Assembly: GCF_031453615.1 (NCBI RefSeq)
Contig: NZ_JAVIZT010000001.1
Span: forward strand, 3,038,001 to 3,102,000
Length of the DNA stretch: 64,000 bases
Source: Microbacterium sp. SORGH_AS_0428
GTDB taxonomy: Bacteria; Actinomycetota; Actinomycetes; Actinomycetales; Microbacteriaceae
Reading direction: 5' to 3'
Part shown: piece after piece, positions 1-64,000 of the stretch
Position numbering within the stretch: position 1 is the first letter of the stretch
How the letters are laid out: each line of letters starts with the position of its first letter
Translations under genes and position numbers: made by a program
Notes under the pieces: model-generated
The model's database searches: none
What the model was told of the DNA's origin: nothing
What the model saw: only the letters and a program-made list of their open reading frames with translations

Positions 1-1131
1 GCCCAGCGCGAGACCGGTCGCGGCTTCCGCGGCCATCGCCGGATGATCGCCGTGCTCGACGAGTCCGTTCCCCAGCCCGAGGTCCCCGTCGGGACCCTCG
101 CCTCGTGGGTGGGGGAGCTCACTGTGCCCGGCGGCGTCGTCGACTCCTGCGCGATCAGCTCCGTCACCGTCGCGCCCACGCATCGCCGGCGCGGCATCTG
201 GCGCGCGATGATGGAGGGCGAGCTGCGCACGGCCGCGGCGCTCGGACTGCCGGTCGCGAGCCTGACGGTGAGCGAGTCGACGCTGTACGGACGATTCGGT
301 TTCGCGCAGGCGGTGGCGGCCGCGAGCGTCGAGATCGACGTCAAGCGCGCTGCGTGGGCGGGCCCCGTCCCGTCGGGTCGCGTGGACTTCATCGCCCGGG
401 AGCGCTGGCGCGAGCTCGCCCCCGACCTGTTCGACCGCGTCCGCTCGGGCTCGCCCGGCGAGGTCGAGATGCCGCGCGGTCACTGGGACCGTTTCGCGGG
501 TACGCGCGCCGACGCGGAGAAGCCCGGGCACACCCGCGCGGTGCAGTACACGGCCGCATCGGGCGAGATCACCGGCCTCGCCCTCTACTCGGTCGATGAG
601 AACCACGACGACTTCACGCGATCGAGCGTCACGATCGCCTATCTCGCCGCCGCGGATGCGGACGCCTACGCGGGGCTGTGGCGCTTCTTCATCGAGATGG
701 ACCTGATCGGCACGGTGCGTGCGAGCGAGCTGGCCGTCGACGAGCCGCTGCTGTGGATGATCTCCGACCGGCGGGCCGCGACGCTCACCCTCCGCGACCA
801 CCACTACCTGCGCGTGCTCGATACCCCGGCGCTTCTGAGCGGTCGTCGGTACGAGGGTGCGGGGTCGGTCGTGCTCGACGTGGACGATCCGCTGGATCTC
901 GCGGGCGGCCGATTCCGCCTCACGGTCGACGAGGAGGGTGCAGCCTCCGTGACCGAGACCGGCGATCCCGCCGACGCGCGCCTCGGCGTCGCGGACCTCG
1001 CCGCGATCTTCCTCGGTCAGGTCTCGCCGGTGACGCTGGCCGCGGCGGGTCGCATCGACACCGAGGATCCGGTCGCGCTCGCCCGCCTGTTCGGATGGCA
1101 CCTGCCCGTGCGTCTGAGCTACTGGTACTGA
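1..1131 (+). CDS. Eis-like GNAT N-acetyltransferase, 5'-truncated by window edge
   Basis: The reading frame is open from base 1, with no stop before the first ATG at 43, so the true start lies upstream of the window. 376 residues are visible. An acetyl-CoA-binding GNAT motif, VAPTHRRRGIWRAMM, lies near residues 56-70 of the visible part. It is followed by a second GNAT-like segment and a C-terminal sterol-carrier-like domain, the layout of the Eis family. The chain ends in aromatic residues (SYWY); in Eis the C-terminal carboxylate takes part in catalysis. Eis proteins acetylate amines such as aminoglycosides or lysine side chains; the substrate here is unknown. No neighbouring gene suggests a partner. 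Confidence 0.8.
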   Translation, partial: AQRETGRGFRGHRRMIAVLDESVPQPEVPVGTLASWVGELTVPGGVVDSCAISSVTVAPTHRRRGIWRAMMEGELRTAAALGLPVASLTVSESTLYGRFGFAQAVAAASVEIDVKRAAWAGPVPSGRVDFIARERWRELAPDLFDRVRSGSPGEVEMPRGHWDRFAGTRADAEKPGHTRAVQYTAASGEITGLALYSVDENHDDFTRSSVTIAYLAAADADAYAGLWRFFIEMDLIGTVRASELAVDEPLLWMISDRRAATLTLRDHHYLRVLDTPALLSGRRYEGAGSVVLDVDDPLDLAGGRFRLTVDEEGAASVTETGDPADARLGVADLAAIFLGQVSPVTLAAAGRIDTEDPVALARLFGWHLPVRLSYWY

Positions 1132-1193
1132 CGCGACGGCAGCACATGACGCCGCGTGACGCAACCGTCGGAGCCGGTGTCGTCGGGGGTCGG

Positions 1194-1199
1194 TAACGT
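1194..1199 (+). promoter_or_regulatory. putative -10 box upstream of the DUF427 gene
   Basis: TAACGT fits the actinobacterial TANNNT -10 pattern and lies about 50 nt before the DUF427 start. No convincing -35 is visible. The predicted transcript would start near 1206. Confidence 0.3.
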
Positions 1200-1249
1200 G
1201 GATGCTCCTCCGCTGTCCTGCGGGGATCTGGCCCGGCTGGGAGGCGGCG

Positions 1250-1552
1250 ATGAAGGCTCTTTTGGGTGACACGGTGCTCGCGGAGGCTCCGAAGGACGAT
1301 CTGATCCGCATCGAGGGCAACTGGTACTTCCCGCCGGCGAGCATCGCCGAGGGCGTGCTCGTCGACAGCCCGACCCCCTACACCTGCCCGTGGAAGGGGG
1401 CGGCGCACTACTTCACGGTCACCGCGGACGGCCGCGAGCTCCCCGACCGCGCGTGGTCGTATCCCGAGCCCTACCCGGGTGCGATCGAGAAGGTCGGTGC
1501 GGACTTCTCGGGATACGTGGCCTTCTGGAAAGAAGTCGAGGTCACCGAGTGA
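1250..1552 (+). CDS. DUF427 domain protein
   Basis: A 100-residue protein with the DUF427 fold signature: the segments IEGNWYFPP and TPYTCPWKGAAHYF, then SYPEPYPGA. Family members are small cytosolic proteins of unknown biochemical role, common in actinobacteria. I chose the ATG at 1250 because a GGGAGG Shine-Dalgarno sits just upstream, and the family begins close to this Met; the longer frame from 1202 has no ribosome-binding site. It ends 19 nt before the ABC-transporter ATPase gene and may be cotranscribed with it. Confidence 0.8.
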   Translation: MKALLGDTVLAEAPKDDLIRIEGNWYFPPASIAEGVLVDSPTPYTCPWKGAAHYFTVTADGRELPDRAWSYPEPYPGAIEKVGADFSGYVAFWKEVEVTE

Positions 1553-1571
1553 CCGCGGCGCGGGACCGGGC

Positions 1572-2393
1572 ATGATCGAGTTCCGCGGCGTCGACAAGCA
1601 GTTCCCCGACGGCACGCGCGCGGTCACGGACTTCTCCCTGGTCATCCCGTCGCGCCAGACGACCGTGTTCGTCGGCTCCTCGGGATGCGGCAAGACGACG
1701 CTGCTGCGCATGATCAACCGCATGGTGGAGCCCACCGCCGGCGTCATCGAGATCGACGGCGAGGACGTCTCCACGGGGTCGCCCGTGGCGCTGCGCCGGC
1801 GGATCGGCTACGTCATGCAGAACTCCGGTCTGCTCCCGCATTTCACCGTCGCCGACAACATCGCCACCGTGCCGGTGCTGGGCGGCACCTCGCGCCGCGA
1901 TTCGCGGCGCCGGGCGCTCGAGCTCATGGAGACCGTCGGTCTCGACGCGGCTCTCGCGGATCGCTATCCGAGTCAGCTCTCGGGCGGCCAGCAGCAGAGG
2001 GTGGGCGTGGCGCGCGGTCTCGCCGCCGACCCGAACATCCTCCTGATGGACGAGCCGTTCGGCGCCGTCGACCCGATCGTGCGCGCGGAACTCCAGCAGG
2101 AGCTGATCCGCCTGCAGCGCGACCTCGGCAAGACCGTCGTGTTCGTCACGCACGACATCGATGAGGCGTTCCTGCTGGGCGACCAGGTCGTCATCCTCGC
2201 GAAGGGGGCGCAGAAGCTCCAGGTCGGCAGCCCGAGCGAGATCATGCAGGCCCCCGCCGACGACTTCGTCGCCGCCTTCATCGGTGCCGACAAGGGCAAG
2301 CGCGCGCTCCGGCTGAAGGACGTGGGCGGGCGCACGGTCGTCGTCGACGCCGAGGGCCGAACGCAGGGCGCCCTCGTCGAGGACGGCGGGTGA
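1572..2393 (+). CDS. osmoprotectant ABC transporter ATPase (OpuCA/ProV-like)
   Basis: A 273-residue ATP-binding subunit. Walker A is GSSGCGKT (about residues 35-42), the Q-loop is near 83, the signature LSGGQQQR near 136, Walker B ILLMDEP near 156, and the switch His near 194. It should energise uptake of glycine betaine, choline or a similar compatible solute with the two permeases and binding protein downstream. The chain stops soon after the nucleotide-binding domain, so it lacks the paired CBS domains that sense ionic strength in OpuA/OpuC. The ATG at 1572 begins the conserved domain. The stop lies 1 nt before the permease start, so translation is probably coupled. Confidence 0.88.
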   Translation: MIEFRGVDKQFPDGTRAVTDFSLVIPSRQTTVFVGSSGCGKTTLLRMINRMVEPTAGVIEIDGEDVSTGSPVALRRRIGYVMQNSGLLPHFTVADNIATVPVLGGTSRRDSRRRALELMETVGLDAALADRYPSQLSGGQQQRVGVARGLAADPNILLMDEPFGAVDPIVRAELQQELIRLQRDLGKTVVFVTHDIDEAFLLGDQVVILAKGAQKLQVGSPSEIMQAPADDFVAAFIGADKGKRALRLKDVGGRTVVVDAEGRTQGALVEDGG

Positions 2394-2394
2394 G

Positions 2395-3075
2395 ATGACC
2401 TGGGTCCTCGCGAACCTCGGGATGATCGCGGAGCTGGCTCTCGACCACCTGCGCCAGAGCCTCATCGCCATCGTCGTCGGGTTCGTCCTGTCGATCCCGC
2501 TGGGGTGGGTGGCGTGGCGGTACCGCTTGCTGCGCGGCTGGGTGATCACGGTCACCGGGCTGCTCTACACGATCCCGTCCCTCGCGCTGCTGATCCTGCT
2601 GCCGACGGCACTCGGCTACCGCATCCCCACCGAGTTCAACCTCATCGTCGGACTCACGATCTACGCGATCGCGATTCTCACGCGCGCCGTGACGGATGGC
2701 CTGGACTCCGTGGATGCGGGTATCCGCCAGGCGGCCACGGCCATGGGCTACGGCGGCTTCCGGCGGTTCTTCGCCGTCGATCTCCCGCTGGCGGGACCGG
2801 TGATCCTCGCGGGCCTGCGCGTCGCCGCGGTCTCGACCATCTCGCTGGCCACGGTCGGCATCCTCGTGGGCGTCACCAACCTCGGCTATCTCTTCACCAA
2901 CGGCCTGCAGCGCCGCATCCTCGAGGAGGTGTTCGCGGGCGTCGTCGCCGTCGTGGTCCTGGCGCTGGTCGTCGACCTGCTGCTCGTGCTCCTCGGACGC
3001 CTGTCGATGCCCTGGAGCCGCAAGGCCCGCCCGGCCCGTCGGCGAGCGGCCGTGCAAACGGAGGCCGCGGCATGA
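2395..3075 (+). CDS. osmoprotectant ABC transporter permease 1 (OpuCB-like)
   Basis: A 226-residue hydrophobic protein with about five or six membrane segments. It carries the BPD-transport inner-membrane signature around residues 100-135 (AVTDGLDSVDAGIRQAATAMG, which contains the EAA-like loop docking onto the ATPase). It is the second gene of a four-gene importer and overlaps the next permease by an ATGA junction at 3072-3075. The tail is short and basic. It probably forms a heterodimeric channel with permease 2. Confidence 0.87.
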   Translation: MTWVLANLGMIAELALDHLRQSLIAIVVGFVLSIPLGWVAWRYRLLRGWVITVTGLLYTIPSLALLILLPTALGYRIPTEFNLIVGLTIYAIAILTRAVTDGLDSVDAGIRQAATAMGYGGFRRFFAVDLPLAGPVILAGLRVAAVSTISLATVGILVGVTNLGYLFTNGLQRRILEEVFAGVVAVVVLALVVDLLLVLLGRLSMPWSRKARPARRRAAVQTEAAA

Positions 3076-3794
3076 ACGTCTTCTGGGATGCGATCGTCTG
3101 GCTCTTCTCGCCCGAGCAGTACAGCGGTCCGAGCGCGCTGCCGGTGCTGCTGCTCCAGCAGCTCGGCTACACGGCGGTCGCCGTGGCGATCGCGGGTGTG
3201 ATCGCGATTCCCGCGGGCCTGGCCATCGGTCACACCGGCCGCGGCCGTGAGATCGCGGTGGCCATCTCGGGCGCCGCCCGTGCCGTGCCCTCGTTCGGTC
3301 TGTTGGTGCTGCTGGTGCTGATCATGGGCGTGCTGCACAAGCCGGAGGCGGCGGTGGTGACCTTCGTCGTTCTCGCCATCCCCGCCCTGCTCGCCGGCGC
3401 CTACACCGGCCTCGAGGCGATCGACCGCCGCGTCATCGACGCCGCCCGAGCGATGGGCATGACCGAGTGGCAGATCCTGTGGCGCGTCGAGATCCCGCTG
3501 GGCCTGCCGCTTCTGGTCGGCGGCATCCGCTCGGCCGTCCTGCAGGTCGTCGCGACCGTGACGATCGCCGCCTACGTCGGACTCGGCGGACTGGGCTTGC
3601 CGATCATCCAGGGCATTCCCCTGCGGCGGATCGATCAGGTGCTCGGCGGGGCGATCGTCGTCGCCCTCCTCGCGCTGGTGCTCGACGCGCTGCTCGCCCT
3701 CGCCCAGCGCGCCGCCGTGCCCGCCGGCATCCGCGCACAGGCGCCCTCGCGCACACCGAGGCGGCTGCGCTCCCGACCCGTGCAGGCCGCCTGA
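3072..3794 (+). CDS. osmoprotectant ABC transporter permease 2 (OpuCD-like)
   Basis: A 240-residue permease with a conserved EAA loop near residues 115-135 (TGLEAIDRRVIDAARAMGM) and about six membrane segments. The start is the ATG at 3072 overlapping the stop of permease 1; an open frame extends upstream, but it overlaps permease 1 and has no homology. It pairs with permease 1 to form the membrane pore. The C-terminus is Arg-rich, probably cytosolic. Confidence 0.87.
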   Translation: MNVFWDAIVWLFSPEQYSGPSALPVLLLQQLGYTAVAVAIAGVIAIPAGLAIGHTGRGREIAVAISGAARAVPSFGLLVLLVLIMGVLHKPEAAVVTFVVLAIPALLAGAYTGLEAIDRRVIDAARAMGMTEWQILWRVEIPLGLPLLVGGIRSAVLQVVATVTIAAYVGLGGLGLPIIQGIPLRRIDQVLGGAIVVALLALVLDALLALAQRAAVPAGIRAQAPSRTPRRLRSRPVQAA

Positions 3795-3834
3795 GCCTGC
3801 CGTACACGTCCCGAATCCACCAGGAAGGAACACC

Positions 3835-4749
3835 ATGTCCACAGCATTCCGCCGCCGCGTCGCCCTCGTCGGCGCCGTCGCACTCACCTCAGCACTGGCC
3901 CTCGCCGGCTGCGCGTCGTCGTCCGACCCGCTCTCCGACGGCGACCAGACCCAAGCTCCGTCCGACACGATCGTCGTCGGCTCTCAGGACTACTACTCGA
4001 ACGAGATCATCGCGGAGATCTACGCCCAGGCGCTCGAGGGCGCCGGCTTCACCGTGCAGCGCGACTTCACGATCGGCCAGCGCGACGCGTACCTGCCCGA
4101 GCTCGAGAGCGGCGCCATCACGCTGTTCCCGGAGTACACCGGCAACCTGCTCCAGTTCTTCGAGCCGGACACCGAGGCGCGCTCGTCCGACGACGTCTAC
4201 GCCGCGCTCAAGGAGGCACTGCCGGAGAACCTCACGGTGCTCGACCAGTCGACCGCGAGCGACCAGGACTCCTACACGGTCACCGAGGCATTCGCCGAGC
4301 AGTGGGGCCTCGAGACGATCGCCGACCTCTCGAAGGTCACCGAGCCGCTGACCCTGGGCGGCCCGCCCGAGCTCGCCGACCGTCCGTACGGACCCACCGG
4401 TCTCAAGAGCACGTACGGCATCGACGTGACCTTCCAGGCGACCGGCGCGACCACGGTGGAGGACCTCGTGGCCGGCACCGTGAACGTCGCCAACGTGTTC
4501 ACGGCCGACCCGCAGATCCAGACCCAGAAGCTGAAGGTCCTGGAGGACCCGAAGTCGCTGTTCCTCGCGTCGAACGTCGTTCCGCTCGTGAACAAGGACG
4601 TCGCCGGCGACATCGCCGACGTCATCAACAAGGTGAGCGCCGCGCTGACGCCCGAGGGACTCGTCGCGCTGAACGTCGAGAGCACGGTCGACAAGTCGTC
4701 GTCCGCCGACATCGCCAAGAAGTGGCTGGCGGACAACGGCCTGAGCTGA
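3835..4749 (+). CDS. osmoprotectant-binding lipoprotein (OpuCC/ProX-like)
   Basis: A 304-residue substrate-binding protein. Residues 1-26 are a lipoprotein signal peptide with lipobox LAGC (Cys26), so the mature protein is anchored outside the membrane. The remainder is an OpuAC-type periplasmic-binding domain, including the family segment TLFPEYTGNLL. It is preceded by AGGAAGGA, a good Shine-Dalgarno, and followed by a strong hairpin. The solute cannot be determined from sequence; betaine, choline, carnitine or proline-betaine are the usual ligands. Confidence 0.88.
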   Translation: MSTAFRRRVALVGAVALTSALALAGCASSSDPLSDGDQTQAPSDTIVVGSQDYYSNEIIAEIYAQALEGAGFTVQRDFTIGQRDAYLPELESGAITLFPEYTGNLLQFFEPDTEARSSDDVYAALKEALPENLTVLDQSTASDQDSYTVTEAFAEQWGLETIADLSKVTEPLTLGGPPELADRPYGPTGLKSTYGIDVTFQATGATTVEDLVAGTVNVANVFTADPQIQTQKLKVLEDPKSLFLASNVVPLVNKDVAGDIADVINKVSAALTPEGLVALNVESTVDKSSSADIAKKWLADNGLS

Positions 4750-4762
4750 CCGCATCCGCCAT

Positions 4763-4801
4763 CGAAGGGCCCTCGGCGTGCACCGCGCCGGGGGCCCTTC
4801 G
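4763..4801 (+). terminator. terminator of the osmoprotectant importer operon
   Basis: CGAAGGGCCC and GGGCCCTTCG form the arms of a long GC-rich stem that begins 13 nt after the binding-protein stop. There is no U-tract, as is common in actinobacteria. Confidence 0.75.
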
Positions 4802-4845
4802 CCGTCGTGGGACCTTCGCCCCTGCTGCGTCGAGACCTGCGCGCC

Positions 4846-4851
4846 TAGCGT
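4846..4851 (+). promoter_or_regulatory. putative -10 box for the epimerase-like gene
   Basis: TAGCGT lies downstream of the terminator and 45 nt before the next start, matching the TANNNT boxes seen elsewhere in the window. Confidence 0.35.
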
Positions 4852-4895
4852 CGAAGACACAGGGCGCCGAGGGGATCGGCGCGGAAGGGCTCATC

Positions 4896-5888
4896 ATGCA
4901 ACGCGCACTCGTCGTCGGCGGCACCGGCCTCCTCGGCTACCACACCACGCAGGAGCTCCTGCGTCGCGGCTATCGCGTCGCGACCCTCGCGCTTCCGGCG
5001 ACCGACGCTCCGGAGCTTCCGGTCGAGGTCGACGCCCACTGGGGCGATCTGAACCTGATGACCGACGGCGAGCTCGCCGACCTGCTCGCGGGCACGGATG
5101 CGGTGTTCTTCGCGATGGGCGCCGATGAGCGCACGCTGCCGCCCGCGCCCGCATCCCGCTTCTACTACGAGGCGAACGTCGTTCCGACGCAGCGCCTCGC
5201 CCGCCTCGCGCGCGCGGCCGGCGTCGGGCGCTTCATCGTCTTCGGCTCCGACACCGCCGAGTGGGGGGAGCGCTGGCCCGAGCTGGGGTTCCGCACCCGC
5301 AACGCCTACCCGCGCTCCCGCTACGCGCAGGAAGAGGTCGCCGTGCTCGAGGGCGACGGCGCGATGGATGTCATGGTGCTGCGCCTGCCCTACATCTTCG
5401 GCGTCGTGGCAGGGCAGCGTCCGCGCTGGCAGGCGGTGCTGGATGCGGTCGCCGCCAGCGCCGGTCCGATCCCGGTGCTGGGCGGTTCCACATCCGCCGT
5501 CACGGTCCGCCAGGTCGCGCAGGCCGCCGTCGGAGCGATGGAACGGGGCACGCACGGCAGCCGGTACACCCTGAGCGCCTACGAGCTCAGCCACTCCCAG
5601 TTCCTCGAGCTGTGCTGCGAGGCGGTCGGGCGCGACCCGCACGACGTCGCCGTGGTGCCGCTCGGCGAGCTGCTTCCCACCTCCGAGGCTCGCGAAGCCG
5701 AGGTGCAGGCGGTCGGTCGTGAGTTCGGTCTGCACCCCGCGGACACGGCGCTGCTGGGTGAGAAGCGCGCCGTGGGCGATGTGGCGGACACGATCGCGCT
5801 CGACGTCGAACCCGACGACGTGCTGGGCGAGATCCGCGCCTGCCTCGCCTGGTGCGTCGAGCACCCGCGCGAGTCCGTACCCGCCTGA
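4896..5888 (+). CDS. NAD(P)-dependent epimerase/dehydratase-like SDR (atypical)
   Basis: A 330-residue extended-SDR protein with an N-terminal Rossmann motif GGTGLLG at residues 8-14. The catalytic Tyr-x3-Lys of true epimerases is not evident: where it is expected the sequence reads NAYPRSRYAQEE, with no Lys. It may therefore be an atypical or NmrA-like member that binds nucleotide without epimerase chemistry. The ATG at 4896 is chosen because the Rossmann strand begins there, although the frame is open much further upstream. It is monocistronic, between a terminator and the convergent ABC-F gene. Confidence 0.75.
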   Translation: MQRALVVGGTGLLGYHTTQELLRRGYRVATLALPATDAPELPVEVDAHWGDLNLMTDGELADLLAGTDAVFFAMGADERTLPPAPASRFYYEANVVPTQRLARLARAAGVGRFIVFGSDTAEWGERWPELGFRTRNAYPRSRYAQEEVAVLEGDGAMDVMVLRLPYIFGVVAGQRPRWQAVLDAVAASAGPIPVLGGSTSAVTVRQVAQAAVGAMERGTHGSRYTLSAYELSHSQFLELCCEAVGRDPHDVAVVPLGELLPTSEAREAEVQAVGREFGLHPADTALLGEKRAVGDVADTIALDVEPDDVLGEIRACLAWCVEHPRESVPA

Positions 5889-5907
5889 CGAGCCTTCGGC
5901 GGGGCGC

Positions 5908-7707
5908 TCAGTCGTCGAGCGCCTCGCCGAGTTCCAGCCAGCGCTCCTCGAGGGTCGCGACCTCGGTGACATACGCGTCACGGGTGCGCTGCAGCTCGAG
6001 GAGCCGGTCGTAGTCGTCGTGGGCGTCGGCGAACCGCGCGTCCAGCGCGGCGATCTCGGTCTGCAGCTTCGCGAGGCGCCGGTCGATCGCCGACAGCTCC
6101 TTCTCGGCCGCGCGACGCTCCGCGCCCGCGAGGGCGGGGGATGCGGCCGCCGGCGTTTCGTCTCGTCGCTGCGCTCCTCGCTCAACGGCCGGAGCCGCGG
6201 CGCGCAGCTTGAGGTACTCCTCGACGCCGCCGGGCAGATGCCGGAAGCGCCCGTCGAGGATCGCATACTGCTGGTCGGTGACGCGCTCGAGGAAGTACCG
6301 GTCGTGCGAGACGACGACGAGGGTGCCCGGCCACGAGTCGAGCAGGTCCTCCATCGCGGCGAGCATGTCGGTGTCGAGGTCGTTGGTCGGCTCGTCGAGG
6401 ATCAGCACGTTGGGCTGCGAGAGCAGGACGAGAAGCAGTTGGAGGCGCCGCTTCTGTCCTCCCGAGAGGTCCTTCACCGGCGTGGAGAGCTGGGCGCTGG
6501 AGAATCCGAGGCGTTCGAGCAGCTGACCGGGGGTGAGCTCCTGCGCCTTCGACCCGGCCCCGAAGGAGTACGTCGTGCGTAGGCCCGCGAGAACGACGCG
6601 AACGGGGGAGTCGAGGTGCTCGTCGAGCTCGTCCATGCGCTGGGAGAGCGTCGCGACCTGCACGGTCTTGCCGCGCTTCACGCGCCCGGTGGTCGGCACG
6701 ATCTCGCCCGACACGAGTCCCAGCAGAGTGGACTTGCCGGCGCCGTTCACGCCGAGGATGCCGGTGCGCTCGCCCGGGGCGATGCGCCACTCGACCTCGT
6801 GCAGCACCTCGCGATCGTCGTACGAGACGGAGGCGTCGAGCAGATCCACCACGTCTTTGCCGAGTCGGGCGACGGCGAGGGAGCGCAGCGAGACGCTGTC
6901 CCGGATCTCGGGCACGTCGGCGATGAGTTCGTTCGCCGCATCGATGCGGAACTTCGGCTTCGACGTGCGGGCCGGTGCGCCGCGACGCAGCCACGCGAGC
7001 TCCTTGCGGGCCAGGTTCTGCCGCTTCGACTCGATCGCCGCCGCCTGCCGGTCGCGCTCGACGCGCTGCAGGATGTACGCGGCGTAGCCGCCTTCGAAGG
7101 GCTCGACGATGCGGTCGTGCACCTCCCAGGTTGCGGTGCACACCTCGTCGAGGAACCACCGATCGTGGGTCACGACGAGCAGTCCGCCGGCGGTCGCGGG
7201 CCACCGCTTCTTCAGATGTGCAGCCAGCCAGCTGATCGCCTCCACGTCGAGGTGGTTCGTGGGCTCGTCGAGGGCGATGACGTCCCAGTCGCCGGCGAGG
7301 AGAGCCGCGAGTGCCACGCGTCGCCGCTGTCCGCCGGAGAGGGTCGCGACATCCGCATCCCAGTCGAGGTCGCCCAGCAGCCCCGCGATGACGTCGCGGG
7401 CGCGCGCATCGCCCGCCCACTCGTGCTCGGGGCGGTCGCCGACGACGCTCTCGCCGATCGAGCGACCGTCGACGAGGGTGTCGGCCTGATCCAGCACGCC
7501 GATCCGCACGCCGCCGCGCACCGTCACTCGTCCGCTGTCGGGTTCGGTGCGTCCGGCGAGCATGCCGAGAAGGGTGGATTTGCCGTCGCCGTTTCGGCCG
7601 ACGATGCCGATGCGGTCGCCCTCGTTGACGCCGAGCGAGATGGAGTCGAAGACGACCTTCGTCGGGTATTCGAGATGGAGGGCTTCGCCGCCGAGTAGAT
7701 GAGCCAT
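5908..7707 (-). CDS. ABC-F family ATPase (Uup/EttA-like)
   Basis: A 599-residue soluble protein with two ABC cassettes and no membrane segments. The first Walker A is GRNGDGKST near residue 37 with signature LSGGQRRR; the second is GVNGAGKST near 320 with signature LSGGQKRR and Walker B LILDEPTNDLD. A charged linker (about 220-270) joins the cassettes, and a coiled-coil C-terminal tail (about 535-599) resembles Uup. ABC-F proteins act on the ribosome, either as translation factors or in antibiotic target protection. The C-terminal coiled coil favours a Uup-like housekeeping role over resistance. Confidence 0.88.
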   Translation of the reverse strand: MAHLLGGEALHLEYPTKVVFDSISLGVNEGDRIGIVGRNGDGKSTLLGMLAGRTEPDSGRVTVRGGVRIGVLDQADTLVDGRSIGESVVGDRPEHEWAGDARARDVIAGLLGDLDWDADVATLSGGQRRRVALAALLAGDWDVIALDEPTNHLDVEAISWLAAHLKKRWPATAGGLLVVTHDRWFLDEVCTATWEVHDRIVEPFEGGYAAYILQRVERDRQAAAIESKRQNLARKELAWLRRGAPARTSKPKFRIDAANELIADVPEIRDSVSLRSLAVARLGKDVVDLLDASVSYDDREVLHEVEWRIAPGERTGILGVNGAGKSTLLGLVSGEIVPTTGRVKRGKTVQVATLSQRMDELDEHLDSPVRVVLAGLRTTYSFGAGSKAQELTPGQLLERLGFSSAQLSTPVKDLSGGQKRRLQLLLVLLSQPNVLILDEPTNDLDTDMLAAMEDLLDSWPGTLVVVSHDRYFLERVTDQQYAILDGRFRHLPGGVEEYLKLRAAAPAVERGAQRRDETPAAASPALAGAERRAAEKELSAIDRRLAKLQTEIAALDARFADAHDDYDRLLELQRTRDAYVTEVATLEERWLELGEALDD

Positions 7708-7753
7708 GTTGCTTCCAGGCTAGATGACCGCCCCGCGCGCCAGGCGCGGTTGG

Positions 7754-7780
7754 TATCCTCGCAGCATGCAATGCCGGTGA
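7754..7780 (+). promoter_or_regulatory. -10 box followed by a possible 4-codon leaderless ORF upstream of the SDR gene
   Basis: TATCCT (7754-7759) sits exactly six bases before an ATG at 7766, which opens Met-Gln-Cys-Arg-stop (TGA at 7778-7780). This is the same -10-to-start spacing seen at many genes here. The real SDR gene starts 55 nt further on. The mini-ORF could be a leader peptide or just chance. Confidence 0.35.
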
Positions 7781-7834
7781 CCCGCCTTCTTCTCCCGTCA
7801 ACGCGCGCTCGCGCGCCTCGGAAAGGGTTCACCC

Positions 7835-8704
7835 ATGTATGCAGAGCTTCCCCTGAGCGGCCGCGTCGCTCTCGTCACCGGCGTCTCCCGCCGTCGCGGC
7901 ATCGGCTACGCCGTCGCCCGCGTACTCGCCGCCCGCGGCGCCCACCTCGTCATCCAGCACCACCGTCCGCACGATGCCGACCAGCCGTGGGGCGCCGATG
8001 ATCTCGATGAGGTGCGCGCCGGCATCCGGACCGAGCTCACGCCCGGAGCGACGCTGACCGACATCGGCGCGGATCTCGCCGACGAGGCCGCGATCGGCCG
8101 GGTGATGGATGCGGCCGCCGCCGCGACCGGCGCCGTCGACATCCTCGTCTGCAATCACGCCAAGAGCGGCGACGACGGCAGCATCCTCGATATGACACCC
8201 GGGCGCCTGGACGCGTTCTGGCAGGTGAACGCGCGCTCGACCCTGCTGCTGACCGCGGAGTTCGCCCGTCGCAAGGCGCCGGTCCAGGGCGAGCAGCGGC
8301 GTCCGGGGGAGCGCGTGAGCGGGACGAAGCCGTTCGCCGAGCCGCAGGGCCACGTCATCTGGATGACCTCCGGGCAGATCCACGGGCCCATGCGGGGAGA
8401 GATCGCCTACGCCACGAGCAAAGCCGCGCTCGCCGGCATCACCGCATCCGTCGCGGCCGAGCTTCTGGAGCTCGGCATCGTGCTCAACACGGTGAACCCG
8501 GGCCCCGTGAACACCGGCTACCTGGACGCCACGACCGCGGACCGGCCCCTCGGCGAGATCGAGGAGTATCTGCGGGCGACCCCGTTCGGACGCTTCGGTC
8601 GGCCCGAGGACGCGGCCGAACTCATCGCCTGGCTGACCAGCACCGCGGGCAGCTGGGTGGTGGGTCAGGTGCTCACCGGCGACGGCGGGTTCTCTCTGGG
8701 ATGA
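7835..8704 (+). CDS. SDR-family oxidoreductase (3-oxoacyl-ACP reductase-like)
   Basis: A 289-residue classical SDR. The cofactor loop is TGVSRRRGIGY (about 15-25). The catalytic set is N132, S179, Y192 and K196, in MTSGQIHG and AYATSK. An insert of about 20 residues (150-171) precedes the catalytic strand and makes it longer than the usual 250 residues. It probably reduces a ketone or oxidises an alcohol with NAD(P)H; the substrate is unknown. The start is supported by GGAAAGGG upstream. A lone gene with its own promoter. Confidence 0.82.
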   Translation: MYAELPLSGRVALVTGVSRRRGIGYAVARVLAARGAHLVIQHHRPHDADQPWGADDLDEVRAGIRTELTPGATLTDIGADLADEAAIGRVMDAAAAATGAVDILVCNHAKSGDDGSILDMTPGRLDAFWQVNARSTLLLTAEFARRKAPVQGEQRRPGERVSGTKPFAEPQGHVIWMTSGQIHGPMRGEIAYATSKAALAGITASVAAELLELGIVLNTVNPGPVNTGYLDATTADRPLGEIEEYLRATPFGRFGRPEDAAELIAWLTSTAGSWVVGQVLTGDGGFSLG

Positions 8705-8714
8705 GCAGCGTCGG

Positions 8715-9239
8715 TCAGTGCAGGAGGAACTCCAGCAGCACGACCAGCAGGCCCAGCAGGGCCGTGCCGAGGGCGCCGAGCAGACGCACCCAGAGCTTCG
8801 CGCCGGTGCGGGCGTAGGCGGAGAAACCGAGGACGGCGAGCATCGCGAGCGCCGTCCAGATCGCCGCGTCCTGCACGTCGCCCGCATCCGTCGTGAAGAA
8901 GGCCGTGATGATCATGGCGATCGTGGACGGGGCGCACGCGTAGATCATGCCGAGCGAATGGATGAAGGCGAGTCGTGTCGCCGCGCCGAGACCGTGGCGG
9001 CCGTGGTCCGACAGCGTGTGCGCGAACACGTGAGCGAGGTAGAAGACCACGAGGCTGCTGATGGCGACCGCGAGCATCTCGCTGACGGGGCCCTCCTCGT
9101 CGGCGATCAGCACCACCGTCGTGTAGACGATGAGGCCGTAGATGGCGACCGGGGTGCGGAACCGATTGTCGAACCAGCGCTGCAGCTTGCTGTGCTCAGC
9201 GGCATCCGGTGTGCGCGTGATGGCGGTGTCGTCGCTCAT
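8715..9239 (-). CDS. small integral membrane protein downstream of marR-type regulator
   Basis: A 174-residue protein that I do not recognise. After a polar N-terminus of about 30 residues it has about four or five hydrophobic segments (roughly 30-50, 58-75, 95-115, 128-145, 152-174). The ATG at 9237-9239 overlaps the stop of the upstream MarR gene (ATGA), so the two are translationally coupled. Regulators of this family often control the gene beside them, so this protein may be a target. Confidence 0.7.
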   Translation of the reverse strand: MSDDTAITRTPDAAEHSKLQRWFDNRFRTPVAIYGLIVYTTVVLIADEEGPVSEMLAVAISSLVVFYLAHVFAHTLSDHGRHGLGAATRLAFIHSLGMIYACAPSTIAMIITAFFTTDAGDVQDAAIWTALAMLAVLGFSAYARTGAKLWVRLLGALGTALLGLLVVLLEFLLH

Positions 9240-9733
9240 GTGTCGAATCCCAGGGAGAGTTTGCGCAGCAGCGCAGCGAGGCGGTCCCGGTCGCTGCGCG
9301 AGAGCCGCTGCAGCAGCAGGGCCTCCGCGTCGACCAGGCGGGTGATGGCCGCGTCGACGCGGGTGCGTCCCTCGTCGGTGAGGATGACGTGGACGCTCCG
9401 GCCGTCGGCGGGATCCGCCTCGCGGCGCACGAGCCGACGTCCTACGAGGCGGTCGATGCGGTTGGTCATGGTGCCGCTGGAGACGAGCGTCTGCTGCAGC
9501 AGCTGCTTGGGGCTGAGCTGGTAAGGCTCGCCGGAGCGCCGCAGCGCCGAGAGCACATCCCACTCCCATGGCTCCAGATCGCTGCGGCGGAACGCTTCCC
9601 GCCGGGCGCGATCGAGATGACGCGAGAGGCGGTCGACGCGCGAGAGCACCTCGAGCGGCGAGAAATCGAGGTCCGGGCGCTGGGTCGTCCACGACCCGAC
9701 GATGCGGTCGACCTCGTCGCTCTCTGTGGCCAT
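9236..9733 (-). CDS. MarR-family transcriptional regulator
   Basis: A 165-residue winged-helix regulator. The recognition region reads LLQQTLVSSGTMTNRIDRLVGRRL and the wing is EADPADGRSVHVILTDEG, both typical of MarR. It should bind as a dimer to a palindromic operator and respond to a small phenolic or oxidising ligand. It is first gene of a two-gene unit with the membrane protein. CATAAT lies exactly six bases before its ATG, so the mRNA is probably leaderless and autorepression at that site is plausible. Confidence 0.85.
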   Translation of the reverse strand: MATESDEVDRIVGSWTTQRPDLDFSPLEVLSRVDRLSRHLDRARREAFRRSDLEPWEWDVLSALRRSGEPYQLSPKQLLQQTLVSSGTMTNRIDRLVGRRLVRREADPADGRSVHVILTDEGRTRVDAAITRLVDAEALLLQRLSRSDRDRLAALLRKLSLGFDT

Positions 9734-9739
9734 GAGGCC

Positions 9740-9745
9740 ATTATG
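9740..9745 (-). promoter_or_regulatory. -10 box of marR gene (leaderless)
   Basis: On the minus strand CATAAT is followed by six bases and then the ATG of the regulator, giving a transcript that begins at or next to the start codon. Confidence 0.55.
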
Positions 9746-9804
9746 GCGATCGGCGCTCGCTCGCGCGCACCCGCATCCGTCCGCCCCTTCCCGCCCACAT
9801 CTCC

Positions 9805-9879
9805 CCCGCGAGACTGCATTTCGAGCACGAGATCACCGTCATTACCCGTGATCTCGTGCAGAAGATGCAGTCTCGCGGG
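9805..9879. repeat. palindromic intergenic repeat, family A, copy 1
   Basis: A 75-nt imperfect palindrome. The left arm is CCCGCGAGACTGCAT, a 5-nt bulge, then GCACGAGATCAC; the right arm is GTGATCTCGTGC, a 5-nt bulge, then ATGCAGTCTCGCGGG; the loop is 11 nt. A second copy with the same two stem blocks lies at 26111-26182. It sits between the divergent marR gene and the tRNA-Gln/glmU unit. GGATGCGG octamers cluster in the 80 nt that follow. Confidence 0.85.
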
Positions 9880-9991
9880 AAGTGGGCTGTGCGGACGGCG
9901 GCGGATGCGGATGCGGTGGGATGCGGACGCGGTGAGGTCGGGAGCGGGAGCGGATGCGGGCGCGTCGGGCGGCAGGTGGCAGACTGGGGGA

Positions 9992-10009
9992 GCCCGCCCG
10001 AGAGCGGGC
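9992..10009 (+). other. small hairpin immediately 5' of tRNA-Gln
   Basis: GCCCGC, a 6-nt loop and GCGGGC form a short stem ending 2 nt before the tRNA. It may be a feature of the pre-tRNA leader. Confidence 0.35.
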
Positions 10010-10011
10010 GG

Positions 10012-10083
10012 TCCGCCGTGGTGTAATGGCAGCACGACAGCCTTTGGAGCTGTGAGGTCTAGGTTCGAGTCCTGGCGGCGGAG
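10012..10083 (+). tRNA. tRNA-Gln (anticodon UUG)
   Basis: The cloverleaf is complete: acceptor TCCGCCG pairs with CGGCGGA (10076-10082), the anticodon stem ACAGC/GCTGT holds the loop CTTTGGA with anticodon TTG, and the T-arm is CTAGG-TTCGAGT-CCTGG. The discriminator is G10083; no CCA is encoded. It reads CAA (and CAG by wobble). Its last base lies one nucleotide before the glmU ATG. Confidence 0.93.
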
Positions 10084-10084
10084 C

Positions 10085-11545
10085 ATGTCGGAATCGCCCA
10101 CGGCACCGCTCGCCGTCATCGTCCTCGCCGCCGGTCAGGGAACGCGCATGCGCTCTCGCCTCCCCAAGGTGCTGCATCCGCTCGCCGGGCAACCGCTCGT
10201 CGGCCACGTGCTGCGCACGGCCCGCATCCTCGAACCCGTGCGCGTGGCGGTCGTGGTGCGCCACGAGCGCACCCTCGTCGCCGACGCGGTCGCCGCTCTC
10301 GCGCCCGACGCGGTCGTCGTCGACCAGGACGAGATCCCCGGCACCGGACGCGCCGTCGAGCTCGGGCTCGCCGGTCTCGACACCTTCGACGGCGACGTGC
10401 TCGTGCTCAGCGGCGACGTGCCGCTGCTCGAGGCAGAGACGCTGCGGGCGCTCGTCGAGACGCATCGGGCGCGCGAAGCGGCCGTGACGCTGCTCAGCGC
10501 GGTCCTGGCCGACCCCACCGGTTACGGCCGTGTGCTGCGCGATGCGTCCGGCGACGTGGAGCGCATCGTCGAGCAGAAGGATGCGACCGATCACGAGGCC
10601 GAGGTCGCCGAGATCAACGCGGGGGTCTACGTCTTCCGCGCCGAGGCGCTGCGCCGCCACCTCCCCGAGGTCGGCCAGGCGAATGCGCAGGGCGAGAAGT
10701 ACCTCACGGACGTCGTGGCACTGGCCCGCCGCGCCGGCGAGCGTATCGCCGTCGGGCAGTCGCCCGACCCGGCCGCTGCCCTCGGCGTCAACGACCGTGT
10801 CCAGCTCGCCGAGGCCGCCCGCATCCTCAACGCCCGCACGGTGCGCCGCTGGCAGATGGCCGGCGCCAGCATCATGGATCCCGCGACGACCTGGATCGAT
10901 GTCGACGCGACCCTCGCCGAAGACGTGACCGTGCTGCCGGGCACGTATCTGCTCGGCGCGACGACGGTCGCCGCCGGCGCGACGATCGGCCCCGACACGA
11001 GCCTCACCGACTGCGAGGTCGGGGAGGATGCGGTCGTGCGCCGCACGGATGCGACCCTGGCGGTCATCGGACCGCGCGCGAATGTCGGACCGTTCGCCTA
11101 CCTCCGCCCCGGCACGACGCTTGCGGCCGACGGCAAGATCGGAACCTTCGTCGAGACGAAGAACTCGCAGATCGGCGAGGGCAGCAAGGTTCCGCACCTC
11201 TCCTACATCGGCGACACGACGATCGGCCGCGGCGTCAACCTCGGCGCCGGCGCGATCACCGCGAACTACGACGACATCGCCAAGCACCGCACCGAGATCG
11301 GCGACGAGGTGCACAGCGGCTCGCACAATGTGTTCGTGGCGCCCGTTAAGATCGGAGACGGCGCGAAAACCGGTGCCGGAGCTGTCATCCGCAAGGATGT
11401 TCCGGCCGGTGCCCTGGCTCTCAGCGTCGCCCCTCAGCGCAACGTCGAGGGATGGGTCGAGAACAACAGGCCGGGCACGTCCGCAGCGGATGCGGCGAAG
11501 CGCGCACGGACGGCACAGGAAGCTGGCGATGGCACGCAAAGATAA
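10085..11545 (+). CDS. glmU: bifunctional GlmU: GlcNAc-1-phosphate uridyltransferase / GlcN-1-phosphate acetyltransferase
   Basis: A 486-residue enzyme making UDP-GlcNAc for peptidoglycan. The N-terminal nucleotidyltransferase motif LAAGQGTRM-(3)-LPK is at residues 14-28. A left-handed beta-helix from about residue 255 carries the acetyltransferase site (FVETKNS, GAGAITANYDD). The start is the ATG at 10085, 2 nt after the tRNA-Gln discriminator; the protein N-terminus fits the family. There is no leader between tRNA and gene, so the GGAG in the tRNA 3' end would be the only Shine-Dalgarno, or the mRNA becomes leaderless after tRNA processing. The 3' end overlaps prs by 17 nt. Confidence 0.93.
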   Translation: MSESPTAPLAVIVLAAGQGTRMRSRLPKVLHPLAGQPLVGHVLRTARILEPVRVAVVVRHERTLVADAVAALAPDAVVVDQDEIPGTGRAVELGLAGLDTFDGDVLVLSGDVPLLEAETLRALVETHRAREAAVTLLSAVLADPTGYGRVLRDASGDVERIVEQKDATDHEAEVAEINAGVYVFRAEALRRHLPEVGQANAQGEKYLTDVVALARRAGERIAVGQSPDPAAALGVNDRVQLAEAARILNARTVRRWQMAGASIMDPATTWIDVDATLAEDVTVLPGTYLLGATTVAAGATIGPDTSLTDCEVGEDAVVRRTDATLAVIGPRANVGPFAYLRPGTTLAADGKIGTFVETKNSQIGEGSKVPHLSYIGDTTIGRGVNLGAGAITANYDDIAKHRTEIGDEVHSGSHNVFVAPVKIGDGAKTGAGAVIRKDVPAGALALSVAPQRNVEGWVENNRPGTSAADAAKRARTAQEAGDGTQR

Positions 11546-12563
11546 GACGGTCGATCTGGATCGCGAGCGCGGAATCGCTCCGGGACTGGTCGCCAAGACC
11601 AAGAAGCGTCTCGTCGTGGCGACCGGCCGCTCCCACCCGGAGCTTGCCGATCAGGTGGCCGCGCAGCTCGGCACCGAGCTCGTTCCCACGGAGTACCGCA
11701 CCTTCGCGTCGGGCGAGATCCTGACCCGCTTCGAGGTGTCGATCCGCGGCTGCGACTTCTTCCTGCTGCAGAGCTTCGGCCCGCCGGTGAACGAGTGGCT
11801 CATGGAGACGCTCATCATGCTGGATGCGGCCAAGCGCGCCTCCGCCAAGCGCATCACGGTCGTGGCGCCGTACTTCCCGTACTCCCGCCAGGACAAGAAG
11901 GGCCGCGGTCGCGAGCCGATCAGCGCCCGCCTGGTCGCCGACCTGCTGAAGACCGCGGGCGCCGATCGCGTCATGAGCGTCGACCTGCACGCCGCCCAGA
12001 TCCAGGGCTTCTTCGACGGCCCCGTGGACCACCTGTTCGCGAAGCCCGTGCTCCTGGAGTACTTCCAGCGCACGCTGACCCCCGAAGACCGAGCCAAGCT
12101 CACAGTCGTCTCGCCGGACACCGGCCGCGTGCGGGTGGCCGATACCTGGTCCGACAGCCTCGGCGCACCGCTGGCGATCATCCACAAGCGCCGCGACCCG
12201 AACGTCGCCAATCAGGTGACGGTCAACGAGATCGTCGGTTCGGTCGCGGGCCGGGTGTGCCTGCTGGTCGACGACATGATCGACACCGGCGGCACCATCG
12301 TGAAGGCGGCGCAGGCTCTGAAGGCCAGCGGCGCGGAGCGGGTCATCGTCGCGGCCACGCACGCCGTGTTCAGCGACCCCGCGGTCGAGCGCCTGCAGGA
12401 CGCGGCGATCGACGAGGTCGTGGTGACCGACACCATCCCCCTGCCCGAAGAGAAGCGCTTCCCCGCGCTCACGGTGCTCCCGATCGCGCCGCTCCTGGGC
12501 CGCGCGATCCGCGAGGTCTTCGAGGACGGCTCGGTCACGAGCATGTTCGACGGCGCGGCCTGA
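11529..12563 (+). CDS. prs: ribose-phosphate pyrophosphokinase
   Basis: A 344-residue PRPP synthase that transfers pyrophosphate from ATP to ribose-5-phosphate, feeding nucleotide, His and Trp synthesis. It shows the ATP-loop segment YSRQDKKGRGREPIS, the metal-binding DLHAAQIQGFF, and the PRPP-binding signature LVDDMIDTGGTI. The start at 11529 lies inside the end of glmU and is preceded by AGGAAG. The glmU-prs pair is a classic actinobacterial arrangement linking cell-wall and nucleotide sugar supply. Confidence 0.94.
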   Translation: MARKDKTVDLDRERGIAPGLVAKTKKRLVVATGRSHPELADQVAAQLGTELVPTEYRTFASGEILTRFEVSIRGCDFFLLQSFGPPVNEWLMETLIMLDAAKRASAKRITVVAPYFPYSRQDKKGRGREPISARLVADLLKTAGADRVMSVDLHAAQIQGFFDGPVDHLFAKPVLLEYFQRTLTPEDRAKLTVVSPDTGRVRVADTWSDSLGAPLAIIHKRRDPNVANQVTVNEIVGSVAGRVCLLVDDMIDTGGTIVKAAQALKASGAERVIVAATHAVFSDPAVERLQDAAIDEVVVTDTIPLPEEKRFPALTVLPIAPLLGRAIREVFEDGSVTSMFDGAA

Positions 12564-12726
12564 CGGATTCTTATCCACATTCCCCGGGATTCATAGCGGC
12601 CGCAAAAGTCGGCTGCGCAGGATGGTCTATGCCGCCGCATACAGCGGACGGCTACGACAGCGCGAGGGACGTGCACGGCGAACGCCGAGCTCGTCTGTCG
12701 AGGCACCGCATCCAGGAGGACCGTCA

Positions 12727-13218
12727 ATGATCCGCACGAACGCCGTACCCCGCCCCGTCCGCACTGCCGCCGCCGTGATCGGCGTCGCTGGAGCTTTCGC
12801 CCTCGCCGGCTGCGCCTCGCAGACCGGGACCGCCGACGCCGGTACGAGCGATGCTCCCGCCACGTCGAGCAGCCCGCAGAGCACCGGATCCTCGGATTCG
12901 GGCACGAGCTCGAGCTCGGGTACCTACAAGGACGGCACCTACACCGCCGAGGGCTCGTACCAGACGCCCGAGACCGTCGAGAAGATCACGGTCGAGGTGA
13001 CGCTCGCCGATGACACCATCACGGCCGTCGACGTGACCGGCGACCCGCAGGCGCGCGAGTCGCAGCAGTACCAGAGCCAGTTCATCGGCGGCATCTCGGA
13101 CGAGGTCGTCGGTAAGAAGATCGACGACATCAAGGTCAGCCGTGTGGCCGGCTCGTCGCTCACGAGCGGCGGCTTCAACCAGGCCATCGAGGAGATCAAG
13201 ACCGAAGCCAAGGGCTGA
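12727..13218 (+). CDS. FMN-binding domain lipoprotein
   Basis: A 163-residue exported protein. Residues 1-27 form a lipoprotein signal with lipobox LAGC (Cys27). A Ser/Thr/Gly-rich tether follows (about 28-65), then an FMN-binding domain. The flavinylation site appears to be RVAGSSLTSGGF near residues 140-151, a variant of the (S/T)GA(S/T)x(S/T) motif to which FMN is linked by phosphoester. AGGAGG precedes the ATG. The neighbours ApbE (which attaches FMN) and a membrane flavin reductase suggest it is an extracytoplasmic electron carrier, comparable to the FMN lipoproteins of Gram-positive electron-export systems. Confidence 0.85.
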   Translation: MIRTNAVPRPVRTAAAVIGVAGAFALAGCASQTGTADAGTSDAPATSSSPQSTGSSDSGTSSSSGTYKDGTYTAEGSYQTPETVEKITVEVTLADDTITAVDVTGDPQARESQQYQSQFIGGISDEVVGKKIDDIKVSRVAGSSLTSGGFNQAIEEIKTEAKG

Positions 13219-14072
13219 TGTCCGAGCTGTGGCGGTTCGACGCGATCGGCACCCGCTGGGAGATCGAGACCGCTGAGCCGGTGCCGGATGCGGTCCGTAC
13301 GCTCATCGCTGCCGTCATCGACGGCTTCGACGAGGAGTGGTCGCGGTTCCGTCCGGACTCGCTCGTGAGCCGCCTCGCCGTCCATGGTGGCGAGGCGGCC
13401 GCGCCGGCCGATGCGGCGGCGATGCTCGATGTGTACCGCGAGCTCGACGCGGCGACGGCGGGGGCCGTGAACCCGCTGGTGGGCGAGAGCCTCGCCCGTC
13501 GCGGATACGACGCCGCCTACTCGTTCGTCGACCGAGGAGCCGCTCCCGCGCCCGCGTGGCAACGAGTGCTCGAGTGGGATGCGCAGACGCTGCGCCTCGG
13601 CCGGCCGGCGCTGCTGGACGTGGGCGCGCTGGGCAAGGGTCGCCTCGTCGACCTCGTCGCCGAGATCCTCGCGGGCTCCGTCACCGGCGGCTTCGTCGTG
13701 GACGCGAGCGGAGACATGGCCGTACGCGGCGGGCCCGTCCGGGTCGGCCTCGAGCATCCCTTCGATCCGTCCCGCGCGATCGGCGTGTTCGAGGTCGAGG
13801 ATGCGGCGCTGTGCGCCTCCGCGGTCAACCGCCGCGCGTGGGGCGAGGGCCTCCACCATGTGCTCGACGCCCGTACCGGGGTCCCGGTGCGCACGATCGC
13901 CGCGACGTGGGCGCTGGCATCCGATGCGATGCACGCCGACGCGGCGGCGACCGCACTCTTCTTCGACGGCGGCCCGGAGCTGGCCGCCGACTGGGGGGTG
14001 TCGTGGGTGAGAATGACCACCGACGGCACCGTCGAATGGTCAGCAGACCAGAAAGCCGAGTTGTTCCTGTGA
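13218..14072 (+). CDS. apbE: FAD:protein FMN transferase
   Basis: A 284-residue ApbE. Conserved blocks are DVGALGKGRLVDL, GGFVVDASGDMAVRG and HHVLDARTGVPV, followed by SDAMHADAAATALFF, which contains Mg and FAD ligands. It transfers FMN from FAD to a Ser/Thr of target proteins, presumably the lipoprotein encoded just upstream. The start ATG overlaps the TGA of that gene (13216-13220), so no N-terminal extension is possible. The protein begins directly with the ApbE core and has no signal peptide or lipobox, unlike most ApbE proteins serving exported targets. Confidence 0.88.
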   Translation: MSELWRFDAIGTRWEIETAEPVPDAVRTLIAAVIDGFDEEWSRFRPDSLVSRLAVHGGEAAAPADAAAMLDVYRELDAATAGAVNPLVGESLARRGYDAAYSFVDRGAAPAPAWQRVLEWDAQTLRLGRPALLDVGALGKGRLVDLVAEILAGSVTGGFVVDASGDMAVRGGPVRVGLEHPFDPSRAIGVFEVEDAALCASAVNRRAWGEGLHHVLDARTGVPVRTIAATWALASDAMHADAAATALFFDGGPELAADWGVSWVRMTTDGTVEWSADQKAELFL

Positions 14073-15637
14073 TCGCCTCCTTCACCGCCGGCGCGAACCG
14101 GGTCACCGCCCTGTTCGGGCGCCTGTCGATGTACCGGCTCGTCCAGCTCGCGCTGGGCCTTCTCGCCGCCATCGCGTTCGTCCTCTCGCTCTTCGGCCTC
14201 GTGGTGCCGACCCCGTGGGAGCTGCTGGCGACCGCTGTCGTGCTGGCGGTCGTCGGGGCCCTCGCCGACACGACCGCGCAGCGATTGCTCCGCCTGCCGC
14301 TGCGCACCGAGTCCACGCTCATCACGTCCGTGATCCTGTTGTTCGTGCTGCGTCCGACCGTCGAGCCGATGGGGCTCGTCGGCATCGCGATCGCGGCGCT
14401 GGCCGCATCCGTCTCCAAGTACCTGCTCGCGTGGCGCGGCCGCCACATCTTCAACCCCGCCGCCGTCGGAGCGACGGTCGTCACGATCGTGTCCGCGCTC
14501 CTGCCGCTGGATTCGGGCATCGGCGGTTCCGCCTGGTGGGTGGGAACGCCCGTGCTCTTCGGCCCCGTGCTGCTGCTCGGGCTCGTCGTTCTCTGGCGCA
14601 CCGAGAAGATCCGCGTCGTCGGACTCTTCTTCGTGGTCGCCGTCGTCGTCAACCTCATCCGCGTCTTCGTGCAGTACCAGCAGTCCGGTCTCGCGATCGA
14701 TGCGGGCACGGTGATCGCTCAGGTGCTGACCGCATCCCCGTTCCTGTTCCTCGGCGCCTTCATGCTCTCCGAGCCGCTCACCCTTCCGCCGCGGCGCTGG
14801 CAGCAATACACGGTGGCCGCGGCCGTCGGCGTGCTGGCCGGCTGGCCGATCCCCGTCGGATACATGACGCTGGGGCAGGAGCGGGCGCTGCTGATCGGAA
14901 ACCTGATCGCGTTCCTGTTCTGCCTGCGCCAGGCCGTGCGTCTGACCCTCGTCGAGCGGCGTTCGCCCAGCGCGACGGTGCGCGAACTCGTGTTCCGGGC
15001 CGAGCGCGGTCTCGACTTCCGGGCGGGACAGTACCTCGAGCTCGATGTGCCGCATCGTCGCGCCGACGCGCGGGGGACCCGTCGCGAGTTCAGCATCGTC
15101 TCCGCGCCAGAGGACCTGCCCACCGTCCGCGTCGCGTACCGGGACGGCCTGGGGCCGCAGAGCTCGTACAAGAAGGCGCTCGGCGAGGTTCCGCCGGGCA
15201 AGAAGCTGTCCGTCACCGGCATCTGGGGCGACTTCGTTCTGCCGAAGGACACCTCACGTCCCGTTCTGCTGGTCGCCGCCGGTATCGGCGTGACGCCTTT
15301 CGTGTCGCAGTTGCGCCATCTCGCGGCGAGCGGAATGCGCCGTGACATCGTGCTCGTGTTCGTCGCGTCGGACGCGAGTCAGCTCGTGTTCCGCGACGAC
15401 CTCGCCGCATCCGGGGTCCCGGTCGTCGTGTTCACGCCCGACGATCCGGGAGCACTGCCGGCGAACTGGACGTGGGCGGGTCCCGACCGGATCGATGCCG
15501 TACACCTCGCCCGCGTCGTGCCGGACATCGGCCAGCGCCACGCGTATGTGTCGGGTCCGCCGCGGCTGATCGCCGACCTCGCCCCCGCGCTCGAGAAGGC
15601 CCGCGGCATCACGACCGACGCCTTCAGCGGCTACTGA
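14069..15637 (+). CDS. membrane flavin oxidoreductase: NqrB/RnfD-like domain fused to FAD/NAD reductase
   Basis: A 522-residue fusion. Residues of about 20-300 form 8-10 hydrophobic segments, with RGRHIFNPAAVGAT resembling the NqrB/RnfD family. Residues of about 300-522 are a ferredoxin-reductase-type domain with the FAD motif RREFSIVSAP and the nucleotide-binding segment AAGIGVTPFVSQL. The GTG at 14069 overlaps the apbE stop. It likely takes electrons from NAD(P)H on the inside and passes them through the membrane to the FMN lipoprotein. The final electron acceptor is unknown. Confidence 0.82.
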   Translation: MIASFTAGANRVTALFGRLSMYRLVQLALGLLAAIAFVLSLFGLVVPTPWELLATAVVLAVVGALADTTAQRLLRLPLRTESTLITSVILLFVLRPTVEPMGLVGIAIAALAASVSKYLLAWRGRHIFNPAAVGATVVTIVSALLPLDSGIGGSAWWVGTPVLFGPVLLLGLVVLWRTEKIRVVGLFFVVAVVVNLIRVFVQYQQSGLAIDAGTVIAQVLTASPFLFLGAFMLSEPLTLPPRRWQQYTVAAAVGVLAGWPIPVGYMTLGQERALLIGNLIAFLFCLRQAVRLTLVERRSPSATVRELVFRAERGLDFRAGQYLELDVPHRRADARGTRREFSIVSAPEDLPTVRVAYRDGLGPQSSYKKALGEVPPGKKLSVTGIWGDFVLPKDTSRPVLLVAAGIGVTPFVSQLRHLAASGMRRDIVLVFVASDASQLVFRDDLAASGVPVVVFTPDDPGALPANWTWAGPDRIDAVHLARVVPDIGQRHAYVSGPPRLIADLAPALEKARGITTDAFSGY

Positions 15638-15672
15638 CCCGCCGGCTGCTCCCGGCATCCCTGTACCCCCCC

Positions 15673-15972
15673 CCGAGTTGCGTCGCAGTTGCGCAACCGC
15701 CACAGTTCTGCGCACCCGCGCCAGATGATCGCTGGCGCGGGTGCGCATTTCTGTAGCTCCAGACGGCGGAGGGGCGGATGCGGGCGCGCGAGCGGCATCC
15801 GTCGGGCGCACCGAACGACTCGCCGCCGATGGCGCGTCGTCAGCGGACGCGCACGCGGATGCGGATGCGGACAGCGGATGCGGATGCGCCACACTTCTGC
15901 GCACCCGCGCCAGACGATCACTGGTGCACCTGCGCAAAAGTGGCGCATCTGCGCATATGCGACGCAACTCGG
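15673..15972. repeat. inverted pair of 82-nt palindromic units, family B
   Basis: This gene-free stretch holds two related 82-nt units, 15673-15754 on plus and 15891-15972 on minus, separated by 136 nt. Each starts CCGAGTTGCGTCGCA and ends in its own hairpin. In unit 1 that hairpin is a 16-bp perfect stem, TGCGCACCCGCGCCAG against CTGGCGCGGGTGCGCA. The outer ends are perfect 15-nt inverted repeats. The arrangement recalls REP doublets (BIMEs). The spacer is full of GGATGCGG-type octamers. It lies between two convergent genes. Confidence 0.85.
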
Positions 15973-16023
15973 GCACAGGGGACGCGGGGACGACCGCGGG
16001 CGGCGGGGCGGCCCGAACAGCAA

Positions 16024-16066
16024 CGCCGCGACGCCGCACCCGGAAGACGGATGCGGCGCCGCGGCG
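16024..16066 (-). terminator. terminator of pgi
   Basis: CGCCGCG-A-CGCCGCA pairs with TGCGGCG-C-CGCGGCG, giving two 7-bp stems separated by one A-C mismatch. It begins 11 nt past the pgi stop on the minus strand and may also stop readthrough from the flavin module. Confidence 0.65.
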
Positions 16067-16077
16067 TGCCCGGAGTG

Positions 16078-17760
16078 TCAGTGCGTGCGGTGGGCGCGGT
16101 AGTAGTCCAGCAGCGAGCGGGTCGACGCATCCTGCGCCGCCGTGGCGTCCGCATCGCCTTCGATCGCGGGCGCGATCTGCAGGGCGAGCTGCTTGCCGAG
16201 CTCGACGCCCCACTGATCGAACGAGTTGATGCCCCAGATCGCGCCCTGCGTGAACGTGATGTGCTCGTACAGCGCGATGAGCTGGCCGAGCACCGCCGGG
16301 GTCAGGGCGGGCGCGAAGATCGACGTCGTCGGACGGTTGCCGGCGAACGTGCGCGCGGCGACGAGCGCGCCGGTGGTGCCCTCTGCCTCGACCTCCGCGG
16401 CGGTCTTGCCGAACGCGAGCGCCTTGGTCTGCGCGAGGAAGTTCGCCAGGAACAGCCCGTGCACGTCGCGGTCGCCGTCACGCAGCGGATAGGCGGGGTT
16501 CACGAACGCGATGAAGTCGGCGGGGATCAGGCGCGTGCCCTGGTGGATGAGCTGGTAGAAGGCGTGCTGGCCGTTCGTACCCGGCTCGCCCCAGAAGATC
16601 TCACCGGTGTCGGTCGTGACGGGGGTGCCGTCCCAGCGCACCGACTTGCCGTTGGATTCCATCGTCAGCTGCTGCAGGTACGCCGGAAAGCGGCTGAGCT
16701 GCTGTGCGTAGGGGAGGACGGCGTGTGACTGCGCACCGAGGAAGTTGTTGTACCAGACGTTCAGCAGTCCCATGAGCACGGGCACGTTGCGCTCCAGTGG
16801 CGTGGTGCGCACGTGTTCGTCGACCGCGTGGAAGCCGGCGAGCAGCTCGCGGAACACGTCGGGGCCGAGCGTGATCGCCAGCGACAGGCCGATCGCGGAG
16901 TCGACGGAGTAACGCCCGCCCACCCAGTCCCAGAAGCCGAACGCGTTGGTCGGGTCGATGCCGAAGGCGGCCACCTTGTCGAGCGCGGTCGACACCGCGA
17001 CGAAGTGGTGCGCCACCGCATCCGTCCGTGCGTCGTCGGCGTCGGCGATGGCGCCGGATGCGGTGAGTCCCGCCCACAGCCAGTCGCGCGCGAGGCGGGC
17101 ATTGGTCAGCGTCTCGAGCGTCGTGAAGGTCTTCGACGCGACGATGAACAGCGTCGTCTCGGGGTCGAGGTCCGCCGTCTTCTGGGCGAGGTCGGTCGGG
17201 TCGATGTTGGACACGAACCGTGCCTGGATGCCGGCGTCCGCATAGGGCTTGAGTGCCTCGTAGACCATGACGGGGCCGAGGTCGGATCCGCCGATGCCGA
17301 TGTTGACGACGTGGGTGACCTTCCTGCCCGTGACACCCTGCCACTCGCCCGAGCGCACCCGGTCGGCGAACGCGGAGACGAGCTCGAGCACCGACTGCAC
17401 GTCCTCGTCGACCTGCTGCCCGTCCACGACGAGGGCGGGCTCGGCGCCCGCGGGACGCCGCAGGGCCGTGTGCAGCACGGCGCGGTTCTCGCTCGTGTTG
17501 ATGTGCACGCCGGCCAGCATCTCGGCGAAGCGCTCCTCGACGCCGGTCTGGCGCGCGAGCTCCACGAGGCGGGCGAGGATCTCGTCGGTGACGAGGTTCT
17601 TCGACAGGTCGACGTGCAGGTCGGCCAGCGGCAGGCTCAGGCGTGCGGCGCGGTCGGCGTCGGCGGCGAACCAGCCCCGCAGATCGGGGGAGAACCCGTC
17701 ACGGAGAGCGGCGAGATCCGTCCAAGCGGAGGTGGCGGTGGGATCGATCGGAGTGGTCAC
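16078..17760 (-). CDS. pgi: glucose-6-phosphate isomerase
   Basis: A 560-residue glycolytic enzyme interconverting glucose-6-phosphate and fructose-6-phosphate. Diagnostic segments are [16 protein letters not shown], the signature [17 protein letters not shown], and the C-terminal [15 protein letters not shown]. Full length for the family. The GTG start at 17760 is preceded by TAGCGT exactly six bases away, so the mRNA is probably leaderless. The C-terminus runs a little past the usual end, in an Ala/Asp-rich tail. Confidence 0.94.
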
Positions 17761-17766
17761 CCCACC

Positions 17767-17772
17767 ACGCTA
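17767..17772 (-). promoter_or_regulatory. -10 box of pgi (leaderless)
   Basis: On the minus strand TAGCGT is followed by GGTGGG and then the pgi GTG. Confidence 0.55.
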
Positions 17773-19245
17773 GTGGCTCGGATCGGCCTCGGATGCGGCC
17801 GGTCCCGGATCAATGGGTTTGCCCGGCATACGCAGCGTGAAGGTCGTGTCGCCGGGGATCGAATCCACTGTCAGCTCGCCGCCGTGAGCGTCCGCGATGG
17901 CCCGCGCGATCGAGAGGCCGAGTCCCGTTCCACCGGTCTTGCGGGCGCGGGAGCTGTCGCCGCGGGCGAAGCGCTCGAACAGCTCGTCGCGCACCTGCGG
18001 GTCGACGCCCGGGCCGTCATCGTGCACCCGCAGCACCGCGTCCGAGCCGTCGCGCGTGACGCTGAGCGTCACGGTGGTGCCCGCCGGGGTGTGCGTGCGC
18101 GCGTTGGCGAGCAGATTCGCCACGACCTGGGTGAGCCGGCCCGTGTCGCCCGCGACGACGACGGGTTCCTCGTCGAGTTCCAGCTCCCAGTGGTGATCCT
18201 GGCCCGCTGCCTGCGCGTCGCCGAGGGACTCCACGGCCAACCGCGAGAGATCGACGGAGCCGTAGACGAGCTCGTGCCCCTCCTCCAGGCGGGCGAGCAG
18301 CAGGAGGTCCTCGACGAGCTCCGTCATCCGCAACGACTGTGCCTGGATGCGCTCGAGCGAGGACTCCGTGTTCTCGCTGAGTGTCCGATCGCGCAGCGAC
18401 AGCTCGGAGTATCCGCGGATGGAGGCGAGAGGGGTGCGCAGCTCGTGGCTCGCGTCGGCGACGAAGCGCCGCATCCGCTCCTCGTTGCGCTGGCGTGCCT
18501 CGAGGGAGGTCTCGACGTGGTCGAGGAGGGTGTTGAGAGCTACGCCCACGCGACCGATCTCCGTCGCCTCATCGGCCTCGGATGCGGGAACGCGCTCGGT
18601 GATGCGCACGGCGCCCTCCGAGAGGGGCTGGGCCGCGACGCGCTCGGCGGTGCTCGCGACGGCGCTGAGCGGGCGGAGGCTGCGCCGGATGATGATGGCC
18701 AGCACGACGCCCAGCAGAAGGAGTCCGCCCACGGTGACGAGGGCGACCGTGGTGACGATCTGGCCGAGGGTCTCGGTGACCTCAGAGGTCGGCAACCCGA
18801 CGAGCACGAAGGCGCCCGACGAGGAGCCGGTCATGATGGCGCGGTAGTCTCCGAGGCCGTCCACGGAGACGTCGACGCGGCCGCTGTCGTAGTCGGGGCG
18901 CCCGGTGAGGCTCTCGATCTGCGAGGAGGAGAGCTCGACGATGTTGTTGTCGGCGGCGACGTACGCGCCGGTGGTGGGGCCGTACTGTCCGCGCAGCACC
19001 AGAAGCGTGCCGACCTCCTGCCGACCGTTCTTGAGGATGTCCGCGGCGCTGTCGTCGGGGGAGCCGTAGAGCTGCGACGCCTCCTTGACCTGCGTGTCCA
19101 GGCTCTGCTGCATGATCGAGGTGAGGATCGTCCCGGTCGCCAGACCGACGGCGCCGAGGATGACGGCGACCATGCCGATGACGGCGACCATGAGCCGGGC
19201 TTGGAGCGTGAGCCGGCGCACCACCCTGCGGTGGATGCGTGTCAC
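17770..19245 (-). CDS. two-component sensor histidine kinase
   Basis: A 491-residue membrane kinase. TM1 is near residues 17-40, an extracytoplasmic sensing region covers about 41-170, TM2 about 178-200, then a HAMP domain. The H-box FVADASHELRTPL lies near residue 260, followed by N, G1 (DDGPGVDP) and G2 (GTGLGLSI) ATP-binding boxes. It should phosphorylate the response regulator encoded just upstream, which it overlaps by 4 nt. Domain order resembles mycobacterial TcrY/MprB kinases. The signal is unknown; the divergent exporter suggests a membrane-active compound. Confidence 0.9.
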   Translation of the reverse strand: MTRIHRRVVRRLTLQARLMVAVIGMVAVILGAVGLATGTILTSIMQQSLDTQVKEASQLYGSPDDSAADILKNGRQEVGTLLVLRGQYGPTTGAYVAADNNIVELSSSQIESLTGRPDYDSGRVDVSVDGLGDYRAIMTGSSSGAFVLVGLPTSEVTETLGQIVTTVALVTVGGLLLLGVVLAIIIRRSLRPLSAVASTAERVAAQPLSEGAVRITERVPASEADEATEIGRVGVALNTLLDHVETSLEARQRNEERMRRFVADASHELRTPLASIRGYSELSLRDRTLSENTESSLERIQAQSLRMTELVEDLLLLARLEEGHELVYGSVDLSRLAVESLGDAQAAGQDHHWELELDEEPVVVAGDTGRLTQVVANLLANARTHTPAGTTVTLSVTRDGSDAVLRVHDDGPGVDPQVRDELFERFARGDSSRARKTGGTGLGLSIARAIADAHGGELTVDSIPGDTTFTLRMPGKPIDPGPAASEADPSH

Positions 19246-19976
19246 TGGGGCGCTTTGATCATGTAGCCCACACCGCGCACGGTGTGGATCAGCGGATCCC
19301 GCCCGGCATCGATCTTCTTGCGCAGGTAGGAGATGTACAGCTCGACGACGCTCGAGCGCCCGCCGAAGTCGTAGTTCCAGACGCGGTCGAGGATCTGCGC
19401 CTTCGACACCACGCGGCGCTGGTTGCGCATGAGGTAGCGCAGCAGTTCGAACTCGGTCGCGGTCAGCTCGATCTCGACGCCCTGGCGCTCGACTTCGTGG
19501 CTGTCCTCGTTGAGGCTGAGGTCGCCGACGCGGAGGATGGGCTCGGAGTCACCGGCCTGGGCGGTGCCCGCGCGGCGCATGAGTCCGCGGAGCCGGGCGA
19601 CCACCTCTTCGAGGCTGAAGGGCTTCGTCACATAGTCGTCACCGCCGGCCGTGAGCCCCGCGACCCGGTCGGCGACGCCGTCCTTCGCGGTCAGGAACAG
19701 CACCGGCACATCGTTGCCCGACTGGCGCAGGCGCTGCAGCACCGCCATCCCGTCGAGGTCGGGCATCATGATGTCGAGCACCATGGCGTCGGGTTCGAAG
19801 TCGCGCGCGGCCTGCAGTGCCTGGAAGCCGCTGGCCGCAGCCCGCACGTCCCAGCCCTCCATGCGCAGGGCCATCGACAGCAGATCGGTGAGCATCTGCT
19901 CGTCGTCGACGACGAGGATGCGGGGAGCGGAGCCGTCGGCGCGCTGCAGAGCGGGGGAGGGTGCCATCGAAGTCAT
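19242..19976 (-). CDS. OmpR-family response regulator
   Basis: A 244-residue regulator. The receiver domain (about 18-130) has acidic pair D24/D25, phospho-acceptor D68 and K118 in TKPF. The winged-helix DNA-binding domain (about 150-240) has VSKAQILDRVWNYDFGGRSSVVELYISYLRKK split across its recognition region. Start at 19976; an alternative Met at residue 4 is possible. CAGAAT lies six bases upstream. Three TATG direct repeats with 11-12 nt phasing in the upstream gap (19998-20025) are a likely operator for it. Confidence 0.9.
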   Translation of the reverse strand: MTSMAPSPALQRADGSAPRILVVDDEQMLTDLLSMALRMEGWDVRAAASGFQALQAARDFEPDAMVLDIMMPDLDGMAVLQRLRQSGNDVPVLFLTAKDGVADRVAGLTAGGDDYVTKPFSLEEVVARLRGLMRRAGTAQAGDSEPILRVGDLSLNEDSHEVERQGVEIELTATEFELLRYLMRNQRRVVSKAQILDRVWNYDFGGRSSVVELYISYLRKKIDAGRDPLIHTVRGVGYMIKAPQ

Positions 19977-19997
19977 GCCTCGATTCTGAGGTTGTTT

Positions 19998-20025
19998 CTA
20001 TGCCGTTCCTATGGAGCAGGTTATG
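19998..20025. promoter_or_regulatory. three phased direct repeats, putative response-regulator operator
   Basis: CTATG at 19998 and 20009 and TTATG at 20021 recur about once per helical turn in the gap between the regulator and the divergent ABC exporter. OmpR/PhoP regulators bind direct repeats of about 11-bp period. The region is visibly more AT-rich than its surroundings. Confidence 0.45.
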
Positions 20026-20125
20026 AGCCCGCTGTGAGTCGCGCAGCCGGCCGGGCACCGGATGACAGACATGGTCGCATAGTCGCCTCATCAACGCGCC
20101 ATGTGTCTTGCATCGTGACCATCTT

Positions 20126-20131
20126 TAGCGT
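20126..20131 (+). promoter_or_regulatory. putative -10 box of the ABC exporter
   Basis: TAGCGT lies 40 nt before the permease ATG. The predicted transcript starts near 20138 and includes the AGGAGGAG ribosome-binding site. An ATG falls at 20138, but it opens an out-of-frame ORF that overlaps the permease. Confidence 0.4.
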
Positions 20132-20171
20132 CTCGACATGGCCCCGAAACCCGATGGGGCAGGAGGAGAAC

Positions 20172-21629
20172 ATGTACGCGACATATCTACGGCGAGAGCT
20201 GTCCGGCCGCAAGAAGCAGACCACCATCGTGGCGGCGGGGCTCGCCGTCGCCATCGCACTCGTCATCGTCGTGACAGCGCTGTCGACAGGTGTACGCGAC
20301 GCGCAGGCCAACGCACTCGAGTCCGTCTACGGCGTGGGGACCGACCTGACGGTGACGGGGGCGCAGACGGAACCGGGTGCCGGGGGCGGACCGCGATTCG
20401 ACTTCGGGCAGGACGGCGGCTCCACCGATGACGGTGGAACGACCACGCTCAATCAGTCACGGCTCACGGTCGAGAGGATGCGCGCCACGCTCGACGCATC
20501 GACGGTGAGCACGGTCGCGAACCTGCAAGGCGTGGCCGCCGCATCCGGGGCGCTCGCGCTGACGAACTCCACCTTCTCCGGGGAGCTTCCCCCGCGCCCC
20601 TCCCAGAGCGAGAGTGGCACCGCCGAGGGGCGCACCGCTCCGTCGGCGGGCGGCGAGGGCGAGGGGTTCGGTGGCGGATCCTTCGACCTGCAGAGCTTCT
20701 CCGTGCTCGGCGTCGGCGCCGACACCTCCGTCGGGCCGCTGTCAGCGGTGAGCGTCTCGGAGGGACGGATGCTGGACGGCGCGGATGCGGGCCAGAACGT
20801 CGCCGTCGTGGACGCCGCCTACGCCGCGTCGAACTCGCTGACCGTCGGCGGCACCGTCGAGGTGGGCGGCGCGCAGATGCAGATTGTCGGTCTCGTGGCG
20901 TCCACGACGGACGAAGCCGACACGGCCGCGAACGTCTACATTCCGCTGGACGTCGCGCAGACGCTGTCGGGGGCGGGCGATGTCGTCTCCACCGTGTACG
21001 TGCAGGCCGGCTCGTCCGATGCCATCGGGTCGGTCCAGACCGCGATCAGTGACGCATTCCCGGACGCCACGGTCAGCTCGCAGTCCGACCTCGCGTCGAC
21101 GGTTTCGGGCTCGCTGGCCAGCGCGTCGGCGCTGATCACCAACCTCGGGACCTGGCTCTCGGTGATCGTGCTGGCCGTCGCGGTGCTGCTCGCGGTGCTC
21201 TTCACGATCTCGGGCGTGACCCGTCGCACCCGAGAGTTCGGCACCCTCAAGGCGATCGGGTGGTCCAACGGCCGCGTGGTCGGGCAGGTTGCGGGGGAAT
21301 CGGTCGTCCAGAGCCTGATCGGCGGAGTCGTCGGCGTCGTGCTGGGACTGGTCGCCGTCGGCATCATCAACCTCATCTCCCCGACGATCTCGGCCAGCAG
21401 CGAACCAGCCGCCGGACGCGCCGGCTTCCCGGGTGCCGGTGCCGGGGGCGGGGGTCTCCGAGAGTTGGCGAGCACCGCGTCGGATGTCGTCCTGAACGCG
21501 CCGATCTCGGTGAGCATCATCGTCGTCGCCGTCGCCCTGTCGGTCGTTGCGGGACTTGTCGCGGGGGCCTTCGGCGGATGGCGCGCCGCCCGCCTGAGCC
21601 CGGCCGAGGCGCTGCGCGCCGTCGCCTGA
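20172..21629 (+). CDS. MacB/FtsX-type ABC transporter permease
   Basis: A 485-residue permease: TM1 at about residues 18-38, a large extracytoplasmic domain (about 40-320), then three C-terminal TM segments with an FtsX-like domain (VTRRTREFGTLKAIGWSNGRVV in the loop after TM2). The outer domain has glycine-rich low-complexity stretches near 65-85 and 155-175. AGGAGGAG precedes the ATG at 20172. MacB-type transporters couple ATP hydrolysis to mechanical extrusion of peptides, antibiotics or lipids. Its position, divergent from a two-component system, suggests inducible defence against an envelope stress. Confidence 0.85.
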   Translation: MYATYLRRELSGRKKQTTIVAAGLAVAIALVIVVTALSTGVRDAQANALESVYGVGTDLTVTGAQTEPGAGGGPRFDFGQDGGSTDDGGTTTLNQSRLTVERMRATLDASTVSTVANLQGVAAASGALALTNSTFSGELPPRPSQSESGTAEGRTAPSAGGEGEGFGGGSFDLQSFSVLGVGADTSVGPLSAVSVSEGRMLDGADAGQNVAVVDAAYAASNSLTVGGTVEVGGAQMQIVGLVASTTDEADTAANVYIPLDVAQTLSGAGDVVSTVYVQAGSSDAIGSVQTAISDAFPDATVSSQSDLASTVSGSLASASALITNLGTWLSVIVLAVAVLLAVLFTISGVTRRTREFGTLKAIGWSNGRVVGQVAGESVVQSLIGGVVGVVLGLVAVGIINLISPTISASSEPAAGRAGFPGAGAGGGGLRELASTASDVVLNAPISVSIIVVAVALSVVAGLVAGAFGGWRAARLSPAEALRAVA

Positions 21630-21663
21630 GCGGCACCGAACGAAACGAAACGAGAGGACAGTC

Positions 21664-22380
21664 ATGACCATGAACGACACCGTCGAAGCCGCCGCGGCGA
21701 CCGGATTCGCCTATCGCGTGCGCGGCGTCGGCAAGACGTACCGGCAGAAGGGGAGGGTCGTCACGGCTCTCGCCGACGTCGACATCGACATCGAGCCGGG
21801 GGAGTTCGTCACCATCCAGGGGCCGACAGGAGGGGGCAAGTCCACGTTCCTTCAGCTGCTCGGAGCGTTGGAGCGGCCGACCGGCGGACAGGTCATGCTG
21901 GGCGGGACCGACATCGCCCGCGCGACCGGCCGTCAGCTCAGCGACGTGCGCGCCCACGAGATCGGCTTCGTGTTCCAGGGGTTCAACCTGATCCCCACGT
22001 TGACGGCCGCTGAGAACGTCGACATGGGGCTGGAACCGCTGCGGCTGGCTGCCTCCGAACGAGCCGAGCGGGTCCGCGAGGCGCTTGCGCGCGTCGGCCT
22101 CGAGGAACGCGCCGACCATCGACCGGGAGAGTTGTCGGGGGGTCAGCAGCAGCGAGTCGCGATCGCGAGGGCCATCGCGAAGAAGCCCCGCGTACTGCTG
22201 GCGGACGAGCCGACGGGCAATCTCGACGAACACATGCGCGACGAGATCCTCGAGGTGCTGGAGGCGCTCAACCGCGAGGGACTCACGCTGATCGTCGTGA
22301 CGCACGATTCGGCCGTTGCCCGGCGGGCGACACGGCGCCTGCGGCTGGAGAAGGGCACCGTGCGCGACATCACCCGGTGA
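21664..22380 (+). CDS. MacB/LolD-type ABC transporter ATPase
   Basis: A 238-residue ATP-binding subunit. Walker A is GPTGGGKST at 53-61, the Q-loop is in FQGFNL, the signature LSGGQQQR is near 157, and Walker B VLLADEPTGNLDE near 177. It pairs with the permease 34 nt upstream, from which it is separated by a short purine-rich ribosome-binding region. Subfamily features match MacB/LolD/FtsE exporters. Confidence 0.9.
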   Translation: MTMNDTVEAAAATGFAYRVRGVGKTYRQKGRVVTALADVDIDIEPGEFVTIQGPTGGGKSTFLQLLGALERPTGGQVMLGGTDIARATGRQLSDVRAHEIGFVFQGFNLIPTLTAAENVDMGLEPLRLAASERAERVREALARVGLEERADHRPGELSGGQQQRVAIARAIAKKPRVLLADEPTGNLDEHMRDEILEVLEALNREGLTLIVVTHDSAVARRATRRLRLEKGTVRDITR

Positions 22381-22386
22381 CCCCCG

Positions 22387-22426
22387 CGCGCCGCATCCGT
22401 TGTTCAGCGACGGCGGATGCGGCGCG
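22387..22426. terminator. bidirectional terminator between exporter ATPase and vanZ-like gene
   Basis: CGCGCCGCATCCG pairs perfectly with CGGATGCGGCGCG over 13 bp with a 14-nt loop. It serves the convergent genes on both sides; the right arm lies in the last codons of the vanZ-like gene. The stem is built around the recurrent GGATGCGG octamer. Confidence 0.75.
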
Positions 22427-22835
22427 TCGCCGCGATCGCCAGCGCGCCGATGACGGTACCGGTCGTGTTCGAGACGAGATCGCGCACATCGGCGACGCGA
22501 CCGGCGAGGAGTAGACCCTGCGTCGTCTCGATCACAGCGCTGATCGCGAGGCCGACCGGGACGGCGAGCCACCACCGGCGACCCAGCCACAGGGCCCCGA
22601 GAAGGCCGGCCGGCACGAACAGCGCGATGTTCGCGCCGAACTCCAGCAGGTCGAACGTGATCCACCGGGTCCACGGCGTCGCCCTGAACGCCTCGGCCCA
22701 CGCCTTCAGGATGCCGCCGGTGCCGGCCGCGTCATCGGCCACGAGCGTGAGACGCGCCAGCACCACGAGATACGCCGCCGTCGCGACCGCCAGGAGCAGC
22801 ATGCTCCGGCGGCCGCGCGCGGCGGCGTGCGTCAT
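22404..22835 (-). CDS. VanZ-family membrane protein
   Basis: A 143-residue protein with about four membrane segments and the VanZ-like motifs NIALFVPAGLLGALW and SAVIETTQGLLLAGRVADVRDL, with the latter's E, R, D and D conserved. VanZ homologues are widespread; low-level teicoplanin resistance is known only for the enterococcal protein. The ATG at 22835 gives the first hydrophobic segment right after a basic N-terminus. It starts 7 nt downstream of the gnd stop and is probably cotranscribed with it. Confidence 0.75.
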   Translation of the reverse strand: MTHAAARGRRSMLLLAVATAAYLVVLARLTLVADDAAGTGGILKAWAEAFRATPWTRWITFDLLEFGANIALFVPAGLLGALWLGRRWWLAVPVGLAISAVIETTQGLLLAGRVADVRDLVSNTTGTVIGALAIAATRRIRRR

Positions 22836-22842
22836 GACGGGG

Positions 22843-24291
22843 TCAGTGCGTGTCGACGGCCTCGACCTCGGAGCGGTCGCCCGACCACAGCGTGTGGAAG
22901 GTGCCCTCCTTGTCGATGCGCTTGTACGTGTGCGCGCCGAAGAAGTCGCGCTGCCCCTGGATGAGGGCGGCCGGCAGGCGGTCCGCGCGCAGACCGTCGT
23001 AGTAGGCGAGCGACGACGAGAACGCCGGGGTCGGCACACCCGTCTCGACGGCGCCGATGACGACGCGGCGCCACGCATCCTGAGCGGTCGCGACGGCGTC
23101 GCGGAAGTAGGGCGCGAGCACGAGAGCCTGCAGCGACGGGTTCTCCGCGTAGGCCTCGGTGATGCGGTTGAGGAACTGCGCACGGATGATGCAGCCGCCG
23201 CGCCAGATCTTGGCGATGTCGCCCTTCTTGATGTCCCAGCCGTACTGCTCGGCGCCGGCCACGATCGCGTCGAAGCCCTGCGAGTAGGCGATGATCTTCG
23301 ATGCGTACAGCGCCTGGCGGACGTCCTCGATGAACGCCTCGGGATCGGCGACCGTTCCCGTCGAGGAGGGGCCGGGAAGCGACGTCGCCTCGGCGCGCTG
23401 GGCGGGCTTCGAGGAGAGCGAGCGCGCGAAGACGGCCTCGGCGATGCCGGAGACGGGGATGCCGAGATCCAGCGCGGTCTGCACGGTCCAGGCGCCCGTT
23501 CCCTTGGCGCCCGCCTGGTCGACGATCACGTCGACCAGCGGCTTGCCGGTGGCGGCGTCGACCTGCTTGAGCACCTCGGCGGTGATCTCGATGAGGTACG
23601 ACTCCAGCTCGCCGCGGTTCCACTCGGCGAAGATCTCCGAGATCTCCGCCGGCGTCTTGCCGGTGCCGCGACGGATGAGGTCGTACGCCTCGCCGATGAG
23701 CTGCATGTCGACGTACTCGATGCCGTTGTGGATCATCTTGACGAAGTGACCCGCGCCGTCGTGACCGACGTGCGTGACGCAGGGCTCGCCCTCGGCGACG
23801 GCCGCGATGCTCTTGAGGATCGGCCCGAGGGTGATCCAGGACTCGTCCGAGCCGCCCGGCATGATCGACGGGCCGTTCAGCGCACCCTCCTCGCCGCCGG
23901 AGATGCCGGCGCCGACGAAGTTGATGCCGGTCTCGCGCACGGCCTTCTCGCGGCGGATCGTGTCGGTGAACAGCGCATTGCCGCCGTCGACGATGATGTC
24001 GCCCGGCTCGAAGACCTGCACGAGGTCGTTGATCACCGCATCCGTGGGGCCGCCGGCCTTGACCATGATGATCGCGGTGCGCGGCTTCTGCAGCGACGCG
24101 GCGAACTCGGCGTACGTCGAGGCGGGGACGAAGCCCGCCTCGGGGTGCTCCGTGACGAGGTGCTCGGTCTTGTCATAGCTGCGGTTGAACACGGCCACCG
24201 TGTTGCCCTCGCGCGAGGCGAGGTTGCGGGCCAGGTTCGACCCCATGACGGCGAGTCCGACGACTCCGATGTTGGCTGATGCCTCGGTCAC
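22843..24291 (-). CDS. gnd: 6-phosphogluconate dehydrogenase (decarboxylating)
   Basis: A 482-residue pentose-phosphate-pathway enzyme converting 6-phosphogluconate to ribulose-5-phosphate, giving NADPH. The N-terminal cofactor motif is GLAVMGSNLARNLA, the catalytic Lys/His/Asn are in HFVKMIHNGIEY, and the C-terminal region has DYFGAHTY-like RDFFGAHTYKR. I chose the GTG at 24291 over the upstream 24348 frame: GAGGAG sits at a good distance before the GTG, and the Rossmann strand follows directly. The long form of the enzyme, as expected for actinobacteria outside mycobacteria. Confidence 0.93.
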   Translation of the reverse strand: MTEASANIGVVGLAVMGSNLARNLASREGNTVAVFNRSYDKTEHLVTEHPEAGFVPASTYAEFAASLQKPRTAIIMVKAGGPTDAVINDLVQVFEPGDIIVDGGNALFTDTIRREKAVRETGINFVGAGISGGEEGALNGPSIMPGGSDESWITLGPILKSIAAVAEGEPCVTHVGHDGAGHFVKMIHNGIEYVDMQLIGEAYDLIRRGTGKTPAEISEIFAEWNRGELESYLIEITAEVLKQVDAATGKPLVDVIVDQAGAKGTGAWTVQTALDLGIPVSGIAEAVFARSLSSKPAQRAEATSLPGPSSTGTVADPEAFIEDVRQALYASKIIAYSQGFDAIVAGAEQYGWDIKKGDIAKIWRGGCIIRAQFLNRITEAYAENPSLQALVLAPYFRDAVATAQDAWRRVVIGAVETGVPTPAFSSSLAYYDGLRADRLPAALIQGQRDFFGAHTYKRIDKEGTFHTLWSGDRSEVEAVDTH

Positions 24292-24386
24292 GAAAAATAC
24301 TCCTCGAACGAAGGGTGGGAACACGCCAATCGTAGTGTTCCCACGCACCGCGAGGATTCCGTGCGACGTTCGGCGTCGCCCAGGAG

Positions 24387-24509
24387 TCAGGACTTGCGGT
24401 AGTTCGCCCGGCCCATCGACCAGAAGGCGCCGACGACGCCGATGAGGGATCCGAGCGAGAGCAGGCCGATGAAGCCGAGCAGGAGGTCGGAGGCGAGCTG
24501 AGCGTCCAC
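24387..24509 (-). CDS. 40-residue single-pass membrane protein
   Basis: A small protein beginning with GTG at 24509, preceded by AAAGGA. It has one hydrophobic segment (about residues 8-29) and a basic C-terminus (RANYRKS), suggesting N-out or N-in single-pass insertion with a cytosolic tail. A -10-like TAGCAT lies about 50 nt upstream on the minus strand. It is transcribed in the same direction as gnd but separated by about 95 nt. Function unknown. Confidence 0.5.
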   Translation of the reverse strand: MDAQLASDLLLGFIGLLSLGSLIGVVGAFWSMGRANYRKS

Positions 24510-24578
24510 GGGGGAGTCCTTTCGATCGGGGCTCGCGCCGGCGGGGCGCATCTTTTCCATGCTACCGGGCGGCACTGG

Positions 24579-24584
24579 TAGAGT
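24579..24584 (+). promoter_or_regulatory. putative -10 box of rplY
   Basis: TAGAGT lies 140 nt before the rplY start, implying a 5' leader of about 130 nt (24590-24723) that ends in a strong GGAGAA ribosome-binding site. Confidence 0.35.
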
Positions 24585-24723
24585 TGACCTGAACTTCGGC
24601 GAGGGATGCGGCATCCGCATCCGTAATCGACGAGGGTGTGCAGGCCTACGGCTTCCTCACGCGCTCGCGTTCGAGTCGAACCATCCCCGATCTGGGGCCC
24701 GTGGGCCCGCAAGGAGAATCATC

Positions 24724-25342
24724 ATGTCGGAAGACAACAAGGTCACCGCTGAGGTGCGCACGCAGTTCGGCAAGGGCTTCGCCCGTCGCCTGCGCGCCGC
24801 CGGTCAGATCCCCGCCGTCCTGTACGGCCACGGCACCGAGCCCGTGCACCTCGCCCTGCCGGGTCACCAGGTCGCCCTGCTGATCCGCCGCGCGAACGCG
24901 CTGCTCGAGCTCACCGCCGACGGCAAGGACCACCTGGCCCTCGTCAAGGACGTCCAGAAGGACCCGGTGCGCCAGATCATCGAGCACATCGACCTGCTGG
25001 TCGTGAAGAAGGCGCGAGAAGGTCGCCGTCGACGTCCCCGTCGTCGTCGTGGGCGAGCCCTTCGCGGGCACCATCGCGAACCTGGATGCGACGACCGTGT
25101 CGCTCGAGGTGCTGGCCACCAACATCCCGCAGAACATCGAGGTCGACGTCGAGGGCCTCGAGGACGGCACGCACATCACGGCCGCCGACCTGAAGCTCCC
25201 CCAGGGCGCGACGCTGGTGACCGAGCCGGAGACGCTCGTCGTCGCCGTCTCGGTGCCCGCTGCGACCCTCGCCGCGGAGGACGAGATCGCCGAGGCCGAC
25301 GCCGAGGTCGCTGCTGAGCAGTCCGAGGAGTCCGCGGAGTAA
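24724..25342 (+). pseudogene. rplY: 50S ribosomal protein L25/general stress protein Ctc, single-base frameshift
   Basis: Two overlapping frames together encode a complete 205-residue Ctc-type L25, which binds 5S rRNA. The N-terminal L25 domain (to about residue 95) ends at DLLVVKK. The C-terminal TL5-like domain resumes at GEPFAGTIANLDATTVSL, one frame over. The sequence at 25009-25020 reads AGGCGCGAGAA where AGGGCGAGAA would give the expected Lys-Lys-Gly-Glu-Lys, so one extra C, probably at 25013, causes the shift. The tail is acidic. No degeneration is seen elsewhere, so a sequencing error is likelier than a true pseudogene. It is followed by a canonical terminator and pth. Confidence 0.85.
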
Positions 25343-25361
25343 TTCCGCCCCACTCGCACAG

Positions 25362-25426
25362 GAGAAATCCCGACGACAGGATCGATTCGCGAGAATCGTC
25401 CTGCGTTCGGGATTTCTCTTGTTTTA
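25362..25426 (+). terminator. rho-independent terminator of rplY
   Basis: GAGAAATCCCGA (25362-25373) pairs with TCGGGATTTCTC (25407-25418), followed by TTGTTTTA. The 33-nt apical region can fold further. It is one of the few terminators in the window with a clear T-run. Confidence 0.85.
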
Positions 25427-25471
25427 CGTCCGTCTCAACGCCGCATTCGCGTCGCCTCCGGAAGGATTGAC

Positions 25472-26057
25472 ATGGCCGACACCTGGCTGATCGTGGGACT
25501 CGGGAACCCGGGACCCCCGCTACGAGGCGACACGTCACAACGTGGGCCAGATGGTCATCGACGAGCTCGCCGGCCGCCGCAACGAGGGCTTCAAGGTGCA
25601 CAAGGCGGGTGCGCGCATCACCGAGGGCTGGCTGCGCCCCGGCGGGCCGAAGCTCGTGCTCGCGAAGCCCAACACGTTCATGAACGTCTCCGGGGGACCG
25701 GTCGCGAACCTCGCGAAGTTCTTCGACATCCCCGCCGACCGTGTCGTCGTCGTGCACGATGAGCTCGACATCCCTTTCGACACCCTCAAGCTCAAGACGG
25801 GCGGCGGTCACGGCGGCCACAACGGCGTCCGCGACGTCGCCAAGGCGCTCGGCACCCCCGATTTCCCCCGGGTGCGGGTCGGCATCGGCCGCCCTCCCGG
25901 TCGCCAGGACCCGGCCGACTGGGTGCTCGACGCCTTCGGTCAGGCCGAGCGCAAGACGCTCCCCATCCTCGTCTCGGATGCGGCGGATGCGGTCGAGCTC
26001 CTCGTCGACGAGGGCCTCGTCGCCGCCCAGCAGCGCTGGCACGCCCCCCGCGCCTGA
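25472..26057 (+). pseudogene. pth: peptidyl-tRNA hydrolase, single-base frameshift
   Basis: The full gene would encode 194 residues that recycle peptidyl-tRNA. It starts at ATG 25472 after GGAAGG with MADTWLIVGLGNPGP, then continues in another frame with the catalytic-His region RHNVGQMVID, KPNTFMNVSGG and the family segment GGGHGGHNGVRD. A run of five C at 25514-25518 should be four; removing one restores Gly-Pro-Arg-Tyr-Glu-Ala. The defect lies about 500 nt from a similar +1 error in rplY. Because pth is normally essential, a sequencing or assembly error is the likely cause. Confidence 0.87.
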
Positions 26058-26110
26058 CCCATCGCCCGGGGTCACCCGCACCCGCATCCCGGGGTCGCCC
26101 GCACCTGACC

Positions 26111-26182
26111 CGCGAGACTGCATCTTTCGCACGAGATCACGGGTAAACACAGTGATCTCGTGACGGAAACGCAGTCTCGGCG
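26111..26182. repeat. palindromic intergenic repeat, family A, copy 2
   Basis: CGCGAGACTGC-(AT)-bulge-GCACGAGATCAC, an 11-nt loop, then GTGATCTCGTG-bulge-CGCAGTCTCGGCG. It shares both stem blocks, bulge positions and loop length with copy 1 at 9805-9879. It begins 54 nt after the pth stop and may act in transcript ending between pth and mfd. Confidence 0.85.
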
Positions 26183-26402
26183 AACTCCGACGTGGCCCGG
26201 TCGTGTTGGAGGGACGCGTGTTGCGGCCTCCGGCCCGGATCGGCCGCGTTTCGGGTCCCTCGAACGGGACCCGCCGCACTCGCCGCGCCCACACCGGCGA
26301 CGCCCACACCGGCCACGCCCTCCCTGCCACACCGCCGCGCCACGCCACCACGCACCCGACCCCGCCGGGACCGCCGCCGAGGCGGGTGTCGGTGGGGCGC
26401 CG
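26183..26402 (+). other. non-coding gap upstream of mfd
   Basis: No gene is visible. The stretch is very GC-rich. It contains a 7-bp hairpin GGGTCCC/GGGACCC (26253-26272) and a 12-nt direct repeat CGCCCACACCGG at 26286 and 26301. Open frames across it lack ribosome-binding sites and look like composition artefacts. Confidence 0.5.
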
Positions 26403-26408
26403 TAGACT
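26403..26408 (+). promoter_or_regulatory. -10 box of mfd (leaderless)
   Basis: TAGACT is followed by six bases and the GTG at 26415. No Shine-Dalgarno is present, so a leaderless transcript is likely. Confidence 0.55.
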
Positions 26409-26414
26409 CTTGTG

Positions 26415-29400
26415 GTGACAGTTCCCGGGATCGTCCGCGCCCTCGCGCGCTCAGAAACGTTCCGAGACGCAGCCGGGGCGGCCTCCGTCGACGGGGACTT
26501 CTCCCTCGTCGACGGCCTCGACGCCCCGCTGCTCGCGGCCCTGCTCGAGCGGCGCCGCGAGGCCGGAAAGCCCGCCGTTCTGCTGGCCGTCGCCCCCACC
26601 GGCCGCCGCGCTGAGGCGCTGGGCCCCGCACTCGAAGCGCTGCTTCCCGGCGCGGAGGTGCGCCACTTCCCGGCGTGGGAGACGCTGCCGCACGAGCGCC
26701 TCAGCCCGAGTGCCGAGACCGTCGGCCGCCGCCTCGCCGTGCTGCAGCGCATCGCCGAGTGGGAGGGCACCGCGCCGCTGGTCGTCACCGCATCCGTCCG
26801 CGGCGCGATCCAGCCGATCGTCCCCGGACTCGGGGATGCGGGCACGATCCGCCTCAGCGTCGGCGGCCGCGGTCATGACCTCGCCGCGATCGTCGTGCGC
26901 CTCGTCGAGTTCGCCTACCACCGCGTCGACATGGTCTCGCGTCGCGGCGAGTTCGCGGTGCGCGGCGGCATTCTCGACGTCTTCCCGCCCGCGGCCGACC
27001 ACCCCTATCGCGTGGAGTTCTTCGGCGACGAGGTCGACCAGATCCGCGCGTTCTCCGTGGCCGACCAGCGCTCGCTGCCCGGCGACATCGACCGGATCGA
27101 CCTGCTGCCCAGCCGTGAGCTGCTGCTCACCGACGAGGTGCGCGACCGCGCGCTCGGCCTCGCCGACGCGTTCCCGTCGCTCGCCGGCATGCTCACGAAG
27201 ATGGCCGAGGGCATTCCCGTCGAGGGCATGGAATCGCTCATCCCCGCGCTCGTCGACGGCCTCGTGACGCTCGTCGACTACCTTCCGCGCGCCAGCGCCG
27301 TCGCCATCGTCGATCCGGTGCGCGCGGCGACCCGCGCGACGACCCTCGCCGAGACCAACCAGGAGTTCCTGGATGCGGCGTGGAGCGCCGCGGTCGCCGG
27401 TGCCGACACCCCGGTCGACCTCGGCTCGGGCGACTTCCTGTCGCTGCCCGAGCTGCACGAAGCCGCCCGTGCGCGCACCGACGTGTGGTGGGAGCTCTCC
27501 TCGTTCGACTCGGGAGCAGCGGATGCGGCCGCCGAGGGCCTCTCGGACGACGCGGGCGTCACGCGGATCGCCGCCGCATCCGTTCCGTCGTTCGCGGGCA
27601 GCGTCGAGGGCGCGATCGATCACGTCGCCCAGCTGCTCACCGAGCAGTGGGCGGTCGTCGTCACGGCCTCGGGCGCAGGTCTCGCCGACCGTGCGCGCGA
27701 CGTGCTCGCGGAGCGGGGGATCGCCGCCCGCCGCGTCGACGCGCTGAGCGAGCCGCCCGAGCCGGGGCTGGCCACGGTCGTCGTGAGCACGCTGGAGCGC
27801 GGCTTCCAGGTCGCGGATGCGCGGCTCGCCGTGCTGACCGAGTCGGAGTTCTACGGCCGCACGATCGGCAGCGACACCCGCGCCGTCAAGAAGCTCGCCT
27901 CGCGCCGGCGCAACGTCGTCGACCCGCTGCAGCTCAAGCCGGGCGACTTCGTGGTGCACTCCACCCACGGCATCGGCAAGTTCGTCGAGCTCGTGCAGCG
28001 CGAGGTCTCCAGCGGGGGCCGCAACGCCGTCAAGAGCAAGCGCGAGTACCTCGTGCTCGAGTACGCCGCCTCCAAGCGCGGCCACCCGGGCGACAAGCTG
28101 TACGTGCCCACCGACCAGCTCGATCTGCTCTCGCGCTACGTCGGCGGCGAGGCGCCCGCCCTGTCGAAGATGGGCGGCAGCGACTGGGCCGCCGCCAAGA
28201 GCAAGGCGCGCCGCGCTGTGCGCGACATCGCGGTCGAGCTCGTGAAGCTCTACTCGGCGCGGATGGCGGCGAAGGGCCATGCCTTCGGGCCCGACACGCC
28301 CTGGCAGCGCGAGCTGGAGGAGGCGTTCCCGTTCGCCGAGACCCCTGACCAGCTGCAGACGATCGACGAGATCAAGGCCGACATGGAGCGCCCGATCCCG
28401 ATGGACCGCCTGCTGTCGGGAGACGTGGGCTTCGGTAAGACCGAGGTCGCCGTGCGCGCCGCCTTCAAGGCGATCCAGGACGGCAAGCAGGTCGCCATGC
28501 TCGTGCCGACCACCCTGCTGGTCAAACAGCACCTCGAGACGTTCTCGGAGCGTTTCGCGGGCTTCCCGGTCAAGGTGCGCGCGCTCTCGCGGTTCCAGAC
28601 CGACAAGGAGGCGAAGGATGTGGTCGCCGGCCTCGCCGACGGCACGGTCGACATGGTCATCGGCACGCACCGCATCCTCACGGAGAAGGTCGTCTTCAAG
28701 GATCTCGGCCTGATGATCATCGACGAGGAGCAGCGTTTCGGCGTCGAGCACAAGGACGCCCTCAAGAAGCTCAAGACCAACGTCGACATCCTCGCGATGA
28801 GCGCCACCCCCATTCCCCGCACGCTGGAGATGGCGGTCACCGGCATCCGCGAGATGTCGACGCTCGCCACCCCGCCCGAGGACCGGCATCCGATCCTCTC
28901 CTACGTGGGACCGCGCAACGACAAGCAGATCGCGGCGGCGATCCGGCGCGAGCTGCTGCGCGAGGGACAGGTGTTTTTCGTGCACAACAGGGTCTCGTCG
29001 ATCCAGCGCGTCGCGGCGGATCTCGCCGAGCTGGTGCCGGAGGCGCGCGTCGCCGTCGCGCACGGACAGATGGGGGAGCACCAGCTGGAGCAGGTCGTCG
29101 ACGACTTCTGGGAGCGCCGGGCCGACGTGCTCGTGTCGACCACGATCGTCGAGACGGGGCTCGACATCTCCAACGCGAACACGATCATCATCGACCGTGC
29201 CGACAAGTACGGTCTCAGCCAGCTGCACCAGCTGCGCGGCCGCGTCGGCCGCGGGCGCGAGCGCGCCTACGCGTACTTCCTGTACGACGAGACCAAGCCG
29301 TTGAGTGAGACCGCGGCCGACCGGCTCGAGACGATCTCGGTCAACAACGACCTCGGCTCGGGCATGCAGGTCGCGCTCAAAGACCTCGAGCTGCGCGGTG

Positions 29401-29999
29401 CGGGCAACCTGCTCGGTGCCGAGCAGGCGGGCCACATCGCCGGCGTCGGCTTCGACCTGTACCTGCGCATGATCGGCGAGGCCGTGGCCACGTTCCGCGG
29501 CGAGGAGACCGAGGGGCAGACCGAGCTGCGGCTCGAGCTGCCCGTGCAGGCCCGCATCCCCGAGGACTACATCGACAGCGAGCGTCTGCGCCTGGAGGCC
29601 TACCAGAAGCTGTCCGCGGCGGCATCCGCGACAGCGAAGGACGACGCGATCGACCTCGTGATCGAGGAGCTCACCGACCGGTACGGGCAGCCGCCGGCCG
29701 AGGTCGAGGGCCTTGTGGCCGTCGCCCGGCTCCGCCGTCGTGCGGCGCGTTCGTCGCTCGCCGACGTCGTCGCGATGGGCCCGAACCTGCGCGTCGCGCC
29801 CGCGCACCTGCCCGATTCGCTGCGCGTGCGGATGCAGCGGCTGTACCCGAAGGCCAAGCTCGTCGCCTCGGGCGAGGCTCTCGTCGTGCCGCTGCCCACC
29901 GCCGGTGGCGAGCCGCTGGGGGATGCGGAGCTCATCGCCTGGACGAGCCAGCTCCTCGACGCGCTGTTCCCCGTTCCCGAGCCGGCGCCCGCAGCCTGA
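26415..29999 (+). CDS. mfd: transcription-repair coupling factor
   Basis: A 1194-residue ATP-dependent DNA translocase that removes stalled RNA polymerase and recruits UvrA. In order: the N-terminal UvrB-like region (to about 350), the RNA-polymerase-interaction domain around DFVVHSTHGIGKFVEL (near 515), the helicase core with Walker A GDVGFGKTE near 670 and DEEQ box IIDEEQRFG near 770, the TRG motif, and the C-terminal UvrA-binding inhibitory domain. GTG 26412 and 26415 are both possible starts; 26415 fits the upstream TAGACT spacing. Full length for the family. Confidence 0.95.
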   Translation: MTVPGIVRALARSETFRDAAGAASVDGDFSLVDGLDAPLLAALLERRREAGKPAVLLAVAPTGRRAEALGPALEALLPGAEVRHFPAWETLPHERLSPSAETVGRRLAVLQRIAEWEGTAPLVVTASVRGAIQPIVPGLGDAGTIRLSVGGRGHDLAAIVVRLVEFAYHRVDMVSRRGEFAVRGGILDVFPPAADHPYRVEFFGDEVDQIRAFSVADQRSLPGDIDRIDLLPSRELLLTDEVRDRALGLADAFPSLAGMLTKMAEGIPVEGMESLIPALVDGLVTLVDYLPRASAVAIVDPVRAATRATTLAETNQEFLDAAWSAAVAGADTPVDLGSGDFLSLPELHEAARARTDVWWELSSFDSGAADAAAEGLSDDAGVTRIAAASVPSFAGSVEGAIDHVAQLLTEQWAVVVTASGAGLADRARDVLAERGIAARRVDALSEPPEPGLATVVVSTLERGFQVADARLAVLTESEFYGRTIGSDTRAVKKLASRRRNVVDPLQLKPGDFVVHSTHGIGKFVELVQREVSSGGRNAVKSKREYLVLEYAASKRGHPGDKLYVPTDQLDLLSRYVGGEAPALSKMGGSDWAAAKSKARRAVRDIAVELVKLYSARMAAKGHAFGPDTPWQRELEEAFPFAETPDQLQTIDEIKADMERPIPMDRLLSGDVGFGKTEVAVRAAFKAIQDGKQVAMLVPTTLLVKQHLETFSERFAGFPVKVRALSRFQTDKEAKDVVAGLADGTVDMVIGTHRILTEKVVFKDLGLMIIDEEQRFGVEHKDALKKLKTNVDILAMSATPIPRTLEMAVTGIREMSTLATPPEDRHPILSYVGPRNDKQIAAAIRRELLREGQVFFVHNRVSSIQRVAADLAELVPEARVAVAHGQMGEHQLEQVVDDFWERRADVLVSTTIVETGLDISNANTIIIDRADKYGLSQLHQLRGRVGRGRERAYAYFLYDETKPLSETAADRLETISVNNDLGSGMQVALKDLELRGAGNLLGAEQAGHIAGVGFDLYLRMIGEAVATFRGEETEGQTELRLELPVQARIPEDYIDSERLRLEAYQKLSAAASATAKDDAIDLVIEELTDRYGQPPAEVEGLVAVARLRRRAARSSLADVVAMGPNLRVAPAHLPDSLRVRMQRLYPKAKLVASGEALVVPLPTAGGEPLGDAELIAWTSQLLDALFPVPEPAPAA

Positions 30000-30007
30000 G
30001 GTACCTG

Positions 30008-30376
30008 ATGGACAACGACCTGTTCGTGCGCATCCTGCTCGCCGTCGTGATGGTGGGCGCAGGCTGCCTCATGGTCTGGATGGCGCGCGCCGCCGCATCC
30101 GGGCGCCTGAAGCGCAACGCCATCGCAGGCATCCGCACCTCGGTCACCATGGCGAGCGACGAGGCGTGGCTGGCCGCCCACATCCGCGCGAAGCAGGCGA
30201 CGATCTGGGGCGGTGTCGCCGGCATCGTCAGTGGCCTGGGCGCGCTGCTGCCGGTGCCGTCCGCCGGGCTCGCGGCGATCGTGCTGGCCGGATGCGCCGC
30301 GATGCTGGGCTTCGTGCTCTACGGCGCGGCCGTCGGCACACGCGCGGCGGCGGCCGCCCAGACGCCCGAGGCCTGA
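30008..30376 (+). CDS. SdpI-family small membrane protein
   Basis: A 122-residue protein with TM segments at about 8-28, 66-86 and 90-110. Between them is RNAIAGIRTSVTMASDEAWLAAH, the hallmark loop of SdpI/YfhL-like proteins. SdpI itself is an immunity and signalling protein in Bacillus; actinobacterial relatives are uncharacterised. It starts 9 nt after mfd and is likely read from the same transcript. Convergent with gdhA. Confidence 0.72.
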   Translation: MDNDLFVRILLAVVMVGAGCLMVWMARAAASGRLKRNAIAGIRTSVTMASDEAWLAAHIRAKQATIWGGVAGIVSGLGALLPVPSAGLAAIVLAGCAAMLGFVLYGAAVGTRAAAAAQTPEA

Positions 30377-30389
30377 GGCCCAGCCCGGG

Positions 30390-31814
<1,425 letters not shown>

Positions 31815-31853
31815 CTAGCGGCGCCGGGCCTGTCGCCTGGACGCACGCTGCCC

Positions 31854-31859
31854 TAGGGT
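31854..31859 (+). promoter_or_regulatory. -10 box of hexapeptide-repeat gene (leaderless)
   Basis: TAGGGT is followed by exactly six bases and the ATG at 31866. Confidence 0.55.
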
Positions 31860-31865
31860 GACGGC

Positions 31866-32465
31866 ATGCGCTACGAGCACCTCGGCGCCGCGCCGTCGGT
31901 CCACCCGTCGGCCAGCGTCGCACCCACGGCCGTGCTGAGCGGCGACGTCACGGTCGGGGCGGGATGCCGCATCCTGCACGGCGCGATCCTCACCTCGGAG
32001 GGCGGTCCGCTGACGCTCGGCGAGCACGTCATCGTCATGGAGAACGCCCTCGTGCGCGCGACGGCCGCCAACCCCGTGCACATCGGTGATCACACGCTGA
32101 TCGGTCCGACGGCGAGCATCGCCGGCGCGACGATCGCGGAGGAGGTCTTCATCGCGACGGGGGCGCGCGTGTTCAACGGGGCACGCATCGACCGTCGCAG
32201 CGAGGTGCGCATCGGCGCGACGGTGCACCTGCGCACCCACCTCGGTGAGGGCTCGGTCGTACCGATCGGTTGGGTCGCCGTGGGGGATCCCGCGATCGTC
32301 GTGTCGCCCGACAAGCACGACGAGATCTGGGCGCGGCAGCAGGAGCTCGATTTTCCGGGCTACGTGTTCGGCCTCGACCGCGACACCCCCGACCTCATGG
32401 TGCAGCTCACAGAGCGCTACGGGCGCAGCCTCGCGCGCCACGACGACGACCGCCTCCTCGACTGA
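31866..32465 (+). CDS. hexapeptide-repeat (LbH) protein, gamma-carbonic-anhydrase-like
   Basis: A 199-residue left-handed beta-helix protein: repeated hexapeptides (VAPTAVLSGDVTVGAGC, HIGDHTLIGPTASIAGATI) fill residues 10-140, then a helical tail. It groups by look with gamma-carbonic anhydrases and PaaY-type proteins, but the His-x4-His zinc pair expected after HIGD is replaced (GPTASIAG), so hydratase activity is doubtful. It could be an acyltransferase or a binding protein. It has its own leaderless-type promoter and a terminator shared with ppc. Confidence 0.75.
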   Translation: MRYEHLGAAPSVHPSASVAPTAVLSGDVTVGAGCRILHGAILTSEGGPLTLGEHVIVMENALVRATAANPVHIGDHTLIGPTASIAGATIAEEVFIATGARVFNGARIDRRSEVRIGATVHLRTHLGEGSVVPIGWVAVGDPAIVVSPDKHDEIWARQQELDFPGYVFGLDRDTPDLMVQLTERYGRSLARHDDDRLLD

Positions 32466-32468
32466 GGC

Positions 32469-32534
32469 GGCTCGGCCGCATCCGCCCGCCGCGACCCCTG
32501 CGCAGAGGTGGCGCCGCGCGGTGCCGGATGCGGC

Positions 32535-32540
<6 letters not shown>
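32469..32540. terminator. possible bidirectional terminator between hexapeptide gene and ppc
   Basis: GGCTCGGCCGCATCCG (32469-32484) pairs with CGGATGCGGCTCAGCC (32525-32540), matching at 14 of 16 positions across a 40-nt loop that can fold on its own. It overlaps the last ppc codons. Confidence 0.45.
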
Positions 32541-35204
<2,664 letters not shown>

Positions 35205-35258
35205 GGGAACAACGGTACTGGGAGCCGGAGACCACTCATGACACGCGCGGCGCCTCGT

Positions 35259-35264
35259 TACGAT
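35259..35264 (+). promoter_or_regulatory. putative -10 box of nhaA-mazG
   Basis: TACGAT lies 75 nt before the nhaA ATG, giving a predicted leader of about 68 nt. Confidence 0.35.
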
Positions 35265-35338
35265 GGACGTCGGAGTGGCGGGAAGTCTGGTCGCCTCGTC
35301 GCCGCGCGACGGTCTCGTTTCGTCATTCCCGGAGTCCC

Positions 35339-36481
35339 ATGCATCTGCTTCGTTCCGAGCGTTTTCCCGCTGTCGTCCTGCTGATCGCGGCGGCGCTCGG
35401 GCTGTTCCTGGCCAACTCGCCGCTCGCACCCGGAGTGGTCGCGGTCAAGGAGGCCCACGTCGGCATCCCGGGCCTGCTCGATCTGTCGGTCTCGCACTGG
35501 ATCCAGGACGGCCTGCTCGCCGTGTTCTTCTTCGTCGCGGCCATCGAGCTCTGGCACGAGCTCACCGAGGGTCAGCTGAGCTCGCTGCGCAAGGCCGTGC
35601 AGCCGGCGATCGCCGCCGCGGGCGGCGTGATCACCCCGATCATCGTGTTCGCCCTCATCGCGATGGGCACCTCGTCGGCGTCGGGGTGGCCGATCCCGAC
35701 AGCGACCGACATCGCGTTCGCCCTCGGGGTACTCGCGGTCTTCGGCCGGGGCCTCCCGCCGGGCGTGCGGGCGTTCCTGCTGGCGCTCGCGATCCTCGAC
35801 GACATCGTGGGCATCGTGTTCATCGCCGTGCTCTTCACCGACGGCGTCGACCTCTTCCTCCTGCTCGCCGCTCTCGTCGGCGTCATCCTGTTCTCGCTGC
35901 TGAGCCGTCGGCTCACCGATCGCAACCGGGTGCCCCTGGGCATCGTGCTGGTGCTGCTGGGCATCCTCGTGTGGGTGCTCGTCTACCTCTCCGGCGTGCA
36001 CGCCACGATCGCGGGCGTCGCGCTCGGGCTCGCGATGGCGTCCAAGCCCGCCGCCCGCGTGCGGGCGGGGCTCGAGCCGTGGGTGAACGGCCTGGTGCTG
36101 CCGCTGTTCGCGCTGTCGGCCGCATCCGTCGCCATCCCCGCGGTCGGGCTGGACGAGCTGCAGCCGGTGTTCTGGGGCGTGCTCATCGCGCTTCCGGTCG
36201 GCAAGCTCCTGGGCATCACCGTGTTCGGCTGGCTCTCGCAGCGTCTGGAAGACCCGCAGGAACGCCTGCGGTTCGCCGATCTCCTCGCCGCGGGCGCGCT
36301 CGGCGGCATCGGGTTCACCGTGTCGCTGCTGCTGTCCGAGCTCGCGTTCGCCGACGACGCGATGCTGCGCGACGAGGCGACCCTCGGTGTGCTCGGCGGG
36401 TCGTTGGTCTCCCTCGTGGTCGCCGCAGTGCTCGTAGCATGGCGGGCACGGCACTACCGACGCGAGGAGCGCAGGGTATGA
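35339..36481 (+). CDS. nhaA: Na+/H+ antiporter NhaA
   Basis: A 380-residue protein with about 12 membrane segments. The ion-binding regions TATDIAFALGVLAVFG and LAILDDIVGIVFIAVL carry the paired Asp residues needed for exchange. It should export sodium in return for protons and help with salt and alkaline stress. It overlaps mazG by an ATGA junction at 36478-36481. Confidence 0.9.
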   Translation: MHLLRSERFPAVVLLIAAALGLFLANSPLAPGVVAVKEAHVGIPGLLDLSVSHWIQDGLLAVFFFVAAIELWHELTEGQLSSLRKAVQPAIAAAGGVITPIIVFALIAMGTSSASGWPIPTATDIAFALGVLAVFGRGLPPGVRAFLLALAILDDIVGIVFIAVLFTDGVDLFLLLAALVGVILFSLLSRRLTDRNRVPLGIVLVLLGILVWVLVYLSGVHATIAGVALGLAMASKPAARVRAGLEPWVNGLVLPLFALSAASVAIPAVGLDELQPVFWGVLIALPVGKLLGITVFGWLSQRLEDPQERLRFADLLAAGALGGIGFTVSLLLSELAFADDAMLRDEATLGVLGGSLVSLVVAAVLVAWRARHYRREERRV

Positions 36482-37125
36482 ACGACGCGGATGCGGCCTC
36501 CGACGGTCTCCGGCGCGCGGCCGAGGTGATGCACGAGGTGCGCGAGAGATGCGTCTGGTCGCAGCAGATCGATCACGCCGCCCTCGTGCCCTACCTCGTG
36601 GAGGAGAGCGCAGAGGTGATCGACGCGGTCGAGAGCGGCGACCGCGCGGAACTGCGCGAGGAGCTGGGTGATCTGCTGTGGCAGGTGCTGTTCCACGCCG
36701 AGATCGCCTCGCGTGACGAGGACGACCCGTTCGACATCGACGACGTGGCCGGCGATCTCGCCGACAAGATGGTGCGCCGGCATCCGCACGTGTTCGCGGG
36801 TGAGACGGCCACGACGCCCGAAGAGGTGCTCGTGCACTGGAACGCGGCGAAGGCGGCGGAGAAGCGCGAGCGGCGCAGTGTGCTCGACGGGATCCCCGCC
36901 GCGATGCCGGCGCTCGCCCGCGCGCAGAAGGTCGTCGGTCGTGCTCCCGGCGCCGCCATCCCGGCGCGTCCGCTCGAGATCACCTCGGAGCAGCAGCTGG
37001 GCGACGCCCTGCTCGCCCTCGTGGCGCGGGCGAAGGCCGAGGGCTGGGATGCGGAGCGGGCGCTTCGTGCCCGCACGCGCGAGCTGGAGGAGGGTGTGCG
37101 TCGGGCCGAGGCCGGTTTGGGATGA
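36478..37125 (+). CDS. mazG: nucleoside triphosphate pyrophosphohydrolase MazG
   Basis: A 215-residue single-domain MazG. The metal-binding helices carry LVEESAEVIDAV and LREELGDLLWQVLFH, the EExxE and ExxD pattern of the family. It hydrolyses abnormal NTPs to NMPs. The ATG at 36478 overlaps nhaA; a longer upstream frame overlaps nhaA entirely and has no homology. hisS starts 7 nt after its stop. Confidence 0.88.
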   Translation: MNDADAASDGLRRAAEVMHEVRERCVWSQQIDHAALVPYLVEESAEVIDAVESGDRAELREELGDLLWQVLFHAEIASRDEDDPFDIDDVAGDLADKMVRRHPHVFAGETATTPEEVLVHWNAAKAAEKRERRSVLDGIPAAMPALARAQKVVGRAPGAAIPARPLEITSEQQLGDALLALVARAKAEGWDAERALRARTRELEEGVRRAEAGLG

Positions 37126-37132
37126 TGGTCTG

Positions 37133-38413
37133 GTGCCAGCAGTGAACCCCCCGCGCGGCATGCGCGACTTCCTCCCCGCCGACAAGGCCCGCCGCGAGCG
37201 CGTGCTCGCCGTCATCCGCGACCGCTATCGCGCGCACGGCTTCGACGAGATCGAGACGCCGGTCATGGAGGACTACGACCGGCTGCACGCCGGCATGGGC
37301 GGTGACAACGAGAAGCTCGCCTTCAACGTGCTCAAGCGCGCGCTCTCGCCCGAGGCGATCGCGGCGGCGGCCGACGACCCCGCAGCCCTCAGCGACCTGG
37401 GACTGCGGTTCGATCTCACCGTGCCGCTGGCGCGGTTCTACGCCTCGCACCGGGCAGAGCTTCCCGGCGTCTTCCGCTCCGTGCAGATCGCGCCCGTCTG
37501 GCGCGCGGAGCGCCCGCAGAAGGGGCGCTACCGCCAGTTCGTGCAGTGCGACATCGACATCATCGGCGACGCCGGAGCCCGCGCCGAGGCGGAGCTCATC
37601 GTCGCGACCCTCGACACGCTCGACGCGCTCGGCCTCGTCGGCGCGAGCGTGCGCATCAACGACCGTCGCGCGCTCGACGGGATGCTGGAGGTCTTCGGCT
37701 TCGAGCCGTCGGAGCGCGCGGGCGTGCTCATCACGATCGACAAGCTCGACAAGATCGGACCCGCGGGCGTCGAGGCCGAGCTGCGCGAGCGCGGGGCGAC
37801 CGCATCCGCCGTCGACGCGTTCGCGGCTTTCCTCGCCCGTCCTACGGCGGAGGACACCGCGTTCGGCGAGGCGCACATCCGCGCGCAGCTGCCCGACGGC
37901 ATCGCCGACGAGATCGTCGCTCACCTCGTGGGCATCGGCGAGGCGGTCAGCGCCGCGGTCGGCCTCGACGAGGTTCCGCTCGTGTTCGACCCGTTCCTCG
38001 TGCGCGGAATGGGCTACTACACGGGCACGATCTTCGAGCTCGCGCACCCCTCCGTGCCCTACTCGTTGGGCGGCGGCGGACGCTACGACGGCATGATCGG
38101 CCGCTTCCTCGGCCAGGACGTGCCCGCGGTCGGCTTCTCGATCGGCTTCGAGCGCATCGTCGACCTCGTCTCGGCGGGGGAGGATGCGGGACTCGACGCC
38201 GTCGTGCTCGTGCACGACCGCGACGTGCCGGTCGCCGAGCTCGTGGCGGTGAAGTCCGCGCTCGTGACGGCGGGTTCCCGCGTGCGGCTCGAGCAGCGCA
38301 CGAAGAACCTGAAGGCGCTGCTGGAACGCGCGGCCGCCGACGGCTACACCGCGTTCGCGACGGTCGCCGCGGGCGACGATCCGTCCCAGCTCGAGCTCAA
38401 GCCGCTCGCGTAG
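37133..38413 (+). CDS. hisS: histidyl-tRNA synthetase
   Basis: A 426-residue class II aminoacyl-tRNA synthetase. Motif 2 region reads IAPVWRAERPQKGRYRQF; RFDLTVPLARF and GGGGRYDGM flank the ATP and histidine site. The GTG at 37133 begins the conserved PPRGMRDFLP segment; no good ribosome-binding site is seen, and a GATGAT box lies exactly six bases upstream, so this gene may also be leaderless. The 3' end overlaps the convergent APC permease by 17 nt. Confidence 0.94.
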   Translation: MPAVNPPRGMRDFLPADKARRERVLAVIRDRYRAHGFDEIETPVMEDYDRLHAGMGGDNEKLAFNVLKRALSPEAIAAAADDPAALSDLGLRFDLTVPLARFYASHRAELPGVFRSVQIAPVWRAERPQKGRYRQFVQCDIDIIGDAGARAEAELIVATLDTLDALGLVGASVRINDRRALDGMLEVFGFEPSERAGVLITIDKLDKIGPAGVEAELRERGATASAVDAFAAFLARPTAEDTAFGEAHIRAQLPDGIADEIVAHLVGIGEAVSAAVGLDEVPLVFDPFLVRGMGYYTGTIFELAHPSVPYSLGGGGRYDGMIGRFLGQDVPAVGFSIGFERIVDLVSAGEDAGLDAVVLVHDRDVPVAELVAVKSALVTAGSRVRLEQRTKNLKALLERAAADGYTAFATVAAGDDPSQLELKPLA

Positions 38414-39647
38414 CGCCGCGGCGGCCGAACGCGAGCCGCAGCACCACGCCGACGGCGAGCACGCCCGCCCCGGCGAGGGCCGCCTGCCACGGAAGCGTCA
38501 CGGCGAGCACCGCGCATCCGGCGGCGCCGAGGGCGGCGAGGGCGCGCGGGAAGCGGCGCTGCGCCGCATCCTGTCGCAGGGCCGCGAGGTTCGCGACGAG
38601 GTAGTACACGAGCACGCCGAGGGATGAGAACCCGATCGCGCCGCGCAGGTCGACGAGGGCGACCGCGACCATGACGACCGCGCCGACGGCGATCTCGGCG
38701 CGGTAGGGCGTGTGACGTGACGGATGCACCGCGGCGAAGAGGCGGGGCAGGTCGCCGCCGCGCGACATCGCGAACGAGGTGCGCCCGATGCCGGCGATGA
38801 GGGCGAGGAGCGCGCCGAGGGATGCGGCGGCGGCACCCACGCGCACGACCGGCTGCGCCCACTCCCAGCCCGCGGCCGCGACGAGCTCGGCCAGCGGAGC
38901 GGATGCGGCCGCCAGCCGTTCGGGGCCGAGCACGAGCAGGCACAGCACGGCGAGGATCGCGTACACCGTGAGCGCGCCCGCGAAGGCACCGAGGATCGCG
39001 CGGGGGATCGTGCGGGCGGGGTCGCGCACCTCCTCGCCCATCGTGGCGATCCGGGCGTAGCCGGCGAAGGCGAAGAAGATGAGCCCCGCCGACTGCAGCA
39101 CCCCGTACGGGTTGACGTCGCCGCCGGCCCAGCCGGCGCCGTCCGGCAGCGACACCGCACCGGCGGCCACGACGACGGCGAGGCACAGCAGCACGATCGC
39201 GACCAGGATGCGGGTGAGCCGGGCCGTGCGGGTGACGCCGAGCAGGTTCACGATCGTGAGCGCCGCGACCGCCGCGACGGCCACGGGCCGCTCGAACCCG
39301 GCAGGAGCCGCGTAGGCCGCGAACGTCATCGCCATGGCGGCGCAGCTCGCGAGCTTGCCGATCACGAATCCCCACCCCGCGACGAATCCCGCCCACGGGC
39401 CGAGCTCGGCGCGACCGTAGGCCCAGGCGCCGCCCGCGACCGGATGTGCAGCGGCCAGCTGCGCCGTGGAGGCGGCGTTCGCGAACGCGACGACCGCCGC
39501 GATCGCGAGGCCCCCGAGCAGGCCCGCGCCGGCGGCCTGCGCGGCGGGGGCGAAGACGGCGAACACCCCGGCGCCGATCATCGAGCCGAGGCCGATCGCC
39601 ACGGCATCGCCGAGTCCGAGGCGTCGCTGGAGGGTCGGGCCGGTCAC
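38397..39647 (-). CDS. APC-family amino-acid permease
   Basis: A 416-residue transporter with about 12 membrane segments. The TM1 hallmark GLGSMIGAGVFA lies near residues 17-28, and an APC-like loop before TM6-TM7 reads ARIATMGEEVRDPARTIPRAI. It should import or exchange amino acids or amines; the substrate is unknown. The GTG at 39647 is favoured over the frame start at 39698 because TAGGGT lies seven bases before it and the conserved domain starts within 10 residues. Confidence 0.82.
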   Translation of the reverse strand: MTGPTLQRRLGLGDAVAIGLGSMIGAGVFAVFAPAAQAAGAGLLGGLAIAAVVAFANAASTAQLAAAHPVAGGAWAYGRAELGPWAGFVAGWGFVIGKLASCAAMAMTFAAYAAPAGFERPVAVAAVAALTIVNLLGVTRTARLTRILVAIVLLCLAVVVAAGAVSLPDGAGWAGGDVNPYGVLQSAGLIFFAFAGYARIATMGEEVRDPARTIPRAILGAFAGALTVYAILAVLCLLVLGPERLAAASAPLAELVAAAGWEWAQPVVRVGAAAASLGALLALIAGIGRTSFAMSRGGDLPRLFAAVHPSRHTPYRAEIAVGAVVMVAVALVDLRGAIGFSSLGVLVYYLVANLAALRQDAAQRRFPRALAALGAAGCAVLAVTLPWQAALAGAGVLAVGVVLRLAFGRRGATRAA

Positions 39648-39742
39648 GTCGGGCACCCTACTGCAGCGGTGTGAACCGCCGGGGAGCCGATCGGTCACCC
39701 AGCCGTCACGACCCGTTCACCGCGAGGGGTTCGGATGGGTGC

Positions 39743-40591
39743 GTGGCCCGCATCCGATTCCCCGCGCGCACGGTCGCCGCGACCGCCGGAGTGATCGCGT
39801 TCGCGCTCGCCGCCGCCCGCGAGGTGCTGCGCCGCCAGGCCGCGCACGCCCGGCGGCAGATCGGCAAGCCGCTCGGCGAACAGGCGCCGTCGGCCGACCG
39901 CGTGTGGCGTCCCGGCTACGACGGCACGCCCATCGAGCTCCTCGTGCTGGGGGACTCGATCGCCGCGGGGCTCGGGGCCGAGCGGCGCAAGGACACGCTG
40001 GGCGCCCGCCTCGCCCGCGCGCTCGCCCGGCGGACGCAGCGCCCCGTGCGCCTGCGCACCGCGGCCGTGGTGGGCTCCGAGTCCGCCGCGCTCGCGGCCC
40101 AGCTCGACGCCCTGCCCGCCGACTATCGCGCGGACGTCGCGGTGATCGTGGTCGGCGGCAACGACGTGACGCACCGCATCCCGGTCTCCCGCGCGGTGGC
40201 GTCGCTGGAGGAGGCGATCGAGCGCCTGCGACACGAGGGCACCGAGGTCGTCGTCGGCACCTGCCCGGACCTCGGCGCACTGCGTCCGGTGCCGCAGCCG
40301 CTGCGCTCGCTCGGCTCGCGCCTGTCGCGGCAGCTCGCCCATGCGCAGGCGCGCGCGGCGACCGCCGCGGGAGCATGGGCCGTCTCGTTGCGGCACGTCG
40401 TGGGGCCGTTCTTCATCTCGAACCCCGACGAGATGTTCAGCCTCGACCGCTTCCACCCGAGCGCGGTCGGCTACCGCCGTACCGCCGATGCGCTGCTGCC
40501 GTCGGTTCTCGCTGCGCTGGGCGAAGGCGTGCGGCTGCCCTCCGGACACCAGGCTCCTGACATGCGGGACGAGCTCGCCGGCAGGGGTTGA
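39743..40591 (+). CDS. SGNH/GDSL hydrolase with N-terminal membrane anchor
   Basis: A 282-residue protein with a basic N-terminus and one hydrophobic segment (about 8-25). Block I is VLGDSIAAGLG with the nucleophilic Ser, the GGND block is VVGGNDVTH, and the catalytic Asp/His are in DRFHPSAVGY. These are all the marks of an SGNH esterase/lipase, probably acting at the outer face. Substrate unknown. The GTG at 39743 is the best start, giving the signal-anchor after a short basic lead. Confidence 0.82.
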   Translation: MARIRFPARTVAATAGVIAFALAAAREVLRRQAAHARRQIGKPLGEQAPSADRVWRPGYDGTPIELLVLGDSIAAGLGAERRKDTLGARLARALARRTQRPVRLRTAAVVGSESAALAAQLDALPADYRADVAVIVVGGNDVTHRIPVSRAVASLEEAIERLRHEGTEVVVGTCPDLGALRPVPQPLRSLGSRLSRQLAHAQARAATAAGAWAVSLRHVVGPFFISNPDEMFSLDRFHPSAVGYRRTADALLPSVLAALGEGVRLPSGHQAPDMRDELAGRG

Positions 40592-40617
40592 CCTGGTCGC
40601 GCGCGCCCCGATTGGCT
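40588..40617 (+). promoter_or_regulatory. putative promoter of O-methyltransferase gene
   Basis: TTGACC (40588-40593), an 18-nt spacer, then TTGGCT (40612-40617), and six bases later the ATG at 40624. The -35 matches consensus well, the -10 less well; the start codon would be at or near the transcript 5' end. Confidence 0.4.
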
Positions 40618-40623
40618 GGCGGC

Positions 40624-42678
<2,055 letters not shown>

Positions 42679-42679
<1 letters not shown>

Positions 42680-42698
42680 GTGACGACCGAACGTCACT
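42679..42698 (+). other. short hairpin after eno
   Basis: AGTGACG and CGTCACT pair over 7 bp with a 6-nt loop directly at the eno stop. It may trim or partly end the eno transcript before divIC. Confidence 0.4.
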
Positions 42699-42715
42699 GA
42701 ACGAGAGGAGGAGCC

Positions 42716-43249
42716 GTGGCAGCACGAACGGCTCCTCCTTCTCGTTCCCGGGCTTCTTCGGATGCGGCCCGGCGCCGCGTCGACGTGCGCGACTGGCTGG
42801 GCGGCATCCGGCTCTCCGGTTTCATGATCATCATGTTGGGCCTGGTCGTGCTGGGCGTGCTCGTGCTGGTGCCGACCGTGGGTACCTACCTCGACCAGCA
42901 GCAGCGGATCGCCGCGCTCAAGAACTCGGTGCAGCTCACCGAGTCGCAGATTGCCGACCTGCAGGCGCAGAGCGAGCGCTGGGACGACCCGGCGTACATC
43001 ACGACGCAGGCGCGTGAGCGGCTGTACTACATGAACCCGGGCGAGATCGCCTACATCGTCGACAACGACCTGACGGCGGCGCAGCAGCCGCGCGAGCAGG
43101 ATGCGGTCAGCGACGAGGTGCAGCAGACGCGCACCGACTGGATGGCCCAGCTCGTGGGCTCCGTCGTCACCGCCGGCGCCGCCAAGACCGCGGTCGCCGA
43201 CCCCTCCGCTCCCGCGGACGGCGGGACGCCCGCCACTCCCGCACCCTGA
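42716..43249 (+). CDS. septum formation initiator, DivIC/FtsB-like
   Basis: A 177-residue division protein. A basic N-terminus is followed by one TM segment (about 33-55), a coiled coil (about 57-85), and the conserved YITTQARERLYYMNPGE. It should join the FtsL/FtsQ subcomplex at the septum, pointing outward. A Pro/Ala-rich tail follows. The GTG at 42716 follows GAGGAGG. Position after eno is conserved in actinobacteria. Confidence 0.87.
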   Translation: MAARTAPPSRSRASSDAARRRVDVRDWLGGIRLSGFMIIMLGLVVLGVLVLVPTVGTYLDQQQRIAALKNSVQLTESQIADLQAQSERWDDPAYITTQARERLYYMNPGEIAYIVDNDLTAAQQPREQDAVSDEVQQTRTDWMAQLVGSVVTAGAAKTAVADPSAPADGGTPATPAP

Positions 43250-43274
43250 ACCCGGCCTCCCAGACGGGTCACGG

Positions 43275-43280
43275 TAACCT
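43275..43280 (+). promoter_or_regulatory. -10 box of DUF501 gene
   Basis: TAACCT is followed by six bases and the GTG at 43287. The six bases include GGGAGG, so either a leaderless or a Shine-Dalgarno start from a further-upstream transcript is possible. Confidence 0.45.
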
Positions 43281-43286
43281 GGGAGG

Positions 43287-43820
43287 GTGAGTTCCGCGCC
43301 TTTCCCCCCGGTCACCGACGCCGAGCTCGCGGTGCTCCGCTCCCAGCTGGGGCGCCCGGCGCGCGATGTCGTCGGGATCGCCGCGCGCTGTGTGTGCGGC
43401 AATCCGACCGTGGTCGCCACCGCGCCGCGACTGGCCGACGGCACGCCGTTTCCCACCTTCTACTACCTCACGCATCCCGCCGCCACCGCGGCGATGTCGA
43501 CGCTCGAGGCCGAGCACGTCATGCCCGAGTTCGCCGCGATGCTGGAGGACGAAGACACCGCCGCCGCGTATCAGGCGGCGCACGAGGCGTACCTGGCCGA
43601 CCGCGAGAGCTTCGGCGAGGTGCCCGAGATCGCCGGTATCTCGGCCGGGGGCATGCCCACCCGGGTGAAGTGCCTGCACGCCCTCGCCGGCCACGCCCTG
43701 GCGGCCGGCCCCGGCGTCAACCCGATCGGCGATGCCGCGCTGGAGCGCAGCACCTGGTCGCCGACTCGCTGCGTGTGCGCCGACCCCGGCGCGGCGCTCG
43801 CCGAGGGCACCCCGGGGTGA
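43287..43820 (+). CDS. DUF501 family protein
   Basis: A 177-residue soluble protein with the DUF501 pattern CVCGNPTVVATAPRLADGTPFPTFYYLTHP and MPTRVKCLHALAGHALAAGPGVNPIGD, the latter split by conserved Lys-Cys-Leu-His. Conserved Cys and His suggest metal binding or catalysis, but no function is known. The gene is nearly always beside eno and divIC in actinobacteria. It overlaps the subtilase start by 4 nt. Confidence 0.85.
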   Translation: MSSAPFPPVTDAELAVLRSQLGRPARDVVGIAARCVCGNPTVVATAPRLADGTPFPTFYYLTHPAATAAMSTLEAEHVMPEFAAMLEDEDTAAAYQAAHEAYLADRESFGEVPEIAGISAGGMPTRVKCLHALAGHALAAGPGVNPIGDAALERSTWSPTRCVCADPGAALAEGTPG

Positions 43821-45121
43821 GAGCGCTCGCCCTGCGGGTCGCTGCCGCGCTGGTTCTCGTCGCGCTGACGGCGGGTGTCGCGCCCGCAGCCTATGCGCAG
43901 ACGACGCCGGCGCCGGTGCCGCAGGAGAGCCCGGGCGTCGACCCGATGCGCGCGCAGGAGTACTGGCTCGACGCGTACGGCATCCGCAAGGCGTGGGACA
44001 CCACGCGCGGCAAGGGCGTGAAGATCGCGATCATCGACACGGGCATCGGCAAGGCGCCCGAGTTCGACGGCGCGGTCGTCGGCGGAACGGATGTATCGGG
44101 TCTCGGCACGGCCGACGGTCGCACACCGGTGGGCGCGGTCGACGCGAACCACGGCAGCTGGGTGGCGTCGCTGGCCGCATCCCGCGGGCTGCCGAACGAG
44201 ACGGGCATGATCGGGGTCGCGCCGGAGGCGTCGCTGCTGTCGGTGTCGGTCGGGTTCGGCACGAGCTCTCCGGTGCCGTTCTCCGAGCAGATCGCCAACG
44301 CGATGCGGTGGTCGGTCGACAACGGCGCGAAGGTCATCAACCTGTCGTTCACGACGAACACCCTCGACTGGGATCCGAGCTGGGACGACGCGTTCCAGTA
44401 CGCCTTCGAGCACGACGTGGTCGTGATCGTGGCGGCGGGCAACCGCGGTTCGGGCACGGCGCGCGTGGGTGCGCCGGCGACCATTCCCGGCGTGCTGCCG
44501 GTCGCGGGCGTGGACCCGCAGGGCAAGGCGAGTGTGGAGGCGTCGACGCAGGGCATCACGCTGGGCGTCTCGGCTCCCAGCGAGCAACTGCTCGGTGTCT
44601 CGGCCGACGGCCAGGTGGTCGTGTGGAAGGGCACGAGCGGTGCGGCGCCGATCGTGGCGGGCATCGCCGCGCTGGTTCGGGCGGCGCATCCGGAGCTGGA
44701 TGCGGCGAACGTGATCGAGCGGCTGATCGCGACGGCGAAGGCGCCCGCCGGGGTGGGCTCGCTGCCGGACGACCAGTACGGGTATGGCCTGGTGGATGCG
44801 GCTGCGGCGGTGTCCGCATCCGTTCCGCAGGTGTCGGCGAACCCGATGGGCGACCTGTCGGAGTGGATCCGCGTGCACCGCCGGGCGGAGGAGTCTCCGG
44901 CGCCGTTGCCGACGGTGGGGGAGGTGTCGGTGCCGCCGCTGCCGCCCGCCGAGGCGGGTTCGCGTCCGGCGTCTCCGCTGCTGCCCAGCATGGATACGCT
45001 TTTGTACGGATCGATACCGTTATTGGTGTTCTCGGTGGCCGCTATACTGATAGCGCTCGGCGTCAGTGCTGCTGTCCGTCGCATCCGATTGGCGCGTGTC
45101 GAACGCGCGCGCAGCCGTTGA
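43817..45121 (+). CDS. mycosin-like membrane-anchored subtilisin (S8) protease
   Basis: A 434-residue exported protease. The signal peptide (about 1-27) ends AAYA-QTT. The catalytic triad is Asp in IIDTGIG, His in DANHGSWVAS, and Ser in GTSGAAPIVAG, with oxyanion Asn in VAAGNRGSG. A proline-rich linker (about 355-390) leads to a C-terminal TM (about 396-418) and basic tail. This layout matches mycosins (MycP) of type VII secretion, but no ESX genes are nearby. GTG 43817 overlaps the DUF501 stop. A promoter for ndh is embedded in its last codons. Confidence 0.86.
   Translation: MRALALRVAAALVLVALTAGVAPAAYAQTTPAPVPQESPGVDPMRAQEYWLDAYGIRKAWDTTRGKGVKIAIIDTGIGKAPEFDGAVVGGTDVSGLGTADGRTPVGAVDANHGSWVASLAASRGLPNETGMIGVAPEASLLSVSVGFGTSSPVPFSEQIANAMRWSVDNGAKVINLSFTTNTLDWDPSWDDAFQYAFEHDVVVIVAAGNRGSGTARVGAPATIPGVLPVAGVDPQGKASVEASTQGITLGVSAPSEQLLGVSADGQVVVWKGTSGAAPIVAGIAALVRAAHPELDAANVIERLIATAKAPAGVGSLPDDQYGYGLVDAAAAVSASVPQVSANPMGDLSEWIRVHRRAEESPAPLPTVGEVSVPPLPPAEAGSRPASPLLPSMDTLLYGSIPLLVFSVAAILIALGVSAAVRRIRLARVERARSR
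45020..45048 (+). promoter_or_regulatory. promoter of ndh inside the subtilase 3' end
   Basis: TTATTG (45020-45025), a 17-nt spacer and TATACT (45043-45048). The TATACT hexamer is the best -10 match in the window. Host codons here include ATA, TTA and TTG, rare in this genome, as if amino-acid coding gave way to the promoter. Predicted leader about 90 nt. Confidence 0.65.
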
Positions 45122-45144
45122 ATCGTCTAGGAGTTCGTTCCACC

Positions 45145-46605
45145 GTGACCAGCACCGTGCCCAGGATCCTCATTGTCGGCGGCGGCTACGCCGGCTTCTA
45201 CACCGCCTGGAAGCTTGAGAAGCATCTGCGCAAGGGCGAAGCCGAGGTCACCATGGTCGACCCGCTTCCCTACATGACGTACCAGCCGTTCCTGCCCGAG
45301 GTCGCCGCGGGCGAGATCGAGCCGCGGCACGCGGTGGTGGGTCACCGTCGTCACCTGAAGCGCACGCGTGTCGTGGCCGCGAAGGTGACCGGCATCGACC
45401 ACGCGAACAAGGTCGCCACGATCACGCCCGAGCTGGGTGAGCCGTGGCAGGAGGAGTACGACCAGATCGTCGTGACCGCCGGTGCCGTCTCGCGCACGTT
45501 CCCGATCCCGGGCATCGCCGAGAACGCGATCGGTCTGAAGACGATCGAGGAGGCCGTCGCGATCCGCGACCGCCTGATCAAGAACTTCGAGCTGGCGTCG
45601 AACCTGCCGGCCGGCCCCGAGCGCGACCGCCTGCTGAGCGTGGTCGTCGTCGGTGGCGGTTTCGCGGGTATCGAGGTGTTCGCCGAGCTGCGCGCCCTGG
45701 CGTCGTCGCTCGTGAAGGACTACCCGACGCTGACGTTCGACGACACGCACTTCCACCTCATCGAGGCGATGGGGCGCATCATGCCCGAGGTGTCGCAGAA
45801 GACGAGCGAGTGGGTGCTGAAGAGCCTCGCCGAGCGCGGTGCGTTCGTGCACCTCGACACGCAGGTCAAGGGCGCCGTCGACGGCAACGTCGAGCTCTCG
45901 ACCGGTGAGGTCATCCCCACCGACCTGATCGTGTGGACCGCCGGTGTCATGGCCAACCCGACCGTCGTGCGCGGGGGAGACCTGCCCGTCGAAGAGCGCG
46001 GCCGCATCCGTGCGCGCGCCGACCTCCGCGTGGGTACGCCGGAGGAGATCGTCGAGGGCGCGTGGGCTGCCGGTGACGTCGCGGCTGTTCCCGACCTGTC
46101 GGGTGGCGGCGTGGGCGGCTACTGCGTGCCGAACGCGCAGCACGCCGTGCGTCAGGCCAAGCTCATGGCCAAGAACATCACCGCCGTGATCCGTGGCGAG
46201 TTGCCGCGCGAGTACGTGCACAAGAACCTCGGCGCCGTCGCGGGCCTGGGTCTGTACAACGGTGTGTTCCAGTCGGGCAAGTTCGCGATGAAGGGCTTCT
46301 TCGCCTGGCTCGCGCACCGCGGTTACCACGGTCTGGCGATGCCGTCGTGGGAGCGCAAGTGGCGCGTGATCGGCGACTGGCTGCACAACTTCTTCCTGGG
46401 TCGCGACAACGTCACGCTCATCACGGTGCAGAACCCGCGCGAGACGTTCGAGGCCTTCGCCGCGCGTCCGCGTCCGGCCGCTGCCGAGGCTCCGGCCGAG
46501 AAGCCCGCCACCCCCGCGATCGATCCGAAGAGCGTCGCGAAGGATGAGGGTGCTGCCGCCGTGGCTCCCGCCGAGAAGGACAAGAAGGTCGCCGCGAAGG
46601 GCTGA
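45145..46605 (+). CDS. ndh: type II NADH:quinone dehydrogenase
   Basis: A 486-residue flavoprotein oxidising NADH and reducing menaquinone without pumping protons. The FAD motif is ILIVGGGYAGFYTAWKLE (about 8-25), the NADH motif VVVVGGGFAGIEVFAEL (about 169-185), and the second FAD region has AAGDVAAVPD. A hydrophobic/amphipathic C-terminal region near 385-430 attaches it to the membrane. It ends in a low-complexity Ala/Lys/Glu tail of about 50 residues. GTG 45145 follows TAGGAG at a longer-than-usual distance. A strong terminator follows. Confidence 0.92.
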   Translation: MTSTVPRILIVGGGYAGFYTAWKLEKHLRKGEAEVTMVDPLPYMTYQPFLPEVAAGEIEPRHAVVGHRRHLKRTRVVAAKVTGIDHANKVATITPELGEPWQEEYDQIVVTAGAVSRTFPIPGIAENAIGLKTIEEAVAIRDRLIKNFELASNLPAGPERDRLLSVVVVGGGFAGIEVFAELRALASSLVKDYPTLTFDDTHFHLIEAMGRIMPEVSQKTSEWVLKSLAERGAFVHLDTQVKGAVDGNVELSTGEVIPTDLIVWTAGVMANPTVVRGGDLPVEERGRIRARADLRVGTPEEIVEGAWAAGDVAAVPDLSGGGVGGYCVPNAQHAVRQAKLMAKNITAVIRGELPREYVHKNLGAVAGLGLYNGVFQSGKFAMKGFFAWLAHRGYHGLAMPSWERKWRVIGDWLHNFFLGRDNVTLITVQNPRETFEAFAARPRPAAAEAPAEKPATPAIDPKSVAKDEGAAAVAPAEKDKKVAAKG

Positions 46606-46618
46606 CCCTCTCTGCTTG

Positions 46619-46656
46619 GACGCTGCCCCCGTCGCTTCGGTGACGGGGGCAGCGTC
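46619..46656 (+). terminator. terminator of ndh
   Basis: GACGCTGCCCCCGTC and GACGGGGGCAGCGTC form a perfect 15-bp stem with an 8-nt loop, 13 nt after the ndh stop. Confidence 0.88.
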
Positions 46657-46697
46657 ATGCATGGCCAGTGCCCGGCGGCGCGCTAGCGTGGAGGCGG

Positions 46698-46770
46698 GCC
46701 CCCATAGCCCAACGGCAGAGGCAGGCGACTTAAAATCGCTTCAGTCTGGGTTCGAGTCCCAGTGGGGGCA
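46698..46770 (+). tRNA. tRNA with UAA anticodon (Leu by anticodon), short variable loop
   Basis: Acceptor GCCCCCA pairs with TGGGGGC (46763-46769); anticodon stem GGCGA/TCGCT holds loop CTTAAAA with anticodon TAA; T-arm is CTGGG-TTCGAGT-CCCAG. The discriminator is A46770 and no CCA is encoded. The anticodon reads the Leu codon UUA. The variable loop is only about 5 nt (class I), whereas bacterial leucine tRNAs have a long variable arm. TAGCGT lies 8 nt upstream. It borders the low-GC island. Confidence 0.85.
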
Positions 46771-46831
46771 CTGGGACACGTCTCTCCGAACTCGCAGCAA
46801 GTATCACGCTGACGATCGACTTTGGCTGCGA

Positions 46832-46877
46832 CACCTAAGGTGGAAACGGACACTCACTCCGTGCAATCTCTTAGGTG
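46832..46877 (-). terminator. hairpin at the 3' side of the island operon
   Basis: CACCTAAG and CTTAGGTG form the outer 8-bp stem; ACGGA and TCCGT form an inner stem with a 7-nt loop. It lies 58 nt past the last stop of the operon and could end its transcript. Confidence 0.45.
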
Positions 46878-46934
46878 CGCCAGGCTAGCGAGCACCCAGC
46901 ACCGTTAGCGTTCGGAGTGGAGCATTTCGACGGC

Positions 46935-47267
46935 TCAAACGACGACAAGAGCAGCACCCATGGCGATGCCTGCGACCGCCACGATGGAACCGGCAATGAT
47001 TGAACGAACATCGCCGGTTGTTGCGGCGTCTCTCCTGGCTCGCGCCACGACTGTCTTGGTCGTGGTGGCGATGATTCGGCCGTTCTCGTCTACTCGACGA
47101 GCAACGTCCGCCACGTAAAGCCCTGCCCCGAAGGCGACGAGCAACACCCAGGACTCGACCTCAGCAGGATCAGTCGCGACACGAGAGCCAACGACACCTA
47201 TTGCAATCGAACACGCGACAAGCAGGTATCGGTGCATGGAGGCCACTGCTGCGGCGATCCTTCTCAC
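46935..47267 (-). CDS. small membrane protein, last gene of island operon
   Basis: A 110-residue protein, not recognised. Three hydrophobic segments: about 13-30, 39-56 and 88-110. The middle part (57-86) is charged with basic residues and probably cytosolic. The GTG at 47267 overlaps the upstream stop (GTGA); an internal Met at residue 11 (47237) is an alternative. As the terminal membrane gene of a DNA-modification operon, it could be a membrane-acting effector, but there is no homology to support this. Confidence 0.6.
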   Translation of the reverse strand: MRRIAAAVASMHRYLLVACSIAIGVVGSRVATDPAEVESWVLLVAFGAGLYVADVARRVDENGRIIATTTKTVVARARRDAATTGDVRSIIAGSIVAVAGIAMGAALVVV

Positions 47268-47974
47268 GACGTTTCCGTGGATTCGGGCCCTGCCTCAACG
47301 AGGGCCTCAACGTCCGCGATGTCCGCTGCAGACGACCGTGGGCCCAATGCATCTATTCTTCGGGACATTTCAGCGCCCCAATCATCATTCGCCCTATACC
47401 AGGCATCAAACTGAGAGACATAGCGATCGCCTGCGCCTTCATCCATCCCGGCGATGATGGTCGCGGCCTGCGAGTATCGCGCGTCTAGGTCAACACGACG
47501 TAACTCAACACGCCGCTCCATGTTGCGACGGAGGGCGGTCACGCGCGCCTCCCGAGCCTCTTCCATCGATCTCGGCGCCGTCGCGCGGTAGTCAAGAACG
47601 ACCTCGAAAACGCCGTCCTCAGTGAGTCGAAGCACGCCGGCTCCAGCATCCCGGCAGGAATCGATGAAGGTCCCCGATGCCTCGGTGACCACGATGTACA
47701 GATCGCCTGCCGCGATAGCGTGGGACGCTCGGGCCAGGTTGGCGATCCATTTCGGAATCGCCAGGTCGGGGGTCGAACGCAGGTAATAGAAGGTTCGGCG
47801 GCCATTTGCATCTAGACTCTGGAGATCGCCCAGTATCGAGCCAACCATCTTCAGACCTGCAGGAACGGCGACTCGCACGGGCTCGGGGACGAGTGTGAAT
47901 CCAGCCTGGTCGATCGCAATTTCTGCCGCGACCCGCATGTCCGTCTTCGTCGGATCTTCATAGGCTGTGTTCAT
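47264..47974 (-). CDS. unknown 236-residue protein in island operon
   Basis: A soluble-looking protein with no motif I can name. An N-terminal mixed region (1-130) contains a hydrophobic strand-rich stretch (GDLYIVVTEASGTFIDSC, then GVLRLTEDGVFEVVLDYRA), followed by a highly charged helical region (about 135-165, rich in Arg and Glu) and a further helical tail. It overlaps the ParB-like gene by 4 nt upstream and the membrane gene by 4 nt downstream, so all are made together. Possible adaptor or toxin component; function unassigned. Confidence 0.6.
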   Translation of the reverse strand: MNTAYEDPTKTDMRVAAEIAIDQAGFTLVPEPVRVAVPAGLKMVGSILGDLQSLDANGRRTFYYLRSTPDLAIPKWIANLARASHAIAAGDLYIVVTEASGTFIDSCRDAGAGVLRLTEDGVFEVVLDYRATAPRSMEEAREARVTALRRNMERRVELRRVDLDARYSQAATIIAGMDEGAGDRYVSQFDAWYRANDDWGAEMSRRIDALGPRSSAADIADVEALVEAGPESTETS

Positions 47975-48939
47975 GACCGGCTCCCCAGCAAGTCAGTCAG
48001 GACAGAATGCAGAACTCTCAGCTTGTCGAATAGTGCGGGTGAAACGGGCCCGGAATCGCCAACGTTCGACAGATCGTCCGCCAGAACCTCGGCCTTCTTT
48101 ATGAGAGTCTGCTGGCGGTATCCTTCGGCAGCGAAGTTGTCGAAGACTTCCTGCGGGGTGACCGATACGTCTGAGACGAGTTCATCAAGCGCGTACTCGA
48201 TCATGTCGGAGTCGATTGAGTCAGACTCGATCGCTTTGGACAGTCGGGCGAGCAATCGGAAATCTGTGACGGCCCGAAGAGTGCGCGCTTCCGCCTTCGC
48301 TGCGAACGCGCGTATGACTTCCGCTCGTGTGTGCTTAGCGGCGAAGGAGGGGACAGCCGCTCGCAACACTGATTCAGCGGCTTCAATCTCCAGATAGAGA
48401 TCCTCGCGATGTACCTGGAGTGACCGGTCGAGATGGGCTTCCCTGCGGATCAGGTCGATCTCGTTCTCGGGAAGAGACAATAGACGTCTTGCTCGGCGCA
48501 CTGACGATCTCGTCACGCCAGTCATTTCGGCGAGTCTCTTCTCGCCTGTCTCGCCGGAGATCTTCATCACCTCACGAAGCGAGAGCGCGACGCTGATCAA
48601 CGGCCAGTCTTCGCGCACGTTGTGAATGTTGAACATCCGCAACAAGTTGTCCAGTGGATCCGGGGTAGGGATGACATTCGTGGGCACCTTTGTGAGCCCA
48701 ATATCCATGGAGCATCGCCAGCGACGCTCTCCGTCCATCAGGACGAAGCCGCCAGGAGTCTCCGGGTCCTGGTAGACGATCAGAGGAACGAGAATCCCAA
48801 CTTCCTGGATGGAAGTCCGGAGTAGATCGAGCCGTTCTTCGTTAAAGTAGCGGCGCGGGTTGTCAGGATTGGCGCGAATCAGAATTGGGTCGACTTCAGC
48901 CTGGTAGCTGGACGCGAGGAGATCCGGTGGCTGTGTCAT
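47971..48939 (-). CDS. ParB/Spo0J-like nuclease-domain protein
   Basis: A 322-residue protein. An N-terminal ParB domain (about 15-120) has the motifs NPRRYF and DGERRWRC, the latter equivalent to the GERR CTP-binding/phosphohydrolase motif of ParB. A helix-turn-helix follows (about 130-155: KRLAEMTGVTRSSVRRARRLL). The C-terminal half is helical and unlike chromosomal ParB dimerisation domains. No ParA partner is nearby, so it is not a standard partition protein. It could bind specific DNA or nick it, working with the methyltransferase whose stop it overlaps. Confidence 0.78.
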   Translation of the reverse strand: MTQPPDLLASSYQAEVDPILIRANPDNPRRYFNEERLDLLRTSIQEVGILVPLIVYQDPETPGGFVLMDGERRWRCSMDIGLTKVPTNVIPTPDPLDNLLRMFNIHNVREDWPLISVALSLREVMKISGETGEKRLAEMTGVTRSSVRRARRLLSLPENEIDLIRREAHLDRSLQVHREDLYLEIEAAESVLRAAVPSFAAKHTRAEVIRAFAAKAEARTLRAVTDFRLLARLSKAIESDSIDSDMIEYALDELVSDVSVTPQEVFDNFAAEGYRQQTLIKKAEVLADDLSNVGDSGPVSPALFDKLRVLHSVLTDLLGSRS

Positions 48940-49850
48940 GACACTAGGGCACTCTCTGCTACGGGGCGCCGGCGAGTCTTGTCCGAGGAGAGTAGACTTC
49001 GTCGAACGAGTGGATGCTCGCGAAAGTTGGGATAAAGATCCCGTATATCGGTGTTGAATGCATTTGTCACCACCACATGTGCCCCGGCGCGGCGCAGTTC
49101 CTCCGCTCGCGCAGCCAGACGCACCTGGTCATCCCATGTGAAGAGCTTTTCGTTGTAGTCGACAAATGATTCGCGGCGTTTGCTCGACGCGTAAGGGGGG
49201 TCGAGGAAGACAAAGTCTCCCTCTCCAGCGCTCCCCAGCGCTTGCTCGAAATCACCGTGTTGCATCAGTACGTTTGATCCCGCCAGCAATTGTGATGCGG
49301 CTCGCAGGTTATTTGGATCAAGGTGGTTTCCAGACCGCGGCTTTCCATAGGGTACGTTGAACTCGCCCTTGGCGTTTACTCGGTAGAGTCCATTCCAGGC
49401 CGCCCTATTGAGGTACAAAAACCTCGCCGCGCGTTGCACTGCCCCGGTCGGACTCGTGCGGCGCACTTCGTAGTAAAGTTCCTTGTCGAGAACATCCATC
49501 GGAGCGAGAGCGGCATAAACCTCGCTCGAATAATCGCGCACCGTCTTGTACATTTCGATGAGTGGAACGCAGGAGTCATTGATTACTGCATGGTTCGGCC
49601 TCAAAAGAAAGAAGAGTGAGCCCGCACCAAAAAACGGCTCGAAGTACGTTCTGTACCTGGTTGGGAAATGAGGAGTGAGCTGAGAGAGCAGGCGCTGTTT
49701 CGATCCGGCCCACCTGACGAACGGGCGAGGCGTCGCGCTAAGGATAGCCGCAGCTCTCTCTTCGACGTCCATTCGATCGATGTGCGACCAGTGGATCGAC
49801 TCGCGAGTGGTCGTGTGCACTAGGTTCGAGTCGGTCATCGTTCCCTGCAT
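48936..49850 (-). CDS. D12-class (Dam-type) adenine-specific DNA methyltransferase
   Basis: A 304-residue N6-adenine methyltransferase. Motif X region is FVRWAGSKQRLL, motif I is FEPFFGAGSLFF, the conserved FLYLNRAAWNGLYRVN follows, and catalytic motif IV is DPPY in VFLDPPYASSKRR. All are intact, so it should be active. D12/Dam enzymes methylate short sites such as GATC. The Met at 49850 (preceded by AGGGGGG) or at 49838 (preceded by AGGGA) may be the start. No cognate restriction enzyme is recognisable. Confidence 0.87.
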   Translation of the reverse strand: MQGTMTDSNLVHTTTRESIHWSHIDRMDVEERAAAILSATPRPFVRWAGSKQRLLSQLTPHFPTRYRTYFEPFFGAGSLFFLLRPNHAVINDSCVPLIEMYKTVRDYSSEVYAALAPMDVLDKELYYEVRRTSPTGAVQRAARFLYLNRAAWNGLYRVNAKGEFNVPYGKPRSGNHLDPNNLRAASQLLAGSNVLMQHGDFEQALGSAGEGDFVFLDPPYASSKRRESFVDYNEKLFTWDDQVRLAARAEELRRAGAHVVVTNAFNTDIRDLYPNFREHPLVRRSLLSSDKTRRRPVAESALVS

Positions 49851-49871
49851 ATGTCCCCCCTGACTTCCGTG

Positions 49872-49902
49872 AGCATATCGTCAGGAACATGACGAAGGCC
49901 AA
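49872..49902 (-). promoter_or_regulatory. putative promoter of the island operon
   Basis: On the minus strand TTGGCC (49902-49897), a 19-nt spacer, and TATGCT (49877-49872), about 22 nt before the first Met codon. The spacer is on the long side. The remaining 190 nt up to ltrA shows no gene. Confidence 0.35.
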
Positions 49903-50092
49903 TTGTGCCAGCATGTCTCGTCGGTCGAGGGAGCGGGGTGAGCAACGGCGCCCGGCTGTTGTGGGGCAACTTCCGAACGATGCGTTGTCTTGTGCAACTC
50001 CCGCTGAGCAGCGCCAATGCGGAAACTGACGATGGCCTCCGGTATGAGCTGCGTGAGCAGCATTCTCATCACACATCAGCCACAATCGACTC

Positions 50093-51268
50093 ATGATCGC
50101 AACCACCCGGGCGGGACTGCGCCGGATGCGGGCGCTCGATCCGCGTTCGCCGCACCGGGTGGCGAGTCCGCTCGAGTTGCTGTTCGACCTCGTCTTCGTG
50201 GTCGCGGTCTCGCAGGCATCCAGCACGCTGCATCACCTCATCAGCGAGGGGGAGGCCGCCCACGGGCTCCTCTCCTACGCGATGGTGTTCTTCGCGGTGT
50301 GGTGGGCGTGGATGAACTTCACCTGGTTCGCCTCCGCGTTCGACACCGACGACTGGCTGTACCGCGTCATGACCATCGCGCAGATGGGCGGCGTGCTCGT
50401 GCTCGCCGCGGGCGTGCAGCAGGCGATGGTGCACGACGACTTCCTCATCGTCACCATCGGCTACGTCATCATGCGCCTCTCGATGGTCGCGCAGTGGCTG
50501 CGCGCCGCGATCTCGGATGCGGCATCCCGCCCCACTGCGCTCCGCTTCGCCGTCGGGGTCGCCGGCGTGCAGGTGCTCTGGGTCGCCCGCCTCGCCCTGC
50601 CCGAGGGCGCGCCCCAACTCGTCGGATTCTGGGTGCTCGTGGTCCTCGAGCTCGCCGTGCCGGTATGGGCGGAGCATCGGCGTCGCACCCAGTGGCACCC
50701 GCACCACATCGCCGAACGCTACGGCCTGTTCACCCTCATCCTGCTGGGTGAGAGCCTGCTCGCGAGCGCCAACGCGATGATCGACGCGCTCAGCACGGGG
50801 GAGCACACCGCCCAACTCATCGGTCTCGCCGCAGCCGGCGTTGTCATCACCGCATCCATCTGGTGGATCTACTTCGCCCGCGAACAGGCCGCCCGCCTGC
50901 GCAGCACCTCCGACGGCTTCGTCTTCGGCTACCTGCACTACTTCCTCTTCGCCGCCGTCGGCGCCGTCTCCTCCGGCGTCGAGGTCGAGATCGACCACGT
51001 CACCGGCGCCACCGAGATCACCGGCGCCGCGGCGGGCCTCGCGCTCACCCTGCCGCTCGCGCTCTTCCTCCTCGCCACCTGGGCCGTGCTGCTGCGCGGC
51101 ACCGTGCGGCGGACCATCTGGTGGGCGATCCTCGTCGGCATCGCCCTCGTCGCCGCATCCGGACTCCTGCCGGTCGGCGAGTTCATCGCCGCCGCGGCCG
51201 TGATGGTCGGGGTCGTCGCTCTGCTCGAGGTCGACGCCTCCCGAAAGCCCGTCACCCAGCCGAGCTGA
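50093..51268 (+). CDS. ltrA: low temperature requirement protein A family membrane protein
   Basis: A 391-residue protein with about 11-12 membrane segments. The LtrA hallmark LELLFDLVFVVAVSQ lies near residues 27-41, and ERYGLFTLILLGESLLA near 210. LtrA is linked to cold growth in Listeria; the molecular activity is unknown. GC and codon use return to the genome norm here, marking the right edge of the island. Confidence 0.82.
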   Translation: MIATTRAGLRRMRALDPRSPHRVASPLELLFDLVFVVAVSQASSTLHHLISEGEAAHGLLSYAMVFFAVWWAWMNFTWFASAFDTDDWLYRVMTIAQMGGVLVLAAGVQQAMVHDDFLIVTIGYVIMRLSMVAQWLRAAISDAASRPTALRFAVGVAGVQVLWVARLALPEGAPQLVGFWVLVVLELAVPVWAEHRRRTQWHPHHIAERYGLFTLILLGESLLASANAMIDALSTGEHTAQLIGLAAAGVVITASIWWIYFAREQAARLRSTSDGFVFGYLHYFLFAAVGAVSSGVEVEIDHVTGATEITGAAAGLALTLPLALFLLATWAVLLRGTVRRTIWWAILVGIALVAASGLLPVGEFIAAAAVMVGVVALLEVDASRKPVTQPS

Positions 51269-51365
51269 TGCCGGGGGTGGGCATGGGCTGAGAGTCCGAG
51301 GCCCGCCCGTCATCAGCGCGGGCTGCGGCAGTAGGATTGCCCGGAGAGAACGGAGCGCTCGTCAT

Positions 51366-51935
51366 ATGTGGGAATGGCTGATCCCTGTCGCGGTCGTCGT
51401 ACTGATCGTCCTGGTCGTCGGAATCTATCTGTGGGCGACGTACAACTCGCTCGTTCAACTCAACGTCCGCGTCGACGAGGCATGGAGCGACATCACGGTG
51501 CAACTCAAGCGCCGCGCCGACCTGCTCCCGGGCCTCATCGAGACCGTCAAGGGATACGCCGCCCACGAGAAGGCGGTCTTCGAGAACGTCACCCAGGCGC
51601 GAGCCGAGACCATCAACGCGCAGGGCCCCGCCGAAGCGGGCATCGCCGAAGGCCACCTGCAGCAGGCGCTCAAGTCGCTGTTCGCCGTCGCCGAGGCCTA
51701 CCCGCAGCTCCAGGCCAGCCAGAACTTCCTGCACCTGCAGCAGTCGATCGTCGACACCGAAGACAAGATCCAGGCCTCGCGCCGGTTCTACAACGGCGGA
51801 GTGCGCGAGCTGAACACCAAGATCAAGGTGTTCCCGAACAACCTCTTCGCCCGCAACCTCGGCTTCCACGAGCGCGAGTTCTTCGAGGTCGTCGACGGCG
51901 CCGCGATCGCCGAGCCGCCCCGCATCCAGTTCTGA
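51366..51935 (+). CDS. LemA family protein
   Basis: A 189-residue protein with an N-terminal TM (about 5-27) and a helical LemA domain. YNSLVQLNVRVDEAWSDITVQLKRRADLLP is the family signature, split around residue 40, and the C-terminal part has NLFARNLGFHEREFFE. Function uncertain; homologues sit in the envelope. A TAGGAT -10-like box lies about 30 nt upstream. Convergent with the glycosylase gene, 3 nt apart. Confidence 0.87.
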   Translation: MWEWLIPVAVVVLIVLVVGIYLWATYNSLVQLNVRVDEAWSDITVQLKRRADLLPGLIETVKGYAAHEKAVFENVTQARAETINAQGPAEAGIAEGHLQQALKSLFAVAEAYPQLQASQNFLHLQQSIVDTEDKIQASRRFYNGGVRELNTKIKVFPNNLFARNLGFHEREFFEVVDGAAIAEPPRIQF

Positions 51936-51938
51936 GAC

Positions 51939-53201
51939 TCAGCCCGGCTCGTCGCCCTCCAAGGCGACGGGCTCGGGCCGTGAGTCGTGACGCTCGGCGC
52001 CCAGCACCCACGCGATCTCGTCCGTCGCATCGCCCCAGCGCGAGACGCTGATCGTCTCCAGCTGCTGCCACGCCGCCGCATCCCGCAGCAGATCGGCGAC
52101 CCGCTCCACATCGCCCGGCAGGCGCGAGGGCTCCCACCACGCAGACTGCACCCGCAGCACGGATGCGGCACGATCCGCCTTCAGATCGATCCGCGCCGCC
52201 ACCCGGTCGCCGATCACCACCGGCAGCGAATAGTAGCCGAACCGCCGCTGCGGCGCGGGCGTGTAGATCTCGATCCGGTACGAGAAGTCGAACAGCCGCT
52301 CCGCGCGATCGCGGAACCACACCACCGGATCGAACGGCGTGAGCAGCGCCGCCGCATCAATCGTGCGGGGGAGCGTCGCATCGCGATGCACCCACGCCGG
52401 CGCCGGACGCCCCGCCCGCGTCCACCCCTCGACCTGCACCGGCTGCAGCTCACCCGCATCCACCAGCTCGTCGATCGCCCGCAGCGTCGCGCGCTGATCG
52501 CCCAGCCGCCAGTAGTCGTCGAGATCGCGCGCCGTCGCCACGCCGTACGCGCGCGCCGCACGGCGCACCAGCTCGCGCACCGCGTCGTGTTTCGGCGTCT
52601 CGACCCCGGCGACGGATGCGGGCAGCACCTGCTCGGCCAGCCCGTACACCCGCTCGAACCCGCGGCGCCCGGCGATCGCCACCTCGCCGGTGAACCACAG
52701 CAGCTCGAGCGCGCTCTTCACGACGCTCCAGTCCCACCACGGCCCCCGCGGCGCACGCGACGCGTCGTCTTCGATCTGGGCCGGCCGCAGCGGCCCCCGC
52801 GCAGCCAGCTCGCCGCGCACCCACTCGAGCGTCGCGGCGTCGATGCCGCGCCAGCCCTTGGCCTCGTGCCGTGCGCGATAGTGCTGCATCCGGAATGCGA
52901 ACAGAGGCCAGTCCGCCGCGTCGATGAAGGATGCCTGGTGCGCCCAGTACTCCACGAACGGCGCGCGACGCTGGAACAGCAGTCGGTCGAGCTTCGCCGG
53001 GTCGTACGGCCCGAGCCGCGAGAACAGCGGCATGTAGTGCGACCGCGCGAACACGTTGACCGAGTCGATCTGCAGCACCGACATCCGGCGGATTTCGCGC
53101 CGCAGATGCACACCCGTCACCTCGGCCGGGCGCGGCGCCCCCAGACCCTGCGCGCGCAGGGCGATACGACGGGCTTCGGACCGGCTCAATCTGGCACGCA
53201 C
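51939..53201 (-). CDS. YcaQ/AlkX-like winged-helix DNA glycosylase
   Basis: A 420-residue HTH_42 protein of tandem winged helices with a beta-barrel. The catalytic motif of this superfamily appears as LQIDSVNVFARSHYMPLFSR near residues 42-61, with Q-I-D matching the QxD form found in AlkX/YcaQ rather than the QxQ of AlkZ. Such enzymes excise N7-alkylated bases and unhook interstrand crosslinks. The start is the GTG at 53201, which follows directly on an 8-residue basic lead. Divergent from the AI-2E-family gene. Confidence 0.83.
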   Translation of the reverse strand: MRARLSRSEARRIALRAQGLGAPRPAEVTGVHLRREIRRMSVLQIDSVNVFARSHYMPLFSRLGPYDPAKLDRLLFQRRAPFVEYWAHQASFIDAADWPLFAFRMQHYRARHEAKGWRGIDAATLEWVRGELAARGPLRPAQIEDDASRAPRGPWWDWSVVKSALELLWFTGEVAIAGRRGFERVYGLAEQVLPASVAGVETPKHDAVRELVRRAARAYGVATARDLDDYWRLGDQRATLRAIDELVDAGELQPVQVEGWTRAGRPAPAWVHRDATLPRTIDAAALLTPFDPVVWFRDRAERLFDFSYRIEIYTPAPQRRFGYYSLPVVIGDRVAARIDLKADRAASVLRVQSAWWEPSRLPGDVERVADLLRDAAAWQQLETISVSRWGDATDEIAWVLGAERHDSRPEPVALEGDEPG

Positions 53202-53231
53202 CGCGTCAGCGTAGCGTCAGCCTCCGACAAC

Positions 53232-53237
53232 TAGACT
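53232..53237 (+). promoter_or_regulatory. -10 box of AI-2E-family transporter gene (leaderless)
   Basis: TAGACT is followed by six bases and the ATG at 53244; the same hexamer and spacing precede mfd. Confidence 0.55.
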
Positions 53238-53243
53238 GGCGTG

Positions 53244-54434
53244 ATGACCGAGCCCGACGAGAAGCCTCGCGGATCGTTCTTCGACGCCCTGCGTCAGCGC
53301 ACCGTCAGCTCCGACACCACGCACAGCGTGCCGCGCGGCGTCCGCATCGCCGCCGCGTACTCGTGGCGTTTCCTGCTGATCGCGGCTGCCCTGGGCGTGG
53401 CGATCTGGATCATCATCCAGCTGAAGCTGCTGGTCATCCCGCTGCTGATCGCCATCCTCATCGCCGCCCTCGTGTGGCCGGCGTTCACGTGGATGCTGCG
53501 TCACCGCTGGCCGCGCTGGCTCGCGATCGTCGCCTCGGTGCTCGGCACCGCCGCCATCGTCGGTGGCCTGTTCTGGCTGGCGATCTGGCAGATCACCCGC
53601 GAATGGGGATCGGTGCGCGACCGCACCGTCGGTGCGATCGAAGACCTCCGCACCTACCTCATCGACGGTCCGCTGCACCTCACCGCCGACCAGATCGACG
53701 GGATGCTGCGCCAGGGACTCGGCATGCTCGAACAGCAGGCGTCGCTCCTGTGGTCGGGCGCGCTCGCCATCGGTTCGACCGTCGGCCACGTCGCCACGGG
53801 CCTCCTGCTGACGATCTTCATCCTGCTGTGCGTGCTCGCCGACGGCGGCGGCATCTGGAAGTGGGTCATCCGGCTTTTCCCGAAAGCCGCCCGCCCCGCT
53901 GTCGACGGCGCCGGCAAGTCGGGCTGGCTGACCGTCGTCACCTACGCCCGGACCCAGCTGCTCGTCGCCACGATCGACGCGATCGGCATCGGCCTCGGCG
54001 CCTTCCTGCTGGGAGTCCCCCTGGCGATCCCGGTCGGCGTGCTCGTCTTCCTCGGCGCGTTCATCCCCTTCGTCGGAGCCGTCGTCACCGGTGCCCTCGC
54101 GGTGTTCCTGGCCCTGGTCTACAACGGGCCGTGGATCGCGCTGTGGATGCTGGTGGTCGTGCTCGGCGTGCAGCAGATCGAAGGCCACATCCTGCAGCCC
54201 ATCCTCATGGGTACCGCCGTCAAAGTGCACCCGCTCGCTGTCGTGCTCGTGGTCGCCGGCGGCGCCATGATCGCCGGCATCCCGGGCGCCCTGTTCGCCG
54301 TGCCGCTGGCCGCCTTCGTCAACGTCTTCGTCCTCTACCTCTCCCGCCGCGCGTGGGAGACCGGTAGGCCACCCGAACCGGACGAACTCATCTGGAGCAC
54401 AGTGCCCCGCGAACGAAGGAGAATGACCCGGTGA
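53244..54434 (+). CDS. AI-2E/PerM-family transporter
   Basis: A 396-residue membrane protein: two N-terminal TMs (about 40-80), a third near 95, an amphipathic middle region, and 4-5 further TMs ending near residue 370. The family region reads LGAFIPFVGAVVTGALA and later EGHILQPILMG. Members include autoinducer-2 exporters and Na+/H+ antiporter-like proteins; the substrate here is unknown. GTG 53241 is an alternative start, one codon earlier. It overlaps ilvA by 4 nt. Confidence 0.85.
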   Translation: MTEPDEKPRGSFFDALRQRTVSSDTTHSVPRGVRIAAAYSWRFLLIAAALGVAIWIIIQLKLLVIPLLIAILIAALVWPAFTWMLRHRWPRWLAIVASVLGTAAIVGGLFWLAIWQITREWGSVRDRTVGAIEDLRTYLIDGPLHLTADQIDGMLRQGLGMLEQQASLLWSGALAIGSTVGHVATGLLLTIFILLCVLADGGGIWKWVIRLFPKAARPAVDGAGKSGWLTVVTYARTQLLVATIDAIGIGLGAFLLGVPLAIPVGVLVFLGAFIPFVGAVVTGALAVFLALVYNGPWIALWMLVVVLGVQQIEGHILQPILMGTAVKVHPLAVVLVVAGGAMIAGIPGALFAVPLAAFVNVFVLYLSRRAWETGRPPEPDELIWSTVPRERRRMTR

Positions 54435-55657
54435 GTCTTCCCACACTGGCCGACTTCGAGGATGCGGCCCGCACCCTCACCGGCCTGATCACCCGCACGC
54501 CCATGGACGAGTCGCAGGTGCTCAGCGAGATCGTGGGCGCCCCGGTGATCCTCAAGATGGAGAACCTCCAGCGCACCGGCTCGTTCAAGATCCGCGGCGC
54601 GATCTACCGGCTCTCCCGCCTCACCGGGGAGGAGCGCGCCCGCGGTGTCGTCGCCGCATCCGCCGGCAACCACGCCCAGGGCGTCGCGCTCGCGGCGCAG
54701 CGCCTCGGCATCCCCGCGACGATCTTCATGCCGCTGGGCGTCCCCGTGCCGAAGCTGCTGGCCACCCGCGGCTACGGCGCCGAGGTCATCCTCGAGGGCG
54801 ACACGGTCGAGACACCGCTGCGCCTGGCGGCCGAGTTCGCCGAGCGCACCGGCGCTGTGCTCATCCACCCGTTCGACCACCGCGACGTGGTGGTGGGCCA
54901 GGGAACCCTCGGTCTCGAGATCTACGACGACCTCCCGACCGTCGACACCGTCGTGCTCGGCATCGGGGGAGGCGGCCTCACCGCCGGCGCCGCTGCGGCC
55001 ATCAAGGCCCGCGCCGAGGTCGACGGGCGCACCGTGCGGATCATCGGCGTGCAGGCGGCCAACTCGGCCGCGTACCCGGCATCCCTCGCCGCGGGCGAGC
55101 CTCTGGAGGTCGCCACGACGCCCACGATCGCCGACGGCATCGCGGTCGCCCGCCCCGGCGACGTGCCCTTCGAGATCATCCGTCAGCTGGTCGACGAGGT
55201 CGTCACGGTCAGCGAAGACGACATCGCCCGCGCGATCCTCATGCTGCTGGAGCGCGCGAAGCTCGTCGTGGAGCCCGCGGGAGCCGTGGGCGTCGCCGCC
55301 CTCATGACCGGCAAGATCTCGGCGTCCGGTCCGACCGTCGCAGTGCTCTCGGGCGGCAACATCGACCCGCTCCTGCTGCAGCGCGTGATCTCCAACGGGC
55401 TGAGCGCCGCGGGCCGCTACATGACGATGCGCATCCCGCTGCCCGATCGCCCCGGCCAGCTCGTGCAGGTGTCCGAGGTCATCGCGCGCGTCGGTGCGAA
55501 TGTCACCGAGGTGCTCCACACCCGCCACGGACAGGGGCTGCAGATCAGCCAGGTGATCCTGCAGGTCAGCGTCGAGACGCGGGGCGTCGAGCACCGCGCC
55601 GAAGTGATCGCAGCGCTGGAGGCAGCGGGGTTCGCGCCGGTCGTCGTCGCCGACTGA
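54431..55657 (+). CDS. ilvA: threonine ammonia-lyase (threonine dehydratase)
   Basis: A 408-residue PLP enzyme converting threonine to 2-oxobutyrate, the first step to isoleucine. The PLP Lys is in RTGSFKIRGA (near residue 58), the Asn of SAGNHAQGVA and the glycine-rich GIGGGGLTAG bind the cofactor phosphate. One ACT-type regulatory domain fills about 325-408, the short form also seen in catabolic or Corynebacterium-type enzymes. GTG 54431 overlaps the transporter stop. Confidence 0.9.
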   Translation: MSLPTLADFEDAARTLTGLITRTPMDESQVLSEIVGAPVILKMENLQRTGSFKIRGAIYRLSRLTGEERARGVVAASAGNHAQGVALAAQRLGIPATIFMPLGVPVPKLLATRGYGAEVILEGDTVETPLRLAAEFAERTGAVLIHPFDHRDVVVGQGTLGLEIYDDLPTVDTVVLGIGGGGLTAGAAAAIKARAEVDGRTVRIIGVQAANSAAYPASLAAGEPLEVATTPTIADGIAVARPGDVPFEIIRQLVDEVVTVSEDDIARAILMLLERAKLVVEPAGAVGVAALMTGKISASGPTVAVLSGGNIDPLLLQRVISNGLSAAGRYMTMRIPLPDRPGQLVQVSEVIARVGANVTEVLHTRHGQGLQISQVILQVSVETRGVEHRAEVIAALEAAGFAPVVVAD

Positions 55658-55672
55658 CCGGCGCGTCCGCGC

Positions 55673-56164
55673 TCACTGGCCCGTGTAGGTCTCGACCTTC
55701 ACGACCTCGACCGCGATCTCGCGGCCGTTGGGGGCGGTGTACGAGGTCTTCTCACCCTCGCGCAGGCCCAGGATGGCGGCGCCCAGCGGCGACGCCTCGC
55801 TGTAGACGTCGAGCTCGCTGCCCGCCGCGATCTCGCGGTTGCCCAGCAGGAACACCTCTTCGCCACCGGCGACGATCGCGGTCACCACGGTGCCGGACTC
55901 GACCACACCGGTCGACTCAGGAGCCTCGCCCACCTTGGCGTTCTTCAGCATCGCCTGCAGCGTGCGGATGCGCGCCTCCTGCTTGCCCTGCTCGTCCTTC
56001 GCGGCGTGGTAACCGCCATTCTCCTTGAGATCGCCCTCTTCACGAGCCGCCTCGATCCGCTTCGCGATCTCCTCGCGGCCGGTCGTGGACAGGTGCTCGA
56101 GCTCGGCGACCAGCCGGTCGTAGGCGTCCTGAGTGAGGAAGCTCACCGTTGCGTCGGAAGACAC
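55673..56164 (-). CDS. greA: transcription elongation factor GreA
   Basis: A 163-residue factor that rescues backtracked RNA polymerase. The N-terminal coiled coil carries the acidic tip in AREEGDLKENGGYHAAKDEQ, which matches the family's D-E pair, and the C-terminal FKBP-like domain has SPLGAAILGLREGE. GTG 56164 after AAGGAGAG is chosen over the upstream frame start at 56200. Convergent with ilvA. Confidence 0.93.
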   Translation of the reverse strand: MSSDATVSFLTQDAYDRLVAELEHLSTTGREEIAKRIEAAREEGDLKENGGYHAAKDEQGKQEARIRTLQAMLKNAKVGEAPESTGVVESGTVVTAIVAGGEEVFLLGNREIAAGSELDVYSEASPLGAAILGLREGEKTSYTAPNGREIAVEVVKVETYTGQ

Positions 56165-56214
56165 GGTCTCTCCTTCGTCGTGAGTCGCGGCGCAAGGCAC
56201 CGCAACTAAGCCAA

Positions 56215-56240
56215 GACGCCCCGGCGGTTGCCAGGGCGTC
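56215..56240 (-). terminator. hairpin after the DUF4307 gene
   Basis: GACGCCC and GGGCGTC pair over 7 bp with a 12-nt loop, 20 nt past the DUF4307 stop on the minus strand and upstream of greA. Confidence 0.5.
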
Positions 56241-56260
56241 GTCGATCAGTTGCCGTTAGC

Positions 56261-56656
56261 CTACGGCACCCAGCATCCGTTGACCAATCCCGTGGTCGCC
56301 TCCGCGGTGATCGGAATCTGCTCGACGAAGGCCCGCGTGTGCTCGGAGGACGGCGGGTATTCGACGACCCGCCAGCCCACGACGCCGTGCTCCTCGTCCT
56401 GCGCCTCGAGCACGCAGGCGACCGCCGAGTTCGGCGGCACGGTGACCTGGAACGAGACGCTCGTGGTGTGCTCGTCGACCAGCTGGTAGCCCGTCGTGAC
56501 CGCATCCACCGACGACGAGCTCGCCGAGAACGCATACCAGCCGGCGACGATCACGGCGGCGGCGATGCCGATCGATGCGAACACGGCCCAGAAGCGGCCG
56601 GAACGGGTACCGCGGGTGCGGCCGTAACGCTCGTCGAGCAGCTGTTGCGTCGTCAT
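56261..56656 (-). CDS. DUF4307 membrane protein
   Basis: A 131-residue protein: cytosolic N-terminus with LLDERYGR, one TM (about 22-44), and an extracytoplasmic beta-rich domain with SFQVTVPPNSAVACVLEAQDEEH. This pattern is DUF4307, found only in actinobacteria, usually next to greA. Function unknown. TAATTC lies 31 nt upstream as a possible -10. Confidence 0.83.
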   Translation of the reverse strand: MTTQQLLDERYGRTRGTRSGRFWAVFASIGIAAAVIVAGWYAFSASSSSVDAVTTGYQLVDEHTTSVSFQVTVPPNSAVACVLEAQDEEHGVVGWRVVEYPPSSEHTRAFVEQIPITAEATTGLVNGCWVP

Positions 56657-56722
56657 GGACCCTCGGATCGGGAATTAGGCTTGTGTCCAGGCTAAGCGCT
56701 CGCGCGCGGAACGGAGACATCC

Positions 56723-57007
56723 ATGCACCTGGCCGTGTGGCTCGCCGAGGTGACCCCGACCCCGACGCCGACCGATGTCGACCCGCTGCTCGTGACGCCC
56801 GGACCCTGGGGCTTCGCGGCCATCGCCCTCGTGGGGCTCGCGGTGATCGTGCTGGTCTGGGACATGCTGCGCCGCATCCGCCGTGGCCGCTACCGCTCGG
56901 AGATCCGCGAGCAGCTGGATGCCGAGGAGCTGGCCGCGAAGCAGGGGGATGCCGCCGAGCGCGACTCCGAGACCGACGACGAGGACATCGACCCGGCGCA
57001 GCGCTGA
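56723..57007 (+). CDS. small single-pass membrane protein
   Basis: A 94-residue protein not assigned to a named family. A Thr/Pro-rich N-terminus (about 10-25) faces out, one TM spans about 30-50, and a long charged cytosolic tail follows, basic at first (RRIRRGRYR) then acidic. GGAG precedes the ATG. Divergent from the DUF4307 gene and convergent with the hemolysin-III gene. Confidence 0.65.
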   Translation: MHLAVWLAEVTPTPTPTDVDPLLVTPGPWGFAAIALVGLAVIVLVWDMLRRIRRGRYRSEIREQLDAEELAAKQGDAAERDSETDDEDIDPAQR

Positions 57008-57010
57008 CGC

Positions 57011-57721
57011 TCAGCCGTTGTAGGCGGGGGCGAGGCAGATGAGCAGGCACGCCGCCCAGTGGCAGAGGAACGCCAGCACGGTGCACACGTGGAAGATCTC
57101 GTGGAACCCGAACTTTCCGGGCCACGGGTTGGGACGCTTGAGCGCGTAGACGACGGCGCCGCCGGTGTAGAGCAGGCCGCCCACGATGACGAGCACCATC
57201 ATCGCGACGTTCGCATTCAGCAGGTCGACGATGTACATGACCGCCGCCCAGCCGAGCAGGATGTACAGCGCCACGTACAGCCACCGCGGTGCGTGGATCC
57301 AGAACACCCGGAAGAGGATGCCGAGGATCGCGCCGCCCCACACGAGGCTCAGCAGCAGCACGGACTTCTCGGGTGGAAGCGCCAGCACCGCGAGCGGCGT
57401 GTAGGTGCCGGCGATCAGCAGCAGGATGTTGGCGTGGTCGATCCGCTTCAGGACCACCTTCGTGCGCGGCTTCCAGTCGAAGCGGTGATAGAGCGCCGAG
57501 TTGCCGAACAGCAGCAGGGAGGTGGTCATGAACACGGCCGCCGACCACTTGGCCGCGGGGCCGTGCGCAAGCACGATCAGGACGATGCCGGCGGCGATCG
57601 CGACCGGGAAGGTGCCCGCGTGGATCCAGCCGCGCCACGTCGGCCGGATCTCCGTGTTGGCGTCCTTCTCGGCGGCGTCGATCAGCGGCAGCGAGGGCAC
57701 GTCGGGAACGCCGGAGCTCAT
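57011..57721 (-). CDS. hemolysin III / TrhA (PAQR-like) family protein
   Basis: A 236-residue protein with seven predicted TMs. The family residues are in GNSALYHRFDW (S-x3-H), RIDHANILLLIAGTYTPL (D-H) and GFHEIFHVCTVLAFLCHW (H-x3-H), which form the metal site of PAQR/adiponectin-receptor-like hydrolases. Role in bacteria is membrane-fluidity homeostasis rather than lysis. The ATG at 57721 is chosen because TAGCCT lies seven bases before it; an upstream frame start at 57769 adds unrelated residues. Confidence 0.85.
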   Translation of the reverse strand: MSSGVPDVPSLPLIDAAEKDANTEIRPTWRGWIHAGTFPVAIAAGIVLIVLAHGPAAKWSAAVFMTTSLLLFGNSALYHRFDWKPRTKVVLKRIDHANILLLIAGTYTPLAVLALPPEKSVLLLSLVWGGAILGILFRVFWIHAPRWLYVALYILLGWAAVMYIVDLLNANVAMMVLVIVGGLLYTGGAVVYALKRPNPWPGKFGFHEIFHVCTVLAFLCHWAACLLICLAPAYNG

Positions 57722-57809
57722 GGGGACAAGGCTAATCGGGTTGATATGCCCGTGACCGCACGTAGCCATAGCGTTGGCTGAATGCGCGTGTCTCCTGCCG
57801 TGCTGGCGG

Positions 57810-57815
57810 TAGCGT
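57810..57815 (+). promoter_or_regulatory. -10 box of uppS-like gene (leaderless)
   Basis: TAGCGT is followed by six bases and the GTG at 57822. Confidence 0.55.
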
Positions 57816-57821
57816 AGGGGA

Positions 57822-58607
57822 GTGACCAGCGGTCGGGAGAGTGAGGGGCGGGGGCCCCTCTACCGTCTCTACAGCAACCGTCTGCGCCGGCAGATCCCGC
57901 CCGCATCCGTTCCCCGCCACGTCGCGATGATGATCGACGGCAACCGGCGCTGGGCGCGGCAGCTGGGCTACGACTCCGCGGCGCACGGTCACCGCGCGGG
58001 TGCCGCGAAGATGCGCGAGTTCCTCCGCTGGTGCGACGAGCTCGGCGTCAAGGTCGTCTCGCTCTACCTGCTGTCGATCGACAACCTCACCAAGCGGGAC
58101 TCGAAGGAACTGGCCGATCTCATCGAGATCATCGCCGAACTCGCCGACGAGCTCTCGCACGAGCGCGACTGGCGCGTGCAGCACGTGGGCCGGGCCGCCC
58201 CTCTGCCGCAGGAGCTCGCTCGCGTGCTGGCAGATGTGCAGGCGCGCACGGCGGGCAACACCGGCATGCACGTCAACCTCGCCGTCGGCTACGGCGGCCG
58301 CGGCGAGATCGTGGATGCGGTGCGCAGCATCATCACGCAGTACGACCACACCGGCGGCTCGCTCGAGGAGCTCGCCGAGAGCCTCACACCCGAGCAGATC
58401 GGCGAGCACCTCTACACGGGCGGTCAGCCCGACCCGGACCTCGTCATCCGCACCTCGGGAGAGCAGCGCCTCAGCGACTTCCTGCTCTGGCAGTCCGCCC
58501 ACAGCGAGTTCTACTTCGTGGAGGCGCTCGGGCCCGACCTTCGCGAGGTCGATCTGCTGCGCGCCATCCGCGACTACGCGCGCCGCGACCGCCGCTTCGG
58601 CAAGTGA
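57822..58607 (+). CDS. uppS: cis-prenyltransferase (polyprenyl diphosphate synthase, UppS-like)
   Basis: A 261-residue enzyme adding isopentenyl units in cis to build the lipid carrier for cell-wall synthesis. The active site is MMIDGNRRWAR (near residues 36-46), with SLYLLSIDNLTKRDSKEL, GYGGRGEIVDA and the C-terminal LVIRTSGEQRLSDFLLWQSAHSEFYF blocks (the last in several parts). Actinobacteria often carry two such enzymes, one for short Z,E-farnesyl products; chain length cannot be told here. Confidence 0.92.
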   Translation: MTSGRESEGRGPLYRLYSNRLRRQIPPASVPRHVAMMIDGNRRWARQLGYDSAAHGHRAGAAKMREFLRWCDELGVKVVSLYLLSIDNLTKRDSKELADLIEIIAELADELSHERDWRVQHVGRAAPLPQELARVLADVQARTAGNTGMHVNLAVGYGGRGEIVDAVRSIITQYDHTGGSLEELAESLTPEQIGEHLYTGGQPDPDLVIRTSGEQRLSDFLLWQSAHSEFYFVEALGPDLREVDLLRAIRDYARRDRRFGK

Positions 58608-58793
58608 GCGTCGCGAGCTCGTTCACGAACTCTTAACGCGACACGCGCAGATTTCGGCCCCACGGATCCCGCTGAGGTCGTACGGTCATCACAACGGGCA
58701 CGGCGCCCGTTCGGGTCGGCCCCAGGAAGCGACTCGCTACCCACCGGTCGACTCGAGAGACCCCGGGCCATGGGCCCGGAAGGGGAGTGGGTT

Positions 58794-60149
58794 GTGACCA
58801 CACGAGCACCACACCAGCAGCAGCGGGCGACCGTCCAGCAGAGCGCAGATCAGGAAACTGACCTGCGCTCTTATGTTTTGGACACCTCGGTGCTTCTGAG
58901 CGATCCCCGAGCGTACTTCCGCTTCGCGGAGCACTCGGTCGTGATCCCCGTCGTCGTCATCACCGAACTGGAGGCCAAGAGACATGATCCGGAGCTGGGC
59001 TACTTCGCGCGCCAGGCGCTGCGGCACCTCGACGAGCTTCGCGTCGAGCACGGTCGCCTCGACTTCCCCGTCCCCGTCGGCGCCGGCGGATCGCTCCGCG
59101 TCGAACTGACCAACACCGACCCGTCGGTGCTGCCGAGCGGGATGCGCCTGGGCGACAACGACACCCGCATCCTCGCCGTCGCCATGCACCTGCAGCAGGA
59201 GGGCCACGACGTCACGGTCGTCTCCAAGGACCTCCCGATGCGCGTCAAAGCCGCCTCCCTCGGCATCCTTGCGGAGGAGTACCTCGCCGAGCAGGCCGCG
59301 GACTCGGGCTGGACCGGGATCGCCGACATCAGCGTCTCGGGCGACGAGATGAGCGACCTCTATGAGAGCGACGTCGCCTCAAGCGACGACGTACGCGGTC
59401 TTCCCGTCAACACAGGCCTCATCGTGCACTCCGAGCGCGGTTCCGCCCTCGGGCGGGTGACCGGAGACGGCGAGTTCCGGCTCGTCCGAGGCGATCGCGA
59501 CGTGTTCGGGCTGCACGGTCGCTCCGCGGAGCAGCGCATCGCGATCGACCTGCTGTCGGACCCGGATGTGGGCATCGTCTCGCTCGGCGGACGCGCCGGC
59601 ACAGGCAAGTCGGCGCTCGCCCTCTGCGCGGCGCTCGAAGCGGTGCTGGAGCGTCAGCAGCAGCGCAAGATCATCGTGTTCCGCCCGCTGTTCGCCGTCG
59701 GCGGCCAGGAGCTCGGCTACCTGCCCGGTGACGCGCAGGAGAAGATGAACCCCTGGGGCCAGGCGGTCTTCGACACGCTCGGCTCGGTCGTGAGTTCGAA
59801 CGTGCTGGAAGAGGTCGTCGCCCGCGGCATCCTCGAGGTGCTGCCGCTGACCCACATCCGGGGTCGCTCGCTGCACGACGCCTTCGTGATCGTGGATGAG
59901 GCGCAGTCGCTCGAGCGCAACGTGCTGCTGACGGTGCTGAGCCGCATCGGTCAGAACTCCCGCGTCGTTCTCACCCACGACGTCGCTCAGCGCGACAACC
60001 TGCGGGTGGGACGCCACGACGGCATCGCCTCGGTCATCGAGACGCTCAAGGGGCACGGGCTGTTCGGGCACGTCACCCTGACGCGCTCGGAACGCTCCGC
60101 GATCGCGGCCCTCGTGACCGATCTGCTGGAGGCCGGGGAGCTCTCGTGA
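58794..60149 (+). CDS. phoH: PIN-PhoH fusion protein (PhoH2-like)
   Basis: A 451-residue protein. The PIN RNase domain (about 20-145) has acidic residues in [22 protein letters not shown] and [10 protein letters not shown]. The PhoH ATPase domain (about 230-445) has Walker [13 protein letters not shown] and Walker [13 protein letters not shown]. PhoH2 proteins are RNA helicase-nucleases. GTG 58794 after AAGGGGAG is favoured over ATG 58770. The upstream 185-nt gap has a 7-bp stem, CCGGGCC/GGGCCCGG type, overlapping the ribosome-binding region (58762-58780). Confidence 0.9.
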
Positions 60150-60242
60150 GGGCGTATGAGAGCTTTCTCACCCAATCCTCCTTGTGCTCTCACGGCAGCA
60201 GCGGATGATGGACAACACGGATGACGCGACATTGTCATTCAC

Positions 60243-60392
60243 CGCTGGAATGAGTTCCCCCAGACTCTGACGGCGAAGAAAAACTGGAGAAGCAATCCGC
60301 CACCGATTCCCCCCGGTGAGGTGGCGGGCATCACGGGTTCGGGTCCCGTGGTCTCTCTGTGGCCCCCGGCGTCCCCCAGCGCCGGGGGCCTT
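60243..60392 (+). ncRNA. candidate small RNA with C-rich loops (6C-like)
   Basis: The gap between phoH and the next gene holds a row of hairpins. GAGT/ACTC (60250-60265) shows TCCCCCAG in its loop. CCGCCACC/GGTGGCGG (60296-60324) has a loop with six consecutive C. CACGGG/CCCGTG lies at about 60330-60348. A terminator stem GGCCCCCGGCG/CGCCGGGGGCC (60359-60388) again has a run of C in its loop and is followed by TTCT. Two stems with C-rich loops define the actinobacterial 6C RNA; the resemblance is by eye, without covariance. Confidence 0.45.
60359..60392 (+). terminator. terminator downstream of phoH and the RNA candidate
   Basis: An 11-bp stem of GGCCCCCGGCG with CGCCGGGGGCC followed by TTCT. 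It also lies just beyond the 3' end of the convergent response-regulator gene. Confidence 0.75.
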
Positions 60393-60449
60393 CTCCATGC
60401 CCGGGCGCGCGAGATCACCGGCCGTCGGGCCGGTGCGGATGCGGGGCGT

Positions 60450-61106
60450 TCACTCCCAGCGGTAGCCGGCGCCGCGCACGGTGACGATGCGCTCGTGGCC
60501 GAACTTGGCGCGCAGGTAGCGCACGTACACGTCGACGACATTGGAGCCCGGGTCGAAGTCGAGCCCCCAGACGCGGCTCAGCAGCTGCTCGCGGCTGAGC
60601 ACCTGACCGGGGTGACGCAGGAACTGCTCGGCCAGGGCGAACTCCCGCGCCGACAGATCGATCTCGCGGCCCTCGACGCTCGCGCGCCGCGAGAGCACGT
60701 CGAGGATGACATCGCCGTGGACGATCGCGATGCTGCCGGTCGCGACGTTCTCACGCAGGCGCGAGCGCACGCGTGCGAGGAGCTCGTCGAACTTGAACGG
60801 CTTCGGCACGTAGTCGTTCGCGCCGGCGTTGAGACCGTCGACCGTGTCACGCGTGCTGCTGCGGGCGGTCAGCATGATGACCGGCAGGTGCGAGCCCTGG
60901 CCGCGCAGGTGGCGGAGCACTTCGAACCCGTCCATGCCGGGCAGCCCCACATCCAGCAGTAGGAGGTCGATCTCGCCCGAGAGCGCACGCTCGAGAGCGT
61001 CGTCACCGTCCTCGACCACCTCGGTGGCGAATCCCGCGGACTCCAGTCCCCGCTTCACGAAGGCGGAGATGCGGGGTTCATCCTCCGCGATCAGGATCAA
61101 GGTCAT
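60450..61106 (-). CDS. OmpR-family response regulator
   Basis: A 218-residue regulator. Receiver domain: acidic residues in IAEDEPR (about 7-11), phospho-Asp in LLLLDVGLPGMDG (near 51) and Lys in VPKPFK (near 101). Winged helix: LSREQLLSRVWGLDFDPGSNVVDVYVRYLR, split across residues 170-200, and YRWE at the C-terminus. ATG 61106 begins the receiver; longer frames have no homology. It overlaps the kinase start region of the next gene downstream, or rather lies 4 nt into the kinase stop, as in fumC-kinase-regulator order. Confidence 0.9.
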   Translation of the reverse strand: MTLILIAEDEPRISAFVKRGLESAGFATEVVEDGDDALERALSGEIDLLLLDVGLPGMDGFEVLRHLRGQGSHLPVIMLTARSSTRDTVDGLNAGANDYVPKPFKFDELLARVRSRLRENVATGSIAIVHGDVILDVLSRRASVEGREIDLSAREFALAEQFLRHPGQVLSREQLLSRVWGLDFDPGSNVVDVYVRYLRAKFGHERIVTVRGAGYRWE

Positions 61107-62550
61107 GTGGTTGCCTCTCGCTGCAGAACGACGTCGCCGGCGCGCACGGGCGTCGGGACCAGAGTGGACGGATGGCCGCTGGTCGGCACGCGCACCGTGA
61201 AGGTGGCGCCGCCGCCGGGAGTGTCGGTCACGTCGACGGAGCCGCCGTGGGCCTGCGCGATCGCCTCGACGATGGCAAGACCCAGGCCCGATCCCTCGAC
61301 GGAGCGGTTCGCGTCGACGCGGGCGAACCGCTGGAAGATACGGCGCCTGGCCGCGGGCGGAATGCCCGCACCGTGATCGCGGACCCACAGCCGTGCCTCG
61401 CCGTCCACGACGTCGCTGCCGACCTCGATGGGGCTTCCGGCCGGCGTGTATTTCGCGGCGTTGTCGGCGAGCTGCAGCCAGGCCTGGGTGAGCCGGTCGG
61501 CATCCGCGACGACCACGCCGCGCGCGCTCCGGGCAAGGGAGAAGGGGTGGCCGGAGATAGCTGAGACGAGCTCGCCGACGCGCTCGGTCAGCGTTCCCAG
61601 ATCGACGGGGCGCATCTCGAACTGATCGCCCTGCGCCGAGGAGAGCAGATCGATGTCGTCGACGAGACGCGTCATCCGGTCGAGCTCGGAGATCCCCATG
61701 TCGCGGATGCCGATGACATCCTCGCGATCGTCGACGTTCATCATCTCGAGGTGGCCGCGCACGATCGTGATGGGTGTCTTCAGCTCGTGCCGGATGTCGT
61801 CGAGCAACTGGCGTTGGCTGCTGACGGAGGCCTCGAGGCGGTCGAGCATGGAGTTCATGGTGCGGGAGAGGTCGGCGATCTCGTGGTCGCCCTCCTCGGG
61901 CACGCGCGTGCCCAGATCGTCGAGCGTGACCGCATCCGCCGCTTCGCGCAGCTGCCGGAGCGGGGAGAGAAGCCGGCCGGTGAAGAACCAGCTCGCGAAA
62001 CCGAGCGCGGCCACCTGACGACCACCGCGGCGATGACGTAGGTCATGATCGACGCCTGGAACGGCGCCATCTCGGCCTCCATGTCGACGCCGCGCAGGTA
62101 GATGCCCGTCTCGCCGCCGATCTGCACCGGCAGCGCCACGTAGCGCACCTCGCCCTGCCCGGTCGCCACGGTGCCCAGCACGATGTCGTTGCCGGTGACC
62201 GCCTTCGTCGCCGCCGCGATGACGGCGGGGTCCTCGATCGCGTGGAAGAGGTTTCCCGCCGAAGGGGACACGACGATCTCACCGTCGACGACGCCGACGA
62301 CGCCTTCGGTCTGCGAGGGCAGGAAGCCGGTCACAGTGCGCGTGAGGTAGATGCCGGGCGACGGCGCATCGCCCACGGGCCGCAGAGCCTGCACCTTCTC
62401 GATCAGACGGTCGTCCACGTCGTCGACGAGACGCGCCCGCTGGATCCAGAAGGAGACCCCGCCCGCGACGATCAGCCCGACGCACGCCACAAGGAGGATC
62501 GCCCCCAGAGTCTTCACGCGCGCCGAGAGCATTCTCGGCGTCTGCTTCAC
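61103..62550 (-). pseudogene. sensor histidine kinase, single-base frameshift
   Basis: Two frames together make a kinase of about 482 residues. The first (from 62550) encodes TM1 (about 13-33) and an extracytoplasmic sensor. The second (to 61103) encodes TM2, HAMP, H-box LLDDIRHELKTPITIVRGH and ATP-binding boxes RDHGAGIP and GSGLGLAIVEA. They fail to join at about 62010-62025, inside TM2: one missing base in GTCGTCAGGTGGCC breaks the hydrophobic run. The rest is intact, so a sequencing error or a recent mutation is likely. GTG start with CATAAT six bases upstream. Its stop overlaps the response-regulator ATG. Confidence 0.83.
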
Positions 62551-62556
62551 CTTCCG

Positions 62557-62562
62557 ATTATG
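62557..62562 (-). promoter_or_regulatory. -10 box of kinase-regulator operon (leaderless)
   Basis: CATAAT on the minus strand, six bases before the kinase GTG. It lies in the 38-nt gap after fumC, so this operon has its own promoter. Confidence 0.55.
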
Positions 62563-62588
62563 TCCCGTCGGGCGGTTTCGCGTGTAGC

Positions 62589-63983
62589 TCAGCCCGGGTG
62601 CGTCATGGAGAGCAGATCGAGCTTCTCGTCGAGCTGCGCCTCGGTGAGCTCGCCCCGCTCGACGTAGCCGAGGGCGATGACGGCCTCGCGGACCGTGATG
62701 CCTTCGGCGACCGCGTGCTTGGCGATCTTGGCTGCGGCCTCATAACCGATGAGCTTGTTCAGCGGGGTGACGATCGAGGGCGACATGCCGGCGTAGGCCG
62801 CTGCGCGCTCGCGATTGGCCTCGAGGCCGCGGATCGTCTTGTCGGCCAGCACGCGCACCGAGTTGGCGAGCAGGCGGATCGACTCCAGCAGGGCGGTGCC
62901 CATCACGGGGATCGCGACATTCAGTTCGAACGAGCCGGAGGCGCCGGCCCACGCGATCGTGGCGTCGTTGCCGATGACCCGCGCGCACACCATGAGCGTG
63001 GCCTCGGGGACGACCGGGTTGACCTTGCCGGGCATGATCGAGGAGCCGGGCTGCAGATCGGGGATGTGCAGCTCGCCGAGACCCGTGTTCGGGCCCGAGC
63101 CCATCCAGCGCAGGTCGTTGTTGATCTTGGTGAGCGAGACCGCGATGGTGCGGAGGGCTCCGGATGCCTCGACGAGTCCGTCGCGGTTCGCCTGCGCCTC
63201 GAAGTGGTCCTTGGCCTCGGTGATCGGCAGCTCGGTCTCGGCGACGATCAGCTCGATGACCTTCTGCGGGAAGCCGAGCGGGGTGTTGATGCCGGTGCCG
63301 ACCGCGGTGCCGCCCAGCGGAACCTCGGCGACCCGGGGGATCGTCGCCTGCACGCGCTCGATGCCGAGGCGGATCTGGCGTGCGTAGCCGCCGAACTCCT
63401 GGCCGAGGGTGACCGGCGTCGCATCCATGAGGTGCGTGCGGCCCGACTTGACGACGTCGCTCCAGGCCTCCGCCTTCTCCTCCAGCGCAACCGCGAGGTG
63501 GTCGAGGGCGGGGATCAGCGCGTCGATGATCTCCTGCGTCACCGCGATGTGCACGGAGGTCGGGAACACGTCGTTCGAGGACTGCGAGGCGTTGACGTGG
63601 TCGTTGGGGTGCACCGTCGAGCCGAGGTCGCGCGTCGCCAGGGTCGCGAGCACCTCGTTCATGTTCATGTTCGACGAGGTGCCGCTGCCGGTCTGGTAGA
63701 CGTCGATCGGGAACTGGTCGGCGTGCTGACCGGCGATGATCTGGTCGGCGGCGCGGGCGATCGCGTCGGCGATCTGCGCGTCGAGGGTGCCGAGCTCCTT
63801 GTTCGCGAGAGCAGCGGCCTTCTTGATCCGCGCGAGCGCCACGATCTGAGCCGGCGCCAGGGCGTCGCCCGAGATCGGGAAGTTCTCGACGGCGCGCTGG
63901 GTCTGCGCGCTGTAGAGAGCGGATGCGGGAACGCGGACCTCGCCCATCGTGTCGTGTTCGATGCGGTATTCGGTCTCAGCCAC
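62589..63983 (-). CDS. fumC: class II fumarate hydratase
   Basis: A 464-residue TCA-cycle enzyme hydrating fumarate to malate without an iron-sulfur cluster. Signatures: [44 protein letters not shown] and the superfamily loop [11 protein letters not shown] with catalytic Ser. Full length. GTG 63983 follows AGAGGAGA 6 nt upstream. The two-component operon lies directly downstream in the same direction. Confidence 0.95.
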
Positions 63984-64000
63984 GGGTGTCTCCTCTGACG

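What the first reader, a model, noticed from the sequence alone, without database searches (positions are those of the whole stretch)
46771..50092. Low-GC island with a methyltransferase-ParB-unknown-membrane operon
Four genes overlap each other by exactly 4 nt: an intact D12 adenine methyltransferase, a ParB-domain protein with a GERR motif and HTH but no ParA, an unknown 236-residue protein, and a three-TM protein. They sit in DNA of clearly different composition, beside a tRNA, with no other cargo. A modification enzyme, a possible nuclease/CTP switch and a membrane protein in one operon would fit a compact anti-phage or plasmid-exclusion system, and I know no described system with this set. 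No integrase is seen.
Basis: partly seen in the sequence, partly recalled or inferred. Interest (0 to 1): 0.78.

Follow-up and report, generated by a model that had tools for sequence, protein, structure and literature searches.

The report
ParB-linked restriction-modification-like defence operon
A small foreign DNA block next to a tRNA gene encodes a DNA-marking enzyme joined to an unusual ParB-type protein; in some related bacteria the same pair is followed by a likely DNA-cutting enzyme, which suggests an undescribed kind of anti-virus system built around a protein better known for sorting chromosomes.

Summary
In detail: four minus-strand genes, each overlapping the next by 4 nt, in 58.5% GC DNA (surroundings 70.5%) at a tRNA-Leu, no integrase in the block. 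In the best-matching of 58 other genus genomes the flanks are 94-97% identical and 9.5 kb of other DNA, including defence-like genes, fills the site.

The pair D12 adenine methyltransferase plus ParB-like protein recurs: in G829, G711, G690 (4 of 366 genus genomes with the window's) and G1096 (phylum sample of 396). The five ParBs group together in a tree and carry MF[N/A]IHxxRxxW where 54 compared ParBs have EN-x-x-R. In three loci the next gene is nuclease-like: Mrr_cat above cut-off in G711, below it in G690, a homologue without Pfam hit in G1096. In the window and G829 it is a protein of no known family; a membrane protein ends the window operon.

Best reading: a restriction-modification-like defence system with a ParB-fold NTP switch as hub and a changing effector; the window's effector is unidentified. 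Not tested: methylation, NTP binding, phage protection. Library searches found no description. Novelty: new variant of restriction-modification.

The parts
46698..46771 (+). tRNA-Leu (TAA) at the left border
   Evidence: homology with G282 ends at the tRNA 3' end, alignment end 46771
46772..50071 (.). variable low-GC block, 3.3 kb
   Evidence: GC 0.585 vs 0.705; not covered by any listed match of 58 other genus genomes (list cut); G282 carries 9.5 kb of other DNA here, G299 about 0.8 kb
48936..49850 (-). D12 N6-adenine DNA methyltransferase, DpnM/Dam type, first gene
   Evidence: PF02086 4e-48, TIGR00571 dam 2e-63, PDB 2dpm 3e-50
47971..48939 (-). ParB-like protein, motif MFNIHNVREDW in place of the canonical EN-x-x-R; hub gene
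   Evidence: PF02195 3e-15; motif census and tree
47264..47974 (-). 236-aa protein in the effector position, no known family
   Evidence: no hit
46935..47267 (-). 110-aa membrane protein, two hydrophobic segments
   Evidence: no family

Best explanation
It is a compact restriction-modification-like anti-invader operon. Shown by sequence: a D12 adenine methyltransferase, a divergent ParB-fold protein (ParB_N plus HTH) and one or two further genes overlap and so are probably co-translated; the methyltransferase-ParB pair recurs in five genomes, while the following gene changes (a PD-(D/E)XK/Mrr-like protein in three, unrelated proteins in the window and G829). Inferred: the methyltransferase marks host DNA; the ParB-like protein loads on DNA through its HTH as an NTP-controlled clamp (the catalytic Glu of ENxQR is replaced by His, so hydrolysis should be slow, absent or of another nucleotide) and couples recognition of unmarked or invading DNA to the effector next door. 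In the window the effector would be the 236-aa protein with the membrane protein, so the response there may be membrane-linked or abortive rather than direct DNA cutting.
For: MTase directly upstream of the ParB on the same strand in 5 of 5 members. D12 MTase within 1.5 kb in those 5 of 59 ParB loci and in 0 of the other 54. The five ParBs lie on one side of a branch with support 100/100. Third gene: Mrr_cat 1e-7, above cut-off, in G711; 0.0014, below cut-off, in G690, 65% identical to it; the G1096 homologue (2e-26) keeps the shared EEID and AKN columns. Two MTase lineages: window/G829 48% identical; G711/G690/G1096 related to each other. Mobile or defence settings: HamB-like, PDC-S48 and SLFN-g3 helicase genes at the window's site in G282; integrase, TrwC relaxase and ISL3 transposase around the G711 copy; PIN_12, CHAT/BovA-like and helicase genes and a tRNA-Pro around the G690 copy. 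Parallel: 4 of 17 family D12 MTase loci and 4 of 10 opened plasmid loci have a DGQHR (DndB-like, ParB/Srx superfamily) gene near the MTase; three of these proteins also have weak nuclease matches.
Against: Only five loci. The MTase usually stands without this ParB: none of 17 family, 10 genome-contig and 10 plasmid MTase loci had one beside it. The window's own effector has no recognised domain and no detectable similarity to the nucleases (hhalign probability 0.25%) or to G829's third protein. The G1096 nuclease-like protein has T where the others have the E of ExK and no Pfam hit; the nuclease profile found nothing in the PDB. No phage, methylation or NTP-binding test. AlphaFold models were unusable. 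The tree program warns of long branches meeting. The plasmid loci were a partly chosen subset.
Confidence: 0.6

Rival explanations
1. The ParB-like protein is itself the restriction nuclease: ParB/Srx domains have reported nicking activity, so MTase plus ParB would be a two-gene restriction-modification pair and the third gene an accessory.
For: A ParB-methylase fusion of Bacillus cereus with non-specific nicking activity is reported in PMC5512222 (passages); GmrS and Srx proteins are also linked to nuclease activity (passages).
Against: In three of five loci a separate nuclease-like gene follows; the ParB here keeps the ParB_N-HTH layout and matched no nuclease domain in Pfam.
Confidence: 0.15
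2. The block is a decayed remnant of a plasmid or integrative element: the ParB is a stability protein, the MTase an anti-restriction gene.
For: Low GC and tRNA neighbour; G711's copy lies among relaxase, integrase and transposase genes. ParBs on plasmids match the N-terminal part.
Against: No parA among the four genes. In the three annotated plasmid ParB loci opened, ParA or an AAA ATPase gene precedes parB and no D12 MTase is listed. The four window genes are intact and overlapping, and the MTase-ParB order is kept between the genus and a distant member of the phylum.
Confidence: 0.13
3. An orphan epigenetic module: the MTase changes gene expression and the ParB-like protein, as in KorB or VirB, regulates transcription.
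For: HTH domain; ParB-fold regulators are known (KorB match 4e-4; VirB only as a search listing).
Against: Nuclease-like third gene in three related loci; patchy presence (4 of 366 genus genomes) in variable sites.
Confidence: 0.1

Closest known systems
Type II restriction-modification (DpnM/DpnII-like D12 systems)
   Same: D12/Dam-type adenine MTase (2dpm 3e-50); nuclease-like gene in the operon in three related loci
   Different: ParB-fold gene between MTase and nuclease; no recognisable nuclease in the window
ParB/Noc/KorB CTP-switch proteins (ParABS)
   Same: ParB_N and HTH, GERR motif
   Different: no ParA among the window's four genes; EN-x-x-R replaced by MF[N/A]IHxxR; solved relatives align only up to about residue 172; linked to a D12 MTase
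GmrSD/BrxU/SspE (DUF262 ParB/Srx NTPase plus nuclease)
   Same: ParB/Srx-fold NTPase working with a nuclease (passages)
   Different: those use a DGQQR/DGQHR-type domain and an HNH/DUF1524 nuclease; here ParB_N plus HTH, an MTase, and a PD-(D/E)XK-like protein in related loci
DndB/DpdB-type DGQHR proteins beside D12 MTases
   Same: D12 MTase near a ParB/Srx-superfamily protein, in some cases with a nuclease match or a membrane protein between
   Different: different ParB/Srx lineage (PF14072, not PF02195)
ParB-methylase fusions of phages and Bacillus cereus
   Same: ParB domain linked to a methylase (passages)
   Different: single-chain fusions; the phage cases named use other methylase families (N6_N4, Methyltransf_23)

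Membership tests
Type II restriction-modification | site-specific DNA methyltransferase | tested here: met
   PF02086 4e-48, TIGR00571; activity not tested
Type II restriction-modification | cognate restriction endonuclease in the same operon | tested here: inconclusive
   not recognised in the window; Mrr_cat in G711, sub-threshold in G690, homologue in G1096
Type II restriction-modification | MTase and nuclease share one recognition site | not testable with these tools
   needs methylome and cleavage mapping
ParABS partition system | ParB with ParB_N and HTH domains | tested here: met
   (HTH_ParB below the curated cut-off)
ParABS partition system | parA next to parB | tested here: not met
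   no parA among the four genes of the block; the genome has another ParB, of the ENLHR type, elsewhere. The other four loci were judged by eye only
ParABS partition system | ENxQR-type CTP-hydrolysis motif | tested here: not met
   aligned residue is His and the Gln is missing; 5 of 59 loci differ from EN-x-x-R, all MTase-linked
GmrSD/BrxU type IV restriction | DUF262 and DUF1524 domains | tested here: not met
   no such Pfam hits to E=1
DndB/DpdB (Dnd, Dpd) | PF14072 DndB with DGQHR motif | tested here: not met
   no PF14072 hit for the window ParB, which has DGERR
MADS (gene set recalled) | mad1-mad8 set | tested here: not met
   only weak mad2 0.039 for the MTase and mad1 0.02 for the ParB

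The most novel reading that the evidence does not exclude
A modular family of restriction-modification-like immune systems in which a ParB NTP clamp, with an altered hydrolysis motif, patrols DNA for missing adenine methylation and switches on interchangeable effectors: a DNA nuclease in some loci and, in the window, a membrane-linked effector. To my knowledge it would be the first ParB_N-HTH clamp used as an immune sensor.
Probability: 0.22. Interest if true: 0.87.

Novelty: new variant of a known kind. Interest (0 to 1): 0.62.

Why it matters
CTP-type switching of the ParB fold is best known from chromosome segregation. PMC12704722 (abstract and passages) reports numerous orphan ParB homologues outside parAB operons, frequently linked to mobile elements. 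This operon gives one such group a concrete, testable role: a clamp between a DNA-marking enzyme and a changing effector. The DGQHR loci suggest that pairing D12 methyltransferases with ParB/Srx-fold proteins may have arisen more than once.

Tried and rejected
Prophage late genes: rejected. Viral-contig scans with the 236-aa protein, the window ParB, the G711 ParB and the nuclease profile gave nothing; the ParB profile gave one 30% hit over residues 9-129 in a protein that has ENQQR. Phage-record matches of the ParBs stayed within residues 3-192. Site-specific integration: no att-like repeat seen. P0003 as a divergent nuclease: hhalign found nothing; G829's third protein likewise. G829's third protein as a HEPN RNase: an Rx4H pattern seen by eye, no Pfam support, not claimed. 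AlphaFold on P0003 (pLDDT 55) and P0002 (45), both single-sequence, were too poor for a fold search, which I did not run. An 18-bp near-palindrome at 49878-49895 upstream of the operon is expected about once by chance by my own rough estimate. Halorussus nuclease match: no MTase or ParB listed beside it in an incomplete gene table. The records had no listed genes in the stretch and I did not follow them.

Counts: family scan with P0002, 15 of 249 genomes at 1e-15; the 14 besides the own are EN-x-x-R type. Order scan, 11 of 396 at 1e-17; the 11 places in the other 10 genomes are EN-x-x-R type. Genus, 4 of 366 at 1e-17. Phylum with A1, 150 of 396 at 1e-22; the 30 best places were fetched and 2 (own, G1096) are of this group. 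The census used the ParB ORF of 59 fetched loci, not all hits, and some are near-copies. Site survey: 20 sites fetched; G282, G299 and 15 others could be laid out, three (L093-L095) could not be oriented and were left out.
Full report
Observation. The four genes are present as described, all on the minus strand, with three overlaps of exactly 4 nt. The block 46772-50071 has 58.5% GC; 271 overlapping windows of the same length elsewhere in the 64 kb average 70.5% (sd 1.3, minimum 67.8). A tRNA-Leu ends at 46771.

The site is variable. The flanking DNA matched in 59 of 59 genus genomes searched, the own included; the list is cut, and no listed match outside the own genome covers the block. In the best match, G282, the flanks are 96.9% and 94.1% identical; homology stops at the tRNA 3' end (46771) and resumes at 50072. 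Between them G282 has 9,537 bases with a HamB-like helicase (PADLOC 1e-26), a PDC-S48 protein (5e-133) and a protein with a schlafen-type helicase domain (PF09848 3e-67), besides genes without a match. G299 has about 780 bases there. In 15 further sites that could be laid out (L078-L092), the ORFs picked between tRNA and right flank have third-position GC of 0.70 or more (0.63-0.81 in the G282 insert), so they look mostly like ordinary chromosome. Different foreign blocks thus sit at this tRNA in the window's genome and in its best match.

The proteins. Gene 1 is a D12 adenine methyltransferase (PF02086 4e-48; closest solved structure DpnM, 2dpm, 3e-50). Gene 2 has ParB_N (3e-15) and a weak HTH_ParB; its best solved relative is a ParB (6t1f 1e-21), with Spo0J and Noc below. 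Genes 3 and 4 have no match in Pfam, PADLOC, PHROGs or NCBIfam; gene 3 also none in the PDB, plasmids, phages, viral contigs, genome contigs (by exact peptide patterns, which finds close relatives only) or the other 248 of 249 family genomes.

Relatives. Searching the 366 held genomes of the genus with gene 2 gave three relatives: G829 (34% over residues 14-320, 4e-45), G711 (9e-25) and G690 (1e-23). A profile of the four (A1) in 396 genomes drawn across the phylum gave one more clear member, G1096 (5e-69); the next best was at 4e-28, and the 28 next-best places fetched are all of the EN-x-x-R type. In all five, a D12-type methyltransferase gene lies directly upstream on the same strand; Pfam confirms it in the window, G829, G711 and G1096, and the G690 one is 74% identical to G711's. 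Window and G829 share one MTase lineage (48% identity), the other three another. The next gene codes for a 306-334 aa nuclease-like protein in three loci: Mrr_cat 1e-7, above cut-off, in G711; 0.0014, below cut-off, in G690; and a homologue without a Pfam hit in G1096 (2e-26 to G711's). The aligned E-x-K has E in G711 and G690 but T in G1096. In G829 it is a 276-aa protein without a family; in the window the 236-aa protein, then the membrane protein. These two third proteins are not detectably similar to each other or to the nucleases. Whether the other loci have a membrane gene of the same operon was not tested. Neighbouring genes overlap or lie within 14 bases in every locus.

The ParB group. 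The five proteins carry MF[N/A]IHxxRxxW; the 54 other ParB ORFs in the census have EN-x-x-R. In a tree the five lie on one side of a branch with support 100/100; the program warns that long branches meet there and elsewhere. A D12 methyltransferase lies within 1.5 kb of those five and of none of the other 54. Conversely, none of 37 other D12 methyltransferase loci examined (17 family, 10 genome-contig, 10 plasmid) has a relative of these ParBs beside it. In B. subtilis ParB the GERR and ENLQR glutamates are both needed for CTP hydrolysis, alanine or histidine at these places gave similar initial results, and PadC, which binds but does not hydrolyse CTP, lacks ENLQR (PMC8494293, passages). The window protein keeps GERR but has His for the ENLQR Glu and lacks the Gln. 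So nucleotide binding is likely and hydrolysis doubtful; PMC12704722 (passages) shows that some ParB-fold proteins bind ATP or GTP instead.

Setting of the relatives. Around G711's copy lie a TrwC relaxase, a phage integrase, an ISL3 transposase and a C5 methyltransferase gene. G690's copy is followed by a PIN_12 protein and a CHAT protein matching BovA, with a helicase gene and a tRNA-Pro on the other side. G829's copy sits beside what I take for ribonucleotide reductase genes (recalled from the sequence, no family call). In 29 genus genomes, own included, only one 40-base match falls inside that cassette; in G261 the flanks lie 530 bases apart instead of about 2,820, and in others they are further apart or elsewhere.

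A parallel. Of 17 family loci with a P0001-like methyltransferase, 4 have a DGQHR (DndB-like) gene nearby by seed search (L036, L037, L038, L043), and L040 has a DndB Pfam hit two genes on. In L036-L038 the 761-767 aa protein directly follows the MTase and has DndB at 1e-12 to 6e-18 plus weak Hjc matches (L037 just above the cut-off, the others below) and, in two, a sub-threshold HEPN_Swt1 match. Among 10 genome-contig loci none had one by seed search; one motif match in L109 overlaps the MTase on the other strand and looks like chance. On plasmids 4 of 10 opened loci had one; in two of these a small membrane protein lies between MTase and DGQHR protein. The 10 were all 7 records of one search and 3 chosen from 70 of another. 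GmrS/DUF262 and DGQHR-motif proteins are placed in the ParB/Srx superfamily (PMC4619093, passages). This suggests, but does not prove, a repeated coupling of D12 methyltransferases to ParB-fold proteins.

Function. The simplest reading is a restriction-modification-like system: the MTase protects self, the ParB-like protein is the conserved DNA-bound switch, the third gene the effector. The nuclease-like third genes support restriction in three loci. For the window the effector is unknown, and the membrane protein makes a membrane-linked response possible. None of this was tested biochemically.

Literature. Searches of the held library for ParB with restriction-modification, CTP, methyltransferase, phage defence, orphan ParB, Mrr, DGQHR, DndB and HEPN listed nothing that I recognised as this operon; I read listings, passages of seven papers, and the abstract of one of these (PMC12704722). 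PMC12704722 has no mention of D12, PF02086 or Mrr in its main text. PMC12839542, PMC10853773, PMC5512222 and PMC10952713 (passages) describe other ParB/Srx uses. Supplements and subscription papers were not read, so absence from print is not established.

Noticed in passing
L076 1-13501 (G282): The same tRNA-Leu site in the best-matching relative holds a HamB-like helicase with a 354-aa partner of no known family, a MazG-like small protein (recalled), a protein with a schlafen-type helicase domain and a PDC-S48 protein: possibly a Hachiman-like system with a diverged first gene.
   Followed up: partly
L037 6347-9498 (G226), also L036, L038: D12 methyltransferase directly followed by a ~765-aa protein with DndB (DGQHR) and weak Hjc/PD-(D/E)XK and HEPN_Swt1 matches: a possible two-gene restriction-modification system with a ParB/Srx domain.
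   Followed up: partly
L166 2062-5051 (Acinetobacter plasmid pTR3_1) and L171 3980-6530 (Roseateles plasmid): D12 methyltransferase, small membrane protein and DGQHR protein in a row on plasmids.
   Followed up: partly
L122 4132-10777 (G690): The MTase-ParB-nuclease cassette is followed by a PIN_12 protein and a CHAT-domain protein matching BovA (1.5e-25), a likely defence island.
   Followed up: partly
window 50093-51268: Low-temperature-requirement-A-like gene (name recalled) forms the right flank; in several congeners its match lies elsewhere in the genome while the LemA-like gene 51366-51935 (name recalled) stays near the tRNA-Leu, so the right border has been rearranged.
   Followed up: no
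window 43394-45121: Subtilisin-like, mycosin-type protease with a C-terminal membrane segment (recalled), possibly linked to type VII secretion; not examined.
   Followed up: no
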